From: Flavobacteriia bacterium
Lineage (GTDB): Bacteria; Bacteroidota; Bacteroidia; Flavobacteriales_D; Crocinitomicaceae
Assembly (NCBI GenBank): GCA_947446925.1
Contig: CANFHU010000001.1
Coordinates: 186,001-250,000 of the forward strand
Direction: 5' to 3'
DNA length: 64,000 nucleotides
In this document: positions 1-64,000 of the stretch, piece after piece
How the letters are laid out: each line of letters starts with the position of its first letter
Numbering within the stretch: the first letter of the stretch is position 1
Translations under genes and position numbers: made by a program
The notes under the pieces: model-generated
Told to the model about the DNA's origin: nothing
What the model saw: the letters and a program-made list of their open reading frames with translations, nothing else
Database searches by the model: none

Positions 1-50
1 ACAAAACGTTGATTCATGATATCGATGATTTTTTTAACTTCTTCTTTCAT
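1..50 (-). CDS. 5' end of an unidentified leftward gene (partial)
   Basis: A minus-strand ATG at 48-50 opens a frame that runs off the left edge and reads MKEEVKKIIDIMNQRF. Only 16 residues are visible, so no function can be given. The charged helical start looks like a cytosolic protein. The hairpin at 104-133 would end transcription of the protease gene upstream of it, so this gene probably has its own promoter in 50-100. Confidence 0.45.
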   Translation of the reverse strand, partial: MKEEVKKIIDIMNQRF

Positions 51-103
51 AACGTGCTATTTTATTATTGAATTTTTCCGAACACAAATATAGTAGAAAT
101 CAA

Positions 104-133
104 AAAGAGCTTGCTAATAAATGCAAGCTCTTT
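104..133 (-). terminator. Rho-independent terminator after the first protease gene
   Basis: An 11-bp perfect stem (104-114 with 123-133) around an 8-nt loop. In the minus direction it is followed by a T run. It lies 30 bp past the stop codon of the leftward gene 163-1878. Confidence 0.75.
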
Positions 134-162
134 ATGGAATATTTATTTTTTGTGATGGATAG

Positions 163-1878
163 TTATCGGATGGATAAATTTAAATAATCAGCTACTAAGT
201 ATGCAGGTATTGCAAAACCAACACCTTCTGTACTGAAACCAATTAATTTAGAAACTACAATTCCATGTAAATGTCCTTGTGCATCAAATACAGGTCCACC
301 ACTGTTACCACCATTAATTGCCATCCCCAATTGTATAAATTTGGTTTCATTATATTCTCTAAAATTAGAAATAATACCAACGGTTACCGTTTGTCCTAGA
401 TCAATAGATTTTGGCGCACCGATAGTATAAACATCCTGCATTACTTCTGCAGTTTTTTTAGAAGATAATTCAAATACTTTATCAAATTTTGCATCAATTT
501 TAAGTAAGGCTACATCTTTAAAACGGTTAAATCTAACCACTTTTGCAGGCACTTCAGTACCATTTGCTAGAATAACAGTTACATCTCGTTGTTTTTTTGT
601 GTTATCACCCGCTACTACGTGGTAGTTGGTTAAGATATAACCGTCTTTCGTAATTGCGAAACCACTACCATGTCCCATGTCTACCCCTTTTTCTTTCGTT
701 TTTACAATTACCGTACCCTTAAAAGCTTCTGTTTTATTTGTAATCACTTCCCCCGCATTAGGTCCATTTATGGATAACGCTGCGTCTTCAATTTTAAATG
801 TTTTAACCACTTTTAAATTTTTTACAAAAATTGGATTTTTTCCAAGTTTTAGATAAGAAATTGTTAAAGCATCGCCAATAAGTTTTGTCCAACCTTCATA
901 ACTGTAAGTAGAGGAAGAATAATCGTACGAAGAAATAGATTTAAAATTTCCAGAAAATTCAGTTGTTACGATTGAATCTATTATTTCGTTATATGTATTT
1001 TTAATATACCACGTAATACCTACTTTACCTTTATAAAATTTTCCCCAACGGTTGGCGATTTCATACGTAGTAATTTTTTTTATGGATGCATCTAAAACTA
1101 GCGTATTATTTTCATTGTAAAAGATCTTGTTTACCGTGTCAATAAACTTTGTTTTCTTTAACAATGTGTACATTTCTTCTGTATACTTTGTATCATCCGA
1201 TGTTAAGTTATTTGGCTCTACATCTTCCTCTAAACGCTTTGTATTTTTACCTTTTTTCTTGTTTCTTTCCTCTGCTTTTTTGTCGGCAATTGCTTGTTTA
1301 TCAGATGCTTTTTGAGCCTTTGCTTCTGCGTCTTGAATGTTTTTCTTCAAATTTGCTGGGTCATAATCCACATATATATATGGTAGATCTTTTGTTTTAT
1401 CCTGAATATTTAAACTAATCGTATTTACGTTTACGTATTTATCATTCTCCGTTCTATTTGTTAGTTTCGATTCTTCTGTTGAAGGATTAAAGTTATAATT
1501 AGAATGGAAACTTACACATTTTGGATTAGCAAAATCCCAAATTGCTGGATAAATAAATGGATAAATACTTAAAACTGCAAGTGGATAGAATGCGATTGGT
1601 CTTCCCTTTTTCAGAATCACATCGTATACATCTTTTGCATCTTTTTTTCTAATAACTACTTGGTTAACTGCTCCTTCTGTTTTATCTACTTTCGCTGTAA
1701 AGGTTTTTCCTTTCCCTACCATTTCTTTATTTACATACACTTCATTATCGGAAGCGTTCGTAGTAAAAGTTACCTTTTGTTTTTTAGGTAAAAAAATGGT
1801 TGCAAAACATCCTGAAAGGGATAATGAAATCGCAACTGTAAGCGATAATAAAACAAGTGTTTTTAATTTTTGAAACAT
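163..1878 (-). CDS. Lipoprotein with C-terminal S1C trypsin-like protease domain (copy 1)
   Basis: A 571-aa protein with a lipoprotein signal (lipobox L-S-G-C, Cys24), so probably anchored in the envelope. Residues about 30-110 form a small beta-rich region reminiscent of PEGA-type domains. A Lys/Glu-rich, probably coiled or flexible stretch lies around 180-230, followed by a region of unknown fold. The last roughly 190 residues are a trypsin-like serine protease of the HtrA/DegP type: His in TNYHVVAG (about 420), Asp in DVALLKID (about 456) and Ser in NGGNSGGP (about 526). No PDZ domain follows the protease domain, unlike DegP. It is a paralogue of the next gene and lies 37 bp downstream of it in the same direction. 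An envelope protease is well supported; substrate and N-terminal function are unknown. Confidence 0.85.
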   Translation of the reverse strand: MFQKLKTLVLLSLTVAISLSLSGCFATIFLPKKQKVTFTTNASDNEVYVNKEMVGKGKTFTAKVDKTEGAVNQVVIRKKDAKDVYDVILKKGRPIAFYPLAVLSIYPFIYPAIWDFANPKCVSFHSNYNFNPSTEESKLTNRTENDKYVNVNTISLNIQDKTKDLPYIYVDYDPANLKKNIQDAEAKAQKASDKQAIADKKAEERNKKKGKNTKRLEEDVEPNNLTSDDTKYTEEMYTLLKKTKFIDTVNKIFYNENNTLVLDASIKKITTYEIANRWGKFYKGKVGITWYIKNTYNEIIDSIVTTEFSGNFKSISSYDYSSSTYSYEGWTKLIGDALTISYLKLGKNPIFVKNLKVVKTFKIEDAALSINGPNAGEVITNKTEAFKGTVIVKTKEKGVDMGHGSGFAITKDGYILTNYHVVAGDNTKKQRDVTVILANGTEVPAKVVRFNRFKDVALLKIDAKFDKVFELSSKKTAEVMQDVYTIGAPKSIDLGQTVTVGIISNFREYNETKFIQLGMAINGGNSGGPVFDAQGHLHGIVVSKLIGFSTEGVGFAIPAYLVADYLNLSIR

Positions 1879-1915
1879 TTAAATTGTATTTAGGATTTAT
1901 TATTTAATGCGCGTA

Positions 1916-3616
1916 TTATTTTGCATTTAAATTTAGATAATTTGCTACCATATAACTTGGAATAGCAAATGCTACCCCCTCGGTATTTTTACCAATTAAC
2001 TTAGAAACAACAACACCATGTAAATTTCCATTCGTATCAAAAATAGCACCTCCACTATTTCCACCATTAATAGACATGCCCAATTGTAAGTATTTGTTAT
2101 CATTTACATCACGCATGGAAGAAATGATACCGGCAGATACAGATTGACCTAATTCTATCGATTTAGGTGCACCAATAGTATATACATCTAACATTACATC
2201 TGCTTTGTTTTGATTATCTAAATAGAATGCTTTAGTAAAAGTATTTTCAACCTTCAATAAAGCAACATCTCTAAATTTATTGAAACGAATGATTTTTGCT
2301 TTCAATTCTGTACCATCCGCAGTAATAACAACTATCTCTTTTTGTTTTGCCGCTTTTTCTCCAGCAATTACGTGATAATTTGTTAGTATATAACCATCTT
2401 TTGAAATTGCAAAACCCGAACCATGTCCAGCATCTTTGTCATTTTCTTTCGTCTTAACGATTACTGTTGCTTGGAAGGCATCTTTTTTATTTGAAACGCG
2501 ATCAGCATCCGCGATAGAAGAAATTGATAAAACATTATCTTTAATTGCATAATCTGTGTTTAATTTACTATTAGCGGTAAAGGATTTATTTTTATACAAT
2601 TTCAGATACGAAATAGTAATAGCGTCACTAACCATTTTTTCAAGTAATGTTTTAGTTCGATTTGAATTGTTACTCACTTCACTTAACTCACTAAAATTTC
2701 CGGAAAATTCTTTTGTAGGAATTGAATCAACAATTTCATCGTAGGTGTTTTTAAGATACCATGTTAACTCCACCCTTGTTTTATAATACATATCTAGTTT
2801 CGTGTGTACTTTACAAAAAAGAACACGTTTGATTGCAGCATCTAAAACCAAGGTATTATTTTGGTCATTTAAAATATTTCTAACTGTATCAATAAATTTA
2901 GTTTTCTTTAAAATCTTATATAAATCATCACTAAATTCTGTGTCTTCAGAGGTTATTGTATTGTCTAATTTAGTGTCTTCGTCTAGTTTTTTCTTCTTGC
3001 CTTTTTTTTGCTCTTTTTTCTCTTGTTTTTCTTTTTGTTTTTTCAAATCTGCTAAATACGTATCCTCCGCTTTTTGAATATCCTCTTTTAATTTTGCATC
3101 TTCCGTATTTGAAACATATAAATCGATTAAATCATTGTTTTTATCTTTTACATCTAAACGGATAGATGCAATATTTAAATATTTATCTTTCTCTGTTTTG
3201 ATTGGCAATAAATTTTCTTCGGAATTATTGAACATCATTTCTTTGTCATATGACTTACAGTTATCCGCCATAAAATCATATTGAAATCCACCATAATAAG
3301 CAAATGGAATATCTAAAATCAATAATGGATAAAATGCTGCTGGTCTTTTGGTTTTTTTAGCAACCTCATACACATTTTTATACCCTTTACGGACGATTAC
3401 AATTTGTTGTGAAGGTACTGACTTATCTAACTTTGTTGTGAATGACTTTCCTTTACCTACTAATCCATTGTCATGATACACTTCATTTTCTGCATGATTC
3501 GTTTTAATCGTTACGGTTTGTTTCTTTGGTATAAATAAGGAAGCACAACCTGATATAAGAATGCTTGTTACCACCACACAGATAATCGCGGTGAATGATT
3601 TAATTTTAGAGAACAT
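1916..3616 (-). CDS. Lipoprotein with C-terminal S1C trypsin-like protease domain (copy 2)
   Basis: A 566-aa paralogue of the 163-1878 product with the same layout: lipobox I-S-G-C (Cys24), beta-rich N-terminal region, Lys-rich linker (about 190-225) and C-terminal trypsin-like domain. The catalytic motifs are TNYHVIAG, DVALLKV and NGGNSGGA. Gly-Ala replaces Gly-Pro after the active Ser, which is a mild change. A TATATTTG box lies 21 bp before the ATG. The two genes look like a tandem duplication in which the N-terminal halves diverged more than the protease halves. Both copies keep an intact triad, so both are probably active. Co-transcription with copy 1 is likely given the 37-bp gap and the absence of a hairpin. 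Confidence 0.85.
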   Translation of the reverse strand: MFSKIKSFTAIICVVVTSILISGCASLFIPKKQTVTIKTNHAENEVYHDNGLVGKGKSFTTKLDKSVPSQQIVIVRKGYKNVYEVAKKTKRPAAFYPLLILDIPFAYYGGFQYDFMADNCKSYDKEMMFNNSEENLLPIKTEKDKYLNIASIRLDVKDKNNDLIDLYVSNTEDAKLKEDIQKAEDTYLADLKKQKEKQEKKEQKKGKKKKLDEDTKLDNTITSEDTEFSDDLYKILKKTKFIDTVRNILNDQNNTLVLDAAIKRVLFCKVHTKLDMYYKTRVELTWYLKNTYDEIVDSIPTKEFSGNFSELSEVSNNSNRTKTLLEKMVSDAITISYLKLYKNKSFTANSKLNTDYAIKDNVLSISSIADADRVSNKKDAFQATVIVKTKENDKDAGHGSGFAISKDGYILTNYHVIAGEKAAKQKEIVVITADGTELKAKIIRFNKFRDVALLKVENTFTKAFYLDNQNKADVMLDVYTIGAPKSIELGQSVSAGIISSMRDVNDNKYLQLGMSINGGNSGGAIFDTNGNLHGVVVSKLIGKNTEGVAFAIPSYMVANYLNLNAK

Positions 3617-3637
3617 AGGTTAAATTTATTTTTTTTG

Positions 3638-3645
3638 CAAATATA
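3638..3645 (-). promoter_or_regulatory. Bacteroidota -7 box (TATATTTG) for protease copy 2
   Basis: It matches TAnnTTTG on the minus strand, 21 bp upstream of the start codon at 3616. A TTG lies 16 bp further upstream, close to the -33 spacing known in this phylum. Confidence 0.55.
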
Positions 3646-3701
3646 CGATTTTGATTAATTTCAATTAAGTAATTGACAAATAAGCGTTAGATAAATAAAA
3701 T

Positions 3702-3731
3702 ATAGCAAGCCTAACTTAATAAACTTGCTAT
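3702..3731 (-). terminator. Hairpin terminator after the 98-aa membrane protein gene
   Basis: An 8-bp stem ATAGCAAG/CTTGCTAT with a 14-nt loop, 27 bp beyond the stop codon of the leftward gene 3758-4054. The T run after it is weak. Confidence 0.5.
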
Positions 3732-3757
3732 CTTTAAATTTGAAAAATATGTGTTTT

Positions 3758-4054
3758 TTACACTTGCTGCCCATTTACTGTCAACGTACCTGTTGCTACA
3801 CCAACTACCACAATCACAACTACTAAAGCACCGATTAAAATATTTCTCATCGAAAAAATAGAGCTACTAGAAGATTTACGACGTGATTTTTGCGTTTCTA
3901 AATACGTTTGTAGCGAAGTTCCTAAAGATGGTTCTGAAGTAATTTGCGTTGATGGATAATTTTCCACTTGAACTAGATTTTCGGTTGTCTCATTAGCTAA
4001 AGAAACAAATGTTAATCCTACTAAGAACATTGCGGTCAGTAATAATTTTTTCAT
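3758..4054 (-). CDS. Small exported membrane protein of unknown function
   Basis: A 98-aa protein with an N-terminal signal peptide (MKKLLLTAMFLVGLTFVSLA), a polar middle containing a Ser/Arg/Lys-rich patch (about 56-65), and one C-terminal hydrophobic segment (about 70-90) ending in a short polar tail. No family is recognised. Its direction matches the neighbouring protease genes, but it has its own -7 box and terminator, so it is probably monocistronic. A periplasmic domain tethered to the membrane is the simplest reading. Confidence 0.6.
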   Translation of the reverse strand: MKKLLLTAMFLVGLTFVSLANETTENLVQVENYPSTQITSEPSLGTSLQTYLETQKSRRKSSSSSIFSMRNILIGALVVVIVVVGVATGTLTVNGQQV

Positions 4055-4096
4055 TTTTTTAATCCAATTTTTTAGTTAATAATTTAATTTATGAAG

Positions 4097-4104
4097 CAAA
4101 AATA
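4097..4104 (-). promoter_or_regulatory. -7 box (TATTTTTG) for the 98-aa membrane protein
   Basis: A TAnnTTTG match on the minus strand, 42 bp upstream of the ATG at 4054. Confidence 0.45.
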
Positions 4105-4294
4105 GACCTATAATTAGGAATAAAGTTTGAATGGTCTGAAAAATTATTAAACGGTAAAATAAAGGAATTGAATACTTTTAATTATTTGATAAACAATTAC
4201 TTAACAAATAAAATAAAATTTAGGTTTGTGTAAGTATTCGGAGTAATTGGACGGAAAAATGATTATTTAACCTTCTGAACGGAAATAAAATGAT

Positions 4295-6034
4295 TCAATC
4301 TAGGCTCTTAATTTCCAAGGATCCGCATCTAATTTTGTTTCCTAAAGTTCCACTATTTAAAAGTAATAGTAAGGTCTGATTGGATGGATTATAACGGAAA
4401 TCGCGAGGCACATATTTTCCCTCTACTGAAGTTTTTGGAAGGAATTGTTCTCGTATAGTTTCCCCAGATTGCATATCCATGGAAACAGTCGATACAATAT
4501 TGTTTTTAGCAAAAATAGGGTTGCTATGTATTTTTTTATCCGACATAAAAACACCATTATCTGCATAATTTTTAGCGTTATCCGAAAACAAAAGTGTATA
4601 ATTTTTGTTTGTTAAAAAGGAATAACAAGAAACATAATCGCCATCATACGAGGAAGATGCTTGTGATTTTTGAATTTTTTTCATCCAACGAACGGTTCCG
4701 TCCGCTTTTAAACAATAGACTATTATATCTTTAAAATAATAGGTTACATTCGCTGTCGTTGTAGAATAAGGCGAATATCCTCCCATTCCAGTGCCATAGC
4801 CAAAACCATTGTTATAGGTGGTATAGGTCACATTTCGAACGGTTTGTTCTAAATGTCCTACGATATCTCCATTTGGTAAAATAACCGCATTTTTCCAATT
4901 AAAATCGTATAATTTCGGGAGTAATTTCCCTTGTGCATACTTATTTTCTACTCGGTTTTTCTTACGGTCATTCAATCCATACGTATAAACATTCAACGGT
5001 ATATCTACATATTTCTCTTGCGTAATTCGCCAATTTTGAGAATCCACTTGGAGTGAAAATAGACCATTCATAGACAAATCAGAACGATTTACTATTTTAT
5101 CCTGTTTCACCCGAAGAAAAGAACCGACGAACATAAGATTATCTTCTGTATTAATAAGCATGCTATACTTATTGATTGTGGTTATTGCCAATTTATGGGA
5201 AAGTACTGTAATTAAATTAGTTCCGCATTTATATAGATGAATTTTTTGAATTGCATCAAAATCGTCTACATGGTCCAAATTGAACTGTGTTTCACTTGGG
5301 AAAAGACTAAATGGTCCAAAACGTACATTGGATAAAAGATTGTTTTTAATTTTTTTACGTGTTGCCGAGAATTTTTCATTGAAAGAAAGAAACAACTCCC
5401 CAGTAGGTGAAAGTAAATATGTCCCGAAACTTAGTTGATTTGCATCTTCTGGAATTCGTTGCTCGCCTTTAGAAAAAATAGAAAGTGAATCATTTAATAT
5501 GACATATCCAAACGACATTTCTTTCTTTTTAAAATCCTCCGAGGTATAAAATACAGCGCCAAATTTATTATTAGCTTCCTCCACAACATAAATATCATTT
5601 TCTGAAATAAATGCTTTTGGTTGCTCATAATGGAAAATTTCTACAATTGGAGAAGGTACCAAACTTCCCGAAAAAGACTGACGGTAAAGTCGACATGTAT
5701 TATTTTCTTTCAAACTGTAAAAAACAACAATTTGATGGTTGATGCGTGTTATGCCTTCATACCTTAGTTTATTCCCAGCAATTTCTTTCGGTAATTCAAT
5801 TGTTTTTGCAATTTTTAAATCCTGAATTAGGGAGATAGTTACCGTATAATTACTGGTTATTTCTTCCAAAAAACTACCTTCCATATTTGTAGCAATAAAA
5901 TTGCCGTTTTGGGTAGGAATAATTGCATCAAACCTACTTTGAGATAGTTCTTCCCCCCATTTAACTTGGACTCCTTGTGCAATAATACGAGTACTTAGGA
6001 AGAATAAGGAGAATACCAAAAAGATTATTTTCAT
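4295..6034 (-). CDS. Secreted protein of unknown function, last gene of the MoxR operon
   Basis: A 579-aa protein with a Sec signal peptide (cleavage probably after ...STRIIAQ, about residue 19). The rest is polar and beta-rich, with repeated short strands of the type seen in propeller-like or WD/Kelch-like secreted proteins. A Gly/Tyr/Ser-rich loop occurs around residues 410-425. No catalytic motif is recognised. It starts 13 bp after the stop of the DUF58 gene and runs in the same direction, so it is probably co-transcribed with the MoxR cluster. It may act on the outer face of the envelope as an accessory or cargo of that system; this is inference from position only. Confidence 0.6.
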   Translation of the reverse strand: MKIIFLVFSLFFLSTRIIAQGVQVKWGEELSQSRFDAIIPTQNGNFIATNMEGSFLEEITSNYTVTISLIQDLKIAKTIELPKEIAGNKLRYEGITRINHQIVVFYSLKENNTCRLYRQSFSGSLVPSPIVEIFHYEQPKAFISENDIYVVEEANNKFGAVFYTSEDFKKKEMSFGYVILNDSLSIFSKGEQRIPEDANQLSFGTYLLSPTGELFLSFNEKFSATRKKIKNNLLSNVRFGPFSLFPSETQFNLDHVDDFDAIQKIHLYKCGTNLITVLSHKLAITTINKYSMLINTEDNLMFVGSFLRVKQDKIVNRSDLSMNGLFSLQVDSQNWRITQEKYVDIPLNVYTYGLNDRKKNRVENKYAQGKLLPKLYDFNWKNAVILPNGDIVGHLEQTVRNVTYTTYNNGFGYGTGMGGYSPYSTTTANVTYYFKDIIVYCLKADGTVRWMKKIQKSQASSSYDGDYVSCYSFLTNKNYTLLFSDNAKNYADNGVFMSDKKIHSNPIFAKNNIVSTVSMDMQSGETIREQFLPKTSVEGKYVPRDFRYNPSNQTLLLLLNSGTLGNKIRCGSLEIKSLD

Positions 6035-6047
6035 GTTAGAACAAGAA

Positions 6048-7382
6048 TTAAATTAAACCTCTAGCCTTTATTTCTAGGTATTTATTGATGGTATCTACTG
6101 TTAAATTTTCAGGCTTTGTAAGCAAAGATTGGATGCCATATTTTTTCAACTCCTTTACAATTAACCGTTTTTCGAAGTTAAATTTTCGTGCGATAGTTTT
6201 GTCAAATATATCTGGTAATGTTTCTGAATTCTCTTGGGTAATTTTTGTGAGTTCCGTATTTTCAAAGAACACTAATAAAACCATATGCATTCGTGCAATC
6301 GCTTTTAAATAAGGAAGTTGTCGATGAAGACCTTCGACTGTTTCAAAATTTGTGTATACAATTAATAAACTTCGTTGGTTAATCGATTTTTTCACCTCCA
6401 CATATAAGCGATTGAAATCACTTTCTATAAAATCTGTTTGTATCGCATATAATGCTTCTAAAATTTTATGTAATTGTGTCGGTTTTTTTTCTGCAGGTAG
6501 TTTATTTTCAATGTCTTTAGAAAATGTGAACATGCCGACTTTATCTTGTTTACGCAAGATAATATTCGATAAAACTAAAGTAGAATTAATGGCGTAATCC
6601 AATAAACTCAAGCCTTCAAATGGCATACGCATTGTTCTACCTTTATCTATAATACAATACACAGGTTGTGCTTTTTCATCCTGGTATTGATTGACCATAA
6701 AACTATTTTTTTTAGCGGTCGCTTTCCAGTTTATGTTACGGATATCTTCTCCATGCACATATTCCTTAATTTGTTCAAATTCAAGTGCATGGCCTATTTT
6801 GCGAATTTTTTTAAATCCAAATTGCGTCAATTGGTTTGAAAATGCTAGAAATTCATATTTCTTTAATTGTATAAAAGATGGATAGGTTGCTACATTTTTC
6901 GCAGCATCAAAAACCCACTTTTTAGCTATTAATTGTAGTGGAGATTGTACATAAATATTTAGACCGCCAAATTGATAAATTCCCCTTTCCGTTGGTCGTA
7001 CAGAATACGTAAATCGCAGATTTTGTTGCGGTAAAACAGCAGATTTAATTAAAAAATTGCGCAATTGAAATTGGTATGGAAGTTCATCAATCACCTCGAT
7101 TTTAATACGAAACGTATAATTATTTTCTACAAAAATTTGCACTTCATTTTCATCACTGTTGGAAAATCTATCCGGTACAATACGAGAAGCAATGATGGCT
7201 TTGTGTGGAGAAAACACGAGTAATACATCAATGATTGTCAATAAAATAAGGATGAACAACAATGCCCAGGAAAAGGTATATAAGACCGGAAAAAAATAGG
7301 AAAACACAAACACCGTAATTATACCTAACAAGGCATAAAAAAACGTGGCGTGTATAAAAAGTGCTTTAAAAAATTTCTTCAC
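6048..7382 (-). CDS. DUF58 domain protein (MoxR partner)
   Basis: A 444-aa protein with two N-terminal membrane segments (about 8-28 and 33-53), a beta-sandwich region, then the DUF58 core with the conserved block containing EDIRNINWKATAKK (about 215). A degenerate von Willebrand A-like fold follows. The first metal-site motif reads D-K-G-R-T-M rather than D-x-S-x-S, as is usual in DUF58 proteins. DUF58 proteins pair with MoxR AAA+ ATPases, encoded 11 bp upstream here, and are thought to assist maturation or assembly of envelope proteins. Position and motifs make the family assignment firm; the client is unknown. Confidence 0.88.
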   Translation of the reverse strand: MKKFFKALFIHATFFYALLGIITVFVFSYFFPVLYTFSWALLFILILLTIIDVLLVFSPHKAIIASRIVPDRFSNSDENEVQIFVENNYTFRIKIEVIDELPYQFQLRNFLIKSAVLPQQNLRFTYSVRPTERGIYQFGGLNIYVQSPLQLIAKKWVFDAAKNVATYPSFIQLKKYEFLAFSNQLTQFGFKKIRKIGHALEFEQIKEYVHGEDIRNINWKATAKKNSFMVNQYQDEKAQPVYCIIDKGRTMRMPFEGLSLLDYAINSTLVLSNIILRKQDKVGMFTFSKDIENKLPAEKKPTQLHKILEALYAIQTDFIESDFNRLYVEVKKSINQRSLLIVYTNFETVEGLHRQLPYLKAIARMHMVLLVFFENTELTKITQENSETLPDIFDKTIARKFNFEKRLIVKELKKYGIQSLLTKPENLTVDTINKYLEIKARGLI

Positions 7383-7393
7383 AGGTATATGAA

Positions 7394-8380
7394 TTATCTA
7401 GGAATTTCGATCGTGTCTAATATTTGTTGAATGATGTCGTTGGATGTCATCCCTTCCATTTCTCGTTCAGGTGCAACCACTACGCGATGATTCAATACAG
7501 GAATTGCCACCTCTTTAATATCTTCAGGAGTAACAAAATCTCTGCCTCTTAAAATCGCTAAACCTTTGGAAGCATTCAAAATAGCAATCGACGCTCTAGG
7601 GGAAGCACCCATGTATAAAAAGGAATTTTCGCGTGTTTGAATAATGATTTTCGCGATGTATTCAATCAATTTGGATTCAACAATAATTTGTTTAGTTAGT
7701 TGTTGAAAATCAATGATATGTTGTTTCGAAATAGAAGCAGAAATATGCGCGATTTTATCTTTATTTTGCAAATTATGTTCTCTCTGTAACAATTCCACTT
7801 CTTGCGCAGCAGTTGGATATTCTAATTGTATTTTAAAAAGAAAACGATCTAATTGTGCTTCAGGTAAACGATATGTACCTTCTTGTTCGATTGGATTTTG
7901 GGTAGCAAAAACTAAAAATGGTTTATCCATAATAAAGGTATGGTTGTCAATGGTAATTTGACGCTCTTCCATTACCTCAAATAATGCCGCTTGAGTTTTA
8001 GCAGGTGCTCGGTTAATTTCATCAATTAAAACTAGGTTAGAAAAAATAGGACCTTTTTTAAATTCAAATTCTGATTTTTTTAAATCAAAAATGGACGAAC
8101 CTAGAATATCCGATGGCATTAAATCTGGCGTAAACTGAATTCGATTGAAATCTAAATCCAGGGTTTTAGCAAGTAATTTTGCCGATAAGGTTTTTGCTAC
8201 ACCTGGTACACCTTCGATAAGTACGTGACCATTAGACAAGATTGCAACTAACAGCAATTCAATCATTTTTTCTTGTCCAACAATAATTTGTCCAACATCT
8301 TCTTTCACTTTTGCGAAAGACGCCAAGATTGGTTGGATATCGATTCTATTTTCAAAATTGATTTCGTTATTTTCCATCAT
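7394..8380 (-). CDS. MoxR-family AAA+ ATPase
   Basis: A 328-aa cytosolic ATPase. Walker A is GVPGVAKT (about 60) and Walker B is LVLIDEINRAPAKTQ (about 120). The sequence ATQNPIEQEGTYRLPEAQLDRF is typical of the MoxR sensor region and is followed by the lid domain. MoxR ATPases act as chaperone-like remodellers together with DUF58/VWA proteins. The gene overlaps the preceding DUF4350 gene by 14 bp, indicating translational coupling. Two adjacent ATGs are possible starts (8380 or 8377). Confidence 0.93.
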   Translation of the reverse strand: MMENNEINFENRIDIQPILASFAKVKEDVGQIIVGQEKMIELLLVAILSNGHVLIEGVPGVAKTLSAKLLAKTLDLDFNRIQFTPDLMPSDILGSSIFDLKKSEFEFKKGPIFSNLVLIDEINRAPAKTQAALFEVMEERQITIDNHTFIMDKPFLVFATQNPIEQEGTYRLPEAQLDRFLFKIQLEYPTAAQEVELLQREHNLQNKDKIAHISASISKQHIIDFQQLTKQIIVESKLIEYIAKIIIQTRENSFLYMGASPRASIAILNASKGLAILRGRDFVTPEDIKEVAIPVLNHRVVVAPEREMEGMTSNDIIQQILDTIEIPR

Positions 8381-9548
8381 GTATTAATTTTTCGATTGCT
8401 TTATTTAGTTGTATTAAATCCTTTTCCGTTCTACTTCCCGGTTTTTTATATTTCTCTAGCAGGTAAACGAATGTTTGCACATCTTCCGGATTCACCTGAA
8501 GTTTAACCGCCGCATGTTGTACAAATTTTTCATCTAAAGTATGTGTATTTATAAAATAATCGTGACGTAATTTCTCTAAAATATACGTGCAATTTTTATG
8601 TATAATATCTTGATAATCTTTTTCTTGAAAATATAAATTACCAATTGTTCGCACAAACTCTACCGTTGTATTTGCAACTGGTTTCACGATTGGAATATGT
8701 CTTTGACGACGTTTCGAATTAAAGAGTAAAAACACAGCAATCCCTAATAAAAAAATATACCAAGCCCATCGTAATGCTGGTTCAGAAACAATATACCTTA
8801 CTAAGGTAGACGCCTCCGAAGCATTGTTAATCCAATAAATCTTTGGAGTCGACACATAACTAAGTACTTCTTCTGCTAAACGATAGTTTTTTTTGTGGAG
8901 TAAATAATAATTCGTGAATATAAGCGGTTGTGTATGGATATACACATATCCCTTACCATGTTTAATACGTATAAAATTAATTTCAGAAGTATTATTGAGT
9001 TCCATCGTTCCCAAAATGGTAGTCGATGCGCTATCTATTTCGGAAATATAAATGTCGGTAGTACCTCGGAAATATTTATACTGTAAAGTGTCTATTTTTT
9101 TATTGGCTAACGACATTTTCAAACGCGCTTCTACCAGGTAATTATCTTGCAGTTTGAACTTTAATTCCTTTTGCAGTTTTTGATTTATTTGTTCCGAAGA
9201 CAAAAATAAATTGTTGCCCTGTGCTACAAAATTTAATACTGCTTTCTCTGACACTTGGTCAAACGCATTAGCCCCTGAAATAGAAACAATTGTCGTATTT
9301 TTCTCCGTAAAAACCTCACTTTGATGATTAAAGAGTTCGTAGGGTGTTTTTTTCGATGCTACAAACTCGCGTTTTTTAAAAAAATCTTGGATTTCATTGT
9401 CGAACACATATAGACCAAATGGCATTTTATCGGAAGTGTCAAACGTCCTTTCCCAAGAAATTTTTAGGGGTTTGGAAGAATCATTTACAAGCAATAAAGC
9501 AAGTAATAGGACGATAAAAAAAGCATATATTTTTACAGATCTATCCAT
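8367..9548 (-). CDS. DUF4350 domain protein
   Basis: A 393-aa protein with an N-terminal membrane segment (about 7-22). Its extracytoplasmic domain resembles the GATase-like DUF4350 fold, with the conserved block around VSISGANAFDQVSE. A second membrane segment lies around 258-276, followed by a cytoplasmic helical tail. It overlaps the DUF4129 gene by 8 bp. DUF4350 and DUF4129 genes routinely neighbour moxR in Bacteroidota and Actinobacteria. Function is unknown beyond this association. Confidence 0.8.
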   Translation of the reverse strand: MDRSVKIYAFFIVLLLALLLVNDSSKPLKISWERTFDTSDKMPFGLYVFDNEIQDFFKKREFVASKKTPYELFNHQSEVFTEKNTTIVSISGANAFDQVSEKAVLNFVAQGNNLFLSSEQINQKLQKELKFKLQDNYLVEARLKMSLANKKIDTLQYKYFRGTTDIYISEIDSASTTILGTMELNNTSEINFIRIKHGKGYVYIHTQPLIFTNYYLLHKKNYRLAEEVLSYVSTPKIYWINNASEASTLVRYIVSEPALRWAWYIFLLGIAVFLLFNSKRRQRHIPIVKPVANTTVEFVRTIGNLYFQEKDYQDIIHKNCTYILEKLRHDYFINTHTLDEKFVQHAAVKLQVNPEDVQTFVYLLEKYKKPGSRTEKDLIQLNKAIEKLIHDGK

Positions 9549-10173
9549 GATGATTCGGTTTTACGATGTGTAAAAAAGAGTTTCTTGCCTGTTGAAATGC
9601 CGCATCACTGATTTCAAAATCACCATACCAAATATGGTTGTAGAGGTAGGATAACTTTTCAAATTGTTGTTTATGTTCCTTCGATTGAATCTCGTAATAA
9701 TAATCCCGATTTGTTTTTTGATGGTTCCAAACGATAATGTTCTTATCCGAATAAAATTTTAATAGCCATAAATAATGATAGCGAATACATAAACGCGTAT
9801 CATTAGCAGCCAATGCTTCTTGAATTAAGGTTTCAAAATTAACGGAATGTATGTTTTCAATTGCTTCTGTTTGGTAGGAAATCTTTTTTGCTGCTCTTTT
9901 AAAAAATCCGACACCCTCTCCTTTAACAAGCGATTTAATAAGTAAAAAAAGTACAATTCCAATAAGTATAAAAGCGATAAATTTCAACCAAAGATTCACA
10001 TCTTGTGCGCTTACATCCACTGGATTAAGGTTAAATATTTTTTGAATTAAACGCGATAACCAACTTACAAAGTTATCCCAAGCAGAAGTATCGATTACCT
10101 TTTCCTTGTAATCAAATTCTTCCGAAACATATTTTTCCTGAAAATGAGGTGAAAAATGAAGGTGTTTACGCAT
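9541..10173 (-). CDS. DUF4129 domain protein
   Basis: A 210-aa protein with one membrane helix (about 64-82) and a C-terminal DUF4129 domain recognised by the helix containing ALAANDTRLCIRYHYLWLL and the NRDYYYEI block. It overlaps both neighbouring genes by 8 bp. It belongs to the MoxR-DUF58 module; biochemical role unknown. Confidence 0.8.
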   Translation of the reverse strand: MRKHLHFSPHFQEKYVSEEFDYKEKVIDTSAWDNFVSWLSRLIQKIFNLNPVDVSAQDVNLWLKFIAFILIGIVLFLLIKSLVKGEGVGFFKRAAKKISYQTEAIENIHSVNFETLIQEALAANDTRLCIRYHYLWLLKFYSDKNIIVWNHQKTNRDYYYEIQSKEHKQQFEKLSYLYNHIWYGDFEISDAAFQQARNSFLHIVKPNHHG

Positions 10174-11047
10174 CGATTGAACCTATTTGATCTATTTCGT
10201 TTGCTACTTTAATCTGTCGTGCTTGTTGGGTAAAAAACATAATAATAATAGCCGTCAATTGAATTAACATAAAGAACGCATTTATTATATCCGTATATAC
10301 TTTAATTAGCAAATTAGAATTGTTTTCCGTTAAAGATTTTGCCCATGAAAATTCACCAGAACCTGTAGTTATGGAAGCAATATACTCAAAACCAAGTGGT
10401 ATAAATCCAAAAACTGTTCCTAAAATGGTAGTAACAAGAATCAAGGCTAAAAAAGAACCAGCGATAGGCCAAAAATCTTTTTTTAGTAATCTATAACTTA
10501 CACCTGTACTTTTCGTTAGTGGTACATTGTGGTACAGATAATTGTAATAACTAAACTGCATCCAAACGAAGAAAAAAGGTATCAAAATTAATAATGCAGG
10601 TATTCCAATTAAAGTAACTATACATAGTACAATACCGATTAAAAAAAGAAAAATCCAAAGAATCAAAAACCCATGAAATTTAAACATTTTACCCAAAATA
10701 CTTTTGTATTCTTTTAAAATTTCACTAGCGTGTATTGGTAACGTTTTGTCTTCTCGATCTAATAATAAGCGCGCGTAAATTGGCGGAAAAGAGAAAACAG
10801 TCATGGAGAATAAATAATACACCAAAGCGAAAAGTCCATACTCAAAAAGCATTTTACTAAAATTTCCTGCAAGCAAATCATCCCGAAAACTGCTTAAAAA
10901 ATAATGACCTACAAATGCATTGATTAGAATAAATAGGATGTTAATTAGAAAAAAATTCAGGACGTAATTTTTTCCATATAATTTCATGAAATGAAGCGTA
11001 TCTTGGATATAACTTTTATATCCTCTATCCGAAAAAAGATTAAACAT
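10166..11047 (-). CDS. Multi-pass membrane protein in the MoxR/SpoIIM operon
   Basis: A 293-aa integral membrane protein with about six hydrophobic segments (near 30-50, 72-95, 122-150, 152-175, 195-220 and 255-275). No enzymatic motif is visible. Its 8-bp overlaps with the genes on both sides place it firmly in the operon. Similar proteins sit between spoIIM-like and DUF4129 genes in Flavobacteriales. Confidence 0.7.
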   Translation of the reverse strand: MFNLFSDRGYKSYIQDTLHFMKLYGKNYVLNFFLINILFILINAFVGHYFLSSFRDDLLAGNFSKMLFEYGLFALVYYLFSMTVFSFPPIYARLLLDREDKTLPIHASEILKEYKSILGKMFKFHGFLILWIFLFLIGIVLCIVTLIGIPALLILIPFFFVWMQFSYYNYLYHNVPLTKSTGVSYRLLKKDFWPIAGSFLALILVTTILGTVFGFIPLGFEYIASITTGSGEFSWAKSLTENNSNLLIKVYTDIINAFFMLIQLTAIIIMFFTQQARQIKVANEIDQIGSIDA

Positions 11048-12032
11048 GTTTCAGCGTATTAAAATAAGATTGCATTTTGCGGTGTACTACAAAAGGGTAA
11101 ATTAAATAATAAAAGGAAATGATTCCAAGGGTAGAAAAAATGATTAAAAAACAAGCCCATGTTGGTATTACATTGGAAAATCGCGTAATATAGCCTTCTA
11201 AAAATCCTGCCGCTAAGGTAAATGGGAATGTACTTAAAAATATTTTAAAACTTTTCCGGAAACCAATTTTAAACGACTCAAGTCTGGTATAAGTACCTGG
11301 AAATAAAATAGAAAACCCCATTACAATTCCACAGGCAGCTTCTATAATCATACCGAAAATCTCCATCGAACCATGAATCCAAATTCCTTTAACACTTTCC
11401 AATAATACACCGCGATCATAGAAGAAATATTGAAACGAACCGAGCATTATTGTATTCATAAACAGACTATAAGCCGAACCAAAGCCACAAAATATCCCAT
11501 AGAAATAGGATCGAATCCCAACAAAAAGATTATTCATGGTAATTCCAACAAAACTTCCCCAGTTACTGCCTGATTTATAAATTGCTACTGCATCTCCTTT
11601 TTTAATATTCTCCAATGTTTGATTTACATAGTCATCTCCTAATACGAGTCGAACAAACTGATTATCATATTTAGCCGATAAAATACCCATCCCTAAAAAA
11701 AGAAAAAACAAGATGAAAGTTGCATAGAAATAGGTACGGTAGTGATACACTAATAATGGTACTTCCGTTTTAAAAAATTGTACCAAACGGTTGGAATCTG
11801 TTCTCTTTGTTTTATAAATAGATACGTAAATTTGTGTGGCAAGTTGATTGAGGTAGTTAACAATTTTACTTTTGGGATAATACGTTTGTGCAAACGATAA
11901 ATCATTCATCAATTGTATATAAAGTGTTGAAAGTTCGTCGGATTTGATGGTTGATTTACCTTTATTTTTGGTAAACTTTTCAAATTCAATCCATTTTTCT
12001 TTATTTTGCTTTATAAATGCAACTTCCCTCAT
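11040..12032 (-). CDS. SpoIIM-like (stage II sporulation protein M family) membrane protein
   Basis: A 330-aa protein with a soluble N-terminal helical region (about 1-95), then about five membrane segments. The GSMEIFGMIIEAACGIVMG and FPGTYTRLES segments (about 220-255) are typical of the SpoIIM family. In non-sporulating bacteria this family occurs beside RDD, MoxR and DUF58 genes, as here. It is the first gene of the leftward operon. Only 20 bp separate it from the divergent RDD gene, so the two promoters must be compressed or overlap the coding ends. Confidence 0.85.
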   Translation of the reverse strand: MREVAFIKQNKEKWIEFEKFTKNKGKSTIKSDELSTLYIQLMNDLSFAQTYYPKSKIVNYLNQLATQIYVSIYKTKRTDSNRLVQFFKTEVPLLVYHYRTYFYATFILFFLFLGMGILSAKYDNQFVRLVLGDDYVNQTLENIKKGDAVAIYKSGSNWGSFVGITMNNLFVGIRSYFYGIFCGFGSAYSLFMNTIMLGSFQYFFYDRGVLLESVKGIWIHGSMEIFGMIIEAACGIVMGFSILFPGTYTRLESFKIGFRKSFKIFLSTFPFTLAAGFLEGYITRFSNVIPTWACFLIIFSTLGIISFYYLIYPFVVHRKMQSYFNTLKHV

Positions 12033-12052
12033 AGGCTATAAAAATAGATAAA

Positions 12053-12799
12053 ATGGCGATACTACCAATTGTTACTACGCAGAATGTTACGATAAATATG
12101 GAAATTTCTACTGTAGGAAAACGTGTATTAGCCTCTATTATTGATCATCTTGTCAAATTTGCGTATTTGATCGTTGCTTACTACATCGCTGCGTTTGCAG
12201 GTTTGTTTCAATGGTTTGAAACACAAGATCAATGGTCTGTAATTGCAACGAATATCTTAATAGGATTACCGTTCATTTTTTATACCCTTGTGTTAGAAAT
12301 TCTATTCGATGGACAAACCATTGGGAAAAAACTAACAAAACTCAAAGTCATTAAAGTAGATGGGTACGAGGCAACTTTTGGTGACTATGTAATACGCTGG
12401 ATGTTTCGGGTGATTGACGTACTTATAAGTTTTGGAATTATCGGTATTATCTCGATGTTAGCTAGTAACAAAACGCAACGCATCGGAGATATTGCTTCCG
12501 GAACTTGTGTTGTTAGTTTAGAAAAAGACTGGAAAATAAATCAAACCATTTTTAAAGATTTAGATGCAGAATATGTGCCAATCTATCCATCCGTTATGAA
12601 ATTGACAGATAAAGACTTACATATTATTCAGTCTGTACTGAAAAGTTACTACGACACCCGAAACATGGAAGATATTTTTAAATTAGCCCGAAAATTAGAA
12701 GCAGTAATGGGTGTAAAACGGAAAGAAAAAGTGGCACTTGACTTTGTAGATCGCGTGATGAAAGATTATAATTTCTACACCAAAGATTTAAAAAATTAA
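12053..12799 (+). CDS. RDD family membrane protein
   Basis: A 248-aa protein with an RDD domain (about 20-165). The motif arginine and aspartates lie in GKRVLASIIDHLVKF, FDGQTIGKKLTKLKV and QRIGDIASGTCVV. There are three to four membrane segments and a soluble C-terminal helical region (165-248). It is transcribed divergently from the SpoIIM/MoxR operon, the standard Bacteroidota arrangement. The start at 12053 is kept because the IVTTQNV block just after it is conserved in flavobacterial homologues. Confidence 0.88.
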   Translation: MAILPIVTTQNVTINMEISTVGKRVLASIIDHLVKFAYLIVAYYIAAFAGLFQWFETQDQWSVIATNILIGLPFIFYTLVLEILFDGQTIGKKLTKLKVIKVDGYEATFGDYVIRWMFRVIDVLISFGIIGIISMLASNKTQRIGDIASGTCVVSLEKDWKINQTIFKDLDAEYVPIYPSVMKLTDKDLHIIQSVLKSYYDTRNMEDIFKLARKLEAVMGVKRKEKVALDFVDRVMKDYNFYTKDLKN

Positions 12800-12807
12800 C
12801 CAAAAAA

Positions 12808-12833
12808 AAGAGGCTTACGCATGTAAACCTCTT
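12808..12833 (-). terminator. Terminator after the DUF805 gene, between convergent genes
   Basis: A stem AAGAGG/CCTCTT extended by TTAC/GTAA, followed in the minus direction by eight T residues. It lies 22 bp past the DUF805 stop codon and 9 bp past the RDD stop codon, so it may serve both. Confidence 0.75.
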
Positions 12834-12854
12834 CCAATCTATTTAGTTAGATAC

Positions 12855-13217
12855 TTAAATCGTTTCTGTTTCCGCTTTTGGATCTACACCATATTTGTTT
12901 TCACCACGTGTTCCTTCCGTGAACAACAATACTAAAATCCAAATCCATCCGATAATTGGTAATAACATAAGCAAATACATCCATCCACTTTTATTTACAT
13001 CGTGTAAACGACGAACAATCACTGCAAGTGCTGGGATTAATAACGCTAGTGAGTAAATAACATTTAATACACTAAGTCTTTGATCCACAAATTGAGTGAT
13101 TAACATTAATCCAATTGAAATCAAGGTGTTTATTAATGTAAACATCCAATACTCTGTTCTTCTTGCACGCCCACTAAAATTAGCATACTGTTTAATTACT
13201 TTTAAATACCAATTCAT
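12855..13217 (-). CDS. DUF805 family membrane protein
   Basis: A 120-aa protein with the DUF805 signature: N-terminal FSGRARRTEYW (about 14-24), membrane helices near 27-45, 52-70 and 82-102, and RLHDVNKSGWM between the second and third. Homologues are abundant inner-membrane proteins of unknown role. It is monocistronic, with a TATATTTG box 26 bp upstream and a strong terminator downstream. Confidence 0.9.
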   Translation of the reverse strand: MNWYLKVIKQYANFSGRARRTEYWMFTLINTLISIGLMLITQFVDQRLSVLNVIYSLALLIPALAVIVRRLHDVNKSGWMYLLMLLPIIGWIWILVLLFTEGTRGENKYGVDPKAETETI

Positions 13218-13243
13218 TTTTTTATAGTTTATAATTAGAAGCG

Positions 13244-13251
13244 CAAATATA
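13244..13251 (-). promoter_or_regulatory. -7 box (TATATTTG) for the DUF805 gene
   Basis: A TAnnTTTG match on the minus strand, 26 bp before the start at 13217. Confidence 0.55.
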
Positions 13252-13338
13252 TAATTATTTTATAATCATGCACTTATGAAATAGTGTTTTTTACTAACCG
13301 GTTTTCTGATAAATCTTACCATTAAAATTTTGAAAAAA

Positions 13339-13415
13339 TTACTCCAACACGATCTTTATATTCTCAATCGAAACTCCTTTTTTATCTACGATGTGTAGGA
13401 TTATAAATCCAATAC
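13339..13415 (-). pseudogene. Possible C-terminal relic of a T9SS sorting domain
   Basis: A minus-strand frame ends ...IVDKKGVSIENIKIVLE-stop (TAA at 13339-13341). It resembles the tail of the better-preserved relic at 14850-15180, which ends in NKIVLQ after EILD, with matching D, K, V, I and K-I-V-L positions. The N-terminal part overlaps the degenerate REP-like copy, so part of the apparent reading frame may be repeat sequence. Only about 17-25 codons support this call. Confidence 0.3.
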
Positions 13416-13419
13416 AGCG
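13393..13419 (+). repeat. Degenerate REP-like element, copy C
   Basis: It matches the first part of copies A (13455-13497) and B (15228-15269): GTG-AGGATTA-AAATCCA-ACAGCG with scattered changes. Confidence 0.45.
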
Positions 13420-13454
13420 AAGTATTTTTTGTTTGTTTATTTTTAAAAAGTAAG

Positions 13455-13497
13455 GTGCAGGATTAAAAATCCAGCACAGCGGAAATCCAGCATAGCG
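13455..13497 (+). repeat. REP-like element, copy A
   Basis: 43 bp containing the near-palindrome GGATTAAAAATCC and two ATCCAGCA-AGCG units. It matches 15228-15269 with one deletion and two substitutions. The copies lie in the same orientation on either side of the AAA/DUF4143 gene. Confidence 0.75.
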
Positions 13498-13517
13498 GAG
13501 TTTTAAATTTTTTTGCT

Positions 13518-14714
13518 CTATTTCAATTCATTTTTTGAAGTGATCTGTTTTATAAATTCTCTTAATCCAATCACATCAATTTCGTTTGTTAAAGGATATT
13601 GATCTTCTTGTGCATTAACAATCCATTTATGAGTAGCTTGAATATCCTTACATGCTTCGTAGAATCCTCGGGAAAGTTTAGGTGCAGATGCTCGTTTTAT
13701 TTCTACTGCCCATATTTCATTATCCGGTGTTTTGAGAACTAAATCAATTTCAATTTGTGTTGCTGTTCTGTAATAACTGATCTCCCATTGATCATTTAGT
13801 TGATTAATTATATTTTCTATGACAAAGCCCTCCCAACTTGCACCAATTGAAGGATGTGACAGTAAATCAGTCATTTTGGGTAAACGTAATAATGTATGTA
13901 AAATTCCACTATCTCTGATGTATATTTTTGGTGATTTAACCAATCTTTTTTTAAGATTTCCAGACCAGGGTTGTAATTGTCTTACCATGTAAAAGTCTGT
14001 TAATACATCTATGTAATGTTTGATTGTTGTATGACTTAATTCTAAACTTCTACCTAACTCGCTATAATTAACTTGATTTCCATGGTAGTGCGCCAACATT
14101 TTCCAACAACGTTTTAAGTGTTCGGGGGATATCCCTACACCCATATTTGGTATATCTCTTTCTACATATGTTGTGATAAAGTCTGAGCGCCATTCCCAAC
14201 TTTGGGTATCATTTTCATTCAAATAACTGTCTGGAAATCCACCTCTCAACCAATTTTTTTCATAGTTAAAATCTTTTCCTTCCTTTTTTTCTATCTCTTT
14301 AAAGGTGAAAGGAGTTAATTCTAAATATCGTATTCTTCCAGCTAATGATTCGGAGGATAATTGTAATAAATCTCGTGAAGCTGAACCTAATAACAAAAAA
14401 TGACCGTTTTTTTCACCATTTCTTTTTCTTTCATCAACAATTCCTCTTATGATTCTAAATAAATCCGGTTTTCTTTGTACCTCATCTATAATTATTAATA
14501 CGCTATCAAAACGTTTAAAATAGGATTCTGGGTCTGATAGTTTATTAAAGTCTGAATCCGATTCTAAGTCTAAATAGGTCGTCTGTTTATTCAGTTTTTT
14601 TGAGATTTCAAATGCTAATGTAGTTTTACCAACTTGTCTTGGTCCCAAAAGAGCTACAACAGGCATGTTTGCTAATGCATTCTCTAATTTCCCTACGATA
14701 TTTCTTTCTATCAT
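13518..14714 (-). CDS. AAA ATPase with DUF4143 domain
   Basis: A 398-aa protein. The N-terminal AAA domain has Walker A LLGPRQVGKTTL (about 20-31), Walker B VLIIIDEVQRKPD (about 75) and an LLLGSASRDLL sensor. A middle winged-helix-like region includes SELGRSLELSHTTIKHYI. The C-terminal DUF4143 part ends in a nuclease-like block: RTATQIEIDLVL and WAVEIKRA (D and E-x-K spaced as in PD-(D/E)xK folds). The family is widespread, scattered and often mobile; its biological role is unsettled. It is the only intact gene in an island of repeats and relics, and a long inverted repeat lies just upstream of its promoter region. Family assignment is firm, function is not. Confidence 0.9.
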   Translation of the reverse strand: MIERNIVGKLENALANMPVVALLGPRQVGKTTLAFEISKKLNKQTTYLDLESDSDFNKLSDPESYFKRFDSVLIIIDEVQRKPDLFRIIRGIVDERKRNGEKNGHFLLLGSASRDLLQLSSESLAGRIRYLELTPFTFKEIEKKEGKDFNYEKNWLRGGFPDSYLNENDTQSWEWRSDFITTYVERDIPNMGVGISPEHLKRCWKMLAHYHGNQVNYSELGRSLELSHTTIKHYIDVLTDFYMVRQLQPWSGNLKKRLVKSPKIYIRDSGILHTLLRLPKMTDLLSHPSIGASWEGFVIENIINQLNDQWEISYYRTATQIEIDLVLKTPDNEIWAVEIKRASAPKLSRGFYEACKDIQATHKWIVNAQEDQYPLTNEIDVIGLREFIKQITSKNELK

Positions 14715-14744
14715 TTTCTATTATTTGGATATAAATATACTAAC

Positions 14745-14785
14745 AACCTTGCAAATTGAAAGCAAAAGTTTCAATTTACAAGGTT
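14745..14785. repeat. Inverted repeat upstream of the AAA/DUF4143 gene
   Basis: Arms of 17 bp (14745-14761 and 14769-14785) match at 16 of 17 positions around a 7-nt loop GCAAAAG. No T run follows in either direction, so it is not a standard terminator. It lies upstream of a TATATTTA -7-like box for the leftward ATPase gene and could be an operator or the end of a mobile unit. Confidence 0.7.
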
Positions 14786-14849
14786 AATGTCGATTTTACA
14801 CACAAAAAAACGCCATTGCTGACGGTTTCCGATTTGCTCTATTTATTCT

Positions 14850-15180
14850 TTATTGCAACACAATCTTATTGGATTGGATGTATACATTTTTAGCATCCAA
14901 AATCTCAAATTGGTAGATACCCGCCGCACCAATTGATTTTAGTGGTATTTCGGTAGCGGTTGTGTTACGAGTTGGTTGTACACTTCTTTACATAGGGCAT
15001 CTACGATTTCGGTAGCGGTAGCCTTCTAGGGCTTTGGTAACCGGAATTTCGATGTGTAAAACATCCGAGGTTGGGGTTGGATAGATACTTAGACTTGAAA
15101 GCTGATTGACACTGATAACAGTGGTAAGTTTGAATTTGATTTTTAAAATGCTGACTATATCGTAAATATTGTTTTTTACG
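14850..15180 (-). pseudogene. Relic of a type IX secretion (T9SS type A) sorting domain with two frameshifts
   Basis: The minus strand reads SLSIYPTPTSDVLHIEI (compare the family hallmark YPNP), then in a second frame TATEIVDALCKEVYNQ (compare DALGKEVY), then back in the first frame TATEIPLKSIGAAG, GIYQFEILD and NKIVLQ before the TAA at 14850-14852. Two compensating frameshifts lie near 15020 and 14960. The first frame alone hits a stop at 14988-14990. This is the C-terminal targeting domain of a secreted or cell-surface protein whose main body is gone. It implies that the organism has, or had, a working T9SS. Confidence 0.8.
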
Positions 15181-15227
15181 ATGTTTTTATTTTTTTGTAG
15201 GGTGTAAATTTACATAAAGTAAGTTAT

Positions 15228-15269
15228 GTGCAGGATTAAAATCCAGTACAGCGGAAATCCAGCACAGCG
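15228..15269 (+). repeat. REP-like element, copy B
   Basis: 42 bp, same orientation and nearly identical to copy A at 13455-13497. The pair encloses about 1.7 kb with the AAA/DUF4143 gene and the T9SS relic. Confidence 0.75.
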
Positions 15270-15295
15270 TAAAAAAGTGAAGAATAACACAAAAG

Positions 15296-15356
15296 TTTCG
15301 AGTGTGGAAGAAAAAAGTCAATATTGAGTTGAAAATTTCGAGTGTGGAAGAAAAAA
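15296..15356 (+). repeat. Two 21-bp direct repeats with 40-bp period
   Basis: Identical copies at 15296-15316 and 15336-15356, each TTTCGAGTGTGGAAG followed by A residues. There are only two copies and the spacer is short. Confidence 0.75.
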
Positions 15357-15442
15357 ACAGTAATTTTTCACGAGAATGAAATAATCCTATTTCTTTAACC
15401 AAATCCCGGAGATTTTTACCTATGATTTTGTTCCATTATTTA

Positions 15443-15450
15443 TACTTTTG
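15443..15450 (+). promoter_or_regulatory. -7 box (TACTTTTG) for mfd
   Basis: A TAnnTTTG match 17 bp before the mfd start codon at 15468. Confidence 0.5.
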
Positions 15451-15467
15451 TTTACATTCAAAAATCT

Positions 15468-18400
15468 ATGGAACTCAAAACTTTCAGATCTCTTTTTGCG
15501 AAACATCCAGCCATTGACGCAACTGCGAATCAACTTCAATACAGCGAATCCAAAGTACATTGGAAAGGGGTAGCAAATTCTGCTAGGGCGTTGTTTGCAA
15601 CACAATTAAGCGCACAAGTTCCAGGACATCATTTATTTATTTTACAAGATAAGGAAGAAGCGGCTTATTTTTTCAACGATGTAGAAAGTCTCTTTCCCGA
15701 TGAAAAAAATAGCGTTTTTTATCCTGCATCCTACCGTAGCGCATATCATTTTGAAGAAACAGATAATGCAAATGTGGTTGCTAGAGCAGAAGTATTAGAG
15801 AAAATCAATAACGGCAATAATGCATGGATTGTTACCTATCCGCAAGCCTTATTTGAAAAAGTTCCAACACAGCAAAAATTAACTGAAAACACCTTAAAAG
15901 TTCAAAAAGGTCAAAATTATTCGCTCGATTTTATGAACGAATTATTGATGGATTATGGCTTTGAACGGGTGGATTTTGTATACGAACCAGGACAATTTGC
16001 TATTCGTGGAGGAATATTAGACGTCTTTTCCTTTGCCAATGATTATCCTTTTCGGATGGAGTTTTTTGGGGAAGAACTAGAATCCATCCGTACGTTTGAT
16101 CCGGTAGACCAACTTTCCATTGCAAACCATGATTTTTTTCATATCGTCCCAAACGTGCAAAAACAATTTATCCAACACGGATTAGATACGTTTTTAGGTT
16201 TTTTAGGTAAAAATGCAACCGTTTGGATGTCCTCCATGGGAGAAATTATCCATCAATTAGACAAAGAATACGAGAAGGCCGTAAAAGCATACGATGGTTT
16301 AAATCATGCAACTATCAAGCATTCGTTACCCGGAGAAATATACACCCATAAAACAGAGTGGACACAACAAATACAAGGGTATAATGTGGTAGAATGGGGG
16401 CCAGAATTTCATTTCAAAGCAGGTTTTGAAGCCAGTTTTCAAGTGCATCAACAACCGACATTTAACAAGAATTTTGAAATGTTGCGCGACGATTTGATCG
16501 CACATAAAAAGGCAGGATTTACCAATTTATTCTTTTCGAATCAACCAAAACAAATTGATCGACTTTATTCTATTTTTGAAGACATCGGAGGGGAAGTGGA
16601 ATTTATCCCTATGCCAATCGCTTTGCACGAAGGATTTATTTTACCAGATTTAAAACTAGTATGTTATACCGATCATCAAGTGTTTGAACGCTACCATCGT
16701 TTTAAATTGAAAGAAGGTTTTTCCCAAGCAAAACAAGCAATTACGTTAAAAGAAATTTACGATTTACAAAAAGGGGATTATGTTACCCATATCGACCATG
16801 GTGTAGGACAATTTTCCGGTTTACAAACCATTGATGTAAATGGAAAACCACAAGAAGCGATCCGATTAGTATACCGCGATGGGGATGTATTATACGTTAG
16901 CATTCACTCCTTACACCGTATTTCTAAATTTACAGGAAAAGATGGTATTGCACCTAAAATGAATAAATTAGGTACACAAACCTGGGCGATACTTAAAAAT
17001 AAAACCAAGAAAAAAATCAAAGAAATCGCTTTTGATTTGATTCAATTATATGCCAAACGTAAAAGTCAACCAGGATTTGCTTATAGTCCGGATAACTATT
17101 TACAAACGGAGTTGGAGGCTTCTTTCATGTATGAAGATACGCCTGACCAATTAAAAACCACGCAAGCAATCAAAGAGGACATGGAATCTGCTACCCCGAT
17201 GGATCGTTTGGTATGTGGCGATGTAGGTTTTGGTAAAACAGAATTAGCGATTCGTGCTGCTTTTAAAGCGGTCTGCGATAGTAAACAAGTGGCAGTATTA
17301 GTCCCAACAACCATTCTTTCCCACCAACATTATCGAAGTTTTTCCAAACGTTTGGCAGACTTTCCTGTGAAAGTAGATTTCATCAATCGTTTTAAAAGTG
17401 CAAAGGAGGTTACTGCAACGCTTAAAAAAGTTGAAAATGGGGAAATCGATATCTTAATTGGTACCCATAAATTAATCGGTGAGAAAGTGAAATTTAAAGA
17501 TTTAGGCTTGATGATTATCGATGAAGAACAAAAGTTTGGAGTAGCAGTAAAAGACAAACTAAAAACCTTAAAAACAACCGTCGATACATTAACACTAACC
17601 GCAACACCAATCCCTAGAACACTGCAGTTCTCCTTGATGGGAGCACGAGATTTAAGTATAATTAATACGCCACCGCCAAACAGACAACCGGTATTAACAG
17701 AAATAGTACAATTTAACGAAGAAGCGATTCGCGATGCTATTGCGTATGAAGTTTCCCGTGGTGGACAAGTATATTTTGTACATAATCGATTACAAAACAT
17801 CAAAGAAGTTGCTGGCATGATTTGTCGCTTGTGTCCTGGTGTACGGGTGGGTATTGGTCACGGACAAATGGATGGAAAAGCCTTAGAGAAAATCATGTTA
17901 GATTTTATTCAAGGCGAATACGATGTATTACTAGCAACTACCATTATTGAATCTGGTATCGATATTTCCAACGCGAATACAATTATCATTAATAGCGCAC
18001 AAAATTTTGGTTTGAGTGACTTGCACCAATTACGCGGTCGCGTAGGTCGTTCCAACAAAAAAGCATTTTGTTATTTGATTGCGCCGAAGTTTCACGAAAT
18101 GACCACAGAAGCGCGTAAACGTTTGGAAGCATTGGTACAATTTTCGGATTTAGGTGCAGGATTTAACATCGCCATGAAAGACCTAGATATTCGTGGTGCT
18201 GGAAATTTATTAGGCGGAGAGCAAAGTGGTTTTATTTCCGATATTGGATTTGAAATGTATCAGAAAATTTTGAACGAAGCGATGGAAGAATTGCGGGAAA
18301 CAGAATTTAAAGACTTGTATGCCGAACGTACTACCGATGACTTTATTCAATTTGTAAAAGATTGTGTGATAGAAACTGATTTAGAAATCAGAATTCCAGA

Positions 18401-18806
18401 CGATTACGTAAACAATGTTGCTGAACGATTAAGTTTATACCAAAAACTAGATAGTTTAGAAAATAAAGCGGCACTAGATGCGTATGCACAAAAATTAATC
18501 GATCGTTTTGGTCCTTTACCAAGAACAGTAAAGGAATTATTTCGTTCGTTTGAATTACGCTGGTTGGCACAAGATATTGGTATCGAACGATTGGTAATCA
18601 AATCTGGGACCATGGTTTGTTATTTTATAGCAAATCCACAGTCCGCATTTTATGATTCTCCAGAATTTCAGCGCGTATTATCGTACATTCAAACTAATCC
18701 GAGTGAATGTAAGTTGAGTGAAAAGAATGACCGATTACGAATGATTTATACCAATATTCATACGATTGATCACGCTGTGAAACGTTTGATGGAAATAATT
18801 GGGTGA
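15468..18806 (+). CDS. mfd: Transcription-repair coupling factor Mfd
   Basis: A 1112-aa protein, close to the usual family length. It releases RNA polymerase stalled at DNA lesions and recruits UvrA. Domains in order: N-terminal UvrB-like region (about 1-340, including FVYEPGQFAIRGGILDVF), RNA-polymerase-interacting CarD-like domain (GDYVTHIDHGVGQF at about 437), then the RecG-like SF2 translocase with Walker A GDVGFGKTE (about 582), DEEQ box (about 683), TATPIPRT, and HGQMDG and GRVGRSN motifs in the second RecA lobe. The C-terminal TRCF domain starts at about 960. It converges on the cytochrome c gene with no gap. Probably complete and active. Confidence 0.97.
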   Translation: MELKTFRSLFAKHPAIDATANQLQYSESKVHWKGVANSARALFATQLSAQVPGHHLFILQDKEEAAYFFNDVESLFPDEKNSVFYPASYRSAYHFEETDNANVVARAEVLEKINNGNNAWIVTYPQALFEKVPTQQKLTENTLKVQKGQNYSLDFMNELLMDYGFERVDFVYEPGQFAIRGGILDVFSFANDYPFRMEFFGEELESIRTFDPVDQLSIANHDFFHIVPNVQKQFIQHGLDTFLGFLGKNATVWMSSMGEIIHQLDKEYEKAVKAYDGLNHATIKHSLPGEIYTHKTEWTQQIQGYNVVEWGPEFHFKAGFEASFQVHQQPTFNKNFEMLRDDLIAHKKAGFTNLFFSNQPKQIDRLYSIFEDIGGEVEFIPMPIALHEGFILPDLKLVCYTDHQVFERYHRFKLKEGFSQAKQAITLKEIYDLQKGDYVTHIDHGVGQFSGLQTIDVNGKPQEAIRLVYRDGDVLYVSIHSLHRISKFTGKDGIAPKMNKLGTQTWAILKNKTKKKIKEIAFDLIQLYAKRKSQPGFAYSPDNYLQTELEASFMYEDTPDQLKTTQAIKEDMESATPMDRLVCGDVGFGKTELAIRAAFKAVCDSKQVAVLVPTTILSHQHYRSFSKRLADFPVKVDFINRFKSAKEVTATLKKVENGEIDILIGTHKLIGEKVKFKDLGLMIIDEEQKFGVAVKDKLKTLKTTVDTLTLTATPIPRTLQFSLMGARDLSIINTPPPNRQPVLTEIVQFNEEAIRDAIAYEVSRGGQVYFVHNRLQNIKEVAGMICRLCPGVRVGIGHGQMDGKALEKIMLDFIQGEYDVLLATTIIESGIDISNANTIIINSAQNFGLSDLHQLRGRVGRSNKKAFCYLIAPKFHEMTTEARKRLEALVQFSDLGAGFNIAMKDLDIRGAGNLLGGEQSGFISDIGFEMYQKILNEAMEELRETEFKDLYAERTTDDFIQFVKDCVIETDLEIRIPDDYVNNVAERLSLYQKLDSLENKAALDAYAQKLIDRFGPLPRTVKELFRSFELRWLAQDIGIERLVIKSGTMVCYFIANPQSAFYDSPEFQRVLSYIQTNPSECKLSEKNDRLRMIYTNIHTIDHAVKRLMEIIG

Positions 18807-19124
18807 TTATTGTTTGGCAAACGTTAAAATATATTTGGTAATCGATTCTTTCGTTTTAGCATCGATATTCGCATATTCTTTTCCAGACATTTCATCAATC
18901 TCGTGGTTCCAACGTTTCTCTCCAAATTTACTTGGTGCATATAACGTATGACACTTAGCACAATTTGCAGCATATAATTTTTGTCCTTCTACTAATTGTT
19001 CGGAAGTAATTCCAGGATATTTTATTGCTGCCCTTGTTAGATCTGCTTGCGAAATAGTAATAATTTTCGCCCCTCCACAGGCAAATAATAGCAAGGTACT
19101 AACTATGATGGTTACTTTTTTCAT
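18807..19124 (-). CDS. Monoheme c-type cytochrome lipoprotein
   Basis: A 105-aa protein with lipobox F-A-C-G (about Cys16) and one heme-attachment motif CAKCH (about 55-59). A Met-containing region (EIDEMSGKEY) could supply the sixth heme ligand. It is probably a periplasmic electron carrier tethered to a membrane. It starts 7 bp after the M1 peptidase gene in the same direction, so co-transcription is likely. Its stop codon abuts the end of mfd. Confidence 0.85.
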   Translation of the reverse strand: MKKVTIIVSTLLLFACGGAKIITISQADLTRAAIKYPGITSEQLVEGQKLYAANCAKCHTLYAPSKFGEKRWNHEIDEMSGKEYANIDAKTKESITKYILTFAKQ

Positions 19125-19131
19125 GATAATA

Positions 19132-21708
19132 TTATTTACTTGGTTCTATTGTTTCTAAAAAGGCTTTCAAATCTTTAACAAATGCTTTTTGCATTTCTAA
19201 TTCTTGGGGATTTGTTGTTGCGGCAATTTGTGTTTCCACCGTTTCAATCATGTAATTTACATTATTTGGTAGGCCCATTTTTGCGTAGTAATTTCCAGTC
19301 GCTTGTTGGGTTTTATAGACTTCTAATGCTTTGAGTTGGATAGATATTGCTTGTTTGGACATGTAAACCGAGAAAGAATTTAATACAGAAAGTGCATCGT
19401 AACCTTTTAATTTACTGTTTTTAAATAGATTCAAATAAAATTCCAAATGTTCGATATTTCCATCTGCAGCATAAACATTTGCTAGCAATAAACGAATTGT
19501 CGGGGTTTGATCATTTTCGTACATTTTTATTGCTTCCAATGCTGCCTCATGATTTACCTGATTTAATGCAATAATAGCAGAAGAGATGACCTTGTAGGAT
19601 AATTCCTCTAACAAATGATCTTTCAATACAATCGTAGCTTCAATTGGTGTTAAATTTTCCGCTAAAAAATTAACTGCTTGTGCGCGAACTACTGAATTTT
19701 CATCACGACGTAAAATTCCTTTTATTAGTTCTATACCGTTCTTTTTATTCTCTTCCGTTAAAAATGCTGCCTTTTCAATCGCAATTTCGCGTATCTTCCA
19801 GAAAGGATCTTTTAATGCATCCAGAATCATTTGCTGTCCTTTTGGTGTGTCATCCGCTGAACCGCTAATTAATGCCAATTTGCGGGAGATATATTTTTTT
19901 CCTAAATAATACTGTTCGATAAATTGTTCTGTAGGTTTACCTTCATTGACTTTTGCTAATAAAACTTGGTCGTAATCAAACAATACCAATTTCACTTTAC
20001 CATTACTTGGAAAAATAAATTTCTCTACCTTTTCATCGATTTCTACGTTATAAATATGTTCCCCAGCATCATCCCAAACGGCAATTTTTACTGGTAAACG
20101 ATACAAAGGCGTTATTTGTAAATCTTGTATTTGGTTTACAGTAACCACCACTTCTTTGTTTGCAATCGAGATATATTGTTCCACTGTTAATTCTGGTATC
20201 CCAGCACGCAAAAACCATTGATTGAAGAACCACTGTAAATCTTGTCCAGTTACTTCCTCAAATGCCAAACGTAAATGGTGGATTTCTGCTGCTTTAAATT
20301 TATTGGTTTGCAAGTAATTACGCAATCCTGCAAAAAATGCTTCATCTCCCAGATAGTTGCGCAACATATGCAATATACGTCCGCCTTTACTGTACGAGTG
20401 TTTATCAAACATCTCTATATCTTTATCGTAATGGTACCAAATTAAATCGTGGTTTTCTCCCGCATCATAGGTCTCTAGGTATTCCCCTGTTTCTTCCTCA
20501 TTGCCATAATCGGCAACATCTAATCCATAGCGGTACTCATCCCATAAATATTGCGAATAATTAGCAAATGACTCATTTAAAGGAAGATTTGCCCAAGATT
20601 CACACGTAACTAAATCTCCAAACCAATGGTGAAATAATTCGTGTGCAACAATTGGGTCGCTATTTTTATCCAATAATTCTCGGTCGGTACGGTATACAAA
20701 ATCCCCAAAAATTACAGCACTGGTATTCTCCATGGCACCAGACACATAATCGCGAACTACAACTTGGTGGTATTTATCCCATGGAAATTCTACTCCCGTC
20801 AATTTAGAAAAGTAAGCAATCATTTTTGGTGTTTCCCCAAAGAATTTTTTTGCAGAATTTTCCCATGCAGGTTCCACATAATAATTTACTTCCATCTTAC
20901 TTCCATCTGGACGAGTATAATGATCTTTTACGACTTTGTATTCACCTATCGCCATCATGAATAAGTAAGGTGCATGCGGCAATTCTTGCTTCCAATGATC
21001 CGTGCGAGTTCCATCTGCATGCTTCGTAGAAGAGATTAATTTACCATTCGATAAAGTAACATATTTGTCTGCTACTGTAATCATCATTTCTTGAGAAGAC
21101 TTTGCATTTGGACTATCAATGGTTGGAAACCACACAGAGTTGGATTCTGTTTCCCCTTGTGTCCAAATTTGTGGCATGACATCTTTTATCTCCCCTGTAG
21201 GATTAATAAAAAACAACCCTTTATTACTTTTAATTGCTTTACCTCCTTCTTCTTTACGGTCGTTCGGTTTTGCAACATACTCTATCACAACCGTATACTT
21301 CTCGTCGCGGGTATACGACTTATCTAATTGTATACGAAGAACATCCTTCGTGTAGGAATAATTTACATTTTTATCTTTTACTTGCACCGACTTAATTTCC
21401 ATGCCTTGTGCATCTAAAAACAAACTATCGGAAGTGAAAAAATGCGGTTTTGCAGTGATGGTTGCTTTCCCATACATCCATGCTTTTTGCCAATCAAAAC
21501 TTACTTCTAATTTTGTGTGGATTAGGTCGGTGAATAAGGTTCTGCTTGCCTTGTATGGAAGTACGATATCCTCAGAAACATCTCCTTCTAGTTGGATATT
21601 TTCCGTAATTGGTGTTTCGTTTTCAGCTGGCTTTTGGATACCACAAGAAGCGAGAAAAAAAGTGAATAAAAACGAGATAATTAGGTAGGAAAAAAGTTGT
21701 TTCAGCAT
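19132..21708 (-). CDS. M1-family zinc aminopeptidase lipoprotein with HEAT-like C-terminus
   Basis: An 858-aa protein with lipobox L-A-S-C (about Cys22). The N-terminal beta-saddle domain is followed by the catalytic domain with the exopeptidase motif GAMEN (about 320), the zinc motif HELFHHW (about 353) and the third ligand Glu in NESFANY (about 376). The C-terminal part (about 600-858) consists of helical repeats of HEAT/ARM type, typical for this family. It would cleave N-terminal residues from peptides in the periplasm or at the cell surface. A TATATTTG box lies 24 bp before the start. Confidence 0.93.
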   Translation of the reverse strand: MLKQLFSYLIISFLFTFFLASCGIQKPAENETPITENIQLEGDVSEDIVLPYKASRTLFTDLIHTKLEVSFDWQKAWMYGKATITAKPHFFTSDSLFLDAQGMEIKSVQVKDKNVNYSYTKDVLRIQLDKSYTRDEKYTVVIEYVAKPNDRKEEGGKAIKSNKGLFFINPTGEIKDVMPQIWTQGETESNSVWFPTIDSPNAKSSQEMMITVADKYVTLSNGKLISSTKHADGTRTDHWKQELPHAPYLFMMAIGEYKVVKDHYTRPDGSKMEVNYYVEPAWENSAKKFFGETPKMIAYFSKLTGVEFPWDKYHQVVVRDYVSGAMENTSAVIFGDFVYRTDRELLDKNSDPIVAHELFHHWFGDLVTCESWANLPLNESFANYSQYLWDEYRYGLDVADYGNEEETGEYLETYDAGENHDLIWYHYDKDIEMFDKHSYSKGGRILHMLRNYLGDEAFFAGLRNYLQTNKFKAAEIHHLRLAFEEVTGQDLQWFFNQWFLRAGIPELTVEQYISIANKEVVVTVNQIQDLQITPLYRLPVKIAVWDDAGEHIYNVEIDEKVEKFIFPSNGKVKLVLFDYDQVLLAKVNEGKPTEQFIEQYYLGKKYISRKLALISGSADDTPKGQQMILDALKDPFWKIREIAIEKAAFLTEENKKNGIELIKGILRRDENSVVRAQAVNFLAENLTPIEATIVLKDHLLEELSYKVISSAIIALNQVNHEAALEAIKMYENDQTPTIRLLLANVYAADGNIEHLEFYLNLFKNSKLKGYDALSVLNSFSVYMSKQAISIQLKALEVYKTQQATGNYYAKMGLPNNVNYMIETVETQIAATTNPQELEMQKAFVKDLKAFLETIEPSK

Positions 21709-21732
21709 GATATAATAAATGATTGTTACTTA

Positions 21733-21740
21733 CAAATATA
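21733..21740 (-). promoter_or_regulatory. -7 box (TATATTTG) for the M1 peptidase gene
   Basis: A TAnnTTTG match on the minus strand, 24 bp upstream of the ATG at 21708. Confidence 0.55.
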
Positions 21741-21802
21741 TTATTAAAAAAGAAGAAAATTTTAGAAGTTTTATTTATCTTTATTTGTATAATGTTCTTT
21801 CC

Positions 21803-22045
21803 ATGAAATCTGTTGTTATACAATCTAAAAAGTTAGATATTATTAATAGAATTACCTCTTTAGACGATATTGATCTATTAGAAAAGGTTTTACTATTACT
21901 TTCAACTAATTCAATGGATAGTAACATTTCCTATGATAAAGATGAAATTTTAACAGACTTGAAACAGGGCTTGAAAGAATTGAAAATGATTCAACAAGGA
22001 AAATTAAAGTCTACTCCGTTAAAAGATTTTTTACATGATTTATAG
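21803..22045 (+). CDS. Orphan type II antitoxin-like protein
   Basis: An 80-aa protein starting at the internal ATG 21803; the longer frame from 21719 would overlap the divergent peptidase promoter. It is helical and acidic in the middle (TSLDDIDLLEKVLLLL) and ends in DLKQGLKELKMIQQGKLKSTPLKDFL-type sequence, split here as DLKQGLKELKMIQQGK followed by STPLKDFLHDL. This tail is common in small Bacteroidota antitoxins encoded before RelE/ParE toxins. The next frame overlaps its stop as expected for a toxin gene but encodes only 31 residues. It may be a leftover antitoxin. Confidence 0.6.
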   Translation: MKSVVIQSKKLDIINRITSLDDIDLLEKVLLLLSTNSMDSNISYDKDEILTDLKQGLKELKMIQQGKLKSTPLKDFLHDL

Positions 22046-22130
22046 TGTCAATTTATTTAAAATGATCCATAAATCCGAACAAAGTAGTATTTCAAGTTTT
22101 GAGTTAAATGAATTACTCAAAGAAATTTAA
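22035..22130 (+). pseudogene. Possible stub of a ParE/RelE-type toxin gene
   Basis: An ATG at 22035 overlaps the antitoxin stop, the usual TA operon geometry, and begins MIYSV as many toxins of this group do. The frame closes after 31 residues with no toxin core. It could be the start of a truncated toxin or a chance frame. Confidence 0.3.
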
Positions 22131-22168
22131 TTTTTTTATTCATAATATTGTATTACTAATTCTTTACT

Positions 22169-22636
22169 ATGACAAAACAAGGTTGGAAAATCGATGGTGA
22201 AAGTTTTGCTTCCACTGCCAAAGCTTCGGTAATTTGGGAAGATGCACACTTTTTTACCTTGCTTGTTGCGGAGAAACAATTCCATGGAGAAATTGTCGAA
22301 AATGGCATGGAACAAGGATTTTTAAAAGTGAAAATCAACCACCGCGAATTTGTAATTCAAAAAGAACGTGCCTTAGATTCCTTGATTGCTGAATTAGGAT
22401 TAGATAAAGAAAAAGTACGCAAACTGCACCAATTAAAATCTCCGATGCCTGGTCGCGTAATTGCTATTGCGGTAAACATTGGGGATGAAATACATGTCGG
22501 AGACGAATTATTAACACTCGAAGCCATGAAGATGGAAAACGTGTTAAAGTCTGACGGAACTGGGGTCGTAAAATCGATCGATATTCAGTTACAAGATGTC
22601 GTAGATAAAGGAAAAGTATTAATAACATTTGCATAA
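22169..22636 (+). CDS. Biotin/lipoyl carrier protein (carboxylase BCCP-type subunit)
   Basis: A 155-aa protein whose C-terminal 75 residues form a biotinyl domain: SPMPGRVIAI (about 90) and biotinylation motif EAMKMEN with Lys at about 121. The N-terminal half resembles the carrier/transcarboxylase-subunit region of acyl-CoA carboxylases. It is the mobile biotin carrier of an acetyl-CoA, propionyl-CoA or similar carboxylase whose other subunits lie outside the window. The dioxygenase gene follows 12 bp downstream. Confidence 0.88.
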   Translation: MTKQGWKIDGESFASTAKASVIWEDAHFFTLLVAEKQFHGEIVENGMEQGFLKVKINHREFVIQKERALDSLIAELGLDKEKVRKLHQLKSPMPGRVIAIAVNIGDEIHVGDELLTLEAMKMENVLKSDGTGVVKSIDIQLQDVVDKGKVLITFA

Positions 22637-22648
22637 AATAGAACGAGT

Positions 22649-23179
22649 ATGAGTTTAATGATGCCATTTAACCTGCAACAGTGGATTGAAGAAAACCGCG
22701 AATTGTTGAAACCACCAATCAATAACAAAAATCTCTACAAACAAGCAGGTGATTTTATTGTAATGATTGTAGGCGGACCAAACGCGCGTAAGGATTACCA
22801 CTATAACGAAAGCGAAGAGTTATTCTACCAATTAGAAGGGGATATGACGGTTTTCGCGCAAATCGACGGAGAAAAGAAAGAAATTACCATCAAAGAAGGG
22901 GAAATGTTCTTACTTCCAGCAAATATTCCACACAATCCTGTGCGACCAGAAAACACCATCGGTTTAGTAATCGAACGCGTGCGTAAAGGAACTGATTTAT
23001 CCGATGGATTGTTTTGGTTTTGTGAGAAATGTAACAACCCATTACACCATTATCGTTTCCCATTGACAAACATTGAGTCGGATTTCTTAGATCGTTTCAA
23101 AGATTTCTATTCCAATTTAGAATACAGAACGTGCAACAAATGTGGACACGTGATGGAATCGGATGAACGATATGTTTAA
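22649..23179 (+). CDS. nbaC: 3-hydroxyanthranilate 3,4-dioxygenase
   Basis: A 176-aa cupin dioxygenase that opens the ring of 3-hydroxyanthranilate, giving the precursor of quinolinate in the kynurenine route to NAD. Iron ligands fit His51 and Glu57 (HYNESEE) and His of PANIPHNPVRP (about 95). The C-terminal rubredoxin-like site has paired cysteines CEKC (about 127) and CNKC (about 164), as in bacterial and yeast enzymes. Upstream Met options at residues 1, 4 and 5 make the exact start uncertain. It forms an operon with the biotin-carrier gene and is followed by a strong terminator. Other kynurenine-pathway genes are not in the window. Confidence 0.95.
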   Translation: MSLMMPFNLQQWIEENRELLKPPINNKNLYKQAGDFIVMIVGGPNARKDYHYNESEELFYQLEGDMTVFAQIDGEKKEITIKEGEMFLLPANIPHNPVRPENTIGLVIERVRKGTDLSDGLFWFCEKCNNPLHHYRFPLTNIESDFLDRFKDFYSNLEYRTCNKCGHVMESDERYV

Positions 23180-23193
23180 TGGATTTTAATTGA

Positions 23194-23240
23194 TTTTTTT
23201 GTAGTAGGTATAGGGCATGCCCTACCTACTACAAAAAAAA
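23194..23240. repeat. Long imperfect palindrome (REP-like or bidirectional hairpin)
   Basis: Stem GTAGTAGGT + AGGGC pairs with GCCCT + ACCTACTAC; there is a 2-nt bulge (AT) and a 2-nt centre. It is flanked outside by 7 T and 8 A residues that extend the symmetry. It would end transcription in both directions, but it is longer than needed for a terminator and could be an isolated REP/MITE-like element. Confidence 0.75.
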
Positions 23241-23244
23241 TATC

Positions 23245-23268
23245 GCCTCACGTATGTGGGGCTTTTTT
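23245..23268 (+). terminator. Rho-independent terminator after nbaC
   Basis: A 7-bp stem GCCTCAC/GTGGGGC (one G-T pair), loop GTAT, then six T residues. Confidence 0.75.
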
Positions 23269-23338
23269 GTGCCTTTTAAATAGTCGGGTCAAGTTGAGCG
23301 AAGACAAAACTCCCACCAAAAAGTGTAACGTTTCACAT

Positions 23339-23354
23339 AAAGTCGTACGACTTT
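23339..23354. repeat. 16-bp perfect palindrome before the large outer-membrane gene
   Basis: AAAGTCGTACGACTTT followed by T residues, about 65 bp upstream of the -7 box for the next gene. It may be a third hairpin terminator or an operator. Confidence 0.5.
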
Positions 23355-23419
23355 TTGTAAATCACCTCTGAAAAAATTTCAAAATCACACAATAATTTCA
23401 TCTTTACGGTAGTTAAATG

Positions 23420-23427
23420 TATTTTCG
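23420..23427 (+). promoter_or_regulatory. -7-like box (TATTTTCG) for the large outer-membrane gene
   Basis: A TAnnTT(T/C)G variant ending 5 bp before the GTG start at 23433. Transcription would begin at or next to the start codon, giving an almost leaderless mRNA unless the true start is further downstream. Confidence 0.35.
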
Positions 23428-23432
23428 TACTA

Positions 23433-26400
23433 GTGAAGTTCTCTCGAAAAATTCTACTGGTTCTAATCCTCCTCCTCTTCCAACTTCTAGCGATTGGACA
23501 AGAGTCGAACCTACGTAGAAAAACGTTTTTTCCGAGTGCTTCCCCCCAACTCCTAGATACATTTACCGTGTACCCTTCCACGGTGAAGGTGTTTGTAAAA
23601 GGAATACTTCTTCCCAAAGAACAGTATGAAATCAATCCTACAAACGGAACAATAGCATTTTTACAAATTCCATCCGATAGTGTATTCGTAGAATTTCGTG
23701 TGTTACCGATACAGTTATCCAAAACGTATAAAGTCCGAGATACTAGCCAAATTTATACGAACCATAAAGGAGAATATGAAAAGTTTCTACAAGCGCAAAA
23801 AATAAATTACGACGATGTATTTGGTTCTTCTGGACTCAAAAAATCAGGGAGTATCTCCAGAGGTTTATCCTTTGGAAATAACCAAAATGTATCCTTAAAT
23901 TCAACCTTAAACTTAGAATTATCGGGAGATATTGCTCCAAATTTGAAGATTTTAGCTTCGGTAACCGATAAAAACATTCCGATGCAACCCGAAGGAAATA
24001 CCAGCAAACTCCAAGAATTTGACCAAGTGTTTATTCAAATTTATAACGACAAATTCAAACTAATCGCTGGGGATTTCTGGATTAATAAACCACAAGGATA
24101 TTTCTTGACCTACAAAAAAAGGGGACAAGGGGTAAGTACTGAATACCAATGGAAAAATGCGACTGGTGGCACATGGAACACCAGTGCTGCCATTGGATTA
24201 TCCAAAGGAAAATATGCACGACAAATCATTCCTGGAATTGAAGGGAATCAAGGTCCATACAGACTAAAAGGCAACGAAAACGAACCTTTCATTGTTGTAT
24301 TATCCGGTACGGAAAAAGTATATATCGATGGACGCTTGTTAAGTCGCGGACAAGAGAATGATTATATGATCAACTATAACACCGCGGAAGTAACCTTTAC
24401 GAGTAGAAATAACATCACCAAAGATGCTCGAATTGTCATTGAATTTCAGTATTCCGATCAAAATTATGCACGTTCATTAGCGACTGCAAATCTCGCATAT
24501 CAAAAAAATAAGTTTGGTTTTTGGTTAAACACCTACTCCGAACAAGATGCTAAAAACCAAACCTTACAACAAAGTTTGTCGAACCCCCAAAAACTATTAT
24601 TAGCATCTGTAGGGGATAGTCTGCAATTAGCGAATACATTGAGTATCGATTCCATCGGATTCTTAGAAAACCAAAACATGTATCGGAAAATAGATTCGCT
24701 TGGCTTTTCGAATGTGCTGGTGTATTCCATCGATCCAAAGCAAGCATATAATCAATGTACCTTTACCTATGTCGGTGCAAACAAAGGAAATTATGTGTTT
24801 GAAAAATTTAATGCATTAGGGAAAATTTTTCATTGGGTTGCGCCAATTAATGGACAGGAACAAGGAGATTATGAACCTATACGTTTGCTCATTACGCCTA
24901 AACAAAAACAATTTGTTGCTTCCGGAGTTTCCTGTAAATTTTCCCCGAAAAATAGTATTGAAACCGAGTTTGCAAGTAGCAAAAACGACCAAAATACTTT
25001 TTCCCAATTAGATAAAGGAAACGATGTAGGAATCAGTAACCATACGAAATTTAATAATGAAGTTTTTATCGGGAAAGACAGTTTAAGTAACTGGAAACTA
25101 AAAAATAAAGCAGAATTAGAATTTTTATCCACCCATTTTTCACCGATTGAAATTTACCGTTCTGCAGAATTTGACCGCGATTGGAACACCCGAAACAAAG
25201 GGTTTACGGGACAGCAACTTTCCACTTCCATAGCGACTACTATCGAACATCGAAAAAAAGGGAACATCGGACTTGAAGCAACTCGCTATGCAATTGGTGG
25301 GGATTATCTAGGTAAAAAAGCTGTTTTTGCAGGCCAATGGAAATCTCATGGAGTAGATGCAGATTGGACAAGTAGTTATTTAGAAAGTCAAACCAAACAA
25401 ACTACAAATTCTTATATTAGACATAAAGCAACGATTACCAAACAACTAGGTAAACTAAAAATAGGCTATAAAGACGACCAAGAAGATAATCGTTTTTCGA
25501 CAGCAACCCTTTTTAATCCTGCAAGTTATTCCTTTTTTGATTACCAAGTATTTTTAGCAAACGCCGATTCGTCGCGCTTAAACTACAAACTATTTTACCG
25601 TGAACGTTACGATAAACGCTCCGACAGTTCGAGACTTACACCGGTTGCAAAAGCACGAACATTCGGCTCTGAAATTTCCTTTCTTTCACAAAAAAACCAA
25701 CACCTAAATTTTATCTTAAATTACCGGGAACTCACCATTTCAAATGCTAAATTAATCAATCAAACTCCTGAAAACACCTTGTTGGGCAGATTGGATTACG
25801 ATCTAAATGTATGGAAAGGCGCATTTACCTGGAATTCCTTTTACGAATTAGGAAGTGGATTAGAACTCAAAAAAGAATTTTTATATATCAAAGTCAACGA
25901 CGGACAAGGAGTGTATACATGGATCGATTATAACCAAGATGGCATCAAAGATTTAAATGAATTTGAAATCGCACAATTTGTCGATCAAGCGAGCTATATT
26001 CGGGTATTTACGCCAAGTAATAATTATGTAAAAACATATAGCAACGAGTTAAATCAAGGTATATTTTTTAAACCCGAAAAAATTTGGCAAAATGCAACAG
26101 GTATAAAGAAAGTGATAGGTCTTATGTCCGATCAATTACGAATGCGTATCAATCGTAAAACAAATCATTTCGATGGAAGTTCGTATTTCAATCCGTTTAT
26201 CTTTCAAATATCCGACACGTCATTAATTAGTAACAACTATAACCTTCGAAATACACTTTATTTTAACCGTACTAGTTCCATTATCGGAGGAGAATATATT
26301 TATCAAGACAACCAAACAAAAACACTTTTGGCAACCGGATTTGATGCGCGCAACCAACGTTACCATGAATTCAACCTTCGTTGGAACATAAAACGGGTTA

Positions 26401-26870
26401 TTTTATTCGAAATCAATTACCAACAAGGAACGAAAGAGGTCAAAGCAGATTATACTTCTGGTAGAAACTTCTTCTTGCATTATCGACAACTAAAACCAAC
26501 AATTAGTTACCAACCTTCTACTACCACACGTTTCACCCTTGAATCCCGATTTTCAAATAAAAATGCCATTTCAGGGGAACATGCCTATGTAAAAGAACTT
26601 ACCCTTCGAAGTAAATACAACCAAGCAGAAAAAGGAAGTTTACAAGCGAGTTTTTCCCTTTTACAAATCAACTTTCAAGGAAATGCAAGTTCGGCTGTTG
26701 GATTTGAACTCCTCGAAGCACTCAAACCAGGAAATAATGCTACGTGGAATGTGGGGTACCAACGAAATGTCTCCAAAAAACTCCAAATCTCGATACAATA
26801 TACTGGAAGAAAATCCGAAAGTAGTCGCATGATACATACTGGAGGAATGGAAGTTAGGGCGTATTTTTAA
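23433..26870 (+). CDS. Large predicted outer-membrane beta-barrel-like protein
   Basis: A 1145-aa protein starting at GTG with a signal peptide (hydrophobic stretch ILLVLILLLFQLLAIGQ). After an N-terminal beta-rich domain comes a block SGSISRGLSFGNNQN ... NLELSGDIAPNLKILASVTD (about 138-175) that recurs in very large uncharacterised Bacteroidota envelope proteins. The remainder alternates short polar/aromatic strands as in outer-membrane barrels and ends in VRAYF, an aromatic C-terminus expected of Bam substrates. Function is unknown. The 3' end is duplicated beyond the neighbouring DUF1016 gene. Confidence 0.75.
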   Translation: MKFSRKILLVLILLLFQLLAIGQESNLRRKTFFPSASPQLLDTFTVYPSTVKVFVKGILLPKEQYEINPTNGTIAFLQIPSDSVFVEFRVLPIQLSKTYKVRDTSQIYTNHKGEYEKFLQAQKINYDDVFGSSGLKKSGSISRGLSFGNNQNVSLNSTLNLELSGDIAPNLKILASVTDKNIPMQPEGNTSKLQEFDQVFIQIYNDKFKLIAGDFWINKPQGYFLTYKKRGQGVSTEYQWKNATGGTWNTSAAIGLSKGKYARQIIPGIEGNQGPYRLKGNENEPFIVVLSGTEKVYIDGRLLSRGQENDYMINYNTAEVTFTSRNNITKDARIVIEFQYSDQNYARSLATANLAYQKNKFGFWLNTYSEQDAKNQTLQQSLSNPQKLLLASVGDSLQLANTLSIDSIGFLENQNMYRKIDSLGFSNVLVYSIDPKQAYNQCTFTYVGANKGNYVFEKFNALGKIFHWVAPINGQEQGDYEPIRLLITPKQKQFVASGVSCKFSPKNSIETEFASSKNDQNTFSQLDKGNDVGISNHTKFNNEVFIGKDSLSNWKLKNKAELEFLSTHFSPIEIYRSAEFDRDWNTRNKGFTGQQLSTSIATTIEHRKKGNIGLEATRYAIGGDYLGKKAVFAGQWKSHGVDADWTSSYLESQTKQTTNSYIRHKATITKQLGKLKIGYKDDQEDNRFSTATLFNPASYSFFDYQVFLANADSSRLNYKLFYRERYDKRSDSSRLTPVAKARTFGSEISFLSQKNQHLNFILNYRELTISNAKLINQTPENTLLGRLDYDLNVWKGAFTWNSFYELGSGLELKKEFLYIKVNDGQGVYTWIDYNQDGIKDLNEFEIAQFVDQASYIRVFTPSNNYVKTYSNELNQGIFFKPEKIWQNATGIKKVIGLMSDQLRMRINRKTNHFDGSSYFNPFIFQISDTSLISNNYNLRNTLYFNRTSSIIGGEYIYQDNQTKTLLATGFDARNQRYHEFNLRWNIKRVILFEINYQQGTKEVKADYTSGRNFFLHYRQLKPTISYQPSTTTRFTLESRFSNKNAISGEHAYVKELTLRSKYNQAEKGSLQASFSLLQINFQGNASSAVGFELLEALKPGNNATWNVGYQRNVSKKLQISIQYTGRKSESSRMIHTGGMEVRAYF
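26823..26870 (+). repeat. 3'-end repeat of the outer-membrane gene, proximal copy
   Basis: The last 16 codons (S-R-M-I-H-T-G-G-M-E-V-R-A-Y-F-stop). They match 28119-28166 at 41 of 48 bases; the final 24 bases (26847-26870) are identical. Confidence 0.9.
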
Positions 26871-26900
26871 AGGTTATTAAAACGTAAATCTCTACCTAAA

Positions 26901-28043
26901 TTAAACTCCTAGATCGTTTAAATTCTCTTCAATTTCTTCCACACTTGGTAAACTACCTTTTAGATTATCCGGTAAAATACGCGTTAATTCATATTCTGAG
27001 ATTCCAATCGGTTTATGGATATCCCGTAAGGTATATTCTGCAAACAATTTGTCTTTCCCTTGGCATAAAATTAGCCCAATTGTCGGTTTGTCAGTTTCAT
27101 GTTTGAGTTGTGCATCCACGGCAGAACAATAGAAGTTCATTTTTCCTGCAAATTCAGGTATAAACTCACCTTTTTTCAATTCAATTACAACAAAACACCT
27201 CATTTTAAGATGGTAGAACAATAAATCAAGGTAAAAATCTCTATCACTTACCACTAACTTATATTGTCGCCCAACAAAAGCAAAACCAGCACCCAACTCC
27301 ACCAAAAATTTTTCAACGTGCTTTACTAAATTTAATTCTAACTCACGTTCCGTATATTCCGTTGCTAAAGTTGTAAAGTCAAATATGTACGGATCTTTAA
27401 ATAAATGTTTGGCCCAAGCTGAATGATCAACAGGTAGTGTGTGATCAAAATTATTTATGAACGTTCCTTGGCGTTCGTGTACCTTGCTTTTGATTTGTAC
27501 GATCAAGGTATCATAACTCCAACCATTTTGTATAATTTGTTGCATATACCAAATTCGTATAGAGAGGTCTTTTATTTTTTGGATTAATAATGAATGGTGT
27601 GACCAACTAAGCTTATTAAACAATTGTTCATCAATCATTTGTAATTTCGCCAAGGCTTTTGGCGAAATTGGAGTTTCTTCTGTTTTTAATTCCGACACGG
27701 CTAGTGGCGGAATTAAATTAGCTTCATTTTCTAATTTTGCAACGGGCAGTTGCCAAATTGTAAGGGATTGATATTCTTTATAAAAAGTAAGCATACGTAA
27801 AATATTCCTCTCCGAAAATCCTTTCGCATCACTCAATTCATTTTTTAAATCAACTGCCAAACGTGGGATTACTCCTTTTCCCCAACCTTCTTGTTGTTGT
27901 CGTTCGTGAATCATTTTACCAATATCCCAATAAGTAGCCAACATCTCGGCATTTGCCGTTTGAAATACTTTCGTTTGTCCTTGTCGAACACGTGCTTTAA
28001 TGCCTCCTAATAAGTCTTTATAGTTTGTTAATTCATTACGCAT
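26901..28043 (-). CDS. DUF1016 (YhcG-type) PD-(D/E)xK nuclease-domain protein
   Basis: A 380-aa protein. The N-terminal DUF1016_N domain includes ATYWDIGKMIHERQQQEGWG and GFSERNILRML. The C-terminal nuclease-like domain has DRDFYLDLLFYHL (Asp about 272) and VIELKKGEF (E-x-K about 288). Family members are scattered, often carried on mobile DNA, and frequently near restriction or defence genes. Here it is alone, inserted between the end of the outer-membrane gene and a second copy of that gene's last codons. A repetitive Lys/Glu/Pro stretch (about 105-135) sits between the domains. Two 15-bp direct repeats lie upstream of its start. Confidence 0.92.
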   Translation of the reverse strand: MRNELTNYKDLLGGIKARVRQGQTKVFQTANAEMLATYWDIGKMIHERQQQEGWGKGVIPRLAVDLKNELSDAKGFSERNILRMLTFYKEYQSLTIWQLPVAKLENEANLIPPLAVSELKTEETPISPKALAKLQMIDEQLFNKLSWSHHSLLIQKIKDLSIRIWYMQQIIQNGWSYDTLIVQIKSKVHERQGTFINNFDHTLPVDHSAWAKHLFKDPYIFDFTTLATEYTERELELNLVKHVEKFLVELGAGFAFVGRQYKLVVSDRDFYLDLLFYHLKMRCFVVIELKKGEFIPEFAGKMNFYCSAVDAQLKHETDKPTIGLILCQGKDKLFAEYTLRDIHKPIGISEYELTRILPDNLKGSLPSVEEIEENLNDLGV

Positions 28044-28057
28044 ATATCTAATTTAGT

Positions 28058-28096
28058 GAAATAGATAAAATTAATTGTAACGAAATAGATAAAATT
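28058..28096. promoter_or_regulatory. Paired 15-bp direct repeats upstream of the DUF1016 gene
   Basis: GAAATAGATAAAATT at 28058-28072 and 28082-28096, one period of 24 bp, 15-53 bp before the start codon. The placement suggests operator half-sites. On the minus strand each copy contains a TATTTC -7-like element, so they may instead reflect promoter duplication. Confidence 0.5.
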
Positions 28097-28118
28097 TTAT
28101 TGAATTATTTTCTTTTTT

Positions 28119-28166
28119 AGCCGGTTGATTCATACAGGTGGTATGGAAGTTAGGGCGTATTTTTAA
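28119..28166 (+). repeat. Diverged distal copy of the outer-membrane gene's 3' end
   Basis: It encodes S-R-L-I-H-T-G-G-M-E-V-R-A-Y-F-stop. Six of the seven base differences from 26823-26870 fall at third codon positions and only one residue changes, so this was a functional coding end before separation. The right-hand 24 bp (28143-28166) is identical to the proximal copy. Confidence 0.9.
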
Positions 28167-28227
28167 CTAAACAATAATTTTGCGTTAAAAACAGTTAATT
28201 TAATTACCAAGGTAAATAATTTTGTTG

Positions 28228-28235
28228 TACATTTG
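28228..28235 (+). promoter_or_regulatory. -7 box (TACATTTG) for the YceI-family gene
   Basis: A TAnnTTTG match 28 bp upstream of the ATG at 28264. Confidence 0.55.
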
Positions 28236-28263
28236 AAATATCAACCTAAAAAACGAAAATAAT

Positions 28264-28806
28264 ATGTCAACATTAGTTAAAACAACTTGGGCAATAGATC
28301 CAACTCACTCGGAAGTAGAATTCAAAATCAAACACTTGGTAATTTCTACTGTAAAAGGAATTTTTAAAGAATTTACAGGTTCTGTAGATGTAGAAGGAAA
28401 TGATTTCACAACAGCTGAATTTCATTTTGAAGCAAATGTAGATTCTATCTTTACAAACCAAGCAGATAGAGATGGTCACTTGAAATCAGCGGATTTCTTT
28501 GATGTTGCTAACTACCCAAAAATTTCTTTCAAATCTACGGAGGTTACTAAAAAATCAGATGATAACTATACAATCACAGGGGATTTAACAGTAAGAGACG
28601 TAACTAAAACAGTTCATTTAACTGCTGAATTTGGTGGTGTTGCTACAGATCCTTACGGAAATGTAAAAGCTGGTTTCGAAATTACAGGTGCTATTAACCG
28701 TAAAGAGTTTGGTTTAACTTTCCACGCAGTTACAGAAGCTGGCAACATCGTGTTAGGTGAAGACATCAAATTAAACATTAACGTACAATTTGCGAAACAA
28801 GCTTAA
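28264..28806 (+). CDS. YceI-family lipid-binding-like protein
   Basis: A 180-aa protein covering the full YceI domain: WAIDPTHSEVEFKIKHLV at the start, SADFFDVANYPKISFKS in the middle, and GAINRKEFGLTFHAV near the end. The fold is a lipocalin-like barrel that binds polyisoprenoids or other amphiphiles in characterised members. No signal peptide is present, so this version is probably cytosolic, unlike E. coli YceI. It is monocistronic, with its own -7 box and a strong terminator. Confidence 0.93.
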   Translation: MSTLVKTTWAIDPTHSEVEFKIKHLVISTVKGIFKEFTGSVDVEGNDFTTAEFHFEANVDSIFTNQADRDGHLKSADFFDVANYPKISFKSTEVTKKSDDNYTITGDLTVRDVTKTVHLTAEFGGVATDPYGNVKAGFEITGAINRKEFGLTFHAVTEAGNIVLGEDIKLNINVQFAKQA

Positions 28807-28834
28807 ATAAAGGTTGTCACTTAAAGAATTCTGA

Positions 28835-28865
28835 AAAGGTTGTCAAAATTGACAACCTTTTTTTA
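28835..28865 (+). terminator. Terminator after the YceI-family gene
   Basis: A 10-bp stem AAAGGTTGTC/GACAACCTTT, loop AAAATT, then a T run. Confidence 0.85.
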
Positions 28866-28911
28866 TATTCACAAAAAAATAATGCATAACTCATAGTTCA
28901 TAATTTCAAAA

Positions 28912-29940
28912 GTGCACCTAATCTCCAAAAAGAAACTAATCTACCCTATTTCGGAATTACTTCGCAAGTACCTTCGTCAATATGGTCGAGATGTGAAAAC
29001 ATCGCTTAAATATTCCGAATTAATGGAGTATGAAAATTTCATAAATGTCTATGATCGCGATGGAAATAATACCTATTGGATTACCGTTATCTATAACCAT
29101 GCGGTTGCGGACGAAATTAATGAAAAATTAAAACACGTATATGCCATCCTGAAAGCCGCAGGAGATGTTTCCGTAATAAATCACCTCTACATCGATCGCA
29201 TTGACTTCTGTTTGTTCGCCAACACCGGACCATTTCGTGTACGTGTCGTGAATCGACTAAACGATAACTTCGATTATTTTTATGTGAAAAAAGCAGATGC
29301 TTCCCGTATCTATGGCTTAGAATTAGAACACTTACTTTCCCCGAATCACATCAGTTATTTTGTGAATGATGAAACCTTGATTGAAGAACACATCATTGGA
29401 ATACCGGCAGATCAATTCTTAACCAAAAACAATACCGTTCACCAAAATTTCGAAGAAACACGTTTGGCAAAAGAGTTTGTAAAGTTTAACGAACGTTGTT
29501 TTGTGCGTTTACTAGGAGATATGCATTCCAGTAATTTCGTGATTGATGTTACGCCAGACTTTGAATCCACACACTACCGCATGCGCTCCATTGATTTTGA
29601 CCAACAATCCTTCGAAAAACGGAAAGCGGTTTACCTACCACAATTTTTCAAGCAGAACCTTCCTTTTGTAGATTTAGTTAGTAAGCACCTCACCCCGGAA
29701 TCGATACAACAATACCAACGGGAAGAACGTTCGTTAATATTTAATCGGATTCGAAATTCACGCTATCAAATTCGGGATATCATACACGTAATGACACGCG
29801 ATACGATTGCTCCTCAAGAAAATATCGACCAATTACGAGAAGAATTAGCAAAACATTATAAAAACAACGAATTTTTACGCTGCAAAACGATGGGACATAT
29901 TCTACGAATTAGTTTAAAAATTCTGATAAAAGGGAAATAA
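28912..29940 (+). CDS. Kinase-fold-like protein of unknown substrate
   Basis: A 342-aa protein with a GTG start; no ATG is near the 5' end. In the C-terminal half, LLGDMHSSNFVID (about 203) followed by RMRSIDFDQQSF (about 223) looks like the catalytic loop (D-x-H-x-x-N) and the metal-binding I-D-F-D of the aminoglycoside phosphotransferase/choline kinase-like fold. A classical Gly-rich loop is not evident. No signal peptide or membrane segment was seen. It could phosphorylate a small molecule, or be a pseudokinase. It lies between a terminator and the ctaB promoter, so it is probably transcribed alone. Confidence 0.6.
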   Translation: MHLISKKKLIYPISELLRKYLRQYGRDVKTSLKYSELMEYENFINVYDRDGNNTYWITVIYNHAVADEINEKLKHVYAILKAAGDVSVINHLYIDRIDFCLFANTGPFRVRVVNRLNDNFDYFYVKKADASRIYGLELEHLLSPNHISYFVNDETLIEEHIIGIPADQFLTKNNTVHQNFEETRLAKEFVKFNERCFVRLLGDMHSSNFVIDVTPDFESTHYRMRSIDFDQQSFEKRKAVYLPQFFKQNLPFVDLVSKHLTPESIQQYQREERSLIFNRIRNSRYQIRDIIHVMTRDTIAPQENIDQLREELAKHYKNNEFLRCKTMGHILRISLKILIKGK

Positions 29941-29947
29941 AAATCCA

Positions 29948-29955
29948 TACATTTG
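29948..29955 (+). promoter_or_regulatory. -7 box (TACATTTG) for ctaB and the oxidase cluster
   Basis: A TAnnTTTG match 17 bp before the GTG start at 29973, 7 bp after the previous stop codon. Confidence 0.55.
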
Positions 29956-29972
29956 CACCAAATTTCTAAATT

Positions 29973-30872
29973 GTGAACAGCACCCTAGAAGAAAAAATGA
30001 CTTGGAGAGATAAACTAAAATCCTATTTAGTTTTTACAAAATTTAGGCTTTCTGCACTCGTAGTTATTTCTGCATTATCCGGTTACTTATTTGTTGTTTT
30101 CCGCGACGGAGCTCCTGTAAATAGTAGCATTGTATGGTTATTAATGGTAGGTGGAGCACTTGTTACCGCTGCTTCCAATGGTTCCAATCAAATTTGGGAA
30201 AAAGAAATTGATATCTTAATGAAACGTACGCAAGGACGTCCTTTACCTCAAGGTAAAATGACCATGCGCGAAGCCTATTTAGTTGTACTAGTTTGTCTAC
30301 TTGTTGGTACCTACTTACTATATCGCATTAACCTATTAAGTGCCATCCTAGGTTTTGCAGCGTATATCTCCTATGTGTTCATTTATACACCGATGAAACG
30401 TGTTTCTCCATGGGCAGTGTTTGTGGGTGCATTTCCTGGAGCAATTCCTCCAATGTTGGGAGCTATCGCACATACGAATGCATTCGGAATGGAACCTGGT
30501 GTTCTATTTTTTATACAATTTGTATGGCAATTCCCACACTTTTGGGCGATTGCATGGGTTTCTTTCGACGATTACAAAGCAGGAGGATTTTCCCTACTTC
30601 CATCCAAATTTGGGAAATCTAAAAATTCCGCTTTCCAAATAACGATGTATTCCTTATTTCTAATTCCATTCACACTATTACCATGGGTATTAGGTTGGGC
30701 TGGAACTGCAACTTTAGTGATTGGAACCATTCTTGGCGCTTGGTTCTTCTGGTATTCCTACCGATTATTATTAAGTTGTGACGACAAAGACGCGCGTAAA
30801 TTGATGTTCGCATCCTTTTTTTACCTGCCTTTGGTCCAATTTTTATATGTTTTTGATTACTTACCTAAATAA
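29973..30872 (+). CDS. ctaB: Protoheme IX farnesyltransferase (heme O synthase)
   Basis: A 299-aa UbiA-type prenyltransferase that adds a farnesyl group to heme B, giving heme O for the terminal oxidase. There are about eight to nine membrane helices. The first Asp-rich motif region is SNGSNQIWEKEIDILMKRTQ (about 65-84) and the second region is WVSFDDYKAGGF (about 190-201). The start is GTG at 29973, with an alternative ATG at 29997. It is the first gene of a rightward run of cytochrome oxidase genes (29.97-35.31 kb). Confidence 0.95.
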   Translation: MNSTLEEKMTWRDKLKSYLVFTKFRLSALVVISALSGYLFVVFRDGAPVNSSIVWLLMVGGALVTAASNGSNQIWEKEIDILMKRTQGRPLPQGKMTMREAYLVVLVCLLVGTYLLYRINLLSAILGFAAYISYVFIYTPMKRVSPWAVFVGAFPGAIPPMLGAIAHTNAFGMEPGVLFFIQFVWQFPHFWAIAWVSFDDYKAGGFSLLPSKFGKSKNSAFQITMYSLFLIPFTLLPWVLGWAGTATLVIGTILGAWFFWYSYRLLLSCDDKDARKLMFASFFYLPLVQFLYVFDYLPK

Positions 30873-30880
30873 TAGTTGCT

Positions 30881-31984
30881 ATGCGTAGAGATTACAGTGA
30901 CGAATTGAATCCCGAAGTAAGGGAGAAAATGAAAAAAAATCTAGTCTACATTGCTATCTTCAGTGTAGTTATGATTTTTGCAGGATTTACATCCGCATAC
31001 ATCGTATCTATGGGAGATACTTTTTGGGTAAAATATCCACTTCCTACCGGATTTTGGATTAGTACTACAATGATTATTTTAAGTAGTATATTTTATCATT
31101 TTGCATGTAAAAAAGCAAAAATACAAGAAGTGACCACTGCACGATTACTCATGCTACTTACCCTTGTATTTGGTATAGGATTTTCTATTTTCCAATTTGT
31201 GGGATATAAACAACTTGTTTCAGATGGTGCTGCTGGTGTCAGTCCTATATTTGTAGTAGATGGCCGTTACGGCGATTACTTTGAAATCAAGTATCAAGGT
31301 AAAAAAATTGATGTGAATGGCAATGATTACCTATTAGAAGGTAAAAAAATGTCTGCAAATAAATACGCAACATTACAAGCTTTTGTTAAACCTTTTGAAA
31401 CAACAGCAAATGTAGAAGGATATACAATACATGCCTTAAATCCAAATTTCGAATTGTTTTACCAAAAAGAAAAAGTAACCGTTCAAGGTGGTAAATTAGT
31501 TACAGCAAAAGGATTAATCCTGCAATATACCGACATGCGACGCTTACAAAGTTTAGCTTGGAATATTCGGGATGCACGAGGAGATTTCTTCCACAAAGGG
31601 GAACTTGGTAAAGATTTTCATGTTTACTACAAAGGAAAAGAACTTCAATATAAAAACAGAGCTTTGATGTTAGGAAAAAGACGACTTTCGCCGCCTTTAC
31701 AATTGAAAGCAAACCAAACTCGCGATTTATCGACTTCTTATTTGTATATCATCACCATCCTTCACTTATTACACATTTTCGGAACAACAATTTACTTAAT
31801 TAAAATGGTAGTAAAAAGTTTAAAAGCAAAGGCTTGGAGTTCAATACAAGATGGAGAAAAACAAGAAAAAGCACAAAAAGCATATGAAAAATATGTTTTG
31901 AGTCTAAGATTGGGTGCGATATTCTGGCACTTTTTAGGGATCCTTTGGATTTATTTACTTATCTTTCTTCTTTATATTCATTAA
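30881..31984 (+). CDS. Cytochrome c oxidase subunit III-like protein 1, with large soluble insertion
   Basis: A 367-aa protein. Helices near 20-42, 53-75 and 87-110 and two C-terminal helices (about 287-312, 342-365) match subunit III of heme-copper oxidases, which in this phylum is usually about 190-200 aa. Between helices 3 and 4 lies an extra soluble domain of roughly 170 residues. It contains repeated beta units such as FEIKYQGKKIDVNGNDYLL and FHVYYKGKELQYKNRALML. The domain sits at the same loop as the insertion in the next gene. It starts 8 bp after ctaB. The family call is good; the role of the insertion is unknown. Confidence 0.8.
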   Translation: MRRDYSDELNPEVREKMKKNLVYIAIFSVVMIFAGFTSAYIVSMGDTFWVKYPLPTGFWISTTMIILSSIFYHFACKKAKIQEVTTARLLMLLTLVFGIGFSIFQFVGYKQLVSDGAAGVSPIFVVDGRYGDYFEIKYQGKKIDVNGNDYLLEGKKMSANKYATLQAFVKPFETTANVEGYTIHALNPNFELFYQKEKVTVQGGKLVTAKGLILQYTDMRRLQSLAWNIRDARGDFFHKGELGKDFHVYYKGKELQYKNRALMLGKRRLSPPLQLKANQTRDLSTSYLYIITILHLLHIFGTTIYLIKMVVKSLKAKAWSSIQDGEKQEKAQKAYEKYVLSLRLGAIFWHFLGILWIYLLIFLLYIH

Positions 31985-32047
31985 AAATTAAGCGTAAATC
32001 ATTCATTTATTATTTTTATTCCTTAAACTTGCAAAAAAAATTATAGA

Positions 32048-33070
32048 ATGTCAAATCACAACGAAACTCAAACAGATTCTGCTACCGCTTGGGGTGGTAA
32101 AGTTTCTCCTTTTAGTACTAGTTACGGAAAATTAATGATGTGGTTCTTCCTTGTATCGGATGCACTTACATTTGGTGGATTGTTAATTGCCTATGGTTTT
32201 ACAAGACACGCTTGTCAGGTTGCTTGGCCAATTGGGGAAGAAACGTTCAACTCATTACCATTTTTAGGACACGGTTACCCATTGTTGTATGTAGCTTTAA
32301 TGACTTTTATCCTAATCGTTTCTTCTGTAACCATGGTGTTGGCGGTAGAAGCTGGACACAGAATGGACAAAAAAGGAGTTCAAAAATGGATGCTAGCTAC
32401 AATCGTAGGTGGTCTATTCTTTGTAGGTTCTCAAGCGTGGGAGTGGTATCACTTTATCCATGGTTCAGAATTTGGAAAAATTGAATTAGCAGACGGTTCT
32501 AAAGCGATTGTTAAAGGACATTTTGGTGAAATTAAAGATTTTACAGTTGTAGAAGCAGGAAAACATCACCACAAAGGAGCTGTAATCAAAGAAGATTTAT
32601 TACACCAATTTCACCACGCAATCGAGCATGGTAAATTAAAAAATGATACAATTACATTACATGATGGTTCTAAAGCATTGGTTCACCGCGCAAAAGACGA
32701 GCATGTTGTATTAGTAATCAAAGAAGATGGATTAAAATACAAAACTGGCCAGCACGTTGAGAAAGGTGCAGATAAAATCTATCACGAAGTAATCAATAGT
32801 GGAACTCCACACCGTGTAATTTACGGTGCAAACTTAAAAGCAAATGAATATGGGCCTACACAATATGCGCAATTCTTCTTCTTTATTACAGGTTTCCACG
32901 GATTCCACGTATTCTCTGGAGTTGTATTTAATTTCTTAATTTTCTTAAAAGTAGTAGAAGGTCGCTACCACAGAAGAGGTCACTATGAAATGGTTGAAAA
33001 AACTGGTTTATACTGGCACTTTGTCGATCTAGTTTGGGTATTCGTATTTACATTCTTCTACTTAGTTTAA
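32048..33070 (+). CDS. Cytochrome c oxidase subunit III, with His-rich soluble insertion
   Basis: A 340-aa protein with five helices: near 30-55, 75-100, 115-138, 275-305 and 315-338. SQAWEWYHFIHG (about 128-139) and ITGFHGFHVFSG carry typical subunit III residues. About 135 extra residues (140-275) interrupt the loop after helix 3. They are rich in Gly/Asp/His and include two similar units, LADGSKAIVKG and LHDGSKALVHR, plus a KHHHKG cluster. Without the insertion the protein would have the normal flavobacterial length. A short gap with a TA-rich leader separates it from the previous gene. Confidence 0.88.
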   Translation: MSNHNETQTDSATAWGGKVSPFSTSYGKLMMWFFLVSDALTFGGLLIAYGFTRHACQVAWPIGEETFNSLPFLGHGYPLLYVALMTFILIVSSVTMVLAVEAGHRMDKKGVQKWMLATIVGGLFFVGSQAWEWYHFIHGSEFGKIELADGSKAIVKGHFGEIKDFTVVEAGKHHHKGAVIKEDLLHQFHHAIEHGKLKNDTITLHDGSKALVHRAKDEHVVLVIKEDGLKYKTGQHVEKGADKIYHEVINSGTPHRVIYGANLKANEYGPTQYAQFFFFITGFHGFHVFSGVVFNFLIFLKVVEGRYHRRGHYEMVEKTGLYWHFVDLVWVFVFTFFYLV

Positions 33071-33090
33071 TCTTATAAAATATATCTGTT

Positions 33091-33459
33091 ATGGAAAGAG
33101 ATGATATTATTGAATATTCGTTAGATACACACCACGACGAAGCTACTGGAGTTCAATTACGTAAAAAGATTTGGAAAGTAACAGGTTTACTTACTTTAAT
33201 TACAGCTATAGAAGTTGTTATTGGCGCAACTATACACCAAGACCATAATCTATGGCAAATGGTAAAATGGGGATTCATTATTTTAACAGTTGTAAAAGCA
33301 TTTTTTATTGTAATGAGTTTTATGCACTTAGGAGATGAGAAAAAAACATTAAGATATGTAATCTTATTGCCTTACTTTATATTTATTATTTATCTTATAT
33401 TTATTCTTCTTACAGAAGGTAATGCAGTACATGCAGCCTTGAAAGCTATAGGGTTCTAA
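33091..33459 (+). CDS. Cytochrome c oxidase subunit IV family protein
   Basis: A 122-aa small membrane protein with three helices (near 30-50, 62-83 and 90-112). The SFMHLGDEKKTLRYVILLP segment is typical of CtaF/CyoD-type subunit IV in Bacteroidota. It starts 20 bp after the subunit III gene and ends 1 bp before the next start, so it is clearly part of the operon. Confidence 0.88.
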   Translation: MERDDIIEYSLDTHHDEATGVQLRKKIWKVTGLLTLITAIEVVIGATIHQDHNLWQMVKWGFIILTVVKAFFIVMSFMHLGDEKKTLRYVILLPYFIFIIYLIFILLTEGNAVHAALKAIGF

Positions 33460-33460
33460 A

Positions 33461-34135
33461 ATGACAAATACTTCAGGTAAAGCCGGACGAATGAAAAAAT
33501 TGATAGTAACAATTCTTTTATTCGGACCGGCTTCTTTATTAATATTCATATCTACACGAGGTTGTAAACATAAGTTTACAGAATTGGACGATATGGGCGC
33601 GATTCCAACCTATGCATTTACAGGCGTAGACGGTAAAAAATATACAGATAAAGATTTCGCAGATAAGGTTGTACTATTTACCACTATTCAAAAAACATGT
33701 CCAGGTAATTGTGCAATTTCATTATGGCATTTAGACCAATTAATCTATCAACACCTCCGTAAGAATCAAAAGAAACTAGGGTATGTTAAACTTGTATCTT
33801 TTGTTACGGATGGAAAAGGAAATTCCTACGAAGGTTTACAAGATGTGGAATACACCTTAAAAGATCAAGTGGAACAATATGATTCTTCAATTTGGATATT
33901 GGCAAAGGGTGATGCAAAACAAGTGTATAACCTAACACGTAATGGAGAAAGCCTGATGCAAAAAGGAAAAAAATATTACGGCGGAGAGTCATTTCAAGAA
34001 CTAATGTTGTTAATTGATAAACGAAATCACTTACGAATGGCTCTAAAAGGAAATTCTGAGGGAATGATTAGAAAGATGAAAGAACACATTGCACTATTAG
34101 ATAAACAATACGATAAAGCAGCACTCAAAAAATAA
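33461..34135 (+). CDS. Sco-like thioredoxin-fold protein lacking the distal His
   Basis: A 224-aa protein with an N-terminal membrane anchor (about 11-30; a second Met at residue 11 is an alternative start). Its thioredoxin-like domain contains TTIQKTCPGNCAIS, so it keeps the C-x-x-x-C copper site of Sco proteins. The later His ligand region is not recognisable; the equivalent segment reads YYGGESFQELMLL. It may be a thiol-disulfide partner rather than a copper donor. It sits directly before a canonical Sco gene in the oxidase operon. Confidence 0.78.
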   Translation: MTNTSGKAGRMKKLIVTILLFGPASLLIFISTRGCKHKFTELDDMGAIPTYAFTGVDGKKYTDKDFADKVVLFTTIQKTCPGNCAISLWHLDQLIYQHLRKNQKKLGYVKLVSFVTDGKGNSYEGLQDVEYTLKDQVEQYDSSIWILAKGDAKQVYNLTRNGESLMQKGKKYYGGESFQELMLLIDKRNHLRMALKGNSEGMIRKMKEHIALLDKQYDKAALKK

Positions 34136-34138
34136 ACC

Positions 34139-34795
34139 ATGATACGGTCATTGCTCGTTTTACTATTTTCTTGGATAGTTATCATTTCATGTACGGAACA
34201 AAAAAAAGTGCGTGTGCTTCCGATTGTCGGAAACTACGACGTAGAATACGATACCATTGACGGAAAAGAAGTTACCGATACGATTTATCCTAAAATACCC
34301 TACTTTACGTACCTAAATCAAGATTCTATACAGATTACTTCAGCTACTATGAAAGGGAAAGTGTGGATTGCAGATTTCTTTTTTACATCATGTCCATCTA
34401 TTTGTCCGAAGATGACTTCACAAATGAAACGTTTGTCAATCTTAACGAAAGACTTAGAAAAACAGATACAATTCATTTCTTTTAGTATAAATCCAACGTA
34501 TGATACACCATACAAATTAAGGACATATCGTAAACATTATGGAATAAATGCTAAAAACTGGCAATTCTTAACAGGAGACGAAGAAGCAACACATGATTTG
34601 GGTGTAAATTACTTCCAAGTTTTTGCTAATAAAGATATCGAATCTGCTGGTGGATATGCACATTCTCCAGCGTTTGTTTTAGTAGATAAAGAAGGATATG
34701 TACGTGGTGTATATATCGGAACGGACACCAAACAAGTAAATCTTTTACACAAAGATGTACGCAAACTGTTAACCTATGAGTACAATACCAAGTGA
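34139..34795 (+). CDS. SCO1/SenC-family copper chaperone lipoprotein
   Basis: A 218-aa protein with lipobox I-S-C (about Cys18), thioredoxin fold, Cu-binding TSCPSICPKM (about 82-91) and His in GGYAHSPAFVLVD (about 175). It would deliver copper to, or reduce, the CuA site of oxidase subunit II. The 3' end overlaps the DUF420 gene by 20 bp, indicating translational coupling. Confidence 0.92.
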   Translation: MIRSLLVLLFSWIVIISCTEQKKVRVLPIVGNYDVEYDTIDGKEVTDTIYPKIPYFTYLNQDSIQITSATMKGKVWIADFFFTSCPSICPKMTSQMKRLSILTKDLEKQIQFISFSINPTYDTPYKLRTYRKHYGINAKNWQFLTGDEEATHDLGVNYFQVFANKDIESAGGYAHSPAFVLVDKEGYVRGVYIGTDTKQVNLLHKDVRKLLTYEYNTK

Positions 34796-35306
34796 ACAAA
34801 AAGTAAAAAACTTTAAACGCTTTACTATCATTGCATCTATTGCAATTCCAGTAGTTGTGGCTGTATTGTTTGGCGTAAAAATTCCTGGAGTAGATTTAAG
34901 TTTTCTACCAGGTATTTATGCTACTATTAATGGAATTACTGCGGTTTTACTTGTAGGTGCATTAATAGCTATTAAAAAGAAAAACATTAAACTCCATGAA
35001 CGATTAATCAAAACATGTTTGGTATTGTCTTTGTTATTTTTAGCGAGTTATGTAGCTTACCATATGACGAGTGATTCTACAAAATATGGCGGAGATTTTA
35101 AAGCTATCTATTTCTTTATCTTGATATCACACATTCTATTAAGTATTGCTGTAGTTCCATTGGTACTATTCACCTACTTATTCGCGTGGCAAGGGAATTT
35201 TGAAAAACATAAAAAATGGACTAAAATCACTTGGCCTTTATGGTTTTATGTTGCTGTCACTGGTGTGATTGTATACTGGATGATTTCACCATTCTATATT
35301 CATTAA
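34776..35306 (+). CDS. DUF420 family membrane protein
   Basis: A 176-aa protein with five predicted helices. His-containing segments KLHERLIKTCLVLS, VAYHMT and ISHILLSIAVVPLV are typical of DUF420 and related CtaM/COX-assembly proteins. It is last in the oxidase accessory operon and is followed by a strong bidirectional terminator. A role in oxidase assembly is inferred from its consistent genomic position. Confidence 0.88.
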   Translation: MSTIPSEQKVKNFKRFTIIASIAIPVVVAVLFGVKIPGVDLSFLPGIYATINGITAVLLVGALIAIKKKNIKLHERLIKTCLVLSLLFLASYVAYHMTSDSTKYGGDFKAIYFFILISHILLSIAVVPLVLFTYLFAWQGNFEKHKKWTKITWPLWFYVAVTGVIVYWMISPFYIH

Positions 35307-35311
35307 AAACA

Positions 35312-35337
35312 AAAAGAGAGGCAATTGCCTCTCTTTT
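35312..35337. terminator. Bidirectional terminator between convergent genes
   Basis: A perfect 26-bp palindrome, AAAAGAGAGGCAA followed by TTGCCTCTCTTTT, with T-rich sequence on both sides. Confidence 0.85.
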
Positions 35338-35356
35338 CTATTAAATCAATTAAAGA

Positions 35357-35680
35357 TTATCCGTTTTTACGGCCTTCTTTTTTTGTTTCTTTTACGTCTT
35401 TCTTATCTTGGTGTTGTTGTTTCTTATCTTCGCGCAATGCCTTTTTATCTTGGTTCAATTCCTTTTTATCGGCTTTTAACTCTTTTTTAGCTTCTTTAAC
35501 AGCATCTTTATCTCCAGCAGTTTTAGCATCTTTTAAAGCGTCTTTGTCTTTCTTAACTGCTTCTTTGTCTGTTTTAATTTGCTCTTTTTGTGCTTTTTTT
35601 GCGTCATTTTTTGTTGCATCTTGTGCAAATAATGTAGTTCCTGCTAATACTACTAAAACGGATAAAACTAACTTTTTCAT
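35357..35680 (-). CDS. Small secreted Lys/Asp-rich repeat protein
   Basis: A 107-aa protein with a signal peptide (MKKLVLSVLVVLAGTTLFAQ) followed by a highly charged helix of irregular units such as KTDKEAV-KKDKDAL-KDAKTAG. Almost all residues after position 25 are K, D, E, A or Q, suggesting a long single helix or disordered polymer in the periplasm or outside the cell. Similar low-complexity proteins occur in Bacteroidota without known function. Confidence 0.7.
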   Translation of the reverse strand: MKKLVLSVLVVLAGTTLFAQDATKNDAKKAQKEQIKTDKEAVKKDKDALKDAKTAGDKDAVKEAKKELKADKKELNQDKKALREDKKQQHQDKKDVKETKKEGRKNG

Positions 35681-35791
35681 AATTTCTATTTTTAAATGGT
35701 TTATGTATCTATGACTAACGGTACATAGAAAGGTTTAAAATAGAATTGAAAAAAAATATGAAAAAAATTTATATAATTGATTTATAGATGT

Positions 35792-37174
35792 TTATTTGAA
35801 AACTTTATTTCCAAATAATTCTCGATCTCGTAAATCCATTTGTTCTAACCATTTCAAAAAAGATTCAAAAAACATGTCGCCTTTCATTTTATACCCAGAT
35901 GCCGTAAAATGTACCAAATCGTAACGCATTAATCCATATTTATACCAAGTTGTAGAGGAACCTAATTCACCCATAATTCCATACATATCCCAAACCGCAC
36001 CCTCGTATTTCTTCGCTAATTCACGAATCATCTCTCGTTCACGGGCAACATTTCGATTTAAAAACTTCTTTTTAAAGTGTGCATCATTTGGCACAGTCAA
36101 TAAAATCGCACAGTTGGGATTTACGCGAAGTACTAACTGAATAAGCGAATCTAAATTTGCTTTAAAAACTTCCGGCCGGAAATCTTTGTACAGCACATTT
36201 GCATCATTTGTTCCTACTGAAAATGCGAAGAAATCGGGAGGTAATTCACGTAATTGTTCTTCAAATAACTTATTTCCTAGATGTGTAGGAAGCGAAGCAC
36301 CATTCACTCCTATAGTAGTATAGGAAATCCCAGGTTGATTATTTGATAACTGAAATCCTAGTAATCGAAATTTATACGGTACATGACTTTGTTTGGTCAA
36401 AATCAAATGGAATTTATCTAAATTTTTGTCAAAATGTATATCTGTATATCCAACATTCACATTAGTTTGAACTCGAATGACAAATGTATCGTTTTCAGCG
36501 AAGGAGAAAGTATAAGGAAAAACACCTTTATTATGGTAGACACGCACCCTATCAAACACTGGTTTTACCTGAGTTTTTTTATAATTAAAGCGAATATCAA
36601 TAATTGAATCTGTTGTTTCTAATACCATTCCTAACAAACCATAGTCTAAAGAATCTGGTCGCTCAAGGGTACTTCGGTAATTGATCCATTTATTTGGAGA
36701 ACGGAAGGTGTAATTTCGAGGATTATTCGTTTTTGCTAAATCAAATGGAAATATCCAACCACGTTCACCCGGTAAACCATTCCAATTGGTTTGCAACAAT
36801 GTACGCATTTCGTGTGTATACACATCTGCTTGTAAATGAGAACCTCCAATATGGTAAAAGTTAAGTTTTCGATCTTTAAAACGCACCATCTGCTTAATAT
36901 CGAAATACAATTTCTCAAAATTTGGACTTCCTTTGGTATAAAATTGATAATGGTTACGTTCTAAATGTATAAAAGGATAAGTTGTTGTATATGAAGAATC
37001 AATTATACCAAAGAATTTACGATTCTTATATTCATTCAATGCAACCTGATTAACTTTCAATTCCTTGGTTTCTTCCGTGCAACTTTGAAAAAACAAACAT
37101 GAAAAAGTAATCACTACAAAAAAAATGTATTGTATGTATCGAGAACCAATAAGTAATTGTATATACTTCATCAA
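35792..37174 (-). CDS. SGNH/GDSL-type hydrolase, exported
   Basis: A 460-aa protein with an N-terminal hydrophobic segment (about 13-32) ending in a lipobox-like F-Q-S-C. Block I reads HIGGSHLQAD (about 103; nucleophile Ser in GGSH instead of GDSH), block III is FSVGTNDANV (about 310), and the C-terminal D-x-x-H is DLVHFTASG (about 427). This matches envelope SGNH esterases that act on acetylated polysaccharides or peptidoglycan. It is followed closely upstream by the VanZ-like gene in the same direction. The substrate cannot be told. Confidence 0.8.
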   Translation of the reverse strand: MMKYIQLLIGSRYIQYIFFVVITFSCLFFQSCTEETKELKVNQVALNEYKNRKFFGIIDSSYTTTYPFIHLERNHYQFYTKGSPNFEKLYFDIKQMVRFKDRKLNFYHIGGSHLQADVYTHEMRTLLQTNWNGLPGERGWIFPFDLAKTNNPRNYTFRSPNKWINYRSTLERPDSLDYGLLGMVLETTDSIIDIRFNYKKTQVKPVFDRVRVYHNKGVFPYTFSFAENDTFVIRVQTNVNVGYTDIHFDKNLDKFHLILTKQSHVPYKFRLLGFQLSNNQPGISYTTIGVNGASLPTHLGNKLFEEQLRELPPDFFAFSVGTNDANVLYKDFRPEVFKANLDSLIQLVLRVNPNCAILLTVPNDAHFKKKFLNRNVAREREMIRELAKKYEGAVWDMYGIMGELGSSTTWYKYGLMRYDLVHFTASGYKMKGDMFFESFLKWLEQMDLRDRELFGNKVFK

Positions 37175-37204
37175 GTATGTTTTAACGAAAATTTTGCAAA
37201 AAAG

Positions 37205-37588
37205 TTACGCATCCAAAATTGGTATTAATCGGAAACGTTGCGCTAATTTTAAGATTAAAAAACTAATGATAATTCCTAAATAATTTGCAAGTAGATCAAA
37301 AATACTAGCATTTCTATAGGGGATGAAAACATGTAAAGACTCACAAAAAGATGCAAAAATAAATCCATAGATAAGTAGGATTCTAGGTAAAATAGCTATA
37401 CGACCCAAGTAACAAAGAATCATAAAGGGTGCGAAGATCATGCAATGAACGATATGATCCGAACGGAAGCCAAAATAAACACTACTTAATCGAAAAGTTC
37501 CGTCTAATGGAATTATCAACAAAAGAAGAATAATTGAGATATACAAGTAAAAAAACTTTTTGTACGTACTAGAAGTGAAGTGAATCAT
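37205..37588 (-). CDS. VanZ-like family membrane protein
   Basis: A 127-aa protein with four hydrophobic helices. The conserved FRSDHIVHCMIFAPF (about 41-55) and the later FIPYRNASIFDLLANYLG (about 89-106) are typical of VanZ-like proteins. Members are small membrane proteins of mostly unknown function; VanZ itself affects teicoplanin sensitivity. It lies 30 bp upstream of the SGNH hydrolase gene, with likely co-transcription. Confidence 0.85.
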   Translation of the reverse strand: MIHFTSSTYKKFFYLYISIILLLLIIPLDGTFRLSSVYFGFRSDHIVHCMIFAPFMILCYLGRIAILPRILLIYGFIFASFCESLHVFIPYRNASIFDLLANYLGIIISFLILKLAQRFRLIPILDA

Positions 37589-37604
37589 TTTACAGAAAAA
37601 AACA

Positions 37605-37629
37605 AAAGGCTACCAAAATGATAGCCTTT
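37605..37629 (-). terminator. Terminator after the universal stress gene
   Basis: An 8-bp stem AAAGGCTA/TAGCCTTT, with T-rich sequence on the minus strand side. It lies 20 bp past the stop at 37649. Confidence 0.75.
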
Positions 37630-37648
37630 AAAATAGATATTATAGTTT

Positions 37649-38461
37649 CTACCCTAAAGAAAAAGCAGAAATATTTTTTCGTGGATTTAAAATTAAGATT
37701 GGAATATTTGCTTCGTTCGTAAGTAAGTATTCTTCCGGATTAGAAATTAAACCAGAAAGTATATTACCACGATTCAAGTTCATGATCGTAATTAGATCTG
37801 CTTCCACAGTTTCTGCATGTTTTAATACTTCTTTTTCAAAGTTTTTAGGGTTTAAGAACGAAATGTCATACTTAATTCCTTTTTCTCCTAAGAACTTTTG
37901 AGCGAATTTGATATTTACTTTTACTTGAGAACGGAAAATATCATCTTTTTCATCTGGAATAACTACATGCACTTTAGAATTAAAATATTGTGCAATGTTT
38001 GCAACATATCCTAATTTTTGTTTTGTTTCAGCATTTAAATCTAAAGGAACAACAATAGAATCATAACCAGTTGCACCAATTTCTTTTTGTTGAACTACAA
38101 TAAAAGGTACTTCTGAATGCGTAATCACTTTAAGCGCATGAGAACCTGTAATTTGTTGCCATCCTTTAATTCCATGGGTTCCCATGAAAATTAATTCTGC
38201 GTGATGTTCCGCAGCAAAATCACCGATATCTTCAAAAATATTTCCAACACGAACCGATGGAACTAATTCTACATCGGATTTTTTATCGATAATAACTTTT
38301 TTCAATTGTGCTTCTGCAGCGTCAATTTCTTTTAGTTTTCCAACAACGTGTAATAAGTATATACGTGCATTTACGATTTTTGCAGACGCAATTGCATGAT
38401 TAAGAGCATTGTCAGCTACTGGAGTGAAGTCATGAGGTACAACAAATACTTTATGATTCAT
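37649..38461 (-). CDS. Universal stress protein with two tandem Usp domains
   Basis: A 270-aa protein starting at ATG 38461 (MNHKVFVVPHDFTPVADNAL). The longer frame to 38503 would start inside the -7 box, so it is rejected. The first Usp domain (about 1-135) has the nucleotide-binding block GTHGIKGWQQITGSHALKVI; the second (about 140-270) is more diverged. Tandem-domain Usps respond to stress and bind ATP or other ligands. It is transcribed divergently from the GH3 gene. Confidence 0.9.
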   Translation of the reverse strand: MNHKVFVVPHDFTPVADNALNHAIASAKIVNARIYLLHVVGKLKEIDAAEAQLKKVIIDKKSDVELVPSVRVGNIFEDIGDFAAEHHAELIFMGTHGIKGWQQITGSHALKVITHSEVPFIVVQQKEIGATGYDSIVVPLDLNAETKQKLGYVANIAQYFNSKVHVVIPDEKDDIFRSQVKVNIKFAQKFLGEKGIKYDISFLNPKNFEKEVLKHAETVEADLITIMNLNRGNILSGLISNPEEYLLTNEANIPILILNPRKNISAFSLG

Positions 38462-38500
38462 ATGGTTTAAATTTAATAAGTTATGTATAAAAAACTGACA

Positions 38501-38508
38501 CAAAAGTA
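38501..38508 (-). promoter_or_regulatory. -7 box (TACTTTTG) for the universal stress gene
   Basis: A TAnnTTTG match on the minus strand, 39 bp upstream of the ATG at 38461. Confidence 0.55.
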
Positions 38509-38674
38509 GTCAATTCACCATATTAAATAACGTGTTTTTCTGTAAAAGTTGTGGGATTTTATAAAAAATTAAGAAAATTAACCTAAACAACTGATTTATT
38601 AATACATACTTAATATGCGTATCTATTTTTAGCATGAATTTTGGTACTGCTCAAATTACTAAAAAATAGTTGTT

Positions 38675-40192
38675 ATGAAATTTGTTGGAAGGTTAGTAAA
38701 ACAAACAGCAAAAATAGAGTACAAACGAAGTTTAAAAAAAGATTTATCCTTTGGTTTACAATTAGATACTTTACAAAAACTCTTAAAAATAGCGAAACGA
38801 ACAGCCTTAGGGAAAACCTATAAATTTACCAAGATTTTATCCCAAACTGAAATCATAGAACAATTTCAAAAAGAAGTCCCAATCCAAAATTATGATGAAT
38901 TTTATGCTACTTGGCTAAAGTATGCCATCGAAGGAAAAAAGAATGTTATTTGGCCTGGAAAAATAAATCACTATGCTCTTTCTTCCGGAACAACTGGATC
39001 TCCGAGTAAACAAATTCCGATCACGAAACAAATGATCAAATCGTTTCAAAAAACGAGTTTGAAACAGATTGTCACGCTTTGCCAGTTAGATTTACCAATA
39101 GAATTTTTCCAAAAACAAGTATTAGTGGTTGGTGGTTCTTCCAAATTGACAAAAATGGGTAAAAGGTATGAAGGTGATTTAAGTGGAATTTTAAAAAAAC
39201 ACACGAAAAAAATCGCAACGCCATTTACAAAACCATCCAAACGTATTAGCGACATAAAAGATTGGAACAAAAAATTAGAGAAAATAGTCGAAGAAGCACC
39301 TAAATGGGATATTGGAATAATCGCCGGGATTCCAAGTTGGTGTGTATTAGTAATGGAGGAAATTGTGCGTAAACATCAGTTGCAATCCATACACGATATT
39401 TGGCCAAATCTGAAAGTATATATTCATGGCGGAATTTTTATAGAACCCTACGAAAAACGCTTAGCGCAAGTATGCGCTAAACCATTATTTCAATTCGATA
39501 CCTACCTTGCAAGCGAAGGATATTTTGCATACCAATTAAATGAAAATGAAAAGGTTATGCGACTTTTAATCGATAATGGGGTGTTTTTTGAATTTATACC
39601 ATTCAACGCTACCTATTTTGATTCGGAAGGTAACTTAATCGATCCACACAAAGCATATACCTTAGCGGAAGTAAAAGAAGGGATGGATTATGCTTTAATT
39701 ATCACCACGAATGCTGGCTTATGGCGTTACCAATTAGGAGACACGATTCGTTTCACAAATGTGGCTAAACGCGAAATTAAAATTACTGGAAGAACGAAAC
39801 AATACCTTTCCTTAGCAGGTGAACATTTATCGCTAGATAACATTCGTGAAGGATTAGTGGAAGTTAGCAAGGAACTAAACATTGTAATAGAAGAATTTAC
39901 AGTTTTCGCAAACGAAGAAAAAGCAAACCATACTTGGTATATTGGTACAGACAAAAAAATAGACATCGAAATCTTACAAAATTGTTTGGATAAACATTTG
40001 TCAATCTTGAATGATGATTATAAATCCGCACGAAAAAACACCCTTGGGAAACCTAATATTCATCTGATTTCTAGCAACTTATTTTATGCCTATTTAGCTA
40101 AGATTGGGAAATTAGGAGCGCAAAATAAATTCCCTAGAATTCTGCGAGGACAACAAAAAATTAATTGGGTAGAATTTCTTAAAAACAACTGA
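38675..40192 (+). CDS. GH3-family acyl-adenylate-forming enzyme
   Basis: A 505-aa protein of the GH3 group (ANL superfamily), best known from plant auxin-conjugating enzymes but common in Bacteroidota. The ATP-binding P-loop is LSSGTTGSPSKQIPIT (about 103-118). Further blocks are DTYLASEGYFAYQL (about 271) and LWRYQLGDTIRF, then ITGRTKQYLSLAGEHLS (about 371) before the C-terminal lid. It would adenylate a carboxylic acid and transfer it to an amino or thiol acceptor; the bacterial substrate is unknown. It is transcribed divergently from the universal stress gene. Confidence 0.93.
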   Translation: MKFVGRLVKQTAKIEYKRSLKKDLSFGLQLDTLQKLLKIAKRTALGKTYKFTKILSQTEIIEQFQKEVPIQNYDEFYATWLKYAIEGKKNVIWPGKINHYALSSGTTGSPSKQIPITKQMIKSFQKTSLKQIVTLCQLDLPIEFFQKQVLVVGGSSKLTKMGKRYEGDLSGILKKHTKKIATPFTKPSKRISDIKDWNKKLEKIVEEAPKWDIGIIAGIPSWCVLVMEEIVRKHQLQSIHDIWPNLKVYIHGGIFIEPYEKRLAQVCAKPLFQFDTYLASEGYFAYQLNENEKVMRLLIDNGVFFEFIPFNATYFDSEGNLIDPHKAYTLAEVKEGMDYALIITTNAGLWRYQLGDTIRFTNVAKREIKITGRTKQYLSLAGEHLSLDNIREGLVEVSKELNIVIEEFTVFANEEKANHTWYIGTDKKIDIEILQNCLDKHLSILNDDYKSARKNTLGKPNIHLISSNLFYAYLAKIGKLGAQNKFPRILRGQQKINWVEFLKNN

Positions 40193-40219
40193 TTTTCCTC
40201 GCTACTCGCCACTTTTTAT

Positions 40220-40227
40220 TAATTTTG
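40220..40227 (+). promoter_or_regulatory. -7 box (TAATTTTG) for purM
   Basis: A TAnnTTTG match 16 bp before the ATG at 40244, suggesting a very short leader. Confidence 0.5.
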
Positions 40228-40243
40228 TGTTTTTCTATTCGTT

Positions 40244-41410
40244 ATGTCAGATACAAGATACAATTTACGTGGTGTTTCCGCTGGAAAAGAGGATGTTCAC
40301 AACGCAATTAAAAAAGTGGATAAAGGATTATTTCCACAAGCATTTTGCAAAATCGTTCCAGATACCCTTACCGGGGATGAAGACTATTGTGTTGTAATGC
40401 ACGCGGATGGTGCTGGTACAAAATCTTCCTTAGCCTACATGTACTGGAAAGAAACGGGTGATTTATCTGTTTGGAAAGGAATTGCACAAGATGCATTAAT
40501 CATGAATATTGATGATTTATTGTGTGTTGGAGCAGTAGATAACATTCTACTTTCTTCCACAATCGGTAGAAATAAAAACTTGGTTACCGGAGAAGTAATT
40601 TCTGCTATTATCAATGGTACCGAAGAATTATTGTCAGAATTAAGAAACCAAGGGATTGGAATTCAATCTACTGGTGGTGAAACTGCAGATGTAGGTGATT
40701 TAGTTCGAACTTTAATCGTGGATTCTACCGTTGTGTGTCGTATGAAACGCTCTGAAGTTATCTCTAACCACAACATCCAAGATGGAGATGTGATAATTGG
40801 ATTGGCATCCTTCGGACAAGCAAGTTATGAAACAAGTTATAACGGAGGAATGGGAAGTAATGGTTTAACTTCCGCACGCCACGATGTATTCTGCAAAGAA
40901 TTAGCAGAAAAATACCCAGAAAGTTTCGATCCTTCCGTACCTGAAGAATTGGTGTATTCCGGAAAATATAGATTAACAGATACCGTGGAAGGTAGTCCAA
41001 TTAATGCTGGTCAGTTGGTACTTTCACCAACACGAACATACGCGCCAATTATCAAGAAAATTTTAGATAATCACCGTGCTGAGATACATGGTATGGTACA
41101 TTGCAGTGGAGGAGCACAAACTAAGGTGTTACATTTCGTAGATAATGTGCATGTTATCAAGGATAGTTTATTTGATGTTCCACCATTATTCAAAACCATT
41201 CAAGAAGAATCCAATACGGAATGGAAAGAAATGTATAAAGTCTTCAACATGGGTCACCGTATGGAGATTTATGTTCCACAAGCGATTGCTGCAGAAATCA
41301 TTGCTATTTCTGAGTCTTTTAATGTTCCTGCAAAAATTGTGGGGCGTGTCGAAAAGCATAACGGCAAAAAATTAACTATCTCTTCCGAATTTGGAGAATT
41401 CATTTATTAA
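40244..41410 (+). CDS. purM: Phosphoribosylformylglycinamidine cyclo-ligase (AIR synthase)
   Basis: A 388-aa PurM-type ATPase that closes the imidazole ring in purine synthesis (FGAM to AIR). It has AIR-synthase hallmarks: MHADGAGTKSSLAYMYW (about 52-68), an AQDALIMNIDDLLCVGA metal/ATP block (about 85-101), TGGETADVGD (about 146), and the Gly-rich GLASFGQASYETSYNGGMG region. It is about 40 residues longer than the E. coli enzyme, as usual in Bacteroidota. prfA follows after 6 bp, so the two are co-transcribed. Confidence 0.92.
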   Translation: MSDTRYNLRGVSAGKEDVHNAIKKVDKGLFPQAFCKIVPDTLTGDEDYCVVMHADGAGTKSSLAYMYWKETGDLSVWKGIAQDALIMNIDDLLCVGAVDNILLSSTIGRNKNLVTGEVISAIINGTEELLSELRNQGIGIQSTGGETADVGDLVRTLIVDSTVVCRMKRSEVISNHNIQDGDVIIGLASFGQASYETSYNGGMGSNGLTSARHDVFCKELAEKYPESFDPSVPEELVYSGKYRLTDTVEGSPINAGQLVLSPTRTYAPIIKKILDNHRAEIHGMVHCSGGAQTKVLHFVDNVHVIKDSLFDVPPLFKTIQEESNTEWKEMYKVFNMGHRMEIYVPQAIAAEIIAISESFNVPAKIVGRVEKHNGKKLTISSEFGEFIY

Positions 41411-41416
41411 ACATCG

Positions 41417-42496
41417 ATGCAAGATTTATTAAAAAAATTAGAAGCGATTGAATATCGTTTTACCGAAGTAGGAACACTCATTGTCGATCCAGATATCATC
41501 TCGGACATGGACCGCTATGTGAAACTGAACAAAGAGTACAAAGAATTAGAAGAGGTCGTTAACGCCTACAAAAAATATAAAAACATCATCGATAACCTTC
41601 AAAGTTCGAAAGAATTACTATCCATTGAAGAAGATCCAGAAATGCGAGAAATGGCAAAGATGGAAATTGATGCGTTAGAAAATACACGCCCTGTATTAGA
41701 AGAGGAATTGAAAGTGCTTTTGATACCAAAAGATCCAGAGGATAATAAAAATGCGATCATGGAGCTCCGCGCAGGGACTGGTGGCGATGAAGCATGTATA
41801 TTCGTGGAGGATTGTTTCCGAATGTACACCTTGTTTTTCAAAGAGATGGGATGGCATTATGAAATTCTAAATTCACAAGAAGGAGGAACAAAAGGGATTA
41901 AAGAGATTTCGTTGGAAATTTCTGGAGATGGGATTTATGGTATGCTTAAATTTGAGTCTGGAGTTCACCGTGTACAACGTATACCTGAAACGGAATCTCA
42001 AGGTCGAGTTCATACCTCAGCCATTACAGTGGCAATATTACCAGAAGCAGAAGAGGTGGATTTTGAACTAGACATGAATGATGTACGTAAAGATACGTTT
42101 AGAGCATCCGGCGCTGGTGGTCAACATATTAACAAAACAGAGTCTGCGATACGATTAACGCACATTCCTACCAATACAGTTGTTGAGTGTCAGGATGGTC
42201 GTTCACAACACAAAAACTTAGCGATGGCAATCTCGGTACTTCGATCTCGTTTATATCAAAAAGAATTAGATCGTGTGCATGAAGAACGTGCTGCTAAACG
42301 TAAAACATTGGTTTCAACCGGGGATAGATCTGCGAAAATCAGAACCTATAATTACCCACAAGGGCGTATTACAGATCACCGAATTAATAAAACGATTTAT
42401 AATCTATCCGCATTCATGAATGGAGACATCAAAGACATGATTGATTCGTTAAAAATGGCAGAAAATGCAGAAAGAATGCGTGGTGAAGCAGAATAA
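41417..42496 (+). CDS. prfA: Peptide chain release factor 1
   Basis: A 359-aa class I release factor recognising UAA and UAG. The stop-codon-reading domain contains GVHRVQRIPETESQGRVHTS (about 178-197), where P-E-T is the RF1 P-x-T motif. The catalytic GGQ lies in ASGAGGQHINKTES (about 235). The length is typical of RF1. It lies 6 bp downstream of purM, a common Bacteroidota pairing. Confidence 0.97.
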   Translation: MQDLLKKLEAIEYRFTEVGTLIVDPDIISDMDRYVKLNKEYKELEEVVNAYKKYKNIIDNLQSSKELLSIEEDPEMREMAKMEIDALENTRPVLEEELKVLLIPKDPEDNKNAIMELRAGTGGDEACIFVEDCFRMYTLFFKEMGWHYEILNSQEGGTKGIKEISLEISGDGIYGMLKFESGVHRVQRIPETESQGRVHTSAITVAILPEAEEVDFELDMNDVRKDTFRASGAGGQHINKTESAIRLTHIPTNTVVECQDGRSQHKNLAMAISVLRSRLYQKELDRVHEERAAKRKTLVSTGDRSAKIRTYNYPQGRITDHRINKTIYNLSAFMNGDIKDMIDSLKMAENAERMRGEAE

Positions 42497-42535
42497 TGAG
42501 TTGAGAGTTAAGAGCGACGAGTTAAGATTTTACAT

Positions 42536-43198
42536 ATGAAGTATTTAATTTTTTTGGTGGTATTTTTTACATTGACTTCGTGTGTGGAGATCATCGATGA
42601 TTTGACATTTAAAAGCGACGGATCTGGAACGTTTAAATATACCCTAAACTTAAGTGCAAGTAAAGTAAAAGTAAACTCCATTTTAGCATTAGATAGTTTA
42701 GACGGAAAAAAAGTTCCTTCTATACAAGAGATTAAAGATAAAATAAGCAAATACAAAGAACTCATTGCGCAAAAAGAAGGAATATCTAACGTAAAAGTAG
42801 AAACTGACTTTGCCAATTTCATCCTCAAAATTCAATGTGATTTCACTTCCATCATTGCATTGCAAAAAGCAATTAAAGAAATTGTTATTGATGAAAGTAA
42901 AAACAAAAAAGAAATTGAATCCTATTGGTTAACATGGGAAGGAAACAAACTTACTCGTTCCGTTCCTTCCATTACAGGCGATTTGACTGCACGACTAAAA
43001 AAAGAGGACATAGAAGGTTTAAAAAAAGGTAATTATATGTCTATCACGCGTTTTGACAGACCTATTGACAAGTGTGAGAATACAGCAAGTTTAATTTCCG
43101 CAAACAAAATGGCTGTGATGCTTAAAATTACTCCTTATGCATTGATACAAAATGTCAATTTATTAGAAAACAGCATTGTATTAAGCGATAAAAAATAG
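42536..43198 (+). CDS. Lipoprotein of unknown function
   Basis: A 220-aa protein with lipobox L-T-S-C (about Cys16). The mature part starts VEIIDDLTFKSDGSGTF, a beta-strand pattern seen in small Bacteroidota lipoproteins, followed by a helical stretch (about 60-80) and a second alpha/beta half. No enzymatic motif. It is the first of three rightward envelope genes (42.54-46.40 kb) with gaps of 9 and 5 bp. Confidence 0.65.
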   Translation: MKYLIFLVVFFTLTSCVEIIDDLTFKSDGSGTFKYTLNLSASKVKVNSILALDSLDGKKVPSIQEIKDKISKYKELIAQKEGISNVKVETDFANFILKIQCDFTSIIALQKAIKEIVIDESKNKKEIESYWLTWEGNKLTRSVPSITGDLTARLKKEDIEGLKKGNYMSITRFDRPIDKCENTASLISANKMAVMLKITPYALIQNVNLLENSIVLSDKK

Positions 43199-43207
43199 AA
43201 GATACCT

Positions 43208-45067
43208 ATGAAAAATATATGCTTACTTATTATTTGTTTTTTTAGCCTGATCTCCTTTGGGCAAACTTCAGATGATTTAATTCCAAAAGAAGCGGTAACC
43301 GTTTTGGGAATTAACAACACTTCTTTACTGAAAAAAATTTCAATGGATTCCTTAATTCAGTATGAATTCATGGAAGAAGTGCAATCCGAAATGTTTGATG
43401 GATCTGCAGACAACAAAACATTAAAAGATGCAGGATTTGATTTTGGACAAAAATTACACGTTTTCAATGGAAAAACATCCAATTATGAAGTTTCTGGATT
43501 TTCATTCGGTATAAGTAATTTAAAAGATTTACTATTAGTTTTTGACGATTTTGATAAAGTTAAAAGTCCAATAAACGGAATAGATTATTACAATTCCTAT
43601 TTTAATCATTTAATCATCCGTGGGAAGTCTGGATTAGTATTACGCGTAGATCCATCTTACGAAAAAATAAAACACGTAACAGATTCTATCTGGATTAAAC
43701 GAGGAAATGGCTATTTTTTTGACGATAAAGATAAAAAAGGAGACAATGAAGGCGATGAGGAAGCAGAAGAACCAATTGGTAAAATACTAAAAAATGGCGA
43801 GTTAGAAGCCGATGATTCCGAAGTTAAGTTAAATGCAAAAGACCTCATCAACAAAACGTATTGGGAACTAAAAGACAGTGTGACAAATGATTTACAAGTA
43901 AAATATTTACAAAATATTTTGGTGGAAATCTTTGAAAAAAACATCCATTTAAAAAGTCAAGACAGCAAATTTGCAACGCAATTAACCCATGAATCCGAAG
44001 GGATTTTCTACATGGATAATTCGCGTAACTTACAAAATGCAAAAGGATTATGGTATTTTCAAACCATGTTCCCTGAATTATTTAAAGATATCAAAACATT
44101 ATATTCCGGGAATATTGTAGTTGGTGATATCTATTTAAAAGACAACTCCATTGAGTTTAAACTTCAAGCTAACTATGGAGAAGACCTAGGGAAAATCTAT
44201 GCAAAACTAAATAGCACTAAGTTTGATAAAAATGTATTGCGTTACATACATGAAGATTGTGCTGGATTCTTTACGTATAATATCAACTTGAAGGAAGGAT
44301 ATAGACAAGCGTATGATATTATAATTCCTTTATTGAGTAAGCAAAAAGATCCTAGAGTAACGAGCAATGTATTAAAAGCAGAACTATTGAATGAGTTCGT
44401 CAATTTGGACGCCTTGTTTGACACTTACCAAGGAAGTATGTTCGGAACATTTAACGGAGTTAAAAAAGTAAAAACAAAACGTATCGAATTTAGTTACGAT
44501 GAAAAAACATTTGAATACAGTGAGAAAGAAATTATAGGAGAAGAAGAAATGCCGATGTTTACTGTTGGATTCTCGACAGGAAGGGCAGATATTCCGGAGA
44601 AAATCTTGAATTACATGGGGAAAATGACTACCCGTTTTAAGAAAACTGACAATTATTGGAAAATTGACGACGCAATTTTTAATTCAATACCAGTCTATGT
44701 AATTAATCGTAATGGCTTATTGGTAATTACAAACGATGAAAGTTTAGCGATTGAAAATCTAGATGGATATGGAAATAAATCACTTTCAGGTAAAAAAGCG
44801 AAAAACGCAAAGAAAAGTAAGTTTATGTATTCCTATTTTAATATTGGCGAAGTATTGAGTAAAATTCCAAAACAAGTGTTTACTGCAAAACAAAATAAAG
44901 TATTAGATTCCATGCGTGGAAAAGAAGGATACATCGAAATGACTACGTTAAAAACTTCTAGTTCGTATACTGATTTTGAAATCAATTATTACTTTCAAGG
45001 AAAATATACCGACTCTGGTAAATACTTATTAGACCTTATTAATTCAGCATTTATATTGGCTAAATAA
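43208..45067 (+). CDS. Secreted DUF4836-like protein
   Basis: A 619-aa protein with a signal peptide (about 1-19, ending FSLISFGQ). The mature part begins with a block on IPKEAVTVLGINNTSLLKKI that resembles the start of DUF4836-type surface proteins. An acidic low-complexity stretch (about 175-210) interrupts it; the rest is alpha/beta with repeated 'LKDNSIEFKLQANY'-like strands. The next gene has a related start, so the two are probably distant paralogues. Function unknown. Confidence 0.55.
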   Translation: MKNICLLIICFFSLISFGQTSDDLIPKEAVTVLGINNTSLLKKISMDSLIQYEFMEEVQSEMFDGSADNKTLKDAGFDFGQKLHVFNGKTSNYEVSGFSFGISNLKDLLLVFDDFDKVKSPINGIDYYNSYFNHLIIRGKSGLVLRVDPSYEKIKHVTDSIWIKRGNGYFFDDKDKKGDNEGDEEAEEPIGKILKNGELEADDSEVKLNAKDLINKTYWELKDSVTNDLQVKYLQNILVEIFEKNIHLKSQDSKFATQLTHESEGIFYMDNSRNLQNAKGLWYFQTMFPELFKDIKTLYSGNIVVGDIYLKDNSIEFKLQANYGEDLGKIYAKLNSTKFDKNVLRYIHEDCAGFFTYNINLKEGYRQAYDIIIPLLSKQKDPRVTSNVLKAELLNEFVNLDALFDTYQGSMFGTFNGVKKVKTKRIEFSYDEKTFEYSEKEIIGEEEMPMFTVGFSTGRADIPEKILNYMGKMTTRFKKTDNYWKIDDAIFNSIPVYVINRNGLLVITNDESLAIENLDGYGNKSLSGKKAKNAKKSKFMYSYFNIGEVLSKIPKQVFTAKQNKVLDSMRGKEGYIEMTTLKTSSSYTDFEINYYFQGKYTDSGKYLLDLINSAFILAK

Positions 45068-45072
45068 ATAAT

Positions 45073-46404
45073 ATGGTTCGCAAAGTCACCTTTATTTTAT
45101 TTTTGCTTTCCTTGTTGATTGCTTTCTTTTATTTTCGTCCACTACTTACTAGTACGAAACCACAACCGTCTTTAATGGATCGGATGCCGGATGGAGATTT
45201 CATCGGGAAATTGAATGTATTAAGCATTGCAAAAGAATCTAATGCAATGTTATATTTTAACAAAATCCCATTTCGGGATTTAATTACCCCAGAGTTTTTA
45301 TTAGCCCAAGGAAAAAGTTATGGTCTAGATTTTCAACGTCCCTCCTATTTTTTTACCAATATGAATGGCGAATGGGGTACATTAATTCACGTTGCAGATT
45401 CTAGTAAAATCTATTCTGGAATTGTTCGTTTGAAGAAAAAAATTGATTTGCAAGATACCATTGTAGGCCAACAAAAAGTGTTTTCATTCAAAAAGAAAAG
45501 TTCATACATTACTTATGGTAAAAATTGGATCTTTCTCTACCATGGCAATAAACTGGTAAAACGAATGTATCATGTAATGTATTCGGAAAAAGGGGATATT
45601 ACGAAGATTTGGAAGAAATTTTCCAAGGAAAAACAGTTTCAATTTGAAAAACTAGTGATTTATTCCAATTACAAAGGATTAATCGATAAAGGGATATCAA
45701 CCGCTATGTTTGCACACGATACAGATTCGGCTTCTGTGAAATTAAAAGTCTATTTTCGAAGTAAAGTGCCATTAGCAGTGACGCCAAAAAAAGAAGGAAT
45801 CGCATTCCGAAATTACTATTATACAGGACGATTAATGAATATTCATCTAAACATTGATCGCTTACGAAAAAGCAAAAACGACCCGTTTTATAAAATCATG
45901 GATGGATTCAGCAAACGGGTTAGTTTCCCTTTAAATTCCTTTTTAAATGCCTGGGAAGGAGACATTTCGTATCATCAAGGTGGTTCAATTACCGTTAAAG
46001 AAAAAGTAATCGAATCCGTACTAGATGAAAACTTCAATGTTTCACAAGTAGAAACGTTAAAAGAAAAAAAAGTTCCTGGTTTTGCTATGTTGATTTCTAT
46101 CAATAAAAATATCCACGATTTGTTGTACCAACTTTTTTCAAAAGGGATATTACGTAAAGAAGGAGAGCAACTACGTTTCTTATTTTCTCCTGCAATTAAA
46201 ATGCAATTAACCCCAAACGTAGCCTACTTTTATTCCTCAGATAATGTTCCAATGACCGAAATGTCTGCGTATAATGGTGGTGTATGGACCCATAATTACA
46301 CGAAATTTGGTTTTCAATTGGATTCCATGAAACGCAATGAAGCATTTGGTTCATTACATATTCCTGTTCAGCGGATCATTAAATATGTAACGAATAATTT
46401 ATAA
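45073..46404 (+). CDS. Membrane-anchored extracytoplasmic protein, possible paralogue of the preceding gene
   Basis: A 443-aa protein with one N-terminal membrane helix (about 5-24) and a large extracytoplasmic domain. Early blocks DRMPDGDFIGKLNVLSIAK and YGLDFQRPSYFFTN parallel the IPKEAVTVLGI and AGFDFGQKLHVF blocks of the preceding product. It starts 5 bp after the preceding gene. Its stop codon shares the hexamer TTATAA (46399-46404) with the stop of the convergent lipoprotein gene. Confidence 0.6.
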   Translation: MVRKVTFILFLLSLLIAFFYFRPLLTSTKPQPSLMDRMPDGDFIGKLNVLSIAKESNAMLYFNKIPFRDLITPEFLLAQGKSYGLDFQRPSYFFTNMNGEWGTLIHVADSSKIYSGIVRLKKKIDLQDTIVGQQKVFSFKKKSSYITYGKNWIFLYHGNKLVKRMYHVMYSEKGDITKIWKKFSKEKQFQFEKLVIYSNYKGLIDKGISTAMFAHDTDSASVKLKVYFRSKVPLAVTPKKEGIAFRNYYYTGRLMNIHLNIDRLRKSKNDPFYKIMDGFSKRVSFPLNSFLNAWEGDISYHQGGSITVKEKVIESVLDENFNVSQVETLKEKKVPGFAMLISINKNIHDLLYQLFSKGILRKEGEQLRFLFSPAIKMQLTPNVAYFYSSDNVPMTEMSAYNGGVWTHNYTKFGFQLDSMKRNEAFGSLHIPVQRIIKYVTNNL

Positions 46405-47211
46405 AGCCTCTTTCGTCCAAGAACCTTTAATGAGTGATTGATACGTAAATCCACCAACCTCTTCTATTTTTTCGAATTGTAAGTAAATCGTTCCATTTAA
46501 ATAGCGTAATTCATCTTTACGAATTTCAGCAATAAATTTATCTGAAGACCTCACTTTCAATGCACTTGTATAACCTCCTGTACCAGGTGTTCCAACTATC
46601 ATGTATAAATCCTTTCCAGACTGAATAAATCCTTGGAAAGTAGTAGCAAATTCTTTTTCTTGATTCAAAGCACGCATGGCACGATCGATGCTACATACAG
46701 TTTTAGGAACGGCTTCAAACTTTGCTTTTTGAAGTAAAACTTCAGAAACTGCCTTTCTTTCTTTCGACTTCAAACAAATACCATTTGGTGCATAATAAGA
46801 AATACGCTCTGTAAAGTCAGAACTCGTATTTGTAACAAAAATTTCTTTACTCATGAACACCTTACCCTCGTGTAAGTAAAAAGAATTTGTTCCCATATTA
46901 GTGGCATCTTTATCTGTAAAATTTTCGACCAATTTCACGATATTTTCATCATTATCTAAATGTGCAACTATCTGAATGGTAGTCTTATCTTCCTTTGCAT
47001 AATCTAAAGAACTAGCAAATTTTCCATATGCCAAAACAAAAGAATCGATTTCCATCATTTGTTTATCAAACGATTTTTCATCTTTTAATGTATAAACAAT
47101 TAAATCTTTCTGCTGCTTTTCAGTTGGGTTGATGGACTTTTTGGAATTATTTGATTTACAAGCTGCTATTAAAAGCATTAGGCAAAGAAAATATAGACTT
47201 AATTTTTTCAT
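46399..47211 (-). CDS. Lipoprotein of unknown function
   Basis: A 270-aa protein with lipobox I-A-A-C (about Cys18) followed by a Ser/Asn/Lys-rich linker. The rest is mixed alpha/beta without a recognised motif. A TAAATTTG box lies 24 bp upstream of the start. It converges on the membrane-anchored gene and overlaps it by six bases. Confidence 0.6.
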   Translation of the reverse strand: MKKLSLYFLCLMLLIAACKSNNSKKSINPTEKQQKDLIVYTLKDEKSFDKQMMEIDSFVLAYGKFASSLDYAKEDKTTIQIVAHLDNDENIVKLVENFTDKDATNMGTNSFYLHEGKVFMSKEIFVTNTSSDFTERISYYAPNGICLKSKERKAVSEVLLQKAKFEAVPKTVCSIDRAMRALNQEKEFATTFQGFIQSGKDLYMIVGTPGTGGYTSALKVRSSDKFIAEIRKDELRYLNGTIYLQFEKIEEVGGFTYQSLIKGSWTKEAL

Positions 47212-47235
47212 ACTATTTAATTACGGACGTTACTA

Positions 47236-47243
47236 CAAATTTA
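47236..47243 (-). promoter_or_regulatory. -7 box (TAAATTTG) for the 270-aa lipoprotein
   Basis: A TAnnTTTG match on the minus strand, 24 bp upstream of the ATG at 47211. Confidence 0.55.
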
Positions 47244-47395
47244 AAATAAAAAAGGAGACAACCTGTTTTCTAGAAGTAACGAAGTATTTAATACAAATAT
47301 TGCCATATCTGCTTATTTTTTTTCTGCTTATTTCATTACAATTAATAAATTTATTAACTTTACATCAATTATTATTGACAATAAAACGACATCAA

Positions 47396-47554
47396 ATGAA
47401 TATTCTAGGAATCGTAACCTTTTTCTTAATCGCTGGAATGGCGTTTTGGGTACTATTATTTTTATTAGGATTTGTACTTCCTTTCTGGATTACATTAGGT
47501 GTTTTTGATAAACTTCGTCCTAAAAGAGTTTTTGACGAAGAAGAAACAGAATAA
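47396..47554 (+). CDS. Small membrane protein, 52 aa
   Basis: A short protein starting at ATG 47396 with one long hydrophobic stretch (about 3-33) and a charged C-terminal tail (DKLRPKRVFDEEETE). The longer open frame from 47129 runs through the promoter of the divergent lipoprotein gene and is not protein-like there. It is followed by a good terminator, which supports a real transcript. Function unknown. Confidence 0.55.
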   Translation: MNILGIVTFFLIAGMAFWVLLFLLGFVLPFWITLGVFDKLRPKRVFDEEETE

Positions 47555-47575
47555 TTTTACTATAAAATATATCTT

Positions 47576-47602
47576 AAAAGACCGGTTATACTGGTCTTTT
47601 TT
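47576..47602. terminator. Terminator between the small membrane protein and the TPR protein gene
   Basis: A stem AAAAGACC/GGTCTTTT with a 9-nt loop and T or A runs on both sides; it serves convergent genes. Confidence 0.8.
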
Positions 47603-47614
47603 CGTTTATATAGA

Positions 47615-49447
47615 TCACATTTGATCTTCTACATCTAATTTATCGCCTCGTAACATACGTAAGCGTTTTCGAGCCTCTACGACATATAGACTGCCTTTAT
47701 ATTGGAAAATGATTTTCTTATAATTTTCAATCGCTTTCTCTTTATCACCTAGATGATTTTGGTAGATATCTCCTAACTGAAATAAAGCATCATCCGCTAA
47801 AATATCTTCTGCATACGATTTGAGGAGTTTTTCTAACAAAAGAATTGCATCGTTCCAATTTCCCTGTTGCTGAAATGCTTGGGATTTACGTAATAATATT
47901 TCATCTGCTAATCCATGGTATGGAAATGCTGTTAAAATAGAATCATATAAAACAAATGCTTGATTATACTTATGTTGTTCCAATAAAAGATCTGCTTGCG
48001 CAAATTGATGCATTGCAGTATAATTACTATCTAAGCCATAATTATCGGTAATTAATAACGATAGTTTCAATGCATCGTTCGCAATGAGTTTAGAAGTGGA
48101 TTGTTTTAATATATCCAGTTGGGATTGTGCAAATTGAAAATCACCATCGTAATAAAAAATACGGGCATTTTTAAATTTTGCCTCAAAACCAATCGTTTCA
48201 AATTTATAATCACTATCGATTTGCATGTATAATAAGGATGCTTCCCAAATTTCATTTTTCAATACATAAAAATCTCCAAGCAACATTTTTATCTCCGAAC
48301 TTTGAATAGCAGATAATCCTGGAAGCACCATGATTTCTCGTAATAATGTTATCGCTTCATCGACTTGATTTGCATATAAGCCTTGAATTTGCGCCAATTC
48401 TTTTAAAATAGTAATCGTGTTTCGCGACTTACCAAGTCTAAGAATAACCTCTTTGTAATTCGTGATAATTGACTGAATAGTATCCAATGGTAAATTACGT
48501 TTTTCGGTCACTTCTAAAAAATAGGTGTGTAAAATGGCATTTTCAGACATAAAATGAAATCCTTTCTCCTTACCATGTGATAACACATACTTATACCCTT
48601 TTCGTGCGAGTACATAATCCTTATTTTGCGCAAATACATTTGCTAACTCATAAACACGATAACCAGTACTATTCTCCCGTTTATCCAAAGCCTGTGCTTG
48701 CGTTAAGGCCAACGAAAACTGTTTACGTTGCGTAAAATACCATTGCAACATTTCTGCAAAAATCAAATCACTCGAACGGGATTGAGAACGATCAATTAAT
48801 GCTTCTTTTAATAAATCTGACGTTGGATTATTCGCTTGCGTAAAATCAATACGCTGTGCTAATGCAGTCTGAACCTGTTCTTTAAACTCATTATTAAACT
48901 CTAATAAATCGAGGTATTCCTCTACCATTTTTTGGGTTTGATTGAGTTGCGCAAATACATCTGCAAATTGTAAATGAAGTGGATATGTATCCCCTAAATT
49001 TTTACGGCCTTTCTCCAACATTTGGAGGGAAAGTTCTAGTTTCCCTTTCTCTTTCAACGCTTTATATACCTCCAATACTTTAACACTGGAAGTAGCGTTT
49101 TCTTCTATTAATCGTTGGTAAATCTTATTTGCTGCTTTCGGTTCTTCATGTGTTTCGTAAAACTCAGCCAGTAAAATGGGGTAATCCACCGCATATGGAT
49201 CAAAATCCATCTGTTTTTTGAGCGCTTTTTCAGCGTCTCGGTCTTTTTTTGTTTTTATTAAACAGGTATAATAACGTAAAAAAGTAAATTTACTATTCTC
49301 TTTTTGGAATACTTGCTGACAATAAGGAAGTGCTTTTTCAAAATCACCACTGGAATAATAGTATTGCGCTAATTGCTGATCTGTACTCACTTGTGTCATC
49401 CCTGATAACGCAACAAGTAAAAACAAGAACAACATCCACGATCGCAT
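47615..49447 (-). CDS. Secreted tetratricopeptide-repeat protein
   Basis: A 610-aa protein with a signal peptide (about 1-18, ending ALSGMTQ). It then consists almost wholly of helical TPR-type repeats (for example QLAQYYYSSGDFEKALPYCQ, LLAEFYETHEEPKAANKIY and FQLGDIYQNHLGDKEKAIEN). It is probably a periplasmic scaffold for protein-protein contacts. It follows the upstream lipoprotein gene by 5 bp, so the two are likely co-transcribed and may work together. Confidence 0.8.
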   Translation of the reverse strand: MRSWMLFLFLLVALSGMTQVSTDQQLAQYYYSSGDFEKALPYCQQVFQKENSKFTFLRYYTCLIKTKKDRDAEKALKKQMDFDPYAVDYPILLAEFYETHEEPKAANKIYQRLIEENATSSVKVLEVYKALKEKGKLELSLQMLEKGRKNLGDTYPLHLQFADVFAQLNQTQKMVEEYLDLLEFNNEFKEQVQTALAQRIDFTQANNPTSDLLKEALIDRSQSRSSDLIFAEMLQWYFTQRKQFSLALTQAQALDKRENSTGYRVYELANVFAQNKDYVLARKGYKYVLSHGKEKGFHFMSENAILHTYFLEVTEKRNLPLDTIQSIITNYKEVILRLGKSRNTITILKELAQIQGLYANQVDEAITLLREIMVLPGLSAIQSSEIKMLLGDFYVLKNEIWEASLLYMQIDSDYKFETIGFEAKFKNARIFYYDGDFQFAQSQLDILKQSTSKLIANDALKLSLLITDNYGLDSNYTAMHQFAQADLLLEQHKYNQAFVLYDSILTAFPYHGLADEILLRKSQAFQQQGNWNDAILLLEKLLKSYAEDILADDALFQLGDIYQNHLGDKEKAIENYKKIIFQYKGSLYVVEARKRLRMLRGDKLDVEDQM

Positions 49448-49452
49448 GGTAA

Positions 49453-49989
49453 CTAGTTTTGGGACAATTCAGCAGCAAATTTTTCTACTGCATCTTTCAC
49501 ATGCTCGTAAGCGCGAATATTTTCTTTTTGCAATTTAGACATATCCTCCAAAATTTGTTGAAGATTATCTACTTTATCCGTTTCAAAAGCAAGAAATTTA
49601 TCGTAATTGGCTCTTTCTCCATCCCCATTTTTGATGTCATTCGTAAGATTTGCTATCGAATTTTTAACTTTTTGAGAACCAAAAAGAATTTTTTCCCCGT
49701 AGGTTTCCACCAAATTTAATTTTTTATAAATTCGGTTATAGGCATCCAAATCTTTTGCCATCGACATAGAAAGCGTATCGTCCTCAATATCAAATTTTAC
49801 ACGGTACTTTAATTCTTTCATCGTGTAAATAATTTCCGAAACGGTATCTTTTTTTAAGGTTTCATATTCACGTTGAATGTGATCTACTCGTTTATCTAAA
49901 ATAGATAGTTCTTCTAATTGTTGTTTTTTTGCCACATCGTGACAAGCAACTAATGAAAATGAAAAAATAAAAAAGATAAAAAATTTCAT
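49453..49989 (-). CDS. Helical lipoprotein encoded before the TPR protein
   Basis: A 178-aa protein starting at ATG 49989 (MKFFIFFIFSFSLVAC), with lipobox L-V-A-C at Cys16. The longer frame from 50049 adds 20 residues before a clear signal and is rejected. The mature part is almost entirely helical and charged, predicted coiled coil. Co-transcribed with the TPR protein, 5 bp downstream. A TATTTTCG -7-like box lies upstream. Function unknown. Confidence 0.65.
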   Translation of the reverse strand: MKFFIFFIFSFSLVACHDVAKKQQLEELSILDKRVDHIQREYETLKKDTVSEIIYTMKELKYRVKFDIEDDTLSMSMAKDLDAYNRIYKKLNLVETYGEKILFGSQKVKNSIANLTNDIKNGDGERANYDKFLAFETDKVDNLQQILEDMSKLQKENIRAYEHVKDAVEKFAAELSQN

Positions 49990-50124
49990 GAGATCTATAC
50001 TTGATATTCTATAGTGCGAAAATACGATATTAATTTTTCTTTTTTTCATGGATAAAAAAGAAACGAAGGAATGCTGTGTAAAAATACCTATTTATCTATT
50101 AGATATTGTATTACATTAAATCTG

Positions 50125-51489
50125 TTAGGCAAATAATGCCTTTAGAACCTCATCAATTCTACTACACATGATTAGTTCTATCGTATGATTTTTTTGCGCA
50201 ATCCCTTTATTAAAAGAAGAAATAATAATTTTTTCAAATCCTAACTTCTCCGCTTCTGAAATACGCTGTTCAATTCGATTGACAGGACGAATTTCTCCAG
50301 ACAAGCCAACTTCAGCAGACAAACAAATGTTTTTTGGAACAGGTAAATCAGCGTTGGAAGATAAAACAGAAGCAACCACGGCTAAATCAATCGCTGGATC
50401 ATCTACACGTATACCTCCAGCAATATTTAAAAATACATCTTTTGCGCCAAGTTTAAACCCACAACGTTTTTCCATAACGGCCAACAACATGTTTAATCTT
50501 CGCAAATCAAACCCTGTCGAAGAGCGTTGTGGAGTTCCGTAAGCAGCAGTACTAACCAATGCTTGTACTTCTATTAACATTGGTCGAAGTCCTTCTAAAG
50601 TGGATGCAATAGAAATTCCACTCAAGGTAGCATCCGTATTTGTAATCAAAATTTCAGACGGATTTTCAACCTGACGAAGTCCAGATCCAAGCATTTCATA
50701 AATACCTAATTCATTCGTGCTTCCAAATCTATTTTTAATGGTACGTAACAAACGATATACATGATTGCGATCGCCTTCAAACTGCAATACCACGTCTACC
50801 ATGTGTTCCAACACTTTTGGACCAGCTAAAGCACCTTCTTTCGTGATGTGTCCAATTAAAAATACAGGGACTTCCGTTTGTTTGGCATAGCGTAACAATT
50901 GGGCAGTACATTCACGCACTTGGGAAATACTTCCTGGAGAACTCTCTATATGTGAACTATATAAGGTTTGAATAGAATCAATAACCAATAATTGCGGTTT
51001 TATTTCCTCCGTTTGTAAAAAGATATTTTGAAGATTTGTTTCCGTTAAAATAAAACATTCGTTGTTGTCAAGCCCGATGCGTTCTGCACGCATTTTTATT
51101 TGTTGCTCACTTTCTTCCCCTGAAACATACAGAATACGCAAGTTTTTTTCAGTCACCGCTAGTTGTAGCATCAAGGTAGATTTACCAATTCCTGGTTCTC
51201 CTCCGAAAAGTATCAAGGAACCCGGAACTAAACCTTCGCCTAAAACTCGATTTAACTCTTTATCATGGAGTATAATACGTGATTCTGCACGATGTTCAAT
51301 ATCTTGTATCGCTTGTGGTTTGGCAGTTTTACCATTGCTAGTTGAAAATGCAACTACATTAGAATCATTGTTTCCTACAATTTCTTCCACAAACGTGTTC
51401 CATTCCGAGCAAGAAGGACATTTACCTAACCATTTGGGAGTTTGGTGTCCACAATTTTGACAAAAAAATGCTGTTTTAATTTTAGCCAT
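50125..51489 (-). CDS. radA: DNA repair protein RadA
   Basis: A 454-aa RecA-like ATPase aiding recombination-intermediate processing. N-terminal C4 zinc finger (FFCQNCGHQTPKWLGKCPSC), Walker A GGEPGIGKST (about 92), the RadA-specific KNRFGST (about 254), and a C-terminal Lon-like domain (about 280-454). The start at 51489 (MAKIKTAFFC) matches the family better than 51495. Confidence 0.96.
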   Translation of the reverse strand: MAKIKTAFFCQNCGHQTPKWLGKCPSCSEWNTFVEEIVGNNDSNVVAFSTSNGKTAKPQAIQDIEHRAESRIILHDKELNRVLGEGLVPGSLILFGGEPGIGKSTLMLQLAVTEKNLRILYVSGEESEQQIKMRAERIGLDNNECFILTETNLQNIFLQTEEIKPQLLVIDSIQTLYSSHIESSPGSISQVRECTAQLLRYAKQTEVPVFLIGHITKEGALAGPKVLEHMVDVVLQFEGDRNHVYRLLRTIKNRFGSTNELGIYEMLGSGLRQVENPSEILITNTDATLSGISIASTLEGLRPMLIEVQALVSTAAYGTPQRSSTGFDLRRLNMLLAVMEKRCGFKLGAKDVFLNIAGGIRVDDPAIDLAVVASVLSSNADLPVPKNICLSAEVGLSGEIRPVNRIEQRISEAEKLGFEKIIISSFNKGIAQKNHTIELIMCSRIDEVLKALFA

Positions 51490-51826
51490 ATTCAAAATTA
51501 AGACAAAAGACCATTAGATAATAGAACTAAGACGTAATTTTCATTCAAAATTGTATTTACCTAAATTTCTTCTTTTTCTATTGAATTACTAGGTTCATCC
51601 ACGAACTTAAAATTTTTATACTAGATTTTAGTAATATTTAAAGGTAAAGATTTTAAGAACGAGCGAAAGCAATCAAGTCAATAAAATCATCTTGGGCTAA
51701 ATGTTTTAACGCTATCCAAAACTTTCACATGAAAAATAAGAACCAATTATTTATCTTATACTACCTACAAAGTCTAAAACTACTTCACTTAAAATAATTA
51801 TTACCTTTACTTTCAAATTATTATAC
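51490..51826. other. Divergent intergenic region, nothing definite
   Basis: About 335 bp of AT-rich sequence between radA and the next rightward lipoprotein gene. Two promoters are expected here, but no clean TAnnTTTG match sits at the usual distance from either start. No hairpin, RNA gene or coding relic was seen. Confidence 0.5.
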
Positions 51827-52609
51827 ATGAAAAAGGTCAGTTTCTTAATTTTTCTATTAAGTGTTTTAAGTTCTTGCATAGTATACAGAATGCATAAATT
51901 AACCCATAACCCTTCTGATAGTTACTTTGTAAAAGGAAAAAAATACCATTACAATACATTTTATATTGACAGTTTAGGAGATACCGTTGTTCGAGGAAAG
52001 TTAATCATAGCACCAACTGGAAAACCTTGGATTGCGCAACCAGGAGTTCAAGAATCAGTAAATTATTATTATTTTGTAGATAGTTTGGAGTATGTCAAAT
52101 TTATTGATCCTGAACCATTTTTTGCAAAAAGAAACAGCGACTATTTAGCAAAAAAACATAAATTAAAATTTAATAAAAAAGAAAATACAGGTGGTTATAT
52201 GGAAATTAATTATTTCTACATCCATCCACCTAGAACAAATCAATTTAGATTATTATTTTATTCTCCACATCCATTTATGGCTAATCAATTGTTAAATGAT
52301 TCGTCTAATAATGAGTTTAATGTAGAATTAAAATTTTTTGGACCAATAATGTCGCTAATGAGTACTTATAAAGTAAAACCAATTTCAAAATCCTCACTTT
52401 CTTCAGTTCCTGCATCCATCAAAGTTTGGAAAGTGGATATCGATGGTAAAATGAAGTTCAAAGACACAACTAAAACGTATTATACTGGATTATATAATTC
52501 AACTGTTGAGGCTGAATTTTGCAAAGAGTTTGCATATATAAAGATGCATTATCGGTTTGAAAATGGAATACAAGTACTTTTCAACTTCGAAAAAATGACG
52601 GAAGAATAA
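51827..52609 (+). CDS. Lipoprotein of unknown function
   Basis: A 260-aa protein with lipobox L-S-S-C (about Cys17). The mature part is beta-rich and polar (for example YFVKGKKYHYNTFYIDSL). No recognised domain. It is monocistronic between divergent radA and a convergent oxidoreductase gene. Confidence 0.6.
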   Translation: MKKVSFLIFLLSVLSSCIVYRMHKLTHNPSDSYFVKGKKYHYNTFYIDSLGDTVVRGKLIIAPTGKPWIAQPGVQESVNYYYFVDSLEYVKFIDPEPFFAKRNSDYLAKKHKLKFNKKENTGGYMEINYFYIHPPRTNQFRLLFYSPHPFMANQLLNDSSNNEFNVELKFFGPIMSLMSTYKVKPISKSSLSSVPASIKVWKVDIDGKMKFKDTTKTYYTGLYNSTVEAEFCKEFAYIKMHYRFENGIQVLFNFEKMTEE

Positions 52610-52648
52610 TTTTGGTGATATTTTCATTCACTTGTAACACAAAAAAAG

Positions 52649-53428
52649 TCACAATCCCTCATACCTCATCCCCAACTCCAATTTAGATTTGTCATTATTT
52701 ACAATTTTTCCTTCCCCTTCTTCAATAAATTGAGGAAGTTCAAATCCAAATTTTCTGCAAGACTCCGTATAATATTCGTTCCGTGTAGGATGTTTTGACG
52801 CACAAGCGTTTACAATTTTCCCCCAATAATTTTTCGATAAAACATGTAGGATAATCTGAATACTATCTTTTTGCTCGATTAAATTTACAGGTTGATTTCC
52901 ATTAGCAATCGCTTTACGTCCCGCAAAAAACTTCGCAGGATGACGGTTTGGACCAATGAGTCCTGCCATGCGTATAATTGTTAAACGATCTTGTAAATAA
53001 GTATGTAAGACTTGTTCTGCATATGCAAGGTGATTGGTACTTGCATTTTCTTCCCACGTGAAGGAATCTTCTTTTGCATCTCTAATATGCTCTGGATAAA
53101 CTCCTGTTGTACTTACAAAAATAAAATGTGTTTTTTCGGTAAATTGTTTTGCTGCAAACATTAAATGTTCGCCATATTCTTGTATATAGTTTACCTTTCC
53201 TGGAGGGAAATTTAAAATACAAAAAGCAGTATCCGATACAATTTCTGCTGCTAATATTGGGTTATCTTCACGACTGTTCCAATAAAATGCTTCTAAATTT
53301 ATTGAGGCAAGTTGCGCGATTTTCTCCACATTACGGGTTGTGCCAACTACCTTGTAGCCTTGTTCTACGAGTTGTTGACCAAGAGGAGTGCCAAGCCATC
53401 CGAAACCAACGATTGCAATTTTAGTCAT
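52649..53428 (-). CDS. NAD(P)-binding Rossmann-fold (epimerase/YeeZ-type) protein
   Basis: A 259-aa protein starting at ATG 53428 (MTKIAIVGFGWLGTPLGQQL), with the dinucleotide-binding G-x-G-x-x-G. The extended-SDR pattern continues with FIFVSTTGVYP (about 105), NHLAYAEQVL (about 133) and TIIRMAGLIGP (about 149). The active-site Tyr-x-x-x-Lys is replaced by Tyr-Ala-Glu-Gln here, so catalysis may differ. The ATG overlaps the ppk1 stop by 8 bp, so it is translationally coupled to ppk1. Confidence 0.83.
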   Translation of the reverse strand: MTKIAIVGFGWLGTPLGQQLVEQGYKVVGTTRNVEKIAQLASINLEAFYWNSREDNPILAAEIVSDTAFCILNFPPGKVNYIQEYGEHLMFAAKQFTEKTHFIFVSTTGVYPEHIRDAKEDSFTWEENASTNHLAYAEQVLHTYLQDRLTIIRMAGLIGPNRHPAKFFAGRKAIANGNQPVNLIEQKDSIQIILHVLSKNYWGKIVNACASKHPTRNEYYTESCRKFGFELPQFIEEGEGKIVNNDKSKLELGMRYEGL

Positions 53429-55481
53429 TCGTTTCTTCTCCAACCAATTCTAGTTGATTCTTGTAGTATTCGTATAACGCCATTTGGGAACGCACAGGAT
53501 GACCGAGATCATTCGTATGATGCTTGTTTTTGAGTTTTTTATCTAAAACCCTAGATTTTTGATTATCCGACCACTGCAATCCAAAAATGGTTTGTAATTC
53601 ATGCTGCAACACGCGATCATAAATTGGCGCACCAACTTCAATACGTTTGTCTAAATTACGCTCCATCCAGTCAAAGGAGGAAATATAGTACAATGGGTTT
53701 CCGTTATTTTCAAAAATCATAAAACGTGCATGTTCTAAAAAACGATCCACAATACTTATCGCTTCAATATTTTCACTTTGATTTTTAATTCCTGGAACCA
53801 AACAACAAACACCACGAACGTTTAGTTTAATTTTAACACCCGCATTACTTGCTTGGTATAGTTTATCAATCATTTTAACGTCAACCAAGTTGTTGATTTT
53901 AATGCAAATACCAGAAGGTAAACCTTTCTTTGCATGGTCAATTTCAGTCTGTATAAGACTCGTCAGTTTACGGCGATTATTGAAAGGAGAAACCAAAAGA
54001 TTGCGATACACCCCTCTTTCAATGTTGTTTTCCATAACACGAAAAACCTTTCTTACCTCTTGGCAAATAGCGACATTTCCAGTGAAATAGCCTACATCCG
54101 AATAAATTTTGGCTGTCTTTTCATGGAAGTTACCAGTACCAATAAAAGCAATGATTTGTTCTTTTCCTTTAACTACACGGGTTATCTTCAAGAGTTTAGA
54201 GTGAACTTTTAATCCTTGCACACCATAAATGACACGGGCACCTTGTTCTTTCATACGCTCCGCCCAATACAGGTTGTTTTCCTCGTCGAAGCGCGCTTGA
54301 ATCTCAAAAATCACAACAACTTCCTTCCCATTATTTACAGCGTTCAATAACGCATTCATAATTTGGGAATTATGTGCTACGCGATATACATTGATTTTTA
54401 TGGACTTTACGGTAGGGTCAATTGCCGCCTCACGAATTGTATCTACAACATAATCAAACTTTTGATATGGAAAATGGAGTAAAACATCCTTTTCTGCAAA
54501 CGTATTTAAATAACTCTTTGTATGAATCAAATCTGGATGCTCTAAAGGTGGTAACTTCTCATAAATCAATTCTTTCTTTCCGAAATCTGGAAATCCAGCG
54601 AAATCTTTGAAATTATGGTATCTTCCTCCAGGAATTGCGTTCAATCCTGCTTTTAAATTCAACGCCTTTAATAAATAATTTTTTAAGTCTACAGGCATTT
54701 TAGCATCGTACACAAAACGTACAGGTTCACCTTTTTTGCGGTTTTGCAAACTTGCCTCCATTTTTTCAATGAATGAAACAGATAAATCATCATCCAGATT
54801 TAATTCCGCATCCCTAGTGAATTTAAAGGTAAAAGCTTCCATTTCTTTCACATCAAAAATGGTGAAAATGGAATCTAGGTGTAGACGAATAATATCATCA
54901 ATTAAAATAAAGAAAGATTTTTCCTCTTGTTGAATTTGGTAAAAACGTTGGTACGTAGATGGTATTTGAATTAATGCATAAAATGCTTTCTTCGAATTTT
55001 CTTTTTCTAAGCGAACAGCTAAATAAATGTGTGTATCTCTTAATTTCGGAAATGGTAATTTAGGATTTAGAATAATCGGAACAATTTCGTGCTTTAACTC
55101 CGAATGAAAATAATTAGATAATTCCTCGCGGTGTTCATTCGTAAGGTTCTTTTCGGTCAGTTGATATATATTCTTTTCCTTCAATTCTAGTAATAAACCT
55201 TGGTAACAAGATTCAAACATTTTTTGTTGGTTTAATACTTCTTCCCGAATATCTTCTAATAATTCAGAAGCCGTTCCATTGTAACCTTGTACAGAATTTT
55301 TCTTGATTGAGATAATACGTTTGATATTTGCAACACGCACACGAAAGAATTCATCCATATTATTGGAATAAATTCCTAAAAATCGCACACGTTCTACCAA
55401 TGGAACATTTGGATCAATTGCTTCTTGTAATACTCTTTCGTTAAATGACAACCAACTTAATTCCCGATTTACTAATTCCAT
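53421..55481 (-). CDS. ppk1: Polyphosphate kinase 1
   Basis: A 686-aa protein of normal Ppk1 length. It makes inorganic polyphosphate from ATP. The N-terminal domain starts NRELSWLSFNERVLQEA. The C-terminal phospholipase-D-like domains contain the catalytic IGTGNFHEKTAKIYSDVGYF (about 428-447) and VHSKLLKITR (about 408), with the second histidine region near HARFMIFENNGNP (about 590). Its -7 box lies 26 bp upstream. Confidence 0.96.
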   Translation of the reverse strand: MELVNRELSWLSFNERVLQEAIDPNVPLVERVRFLGIYSNNMDEFFRVRVANIKRIISIKKNSVQGYNGTASELLEDIREEVLNQQKMFESCYQGLLLELKEKNIYQLTEKNLTNEHREELSNYFHSELKHEIVPIILNPKLPFPKLRDTHIYLAVRLEKENSKKAFYALIQIPSTYQRFYQIQQEEKSFFILIDDIIRLHLDSIFTIFDVKEMEAFTFKFTRDAELNLDDDLSVSFIEKMEASLQNRKKGEPVRFVYDAKMPVDLKNYLLKALNLKAGLNAIPGGRYHNFKDFAGFPDFGKKELIYEKLPPLEHPDLIHTKSYLNTFAEKDVLLHFPYQKFDYVVDTIREAAIDPTVKSIKINVYRVAHNSQIMNALLNAVNNGKEVVVIFEIQARFDEENNLYWAERMKEQGARVIYGVQGLKVHSKLLKITRVVKGKEQIIAFIGTGNFHEKTAKIYSDVGYFTGNVAICQEVRKVFRVMENNIERGVYRNLLVSPFNNRRKLTSLIQTEIDHAKKGLPSGICIKINNLVDVKMIDKLYQASNAGVKIKLNVRGVCCLVPGIKNQSENIEAISIVDRFLEHARFMIFENNGNPLYYISSFDWMERNLDKRIEVGAPIYDRVLQHELQTIFGLQWSDNQKSRVLDKKLKNKHHTNDLGHPVRSQMALYEYYKNQLELVGEETND

Positions 55482-55507
55482 ACTTTATATTCTAAAAAGG
55501 ATAAACA

Positions 55508-55515
55508 CAAAAATA
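55508..55515 (-). promoter_or_regulatory. -7 box (TATTTTTG) for ppk1
   Basis: A TAnnTTTG match on the minus strand, 26 bp before the ATG at 55481. Confidence 0.5.
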
Positions 55516-55526
55516 AGCATTGATTA

Positions 55527-56177
55527 TTATTTGAATGTTAAATCTCCACGGGATGTAATTTTTATATTCTCTACATTTCCTTCCACCAAAGATACTGTAA
55601 ATCCTGCTTCTTCCACTAAGGATGCATCATCGGTAATACCAGCATGAAATGGGAGTTTATATGCTTTTTCTAATAGTTTAAATTCAAACACTTGTGGAGT
55701 TTGCACACTTCGAAAATTACTTCGAACAACTGCTTTAGATGTTCCGTCTGGTAGTAATTCACGTAAAGATTCAGTTACTTCAAGTACTGGAATACCAGAA
55801 CCTGTTTTCTTAGCAGAAGTAAAACAACGTTGGATTGTTTCTTGGGAAACATTGGGTCTGACACCGTCGTGTACCGCTACAAATTTTCCTGTCGCGTGTT
55901 GAAGGGCTAATTGAATGGAATGATAGCGCTCTTTCCCACCTGAGATTAAGGTATGTGGAACCGAAAATTGATATTTATCACACAATTCTTTCCAATACGA
56001 TTTCCACGCTTCAGGAAGTGTAACTAACAATTGTGCTTGATTATCAAACGTATAAAAGCAAGCAATGGTTTGCATTAATATTGGTGTGTCCCCAAATAAC
56101 AAAAATTGCTTTGGAATATCTCCACCCATTCTTTTGCCAATACCGCCTGCTGTAATAATGATTGTATTTTCGTGCAT
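55527..56177 (-). CDS. ispD: 2-C-methyl-D-erythritol 4-phosphate cytidylyltransferase
   Basis: A 216-aa nucleotidyltransferase of the MEP isoprenoid pathway. The start is ATG 56177 (MHENTIIITAGGIGKRMG); the longer frame to 56207 would run through a terminator hairpin and is rejected. Motifs: GGIGKRMGG (the CTP-binding loop, with Gly where most have Ala), DIPKQFL, VAVHDGVRPNVS and AGITDDASLVE. Active protein likely. Confidence 0.93.
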   Translation of the reverse strand: MHENTIIITAGGIGKRMGGDIPKQFLLFGDTPILMQTIACFYTFDNQAQLLVTLPEAWKSYWKELCDKYQFSVPHTLISGGKERYHSIQLALQHATGKFVAVHDGVRPNVSQETIQRCFTSAKKTGSGIPVLEVTESLRELLPDGTSKAVVRSNFRSVQTPQVFEFKLLEKAYKLPFHAGITDDASLVEEAGFTVSLVEGNVENIKITSRGDLTFK

Positions 56178-56190
56178 AGAGAAAAAAAAA

Positions 56191-56209
56191 GGTTGTCTAA
56201 AAGACAACC
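56191..56209 (-). terminator. Terminator after the 60-aa membrane protein
   Basis: A 7-bp stem GGTTGTC/GACAACC with a 5-nt loop, followed on the minus strand by nine T residues. It lies just before ispD. Confidence 0.8.
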
Positions 56210-56229
56210 TAAAAGTATGTGTTTGAAAA

Positions 56230-56412
56230 TTATTTAATCTGATTTGGATTGTTTTCAGCCTCTTTATTGAATTTACGTTGGTAATTCAACCAGTAGAATA
56301 AACCAAAGAAACCTACTATAATAAACAAATAGTTACAAAAATGACCAACTATATCATAAAATCCAAAAATGAATTGAAAAAAATTCGCGATTCCGTACCA
56401 AAGTGCATTCAT
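56230..56412 (-). CDS. Small membrane protein (DUF6341-like)
   Basis: A 60-aa protein with one or two hydrophobic stretches (about 3-20 and 25-43) and a polar tail. Small proteins of this type sit next to DUF6427, upp and purD in Flavobacteriales, and the same neighbours occur here. The assignment rests mostly on context. Confidence 0.55.
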   Translation of the reverse strand: MNALWYGIANFFQFIFGFYDIVGHFCNYLFIIVGFFGLFYWLNYQRKFNKEAENNPNQIK

Positions 56413-56572
56413 AGTTTCTAATTTTTATGAGACAAAATAAGCAATTTCTTTTCAAATTATCAACAATTGACACTTTTATTTTGCTTGTTCGTCAAAATAA
56501 AGACCTTAGGATTACCAAATTCAACTTGTTTCTGACATAGAAAATTCTAATATAAATCTTATCTTCGCGACA

Positions 56573-57529
56573 ATGACGCGCATTTTTTTAGGTAATCAAA
56601 TTTATGTACTCTTGTTACTACCCCTATTATTGGGAGGTTATGTAGCACTCAATGAATTTACTGGATATTTTGAAATTTTACCAGAAATTAACCTCGGATT
56701 TTGGGGGACTTACTTTATCGAAAATCATTTTTGGATCAACTACTTAAGTCTTGGATTAATTCTTGTAAATGCCATTTTAGCCAATTTTCTATTCAATTCT
56801 AATGAATTTTATGAGAGAAATAGCTATATAATATCCCTACTATACATTGTATTTATGAGTTATTTTCACTCATTCTATCAAATAGATGGAGTGCTGATAT
56901 CACATACATTACTTATTTTTTGTTTGTTTCTATTTTTTAGATTGCAAAATAATTCCGATGGACGTAAAATTGCCTTCAACGGTTCTTTTTTACTTGGTGT
57001 AGCGGCAACATTTAACCCTCCATTTCTGCTTTTTTTTCCAATTGTTTGGTTTATGATTACCCGGATTCGTCCATTTGTATTTAGAGAAATCACGCTTGCT
57101 TCTATTGGATTTTTACTGCCTGTAGGTTATGCGTTTGCGTTCGTTTTCTATTTTTTCAAAGATCTACATTGGAACTGGTACAAACTTTCTGAAAATTTCT
57201 TACAAATCAACACCGTACTGGGTTCAACGGTAACCATTTTGATATTTATAGGATTATTGAGTTTACTGACATTAAGTTACAAAACATCCAAAAGTTCCCT
57301 TCGATTCAAAAAATTATTAGCGATTTTAAAACTCGTTTTATTAGTGGGCGTTATTATTGGTTTTTATGAATATTTCCACGATCGAAATTTTGAATGGTTA
57401 AGTTTAGCGATACTACCACTCTGTTTTTTCTATCCCTTTGCCTTCTTTAATAAATCGTCTTTACTATTAGCAAAACTTTTATTTTACACATTGTTCATAT
57501 TTTCACTTGCTAAATTTTTCATTAAATAA
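56573..57529 (+). CDS. Multi-pass membrane protein (DUF6427-like)
   Basis: A 318-aa protein with about nine hydrophobic segments. The NPPFLLFFPIVWFMITRIRP block (about 147-166) resembles the conserved core of DUF6427 proteins found before purine genes in Flavobacteriales. Function unknown; no enzymatic residues are evident. A TATCTTCG -7-like box lies about 10 bp upstream of the start. Confidence 0.65.
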   Translation: MTRIFLGNQIYVLLLLPLLLGGYVALNEFTGYFEILPEINLGFWGTYFIENHFWINYLSLGLILVNAILANFLFNSNEFYERNSYIISLLYIVFMSYFHSFYQIDGVLISHTLLIFCLFLFFRLQNNSDGRKIAFNGSFLLGVAATFNPPFLLFFPIVWFMITRIRPFVFREITLASIGFLLPVGYAFAFVFYFFKDLHWNWYKLSENFLQINTVLGSTVTILIFIGLLSLLTLSYKTSKSSLRFKKLLAILKLVLLVGVIIGFYEYFHDRNFEWLSLAILPLCFFYPFAFFNKSSLLLAKLLFYTLFIFSLAKFFIK

Positions 57530-57532
57530 TTA

Positions 57533-57542
57533 ACGTGCACGT
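57533..57542. promoter_or_regulatory. 10-bp palindrome ACGTGCACGT upstream of purQ
   Basis: A perfect palindrome placed 8 bp before the purQ -7 box, in the expected -35/-25 region. It could be an operator. Confidence 0.35.
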
Positions 57543-57550
57543 GAAATGAC

Positions 57551-57558
57551 TACTTTTG
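57551..57558 (+). promoter_or_regulatory. -7 box (TACTTTTG) for purQ-purD
   Basis: A TAnnTTTG match 53 bp upstream of the purQ start. Confidence 0.5.
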
Positions 57559-57611
57559 TAAGGTAAAATTGCCAAATGGCAAAAAAGGTATAAAAAAATA
57601 AAACGAAGCAA

Positions 57612-58301
57612 ATGAAATTTGGAGTTGTTACTTTCCCTGGGTCGAACTGCGATGAGGATATGGTATATGTATTGGAAACAATGTTAAACCAAAAAGTTGA
57701 ACGCTTATGGCATAAAGATTCTGACCTTAAAGGGGCAGATTTTATTGTACTTCCTGGAGGATTCTCTTATGGAGATTACTTGCGTTCTGGTGCAATCGCT
57801 AAACTTTCTCCAATTATGGGAGAAGTTATCAAGCATGCAAATAAAGGTGGATATGTATTAGGTGTTTGTAATGGTTTCCAAATCTTAACAGAATCAGGAT
57901 TATTAGATGGAGCATTACTTCATAACGACACGCAAAAATTCATTTGTAAAAATGTGTATTTGAAACCTGAGTTCACAACTTCTGCCATTACAAAAGATTT
58001 GGATGCGACTAAAACATACCAAATTCCAATTGCACATGGCGAAGGACGTTTCTATGCTTCGGATGATACGATTAAAAAGATTTACGATAACGAACAAGTT
58101 ATTTTTAAATACGCTGGTCAAGACGGTACTATTAATGAAGAATTCAACCCAAATGGTTCAATTGATAGCATTGCTGGGATTTGTAATGCTGGGAAAAATG
58201 TATTTGGAATGATGCCACACCCAGAAAGAGCTGCAGATGCAGTATTAAATAATTTAGACGGAAAATTGTTGTTCGAATCATTATTGAATAACTGTAAATA
58301 A
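57612..58301 (+). CDS. purQ: Phosphoribosylformylglycinamidine synthase subunit PurQ (glutaminase)
   Basis: A 229-aa class I glutamine amidotransferase that supplies ammonia to PurL. The catalytic triad fits Cys in GVCNGFQIL (about 86), and His/Glu in MPHPERA (about 202-206). The oxyanion region is LPGGFSYGDYLRSGA. A stand-alone PurQ implies a small PurL and a separate PurS elsewhere in the genome, rather than the fused PurL. purD follows after 7 bp. Confidence 0.95.
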   Translation: MKFGVVTFPGSNCDEDMVYVLETMLNQKVERLWHKDSDLKGADFIVLPGGFSYGDYLRSGAIAKLSPIMGEVIKHANKGGYVLGVCNGFQILTESGLLDGALLHNDTQKFICKNVYLKPEFTTSAITKDLDATKTYQIPIAHGEGRFYASDDTIKKIYDNEQVIFKYAGQDGTINEEFNPNGSIDSIAGICNAGKNVFGMMPHPERAADAVLNNLDGKLLFESLLNNCK

Positions 58302-58308
58302 TTATATA

Positions 58309-59595
58309 ATGAGAGTTTTATTATTAGGATCTGGAGGTAGAGAACATGCAATTGCTTGGAAAATTGCACAAAGTTCACAGTTAGACAAGTTGTTCATCGC
58401 TCCTGGAAATGCAGGAACACGAAGCCATGGAACTAACGTGGCAATTCAACCTACAGATTTCGAAGCAATTAAAACTTTTGTGTTAGAAAATGAAATTGCA
58501 ACTGTTGTGGTAGGTCCAGAAGATCCATTGGTGAAAGGGATTTACGATTTCTTCCAAGCGGATGCAACAATCAAACATATCAATGTAATTGGACCTTCTA
58601 AAGAAGCAGCGCAATTAGAAGGAAGTAAAGATTTTGCTAAGAAATTTATGCAACGTCACAACATACCAACCGCTAAATACGCAACGTTTACTAAAGATAC
58701 TTTAGAAGAAGGATATGCTTTTCTAGCTTCCATGAAACCTCCTTATGTATTAAAAGCGGATGGCTTAGCGGCTGGAAAAGGAGTAGTTATTCCGGATACG
58801 TTAGAGGAAGCTAAAGCAGAATTAAAGTCCATGTTAGCAGATGCTAAATTTGGAGATGCAAGTTCGCGTGTTGTGATTGAACAATTCTTAAAAGGAATCG
58901 AATTATCTGTGTTTGTATTAACAGATGGAGAATCGTATAAAATTCTTCCGGAAGCAAAAGATTACAAACGCATTGGTGAAGGAGACACTGGTTTGAATAC
59001 TGGTGGAATGGGAGCGGTTTCTCCGGTTGTATTTGCCGATAAAACATTCATGGATAAAATTGAAAATCAAATCATTATACCTACAATCAAAGGCTTAAAA
59101 GCAGAGAATTTAGTGTATAAAGGTTTTGTGTTTTTTGGATTAATCTCTGTGAAAGGGGAACCATACGTAATTGAATACAATTGTAGAATGGGTGATCCTG
59201 AAACAGAAGTTGTAATGCCTCGTATTAAATCGGATATTTTAGATTTATTTGAAGGTATTGCAACAGGGACACTTTCCGAAAGAGATGTTCAATTTGACGA
59301 GCGTGCAGCAACAACAGTTATGATGGTTGCTGGAGGTTACCCAGAAGAATATCAAAAAGGTAAAACTATTCATGGTTTAAATGCCGTAAAAGATAGCATC
59401 GTATTCCATGCTGGCACAAGTTCAGATGGACCTGTAGTTCTCTCTTCGGGAGGACGTGTACTTGCTATTACTTCGTATGGTAAAACAATAGAAGGCGCTT
59501 TAAATAGATCTTATTCATCCATTGAAGGAATCGAATTTGAAGGCGCAAACTACCGAAAAGATATCGGTAGAGATTTAATCAATTATACCAAGTAA
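58309..59595 (+). CDS. purD: Phosphoribosylamine-glycine ligase
   Basis: A 428-aa ATP-grasp enzyme joining phosphoribosylamine and glycine. N-terminal SGGREHAIAWKIAQS, ATP-grasp core with KADGLAAGKGVVIP (about 145), DYKRIGEGDTGLNTGGMGAV, and EYNCRMGDPETEVVMP (about 288). Length is normal. Co-transcribed with purQ; the next gene starts 6 bp after its stop. Confidence 0.97.
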   Translation: MRVLLLGSGGREHAIAWKIAQSSQLDKLFIAPGNAGTRSHGTNVAIQPTDFEAIKTFVLENEIATVVVGPEDPLVKGIYDFFQADATIKHINVIGPSKEAAQLEGSKDFAKKFMQRHNIPTAKYATFTKDTLEEGYAFLASMKPPYVLKADGLAAGKGVVIPDTLEEAKAELKSMLADAKFGDASSRVVIEQFLKGIELSVFVLTDGESYKILPEAKDYKRIGEGDTGLNTGGMGAVSPVVFADKTFMDKIENQIIIPTIKGLKAENLVYKGFVFFGLISVKGEPYVIEYNCRMGDPETEVVMPRIKSDILDLFEGIATGTLSERDVQFDERAATTVMMVAGGYPEEYQKGKTIHGLNAVKDSIVFHAGTSSDGPVVLSSGGRVLAITSYGKTIEGALNRSYSSIEGIEFEGANYRKDIGRDLINYTK

Positions 59596-59601
59596 TTGTA
59601 A

Positions 59602-60855
59602 ATGGACCCCCACCTCATAATTCTATTTACCCTTTTCATTTCTGCGTTTAGTTCTGGTGTAGAAATTGCATTTGTATCTTCTAGTAGATTACGTATAGAA
59701 TTAGACAAGAATAAAGGTTCTGTTACTGGGAAAATATTAGGTTTTTTCTATCGCCATGAAGGTCATTTCTTAGCAGCATTGCTCCTTGGAAATAACATTG
59801 CTCTTGTTCTTTTTGGTATACAAGCGGCTGAAATACTAAATCCCATCATCGCTTCTTGGGGTGTAAATGAACAAGTACTTCAATTATTGATACAAACGGT
59901 AATTTCAACCATTCTAGTATTAATAATTGCAGAATTCCTACCAAAAGCAATTTGTCAGTTGAATCCAAACGCTTTCATGAAGTCGTTTGCAATTCCTGCC
60001 TATCTATTCTACTGGATTTTGTATCTACCGACTTCCGTCATTATGTTTATCAGTTTGCGTTTCTTAAAACTGATGAAGGTTGAAATTTCAAGCACTGAAA
60101 AAGTGTTTTCAAAGGTCGATTTGGAACACTACGTGCAAGACATGAATGAGCGCATCAAGGAAGAAGAAGACTTTGGAAATGAGATGCAAATACTACAAAA
60201 TGCCTTAGATTTCTCTAAAATAAAAGCGCGCGATTGTATGGTACCGCGACCAGAAATCATTGCTATTGAGGTGAATGAACCGATTACAAACTTACACGCC
60301 TTGTTTGTAAAAACAGGAATCTCAAAAGTGGTTGTTTTCCGCGATTCCATTGACAACATCATTGGTTATGCGCACTCCTTTGAGTTGTTTAATAAACCTA
60401 ATTCCATTGCTAAAATATTAAGACCTATTCTTTTTGTTCCTGAGTCCATTCCTGGCAAAGAATTATTAGAAATGTTTACGAGTAAATCCGTAAGTATCGC
60501 GATCGTGGTAGATGAATATGGTGGAACAGCTGGGGTTATTACCATTGAAGATGTGATCGAAGAAATCTTTGGAGACATTGAAGACGAACACGACAAAGAA
60601 GATTGGTTAGAAGAAAAAATTTCCGAATCCGAATACCGTTTTTCTGCGCGGGCAGAAATTGATTACCTCAACGAAAATTATAAATTAGGACTCGTAGAAT
60701 CCGAAGAGTACGAAACCCTTGGAGGATTGATTATTCACGAATTAGAGTCTATCCCAGAAGCTGGCCAAGAAATTAAAACAGACAAATTACGCTTGGTGAT
60801 CGAAGAGGTTTCTGACCGAAGAATTGAAGTGGTAAGACTGTTTATTGGGGAGTAA
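59602..60855 (+). CDS. CNNM/CorC-type transporter-associated protein with CBS domains
   Basis: A 417-aa protein with an N-terminal DUF21 membrane domain of four helices (about 1-170, starting SAFSSGVEIAFVSSSRLRIE). Paired CBS domains follow (about 205-320, including MVPRPEIIAIE and EYGGTAGVITIEDVIEEIFG). The C-terminal CorC/HlyC domain is about 340-417. Relatives move or sense Mg2+ and are often mislabelled haemolysins. Co-transcription with purD is likely from the 6-bp gap. Confidence 0.92.
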   Translation: MDPHLIILFTLFISAFSSGVEIAFVSSSRLRIELDKNKGSVTGKILGFFYRHEGHFLAALLLGNNIALVLFGIQAAEILNPIIASWGVNEQVLQLLIQTVISTILVLIIAEFLPKAICQLNPNAFMKSFAIPAYLFYWILYLPTSVIMFISLRFLKLMKVEISSTEKVFSKVDLEHYVQDMNERIKEEEDFGNEMQILQNALDFSKIKARDCMVPRPEIIAIEVNEPITNLHALFVKTGISKVVVFRDSIDNIIGYAHSFELFNKPNSIAKILRPILFVPESIPGKELLEMFTSKSVSIAIVVDEYGGTAGVITIEDVIEEIFGDIEDEHDKEDWLEEKISESEYRFSARAEIDYLNENYKLGLVESEEYETLGGLIIHELESIPEAGQEIKTDKLRLVIEEVSDRRIEVVRLFIGE

Positions 60856-60892
60856 ATCTATTTTAACTGTAGTAAAAAGCAATTCTTTACAT

Positions 60893-61906
60893 ATGAATAC
60901 ACGTTTTTACAAAGCAGCTAAATACTTAAAGTTTATACCAATAAACTTGCTTAGTAAACTGACCTGTCAATCTGTTATTTTGCCTTTTTATCATACAGTT
61001 TCTGACAGTGAATCAATACATATCAAACATTTGTATGAAACAAAAAGCATATCAAAATTTGAAAAAGAATTGGATTTTTTATTAAAGGACTTCCAAGCAA
61101 TCGATTTTATAGAATATAGTAAATGTATACTGGAAGGTACTCCTTTAAAAAATAGATTTTTACTCACTTTTGATGATGGTTTAAAAGAGTTCTACACCAT
61201 CATTGCACCTATATTGAAACGAAAAGGTATACCAGCAATGAATTTCTTAAATTCTGGATTTGTGGATAATAAAGATTTATTTTACCGCTATAAAGTAAGT
61301 GTTCTAATTGAAAAATTACAAACTTCTACTTTTTCAGTTTCTACTCAGCATGCTATTAAAAAATGGTTTTTAGAACAAGGGATAACTCTTGATGATAACT
61401 ATAAAGGATTATTAAAAATTACCTATCAACAAAAAGAAACATTGGAAAGTTTAGCCCAAATAATCTCCTTTGATTTCAAGGACTATTTAAATGAAGAAGA
61501 ACCTTATTTGACTTCAAAACAAATAAATGAATTGATAGAACAAGGTTTTAATTTTGGAGCACATAGTATAGACCATCCTCCCTATCATACAATCCATTTA
61601 GAAGAACAAATTCGTCAAACAAAAGAGAGTATACATACCATCTCCTCAGACTTTAATTTAAATTGCAACACCTTTTCTTTTCCTTTTACGGATTTTAATG
61701 TTTCAAAAACTTTTTTTAATGAAATTAAATCCAATGTTGAACTAACTTTTGGTTGTGCTGGATTAAAAAATGATAGTGTCAACTTTAACAAACAACGAAT
61801 ACCATTTGAATTTGATGGTTTTAATGGGGAAGAAATTCTACGTGGTGAGTATTTATATTATATCTTTAAATCTTTATTGAATAAAAACACTATTCATCGT
61901 AATTAA
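60893..61906 (+). CDS. Polysaccharide deacetylase-like protein
   Basis: A 337-aa protein starting at ATG 60893; the frame open from 60845 overlaps the CBS protein gene and has no start context. The NodB-type core has LLTFDDGLKEFYTIIAP (about 92) and FGAHSIDHPPYH (about 225), giving the D-D and H-x-x-x-H metal positions. Members remove N-acetyl groups from glycans. The next gene overlaps by one base, which suggests joint function in a surface-glycan pathway. Confidence 0.82.
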   Translation: MNTRFYKAAKYLKFIPINLLSKLTCQSVILPFYHTVSDSESIHIKHLYETKSISKFEKELDFLLKDFQAIDFIEYSKCILEGTPLKNRFLLTFDDGLKEFYTIIAPILKRKGIPAMNFLNSGFVDNKDLFYRYKVSVLIEKLQTSTFSVSTQHAIKKWFLEQGITLDDNYKGLLKITYQQKETLESLAQIISFDFKDYLNEEEPYLTSKQINELIEQGFNFGAHSIDHPPYHTIHLEEQIRQTKESIHTISSDFNLNCNTFSFPFTDFNVSKTFFNEIKSNVELTFGCAGLKNDSVNFNKQRIPFEFDGFNGEEILRGEYLYYIFKSLLNKNTIHRN

Positions 61907-62994
61907 TGGAGACAATCTCATTTACTAAATCTACACTTGAGGAATTTATTCATTCAGATAAATTTGATCAATTAACAAACATACCGATTAGTAAACTCCG
62001 TGCAATTTCTCAAATCAACAACCCAAGAGCAAAGGACGAGCAAATACTTCTTGTTGCGCAGTTGGATGAAAATAAAACAGTTGGATATCTCGGAATATTA
62101 CCAGATGAAATTTACATAAATAATCAACCACATATTATCGGATGGTTAACATGTTTCTGGGTGAATGAAGAATATAAATCACAAAATGTTGCTGCAAACC
62201 TTTTCTTGAGAGCAATTAGGGCTTACGATAAAAATATCTTTATTACGAATATTGTTCCGCGCTTAGAACCAGTATACCAAAAAACAAAATTGTTTTTCCC
62301 AACAGGTTATAAAACAGGATATAGAGGATATTTTAGATTTAATTTAGCGGAGATACTTCCTCCTAAAAAAGCGGTATTTCAAAGAATCAAACCATTACTT
62401 CAATTAGGAGATGCTATTTTAAATACCATTACAGACACTCGTTTCATTTGGAACAAACAAAAACCAATTAACAATTTTGAATACATTCAAACAATCGATC
62501 ACATTTCGGATGATTTTTTCATAAAACATCAAAAACACAATTGGATCAAACGTTCCAAAAAAGAAATTAATTGGATTCTTCAATACCCTTGGTTAATGCA
62601 AGGGGAAGACACTGAACAACTCGCTAAACGTTATTATTTCTCTTGTATCGAAAAAGCATTCAAAACAAAGGTCGTGCAATTTAAAAACGATAAAGATGAG
62701 ATTATCGCTTTACTCATTCTAAATATTAAAAACAAACAACTTACCGTACCTTATCTTTTTGCGGAACCAAAAGATTTCCCATTGTTTTCTTCATTCCTAT
62801 TTAATCTAATGTCTTCCGAAAGATTAACTATGTTTACTAGTTATCATAGTGAGTTTTGCAATTATTTAACCACCATAAAAACTCCATTTTTATTTTCAAA
62901 AGAAATGAAAAAACCATATTTCATTTCGAAGAAATTTGAGGCTCTACAAAACTTAAATTTTCAAGATGGAGATGGAGATTGTGCATTTTATTGA
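61906..62994 (+). CDS. GNAT-like acyltransferase protein
   Basis: A 362-aa protein. The first half carries a GNAT-type fold: VGYLGILPDEIYIN (about 53), then IIGWLTCFWVNEEYKSQNVA followed by NLFLRAIRAYD, resembling the strand-helix region that binds acetyl-CoA. The canonical Q/R-x-x-G-x-G/A is weak (Y-K-S-Q-N-V-A). The second half may be a second GNAT-like domain. The start codon overlaps the deacetylase stop (TAATG). It probably acts on the same glycan or sugar nucleotide as its neighbour. Confidence 0.65.
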   Translation: METISFTKSTLEEFIHSDKFDQLTNIPISKLRAISQINNPRAKDEQILLVAQLDENKTVGYLGILPDEIYINNQPHIIGWLTCFWVNEEYKSQNVAANLFLRAIRAYDKNIFITNIVPRLEPVYQKTKLFFPTGYKTGYRGYFRFNLAEILPPKKAVFQRIKPLLQLGDAILNTITDTRFIWNKQKPINNFEYIQTIDHISDDFFIKHQKHNWIKRSKKEINWILQYPWLMQGEDTEQLAKRYYFSCIEKAFKTKVVQFKNDKDEIIALLILNIKNKQLTVPYLFAEPKDFPLFSSFLFNLMSSERLTMFTSYHSEFCNYLTTIKTPFLFSKEMKKPYFISKKFEALQNLNFQDGDGDCAFY

Positions 62995-63021
62995 TGTTTT
63001 CTATCAATATATGTTTCAATT

Positions 63022-63081
63022 GTTACGAATAACCCTGACAATCGTAACATTTTTGTTACGAATAAATAGTATATTCGTAAC
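63022..63081. promoter_or_regulatory. Operator-like repeat array immediately before fic
   Basis: GTTACGAATA occurs at 63022-63031 and 63055-63064; the inverted form occurs as ATCGTAAC at 63041-63048 and TATTCGTAAC at 63072-63081. The last pair is a perfect 10-bp inverted repeat with a 7-nt spacer, ending at the base before the fic ATG. The layout suits autoregulation by a DNA-binding protein. Confidence 0.7.
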
Positions 63082-64000
63082 ATGTATATCTACCAACATA
63101 AAAATTGGCCACGTTGGACTTGGAATCAAACTCAAGTAAATCAATTGCTTATTGAATTAATAGGCAAGCAACAACACTTTTTAGGAAAATTAGAAGGACT
63201 TGGTTTTGATATTCGTGAAAAAACAGCATTAGAGTCAGAAATTAAAGACGTTCTCACTAACAGTGAAATAGAGGGTAACTTTCTTCAAGAATCTCAAATT
63301 CGTTCATCGATTGCTAAGAACTTAGGGATCGAAATGGAAGAATCTACAAACAAATCCATAGAAACTGAGGGAGCCATCAACCTATTCCTGGATGCTACAA
63401 GAAATTATAAAACAGTTCTAACTTCTGAACGCTTATTTGATTGGCATGCAGGATTATTTCCAACAGGTCGTTCAGCAGGGATGAAAATTGAAGTTGCAAA
63501 TTACCGTACATCCTCTGAACCTATGCAAATCGTTTCTGGTGCAATGGGAAGAGAAAAAGTACACTACGAAGCGCCCGCATCTTCAAAAGTTCCAAAAATG
63601 ATGGAGGAATTACTACGCTACATAAATACTAGCAAAGAGCATCCGTTTATCAAAGCATGTGTAGCACATCTTTGGTTTGAAGTAATACATCCTTTTGAAG
63701 ATGGAAATGGGAGATTAGGTCGCGCAATCGTGGATAAATTGCTCTGTGAAGCAGATAGTTCAACTTTTAGATACTATAGTTTCTCCAGTACCGTACTAAA
63801 ACACACGAAAGAATATTATAACGAATTAAATAATGCAAGTGTAAATTCCTTAGAAATTACACGTTGGATGAATTGGATGATGAACATCCTCATTAAAGCC
63901 ATAGAACAATCCGAAATCATTCTACAAAAAGTAGATTTCAGAAGACAATTTTGGGAGAAAAATAAAGAAATAGCGTTAAATCCTCGTCAACAAAAAGTAC
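63082..64000 (+). CDS. Fic-family protein with N-terminal DUF4172 domain (partial, 3' end outside window)
   Basis: At least 306 residues are visible. The DUF4172 N-terminus (MYIYQHKNWPRWTW) is followed by NSEIEG (about 60), which corresponds to the inhibitory helix motif SSxIEG of class II Fic proteins with Asn in place of the first Ser. The catalytic motif HPFEDGNGRLGR (about 203-214) is complete, so it should transfer AMP to a hydroxyl side chain of a target protein. Members often end in a winged-helix domain, which here would be beyond the window. It has a striking operator array upstream. Confidence 0.93.
   Translation, partial: MYIYQHKNWPRWTWNQTQVNQLLIELIGKQQHFLGKLEGLGFDIREKTALESEIKDVLTNSEIEGNFLQESQIRSSIAKNLGIEMEESTNKSIETEGAINLFLDATRNYKTVLTSERLFDWHAGLFPTGRSAGMKIEVANYRTSSEPMQIVSGAMGREKVHYEAPASSKVPKMMEELLRYINTSKEHPFIKACVAHLWFEVIHPFEDGNGRLGRAIVDKLLCEADSSTFRYYSFSSTVLKHTKEYYNELNNASVNSLEITRWMNWMMNILIKAIEQSEIILQKVDFRRQFWEKNKEIALNPRQQKV

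Follow-up and report, generated by a model that had tools for sequence, protein, structure and literature searches.

A DUF1016 gene that lies between two copies of the 3′ end of a 1145-aa gene in a Flavobacteriia bacterium is probably the payload of an integrase-free cassette, made portable by these flanking copies of its target's end. Comparison with related genomes suggests that such genes may move between species through the flanking gene ends, as a unit that contains neither an integrase nor a transposase. The question addressed here is the movement of single orphan defence-island genes in the absence of both enzymes.

The repeated gene end around the DUF1016 gene

The window, the whole 64,000-nt stretch of DNA that was analysed, comes from Flavobacteriia bacterium (Crocinitomicaceae; GCA_947446925.1, contig CANFHU010000001.1, positions 186,001-250,000), whose own genome is labelled G000. 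The 3′-terminal 48 nt of the 1145-aa gene (26823-26870), which comprise 15 codons and the stop, are present again at 28119-28166, and a repeat search aligned 26822-26870 with 28118-28166 (49 nt, 86% identical). The original prediction had described this repetition with only the DUF1016 gene and about 100 bp between the copies, a right half identical over 24 bp, and a left half with seven differences, six of them at third codon positions. Direct reading of the letters confirmed this description. No differences were found in the right 24 nt, whereas the left 24 nt contain seven, six at third codon positions and one at a first position (ATG to TTG), and the 1248 bp that separate the copies consist of the DUF1016 ORF (minus strand, 380 aa) and 105 bp. 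The predicted lack of an integrase was also borne out within the 1248-bp unit, where DUF1016 is the only ORF of at least 80 aa. The features of the locus are as follows.

23433-26870, plus strand: target gene, 1145 aa (from the ORF list; orthologues in 36 of the 40 genomes of relatives searched; no Pfam match)
26823-26870, plus strand: copy 1, the functional 3′ end of the target gene (read directly; repeat search)
26871-26900, no strand: cassette flank, from the target stop to the DUF1016 stop (read directly; similar flank in G008 and G009)
26901-28043, minus strand: DUF1016/YhcG gene for a predicted PD-(D/E)XK nuclease, 380 aa, convergent with the target (ORF, Pfam, alignment of 13 sequences)
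28044-28118, no strand: DUF1016 upstream region, the cassette side of the right junction (alignment with G008, G009 and G004)
28119-28142, plus strand: left half of copy 2, diverged from copy 1 and close to the left halves of copy 2 in G008 and G009 (read directly; alignment)
28143-28166, plus strand: right half of copy 2, equal to copy 1; the displaced native end (read directly; core search; flank comparison)
28167-28263, no strand: native flank of the target gene (aligns with the G010 flank beyond that genome's single end, 72/91)
28264-28806, plus strand: YceI gene, the ancestral downstream neighbour (PF04264; directly after the target in G010 and G006)

The 24-nt core was found at two sites in the 3.15-Mb genome when up to three mismatches were allowed, both of them exact, and the reversed control pattern was found at none. 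The core is the target gene's own end and occurs at this one locus only, leaving the suggestion of a site-specific element with its own core unsupported. The "outer-membrane" label that had been given to the 1145-aa gene was not confirmed either, as the protein has no Pfam match and only a sub-threshold match in NCBIfam.

The DUF1016 ORF matches PF06250 (YhcG_C, E 9.4e-64) and PF17761 (DUF1016_N, E 3.1e-37), both over the cut-off. In an alignment of 13 DUF1016 sequences, D273 and K290 are invariant and position 288 is E or D; we take these residues to be the predicted PD-(D/E)XK active-site motif. The predicted structure was poor (mean pLDDT 56.1), and a sequence search at E values up to 0.1 gave no solved relative.

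Empty and filled alleles at two target genes

Within the genus, 11 genomes including G000 carry the 1145-aa gene. Four of them are filled (G000, G008, G009 and G004), with a DUF1016 gene and a second end, and the stretches fetched from the remaining seven have one end, with DUF1016 absent immediately behind the gene. In G010 and G006, YceI comes straight after the single end, the arrangement that the original prediction had anticipated in related strains, and these empty alleles support its proposal that a cassette of one gene was inserted at the 3′ end of the target with the reading frame kept. All of the two-ended genomes (4/11) have DUF1016, either intact or, in G008 (137 aa left) and G009 (250 aa left), decayed by internal deletions. 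Three same-genus genomes show the architecture independently, which excludes both chance and the misassembly of a single genome.

In G000, G008, G009 and G004, copy 2 resembles the gene only as far as the stop codon (TAA, TAA, TGA and TGA, respectively). The DNA that follows is YceI in G000, a gene cluster including a relative of a G001 Por_Secre_tail-domain gene and then YceI in G008, uvrC in G009 and, in G004, a gene for a Por_Secre_tail phosphoesterase; within the genus, the surroundings of the target gene are fluid on either side. In the alignment, G000, G008 and G009 have closely similar left halves of copy 2, and the right half is variable. The DNA beyond the window's copy 2 aligns with the G010 flank that follows the single end there (72/91), and it is copy 2 that, judging from this alignment, carries the native flank in the window. 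The G009 flank after copy 2 had no match in G010, as expected if its downstream DNA differs.

In G008, a third, partial end of 24 nt is located before YceI. The DNA after this third end matches the window's flank after copy 2 (94/98), and the G008 flank after copy 2 aligns with the DNA that follows the gene in G001, where DUF1016 is missing at this place (266/345); the control comparison with the window's copy-1 flank gave a short match only (25/30). Therefore, G008 contains two stacked insertions, of which the newer one adjoins the gene.

A second DUF1016 gene in the window's own genome (G000:C1:65948) follows a luciferase-like gene (PF00296) and is accompanied by an 89-bp copy of that gene's end. 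We compared this locus in G000 and G008, which both have it on contigs longer than 100 kb. The luciferase-like genes are ~89% identical (82-92% per 100 bp) as far as a mismatch that lies 29 bp from the end. The next 1447 bp, spanning the tail, the DUF1016 gene and the first 29 bp of copy 2, contain two mismatches, and divergence resumes inside copy 2 and in the flank. The recently exchanged unit was therefore the payload together with the gene-end pieces, bounded inside both repeats. This sharp tract favours the alternative offered in the original prediction, recombination from a relative that carries the cassette. The identity step thus falls within the last 29 bp or less of the luciferase-like gene; at the 1145-aa gene, windowed identity and mismatch positions revealed no sharp step, which counts against the cassette reading.

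The luciferase-like gene also has an empty allele, in G010, whose flank matches the copy-2 flanks of G008 (101/123) and of G012 (102/123; on contig C130, which is short and could be mis-binned). Counting against the cassette reading, the G000 copy-2 flank at this locus, which leads to a hipBA pair, had no match to G010; a HipA_C domain was identified in the G009 relative. A tail encoding NGGE is present in the empty G010 and on the displaced ends of G005, G008 and G012, and the copy 1 tails differ from it. In G001 and G005, a decayed KilA-N gene lies between two ends of the luciferase-like gene, and G009 has an intact KilA-N gene with one end seen, so the site accepts other payloads.

The divergence between paired ends is mainly silent. 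In 18 copy pairs hand-picked among the coding ends (four from the 1145-aa gene and five from the luciferase-like gene, with at least locus L352 omitted), 106.5 of 291 synonymous and 51.5 of 1089 nonsynonymous sites differ, corresponding to a pN/pS of 0.13 (0.09-0.17 by bootstrap over targets), or 0.14 (0.10-0.20) when one pair per target was used. The smallest pairs are uninformative singly (L103 has one silent and one coding change), and the ratio of ~0.5 expected for a decaying fresh duplicate is our own estimate, which assumes one constrained and one free copy. The displaced end was therefore in use in a functioning gene until recently, and the paired ends derive from different alleles, in agreement with the earlier view of the second copy as a functional, diverged end. 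The displaced 3′ fragment is the former end of the recipient's gene, as shown by flank homology with empty alleles at both loci and by this pN/pS value.

Synonymous divergence was also considered as a proof of transfer. Between G000 and G004, dS was 0.44 for DUF1016, 0.46 for YceI, 1.33 for the 367-aa gene that precedes cox3, 1.70 for mfd and 1.86 for the target; in the set for the 367-aa gene, the G005 row was excluded for a wrong ORF with dN above 1. The equally low YceI control weakens the low DUF1016 value as such a proof. The dS of the luciferase-like gene is also low, at 0.26-0.49 among six genomes.

Flanking repeats around other DUF1016, RhuM and KilA-N genes

In the census, 132 profile hits at 130 loci gave 125 DUF1016 genes with usable flanks. 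The left and right flanks were aligned locally, a score of at least 25 was taken as a hit, and neighbouring genes of at least 150 aa served as controls. Long flanking direct repeats were found at 21/125 DUF1016 genes and at 8/459 neighbouring genes (Fisher p 1.9e-9). Three of the 21 hits are at the 1145-aa locus, and the denominator is enlarged by two places that were counted twice, G001:C45 (L093, L249) and G007:C243 (L095, L250), neither of which scored. Against the cassette reading, the other 104 of the 125 DUF1016 genes had no repeat at this threshold. The repeats are about 36-340 bp long, and some are near-identical (74 bp exact at L215, 58/60 at L103).

In ten of the 21 hits, including the three at the 1145-aa gene, what is duplicated is the 3′ coding end of a long neighbouring gene; most others are intergenic, and those at L108, L142 and L216 may be dispersed repeats. 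Several phyla are covered. The duplicated neighbours include HsdM-type methylases (L103, L100, L233 and L208), an IMP dehydrogenase relative (L153) and an MtaA/HemE-like gene (L157), the latter two being NCBIfam matches below the cut-off, which is a curated one for L153. The expectation that the 24-nt core would be shared between DUF1016 insertions did not hold, as several of the others have, on either side, copies of the end of the gene next to them.

Within the same order, repeats were found at 10/45 DUF1016, 10/39 RhuM and 0/22 KilA-N genes and at 13/307 neighbouring genes (DUF1016 versus neighbouring genes, p 1.4e-4). The RhuM sample covers 40 of the 60 listed places, 39 of them usable, and the KilA-N sample 24 of the 29 listed, 22 of them usable; among the RhuM hits, L358 and L359 have a target in common, and at least one, L355, resembles a terminator repeat. 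The gene ends duplicated beside RhuM genes include those of dnaE (L351) and a sigma-70 factor gene (L358, L359). At one further RhuM gene, L343, it is the 5′ end that is duplicated instead of the 3′ end. A nuclease-specific signature was rejected, because RhuM shows the same frequency and DUF1016 (10/45) is indistinguishable from RhuM and KilA-N pooled (10/61, p 0.46). The footprint is wider than DUF1016, as RhuM genes show it too. All three payload types, DUF1016, RhuM and KilA-N, are matched by PADLOC models of candidate defence genes (PDC-S02, PDC-S05/S23 and PDC-S22), where the "S" presumably stands for single-gene.

Two further observations count against the cassette reading. A DUF1016 relative in G001, 89.5% identical to that of the window, overlaps the end of a radA-like gene (labelled by eye), and no second end is visible beside it. 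In E. coli, yhcG was matched in 4417/5426 genomes. It adjoins nanQ in five records besides K-12, where one copy is intact and four are truncated, with a transposase gene close to yhcG in each of the four truncated cases; no movement of yhcG was seen in the E. coli records opened (K-12 and these five).

Mechanism, alternatives and known systems

In the mechanism that we propose, the left copy would complete the target gene and the right copy would be a loose fragment. On encountering an empty allele, cassette DNA would recombine with it through the left-hand gene end and the right-hand fragment, by two exchanges or by one exchange with an excised circle, and the payload would be inserted irrespective of the downstream DNA. 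The gene would then be in frame with the incoming tail, and the old end would be left stranded beyond the payload. In this model, the left part of copy 2 is the element's and the right part is the recipient's, which accounts for the diverged left half and the identical right half in the window. We infer that the ends are joined by homologous recombination and that the luciferase-like locus and the window's locus have the same mode of origin. The RhuM result suggests that the nuclease may not be needed.

In true homing, by comparison, the DUF1016 nuclease would cut the empty end, and repair from the cassette allele would copy the nuclease gene together with a resistant tail; the empty end would be restored with the element's own tail, and the old end would become an arm for the next transfer. 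The payload does belong to a nuclease family, with conserved D273, E/D288 and K290, the unit exchanged is short, with its boundary at the gene end, and a homing cycle fits both the decayed DUF1016 genes in G008 and G009 and the stacked ends in G008. However, RhuM genes have an equal frequency of repeats (10/39 versus 10/45), and, in G001 and G005, two ends of the luciferase-like gene enclose a KilA-N gene. To our knowledge, RhuM proteins are not known as nucleases. We therefore regard homing as a possible but rather unlikely explanation. It is in the same tentative sense that DUF1016/YhcG, and perhaps RhuM, might be homing genes, that is, single-gene selfish elements now listed among candidate defence genes. 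The core-gene ends invaded would then, just as tentatively, be those of hsdM, IMP dehydrogenase, dnaE, the sigma-70 factor, the luciferase-like gene and the 1145-aa gene.

The architecture also matches that of the WHO elements, a further point in favour of homing. According to the published account, WHO homing elements reside at FBA1 in Torulaspora and Lachancea yeasts, and homing via cleavage and repair has been proposed for them (PMC7282813). Three traits from that account have counterparts here: a nuclease gene at the 3′ end of a conserved gene with a displaced 3′ fragment beyond it, a layout seen in the window, G004, G008 and G009; a gene end replaced by a diverged functional one, for which an identity step was seen at the luciferase-like gene and not at the 1145-aa gene; and newer insertions stacked next to the gene, represented here by one case, G008, with three ends (PMC7282813). 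In contrast, the host here is bacterial and the nuclease is of the DUF1016 PD-(D/E)XK type, whereas that account describes an intein-like zinc-finger endonuclease (PMC7282813); such an endonuclease is absent from the window's protein, which has DUF1016_N and YhcG_C only. In addition, only a short tail is replaced here at the luciferase-like gene, and there are other payloads, RhuM and KilA-N. The cassette would work like a WHO element but is not classed as one, because the family, host and tail length differ.

Restriction-modification genes have been described in PMC3874152 (citing Nobusato 2000) as inserting with target duplications of the order of 100 bp. They resemble the present genes as mobile genes that act on DNA without a transposase of their own and are flanked by direct repeats of the order of 100 bp (PMC3874152), and restriction-modification insertion is the nearest bacterial precedent. 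If the same process operated here, the payload would have entered once and duplicated a target of 36-200 bp, and the copies would have drifted apart. This would suit the range of repeat lengths (about 36-340 bp), which is near that of the known phenomenon (PMC3874152), the intergenic and near-identical repeats (L215, L103) and the identical right half of the window's repeat. We consider it doubtful, since the copies of coding ends differ mainly silently and, at the luciferase-like gene, copy 1 has a tail unlike that of copy 2, which bears the native one. Here, unlike in restriction-modification insertion, the mobile units are single orphan genes, and the coding-end repeats are diverged functional alleles instead of fresh copies. 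Chance, or old rearrangements that left two ends at a fluid locus, would agree with the fluidity on both sides of the target gene in the genus, but is very improbable in view of the single-ended empty alleles, the enrichment at DUF1016 and RhuM genes and the 1447-bp identity tract.

The cassette reading that we prefer has relatives among other mobile units. The minimal mobile elements of Neisseria are cassettes exchanged by homologous recombination in the flanking genes; here, a duplicated piece of the left gene forms the right arm, so that no match is required in the downstream gene. A restored gene end and direct repeats are likewise found with integrative elements that rebuild the 3′ end of a gene, whereas the present unit has no integrase and no element-specific core. 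The carriage of DUF1016 genes on other mobile elements is already known (PMC4316617). Among the titles and abstract openings that our searches of the open-access literature returned, none describes gene-end replacement by DUF1016/YhcG or RhuM.

The duplicated gene ends offer a simple and checkable footprint of such movement, together with a possible mechanism, in which the loose piece of the upstream gene would allow the payload to enter any relative regardless of the DNA downstream. If the nuclease drives the spread, a large family of candidate phage-defence genes would be a bacterial counterpart of the yeast WHO/HO elements, and recurrent replacement would be a recognised feature of core-gene ends.

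Repeats around RhuM genes

In a census locus from the same genome as the window (L002 1486-3476; G000:C7:91117-95202), a RhuM gene (PF13310) separates a methylase-like gene from a DUF1016 gene. An exact 20-bp repeat is present at each of the two RhuM gene junctions, and through it the last methylase codons recur as the RhuM C-terminus. A second RhuM locus (L343 2748-3974; G095:C7) is a mirror case, in which a glycosyltransferase-like gene has its 5' end duplicated, with one copy on each side of the RhuM gene. The differences between these two copies, as judged by eye, lie mostly at silent positions.

Other settings of DUF1016 genes

At L208 (4803-6819; G043:C29), the DUF1016 gene and a duplicated methylase end adjoin an HsdM-type methylase, which contains a GIY-YIG domain within its C-terminal part. 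The DUF1016 gene of L165 (210-1662), which is apparently frameshifted, is flanked on both sides by an exact 47-bp repeat that is part of a tRNA-Pro gene, and the complete tRNA is found only in the right-hand copy. A tandem pair of DUF1016 genes was also observed (L221 565-3128; G110:C43); repeats related to each other lie on both sides of the pair and also separate its two genes.

Variable neighbors of the two target genes

The place occupied by DUF1016 after the luciferase-like gene, the second insertion site in G000, is taken in other species by HipA-like, RhuM-like and KilA-N genes (genomes G010, G003 and G009; the labels in G010 and G003 were assigned by eye). Upstream of the 1145-aa gene, an AAA-like gene (labeled by eye) of ~438 a.a. 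(418 a.a. listed in G004) is present in G009, G004 and G005, but is absent from the same place in the window (23180-23432). Therefore, both sides of the 1145-aa gene are fluid.
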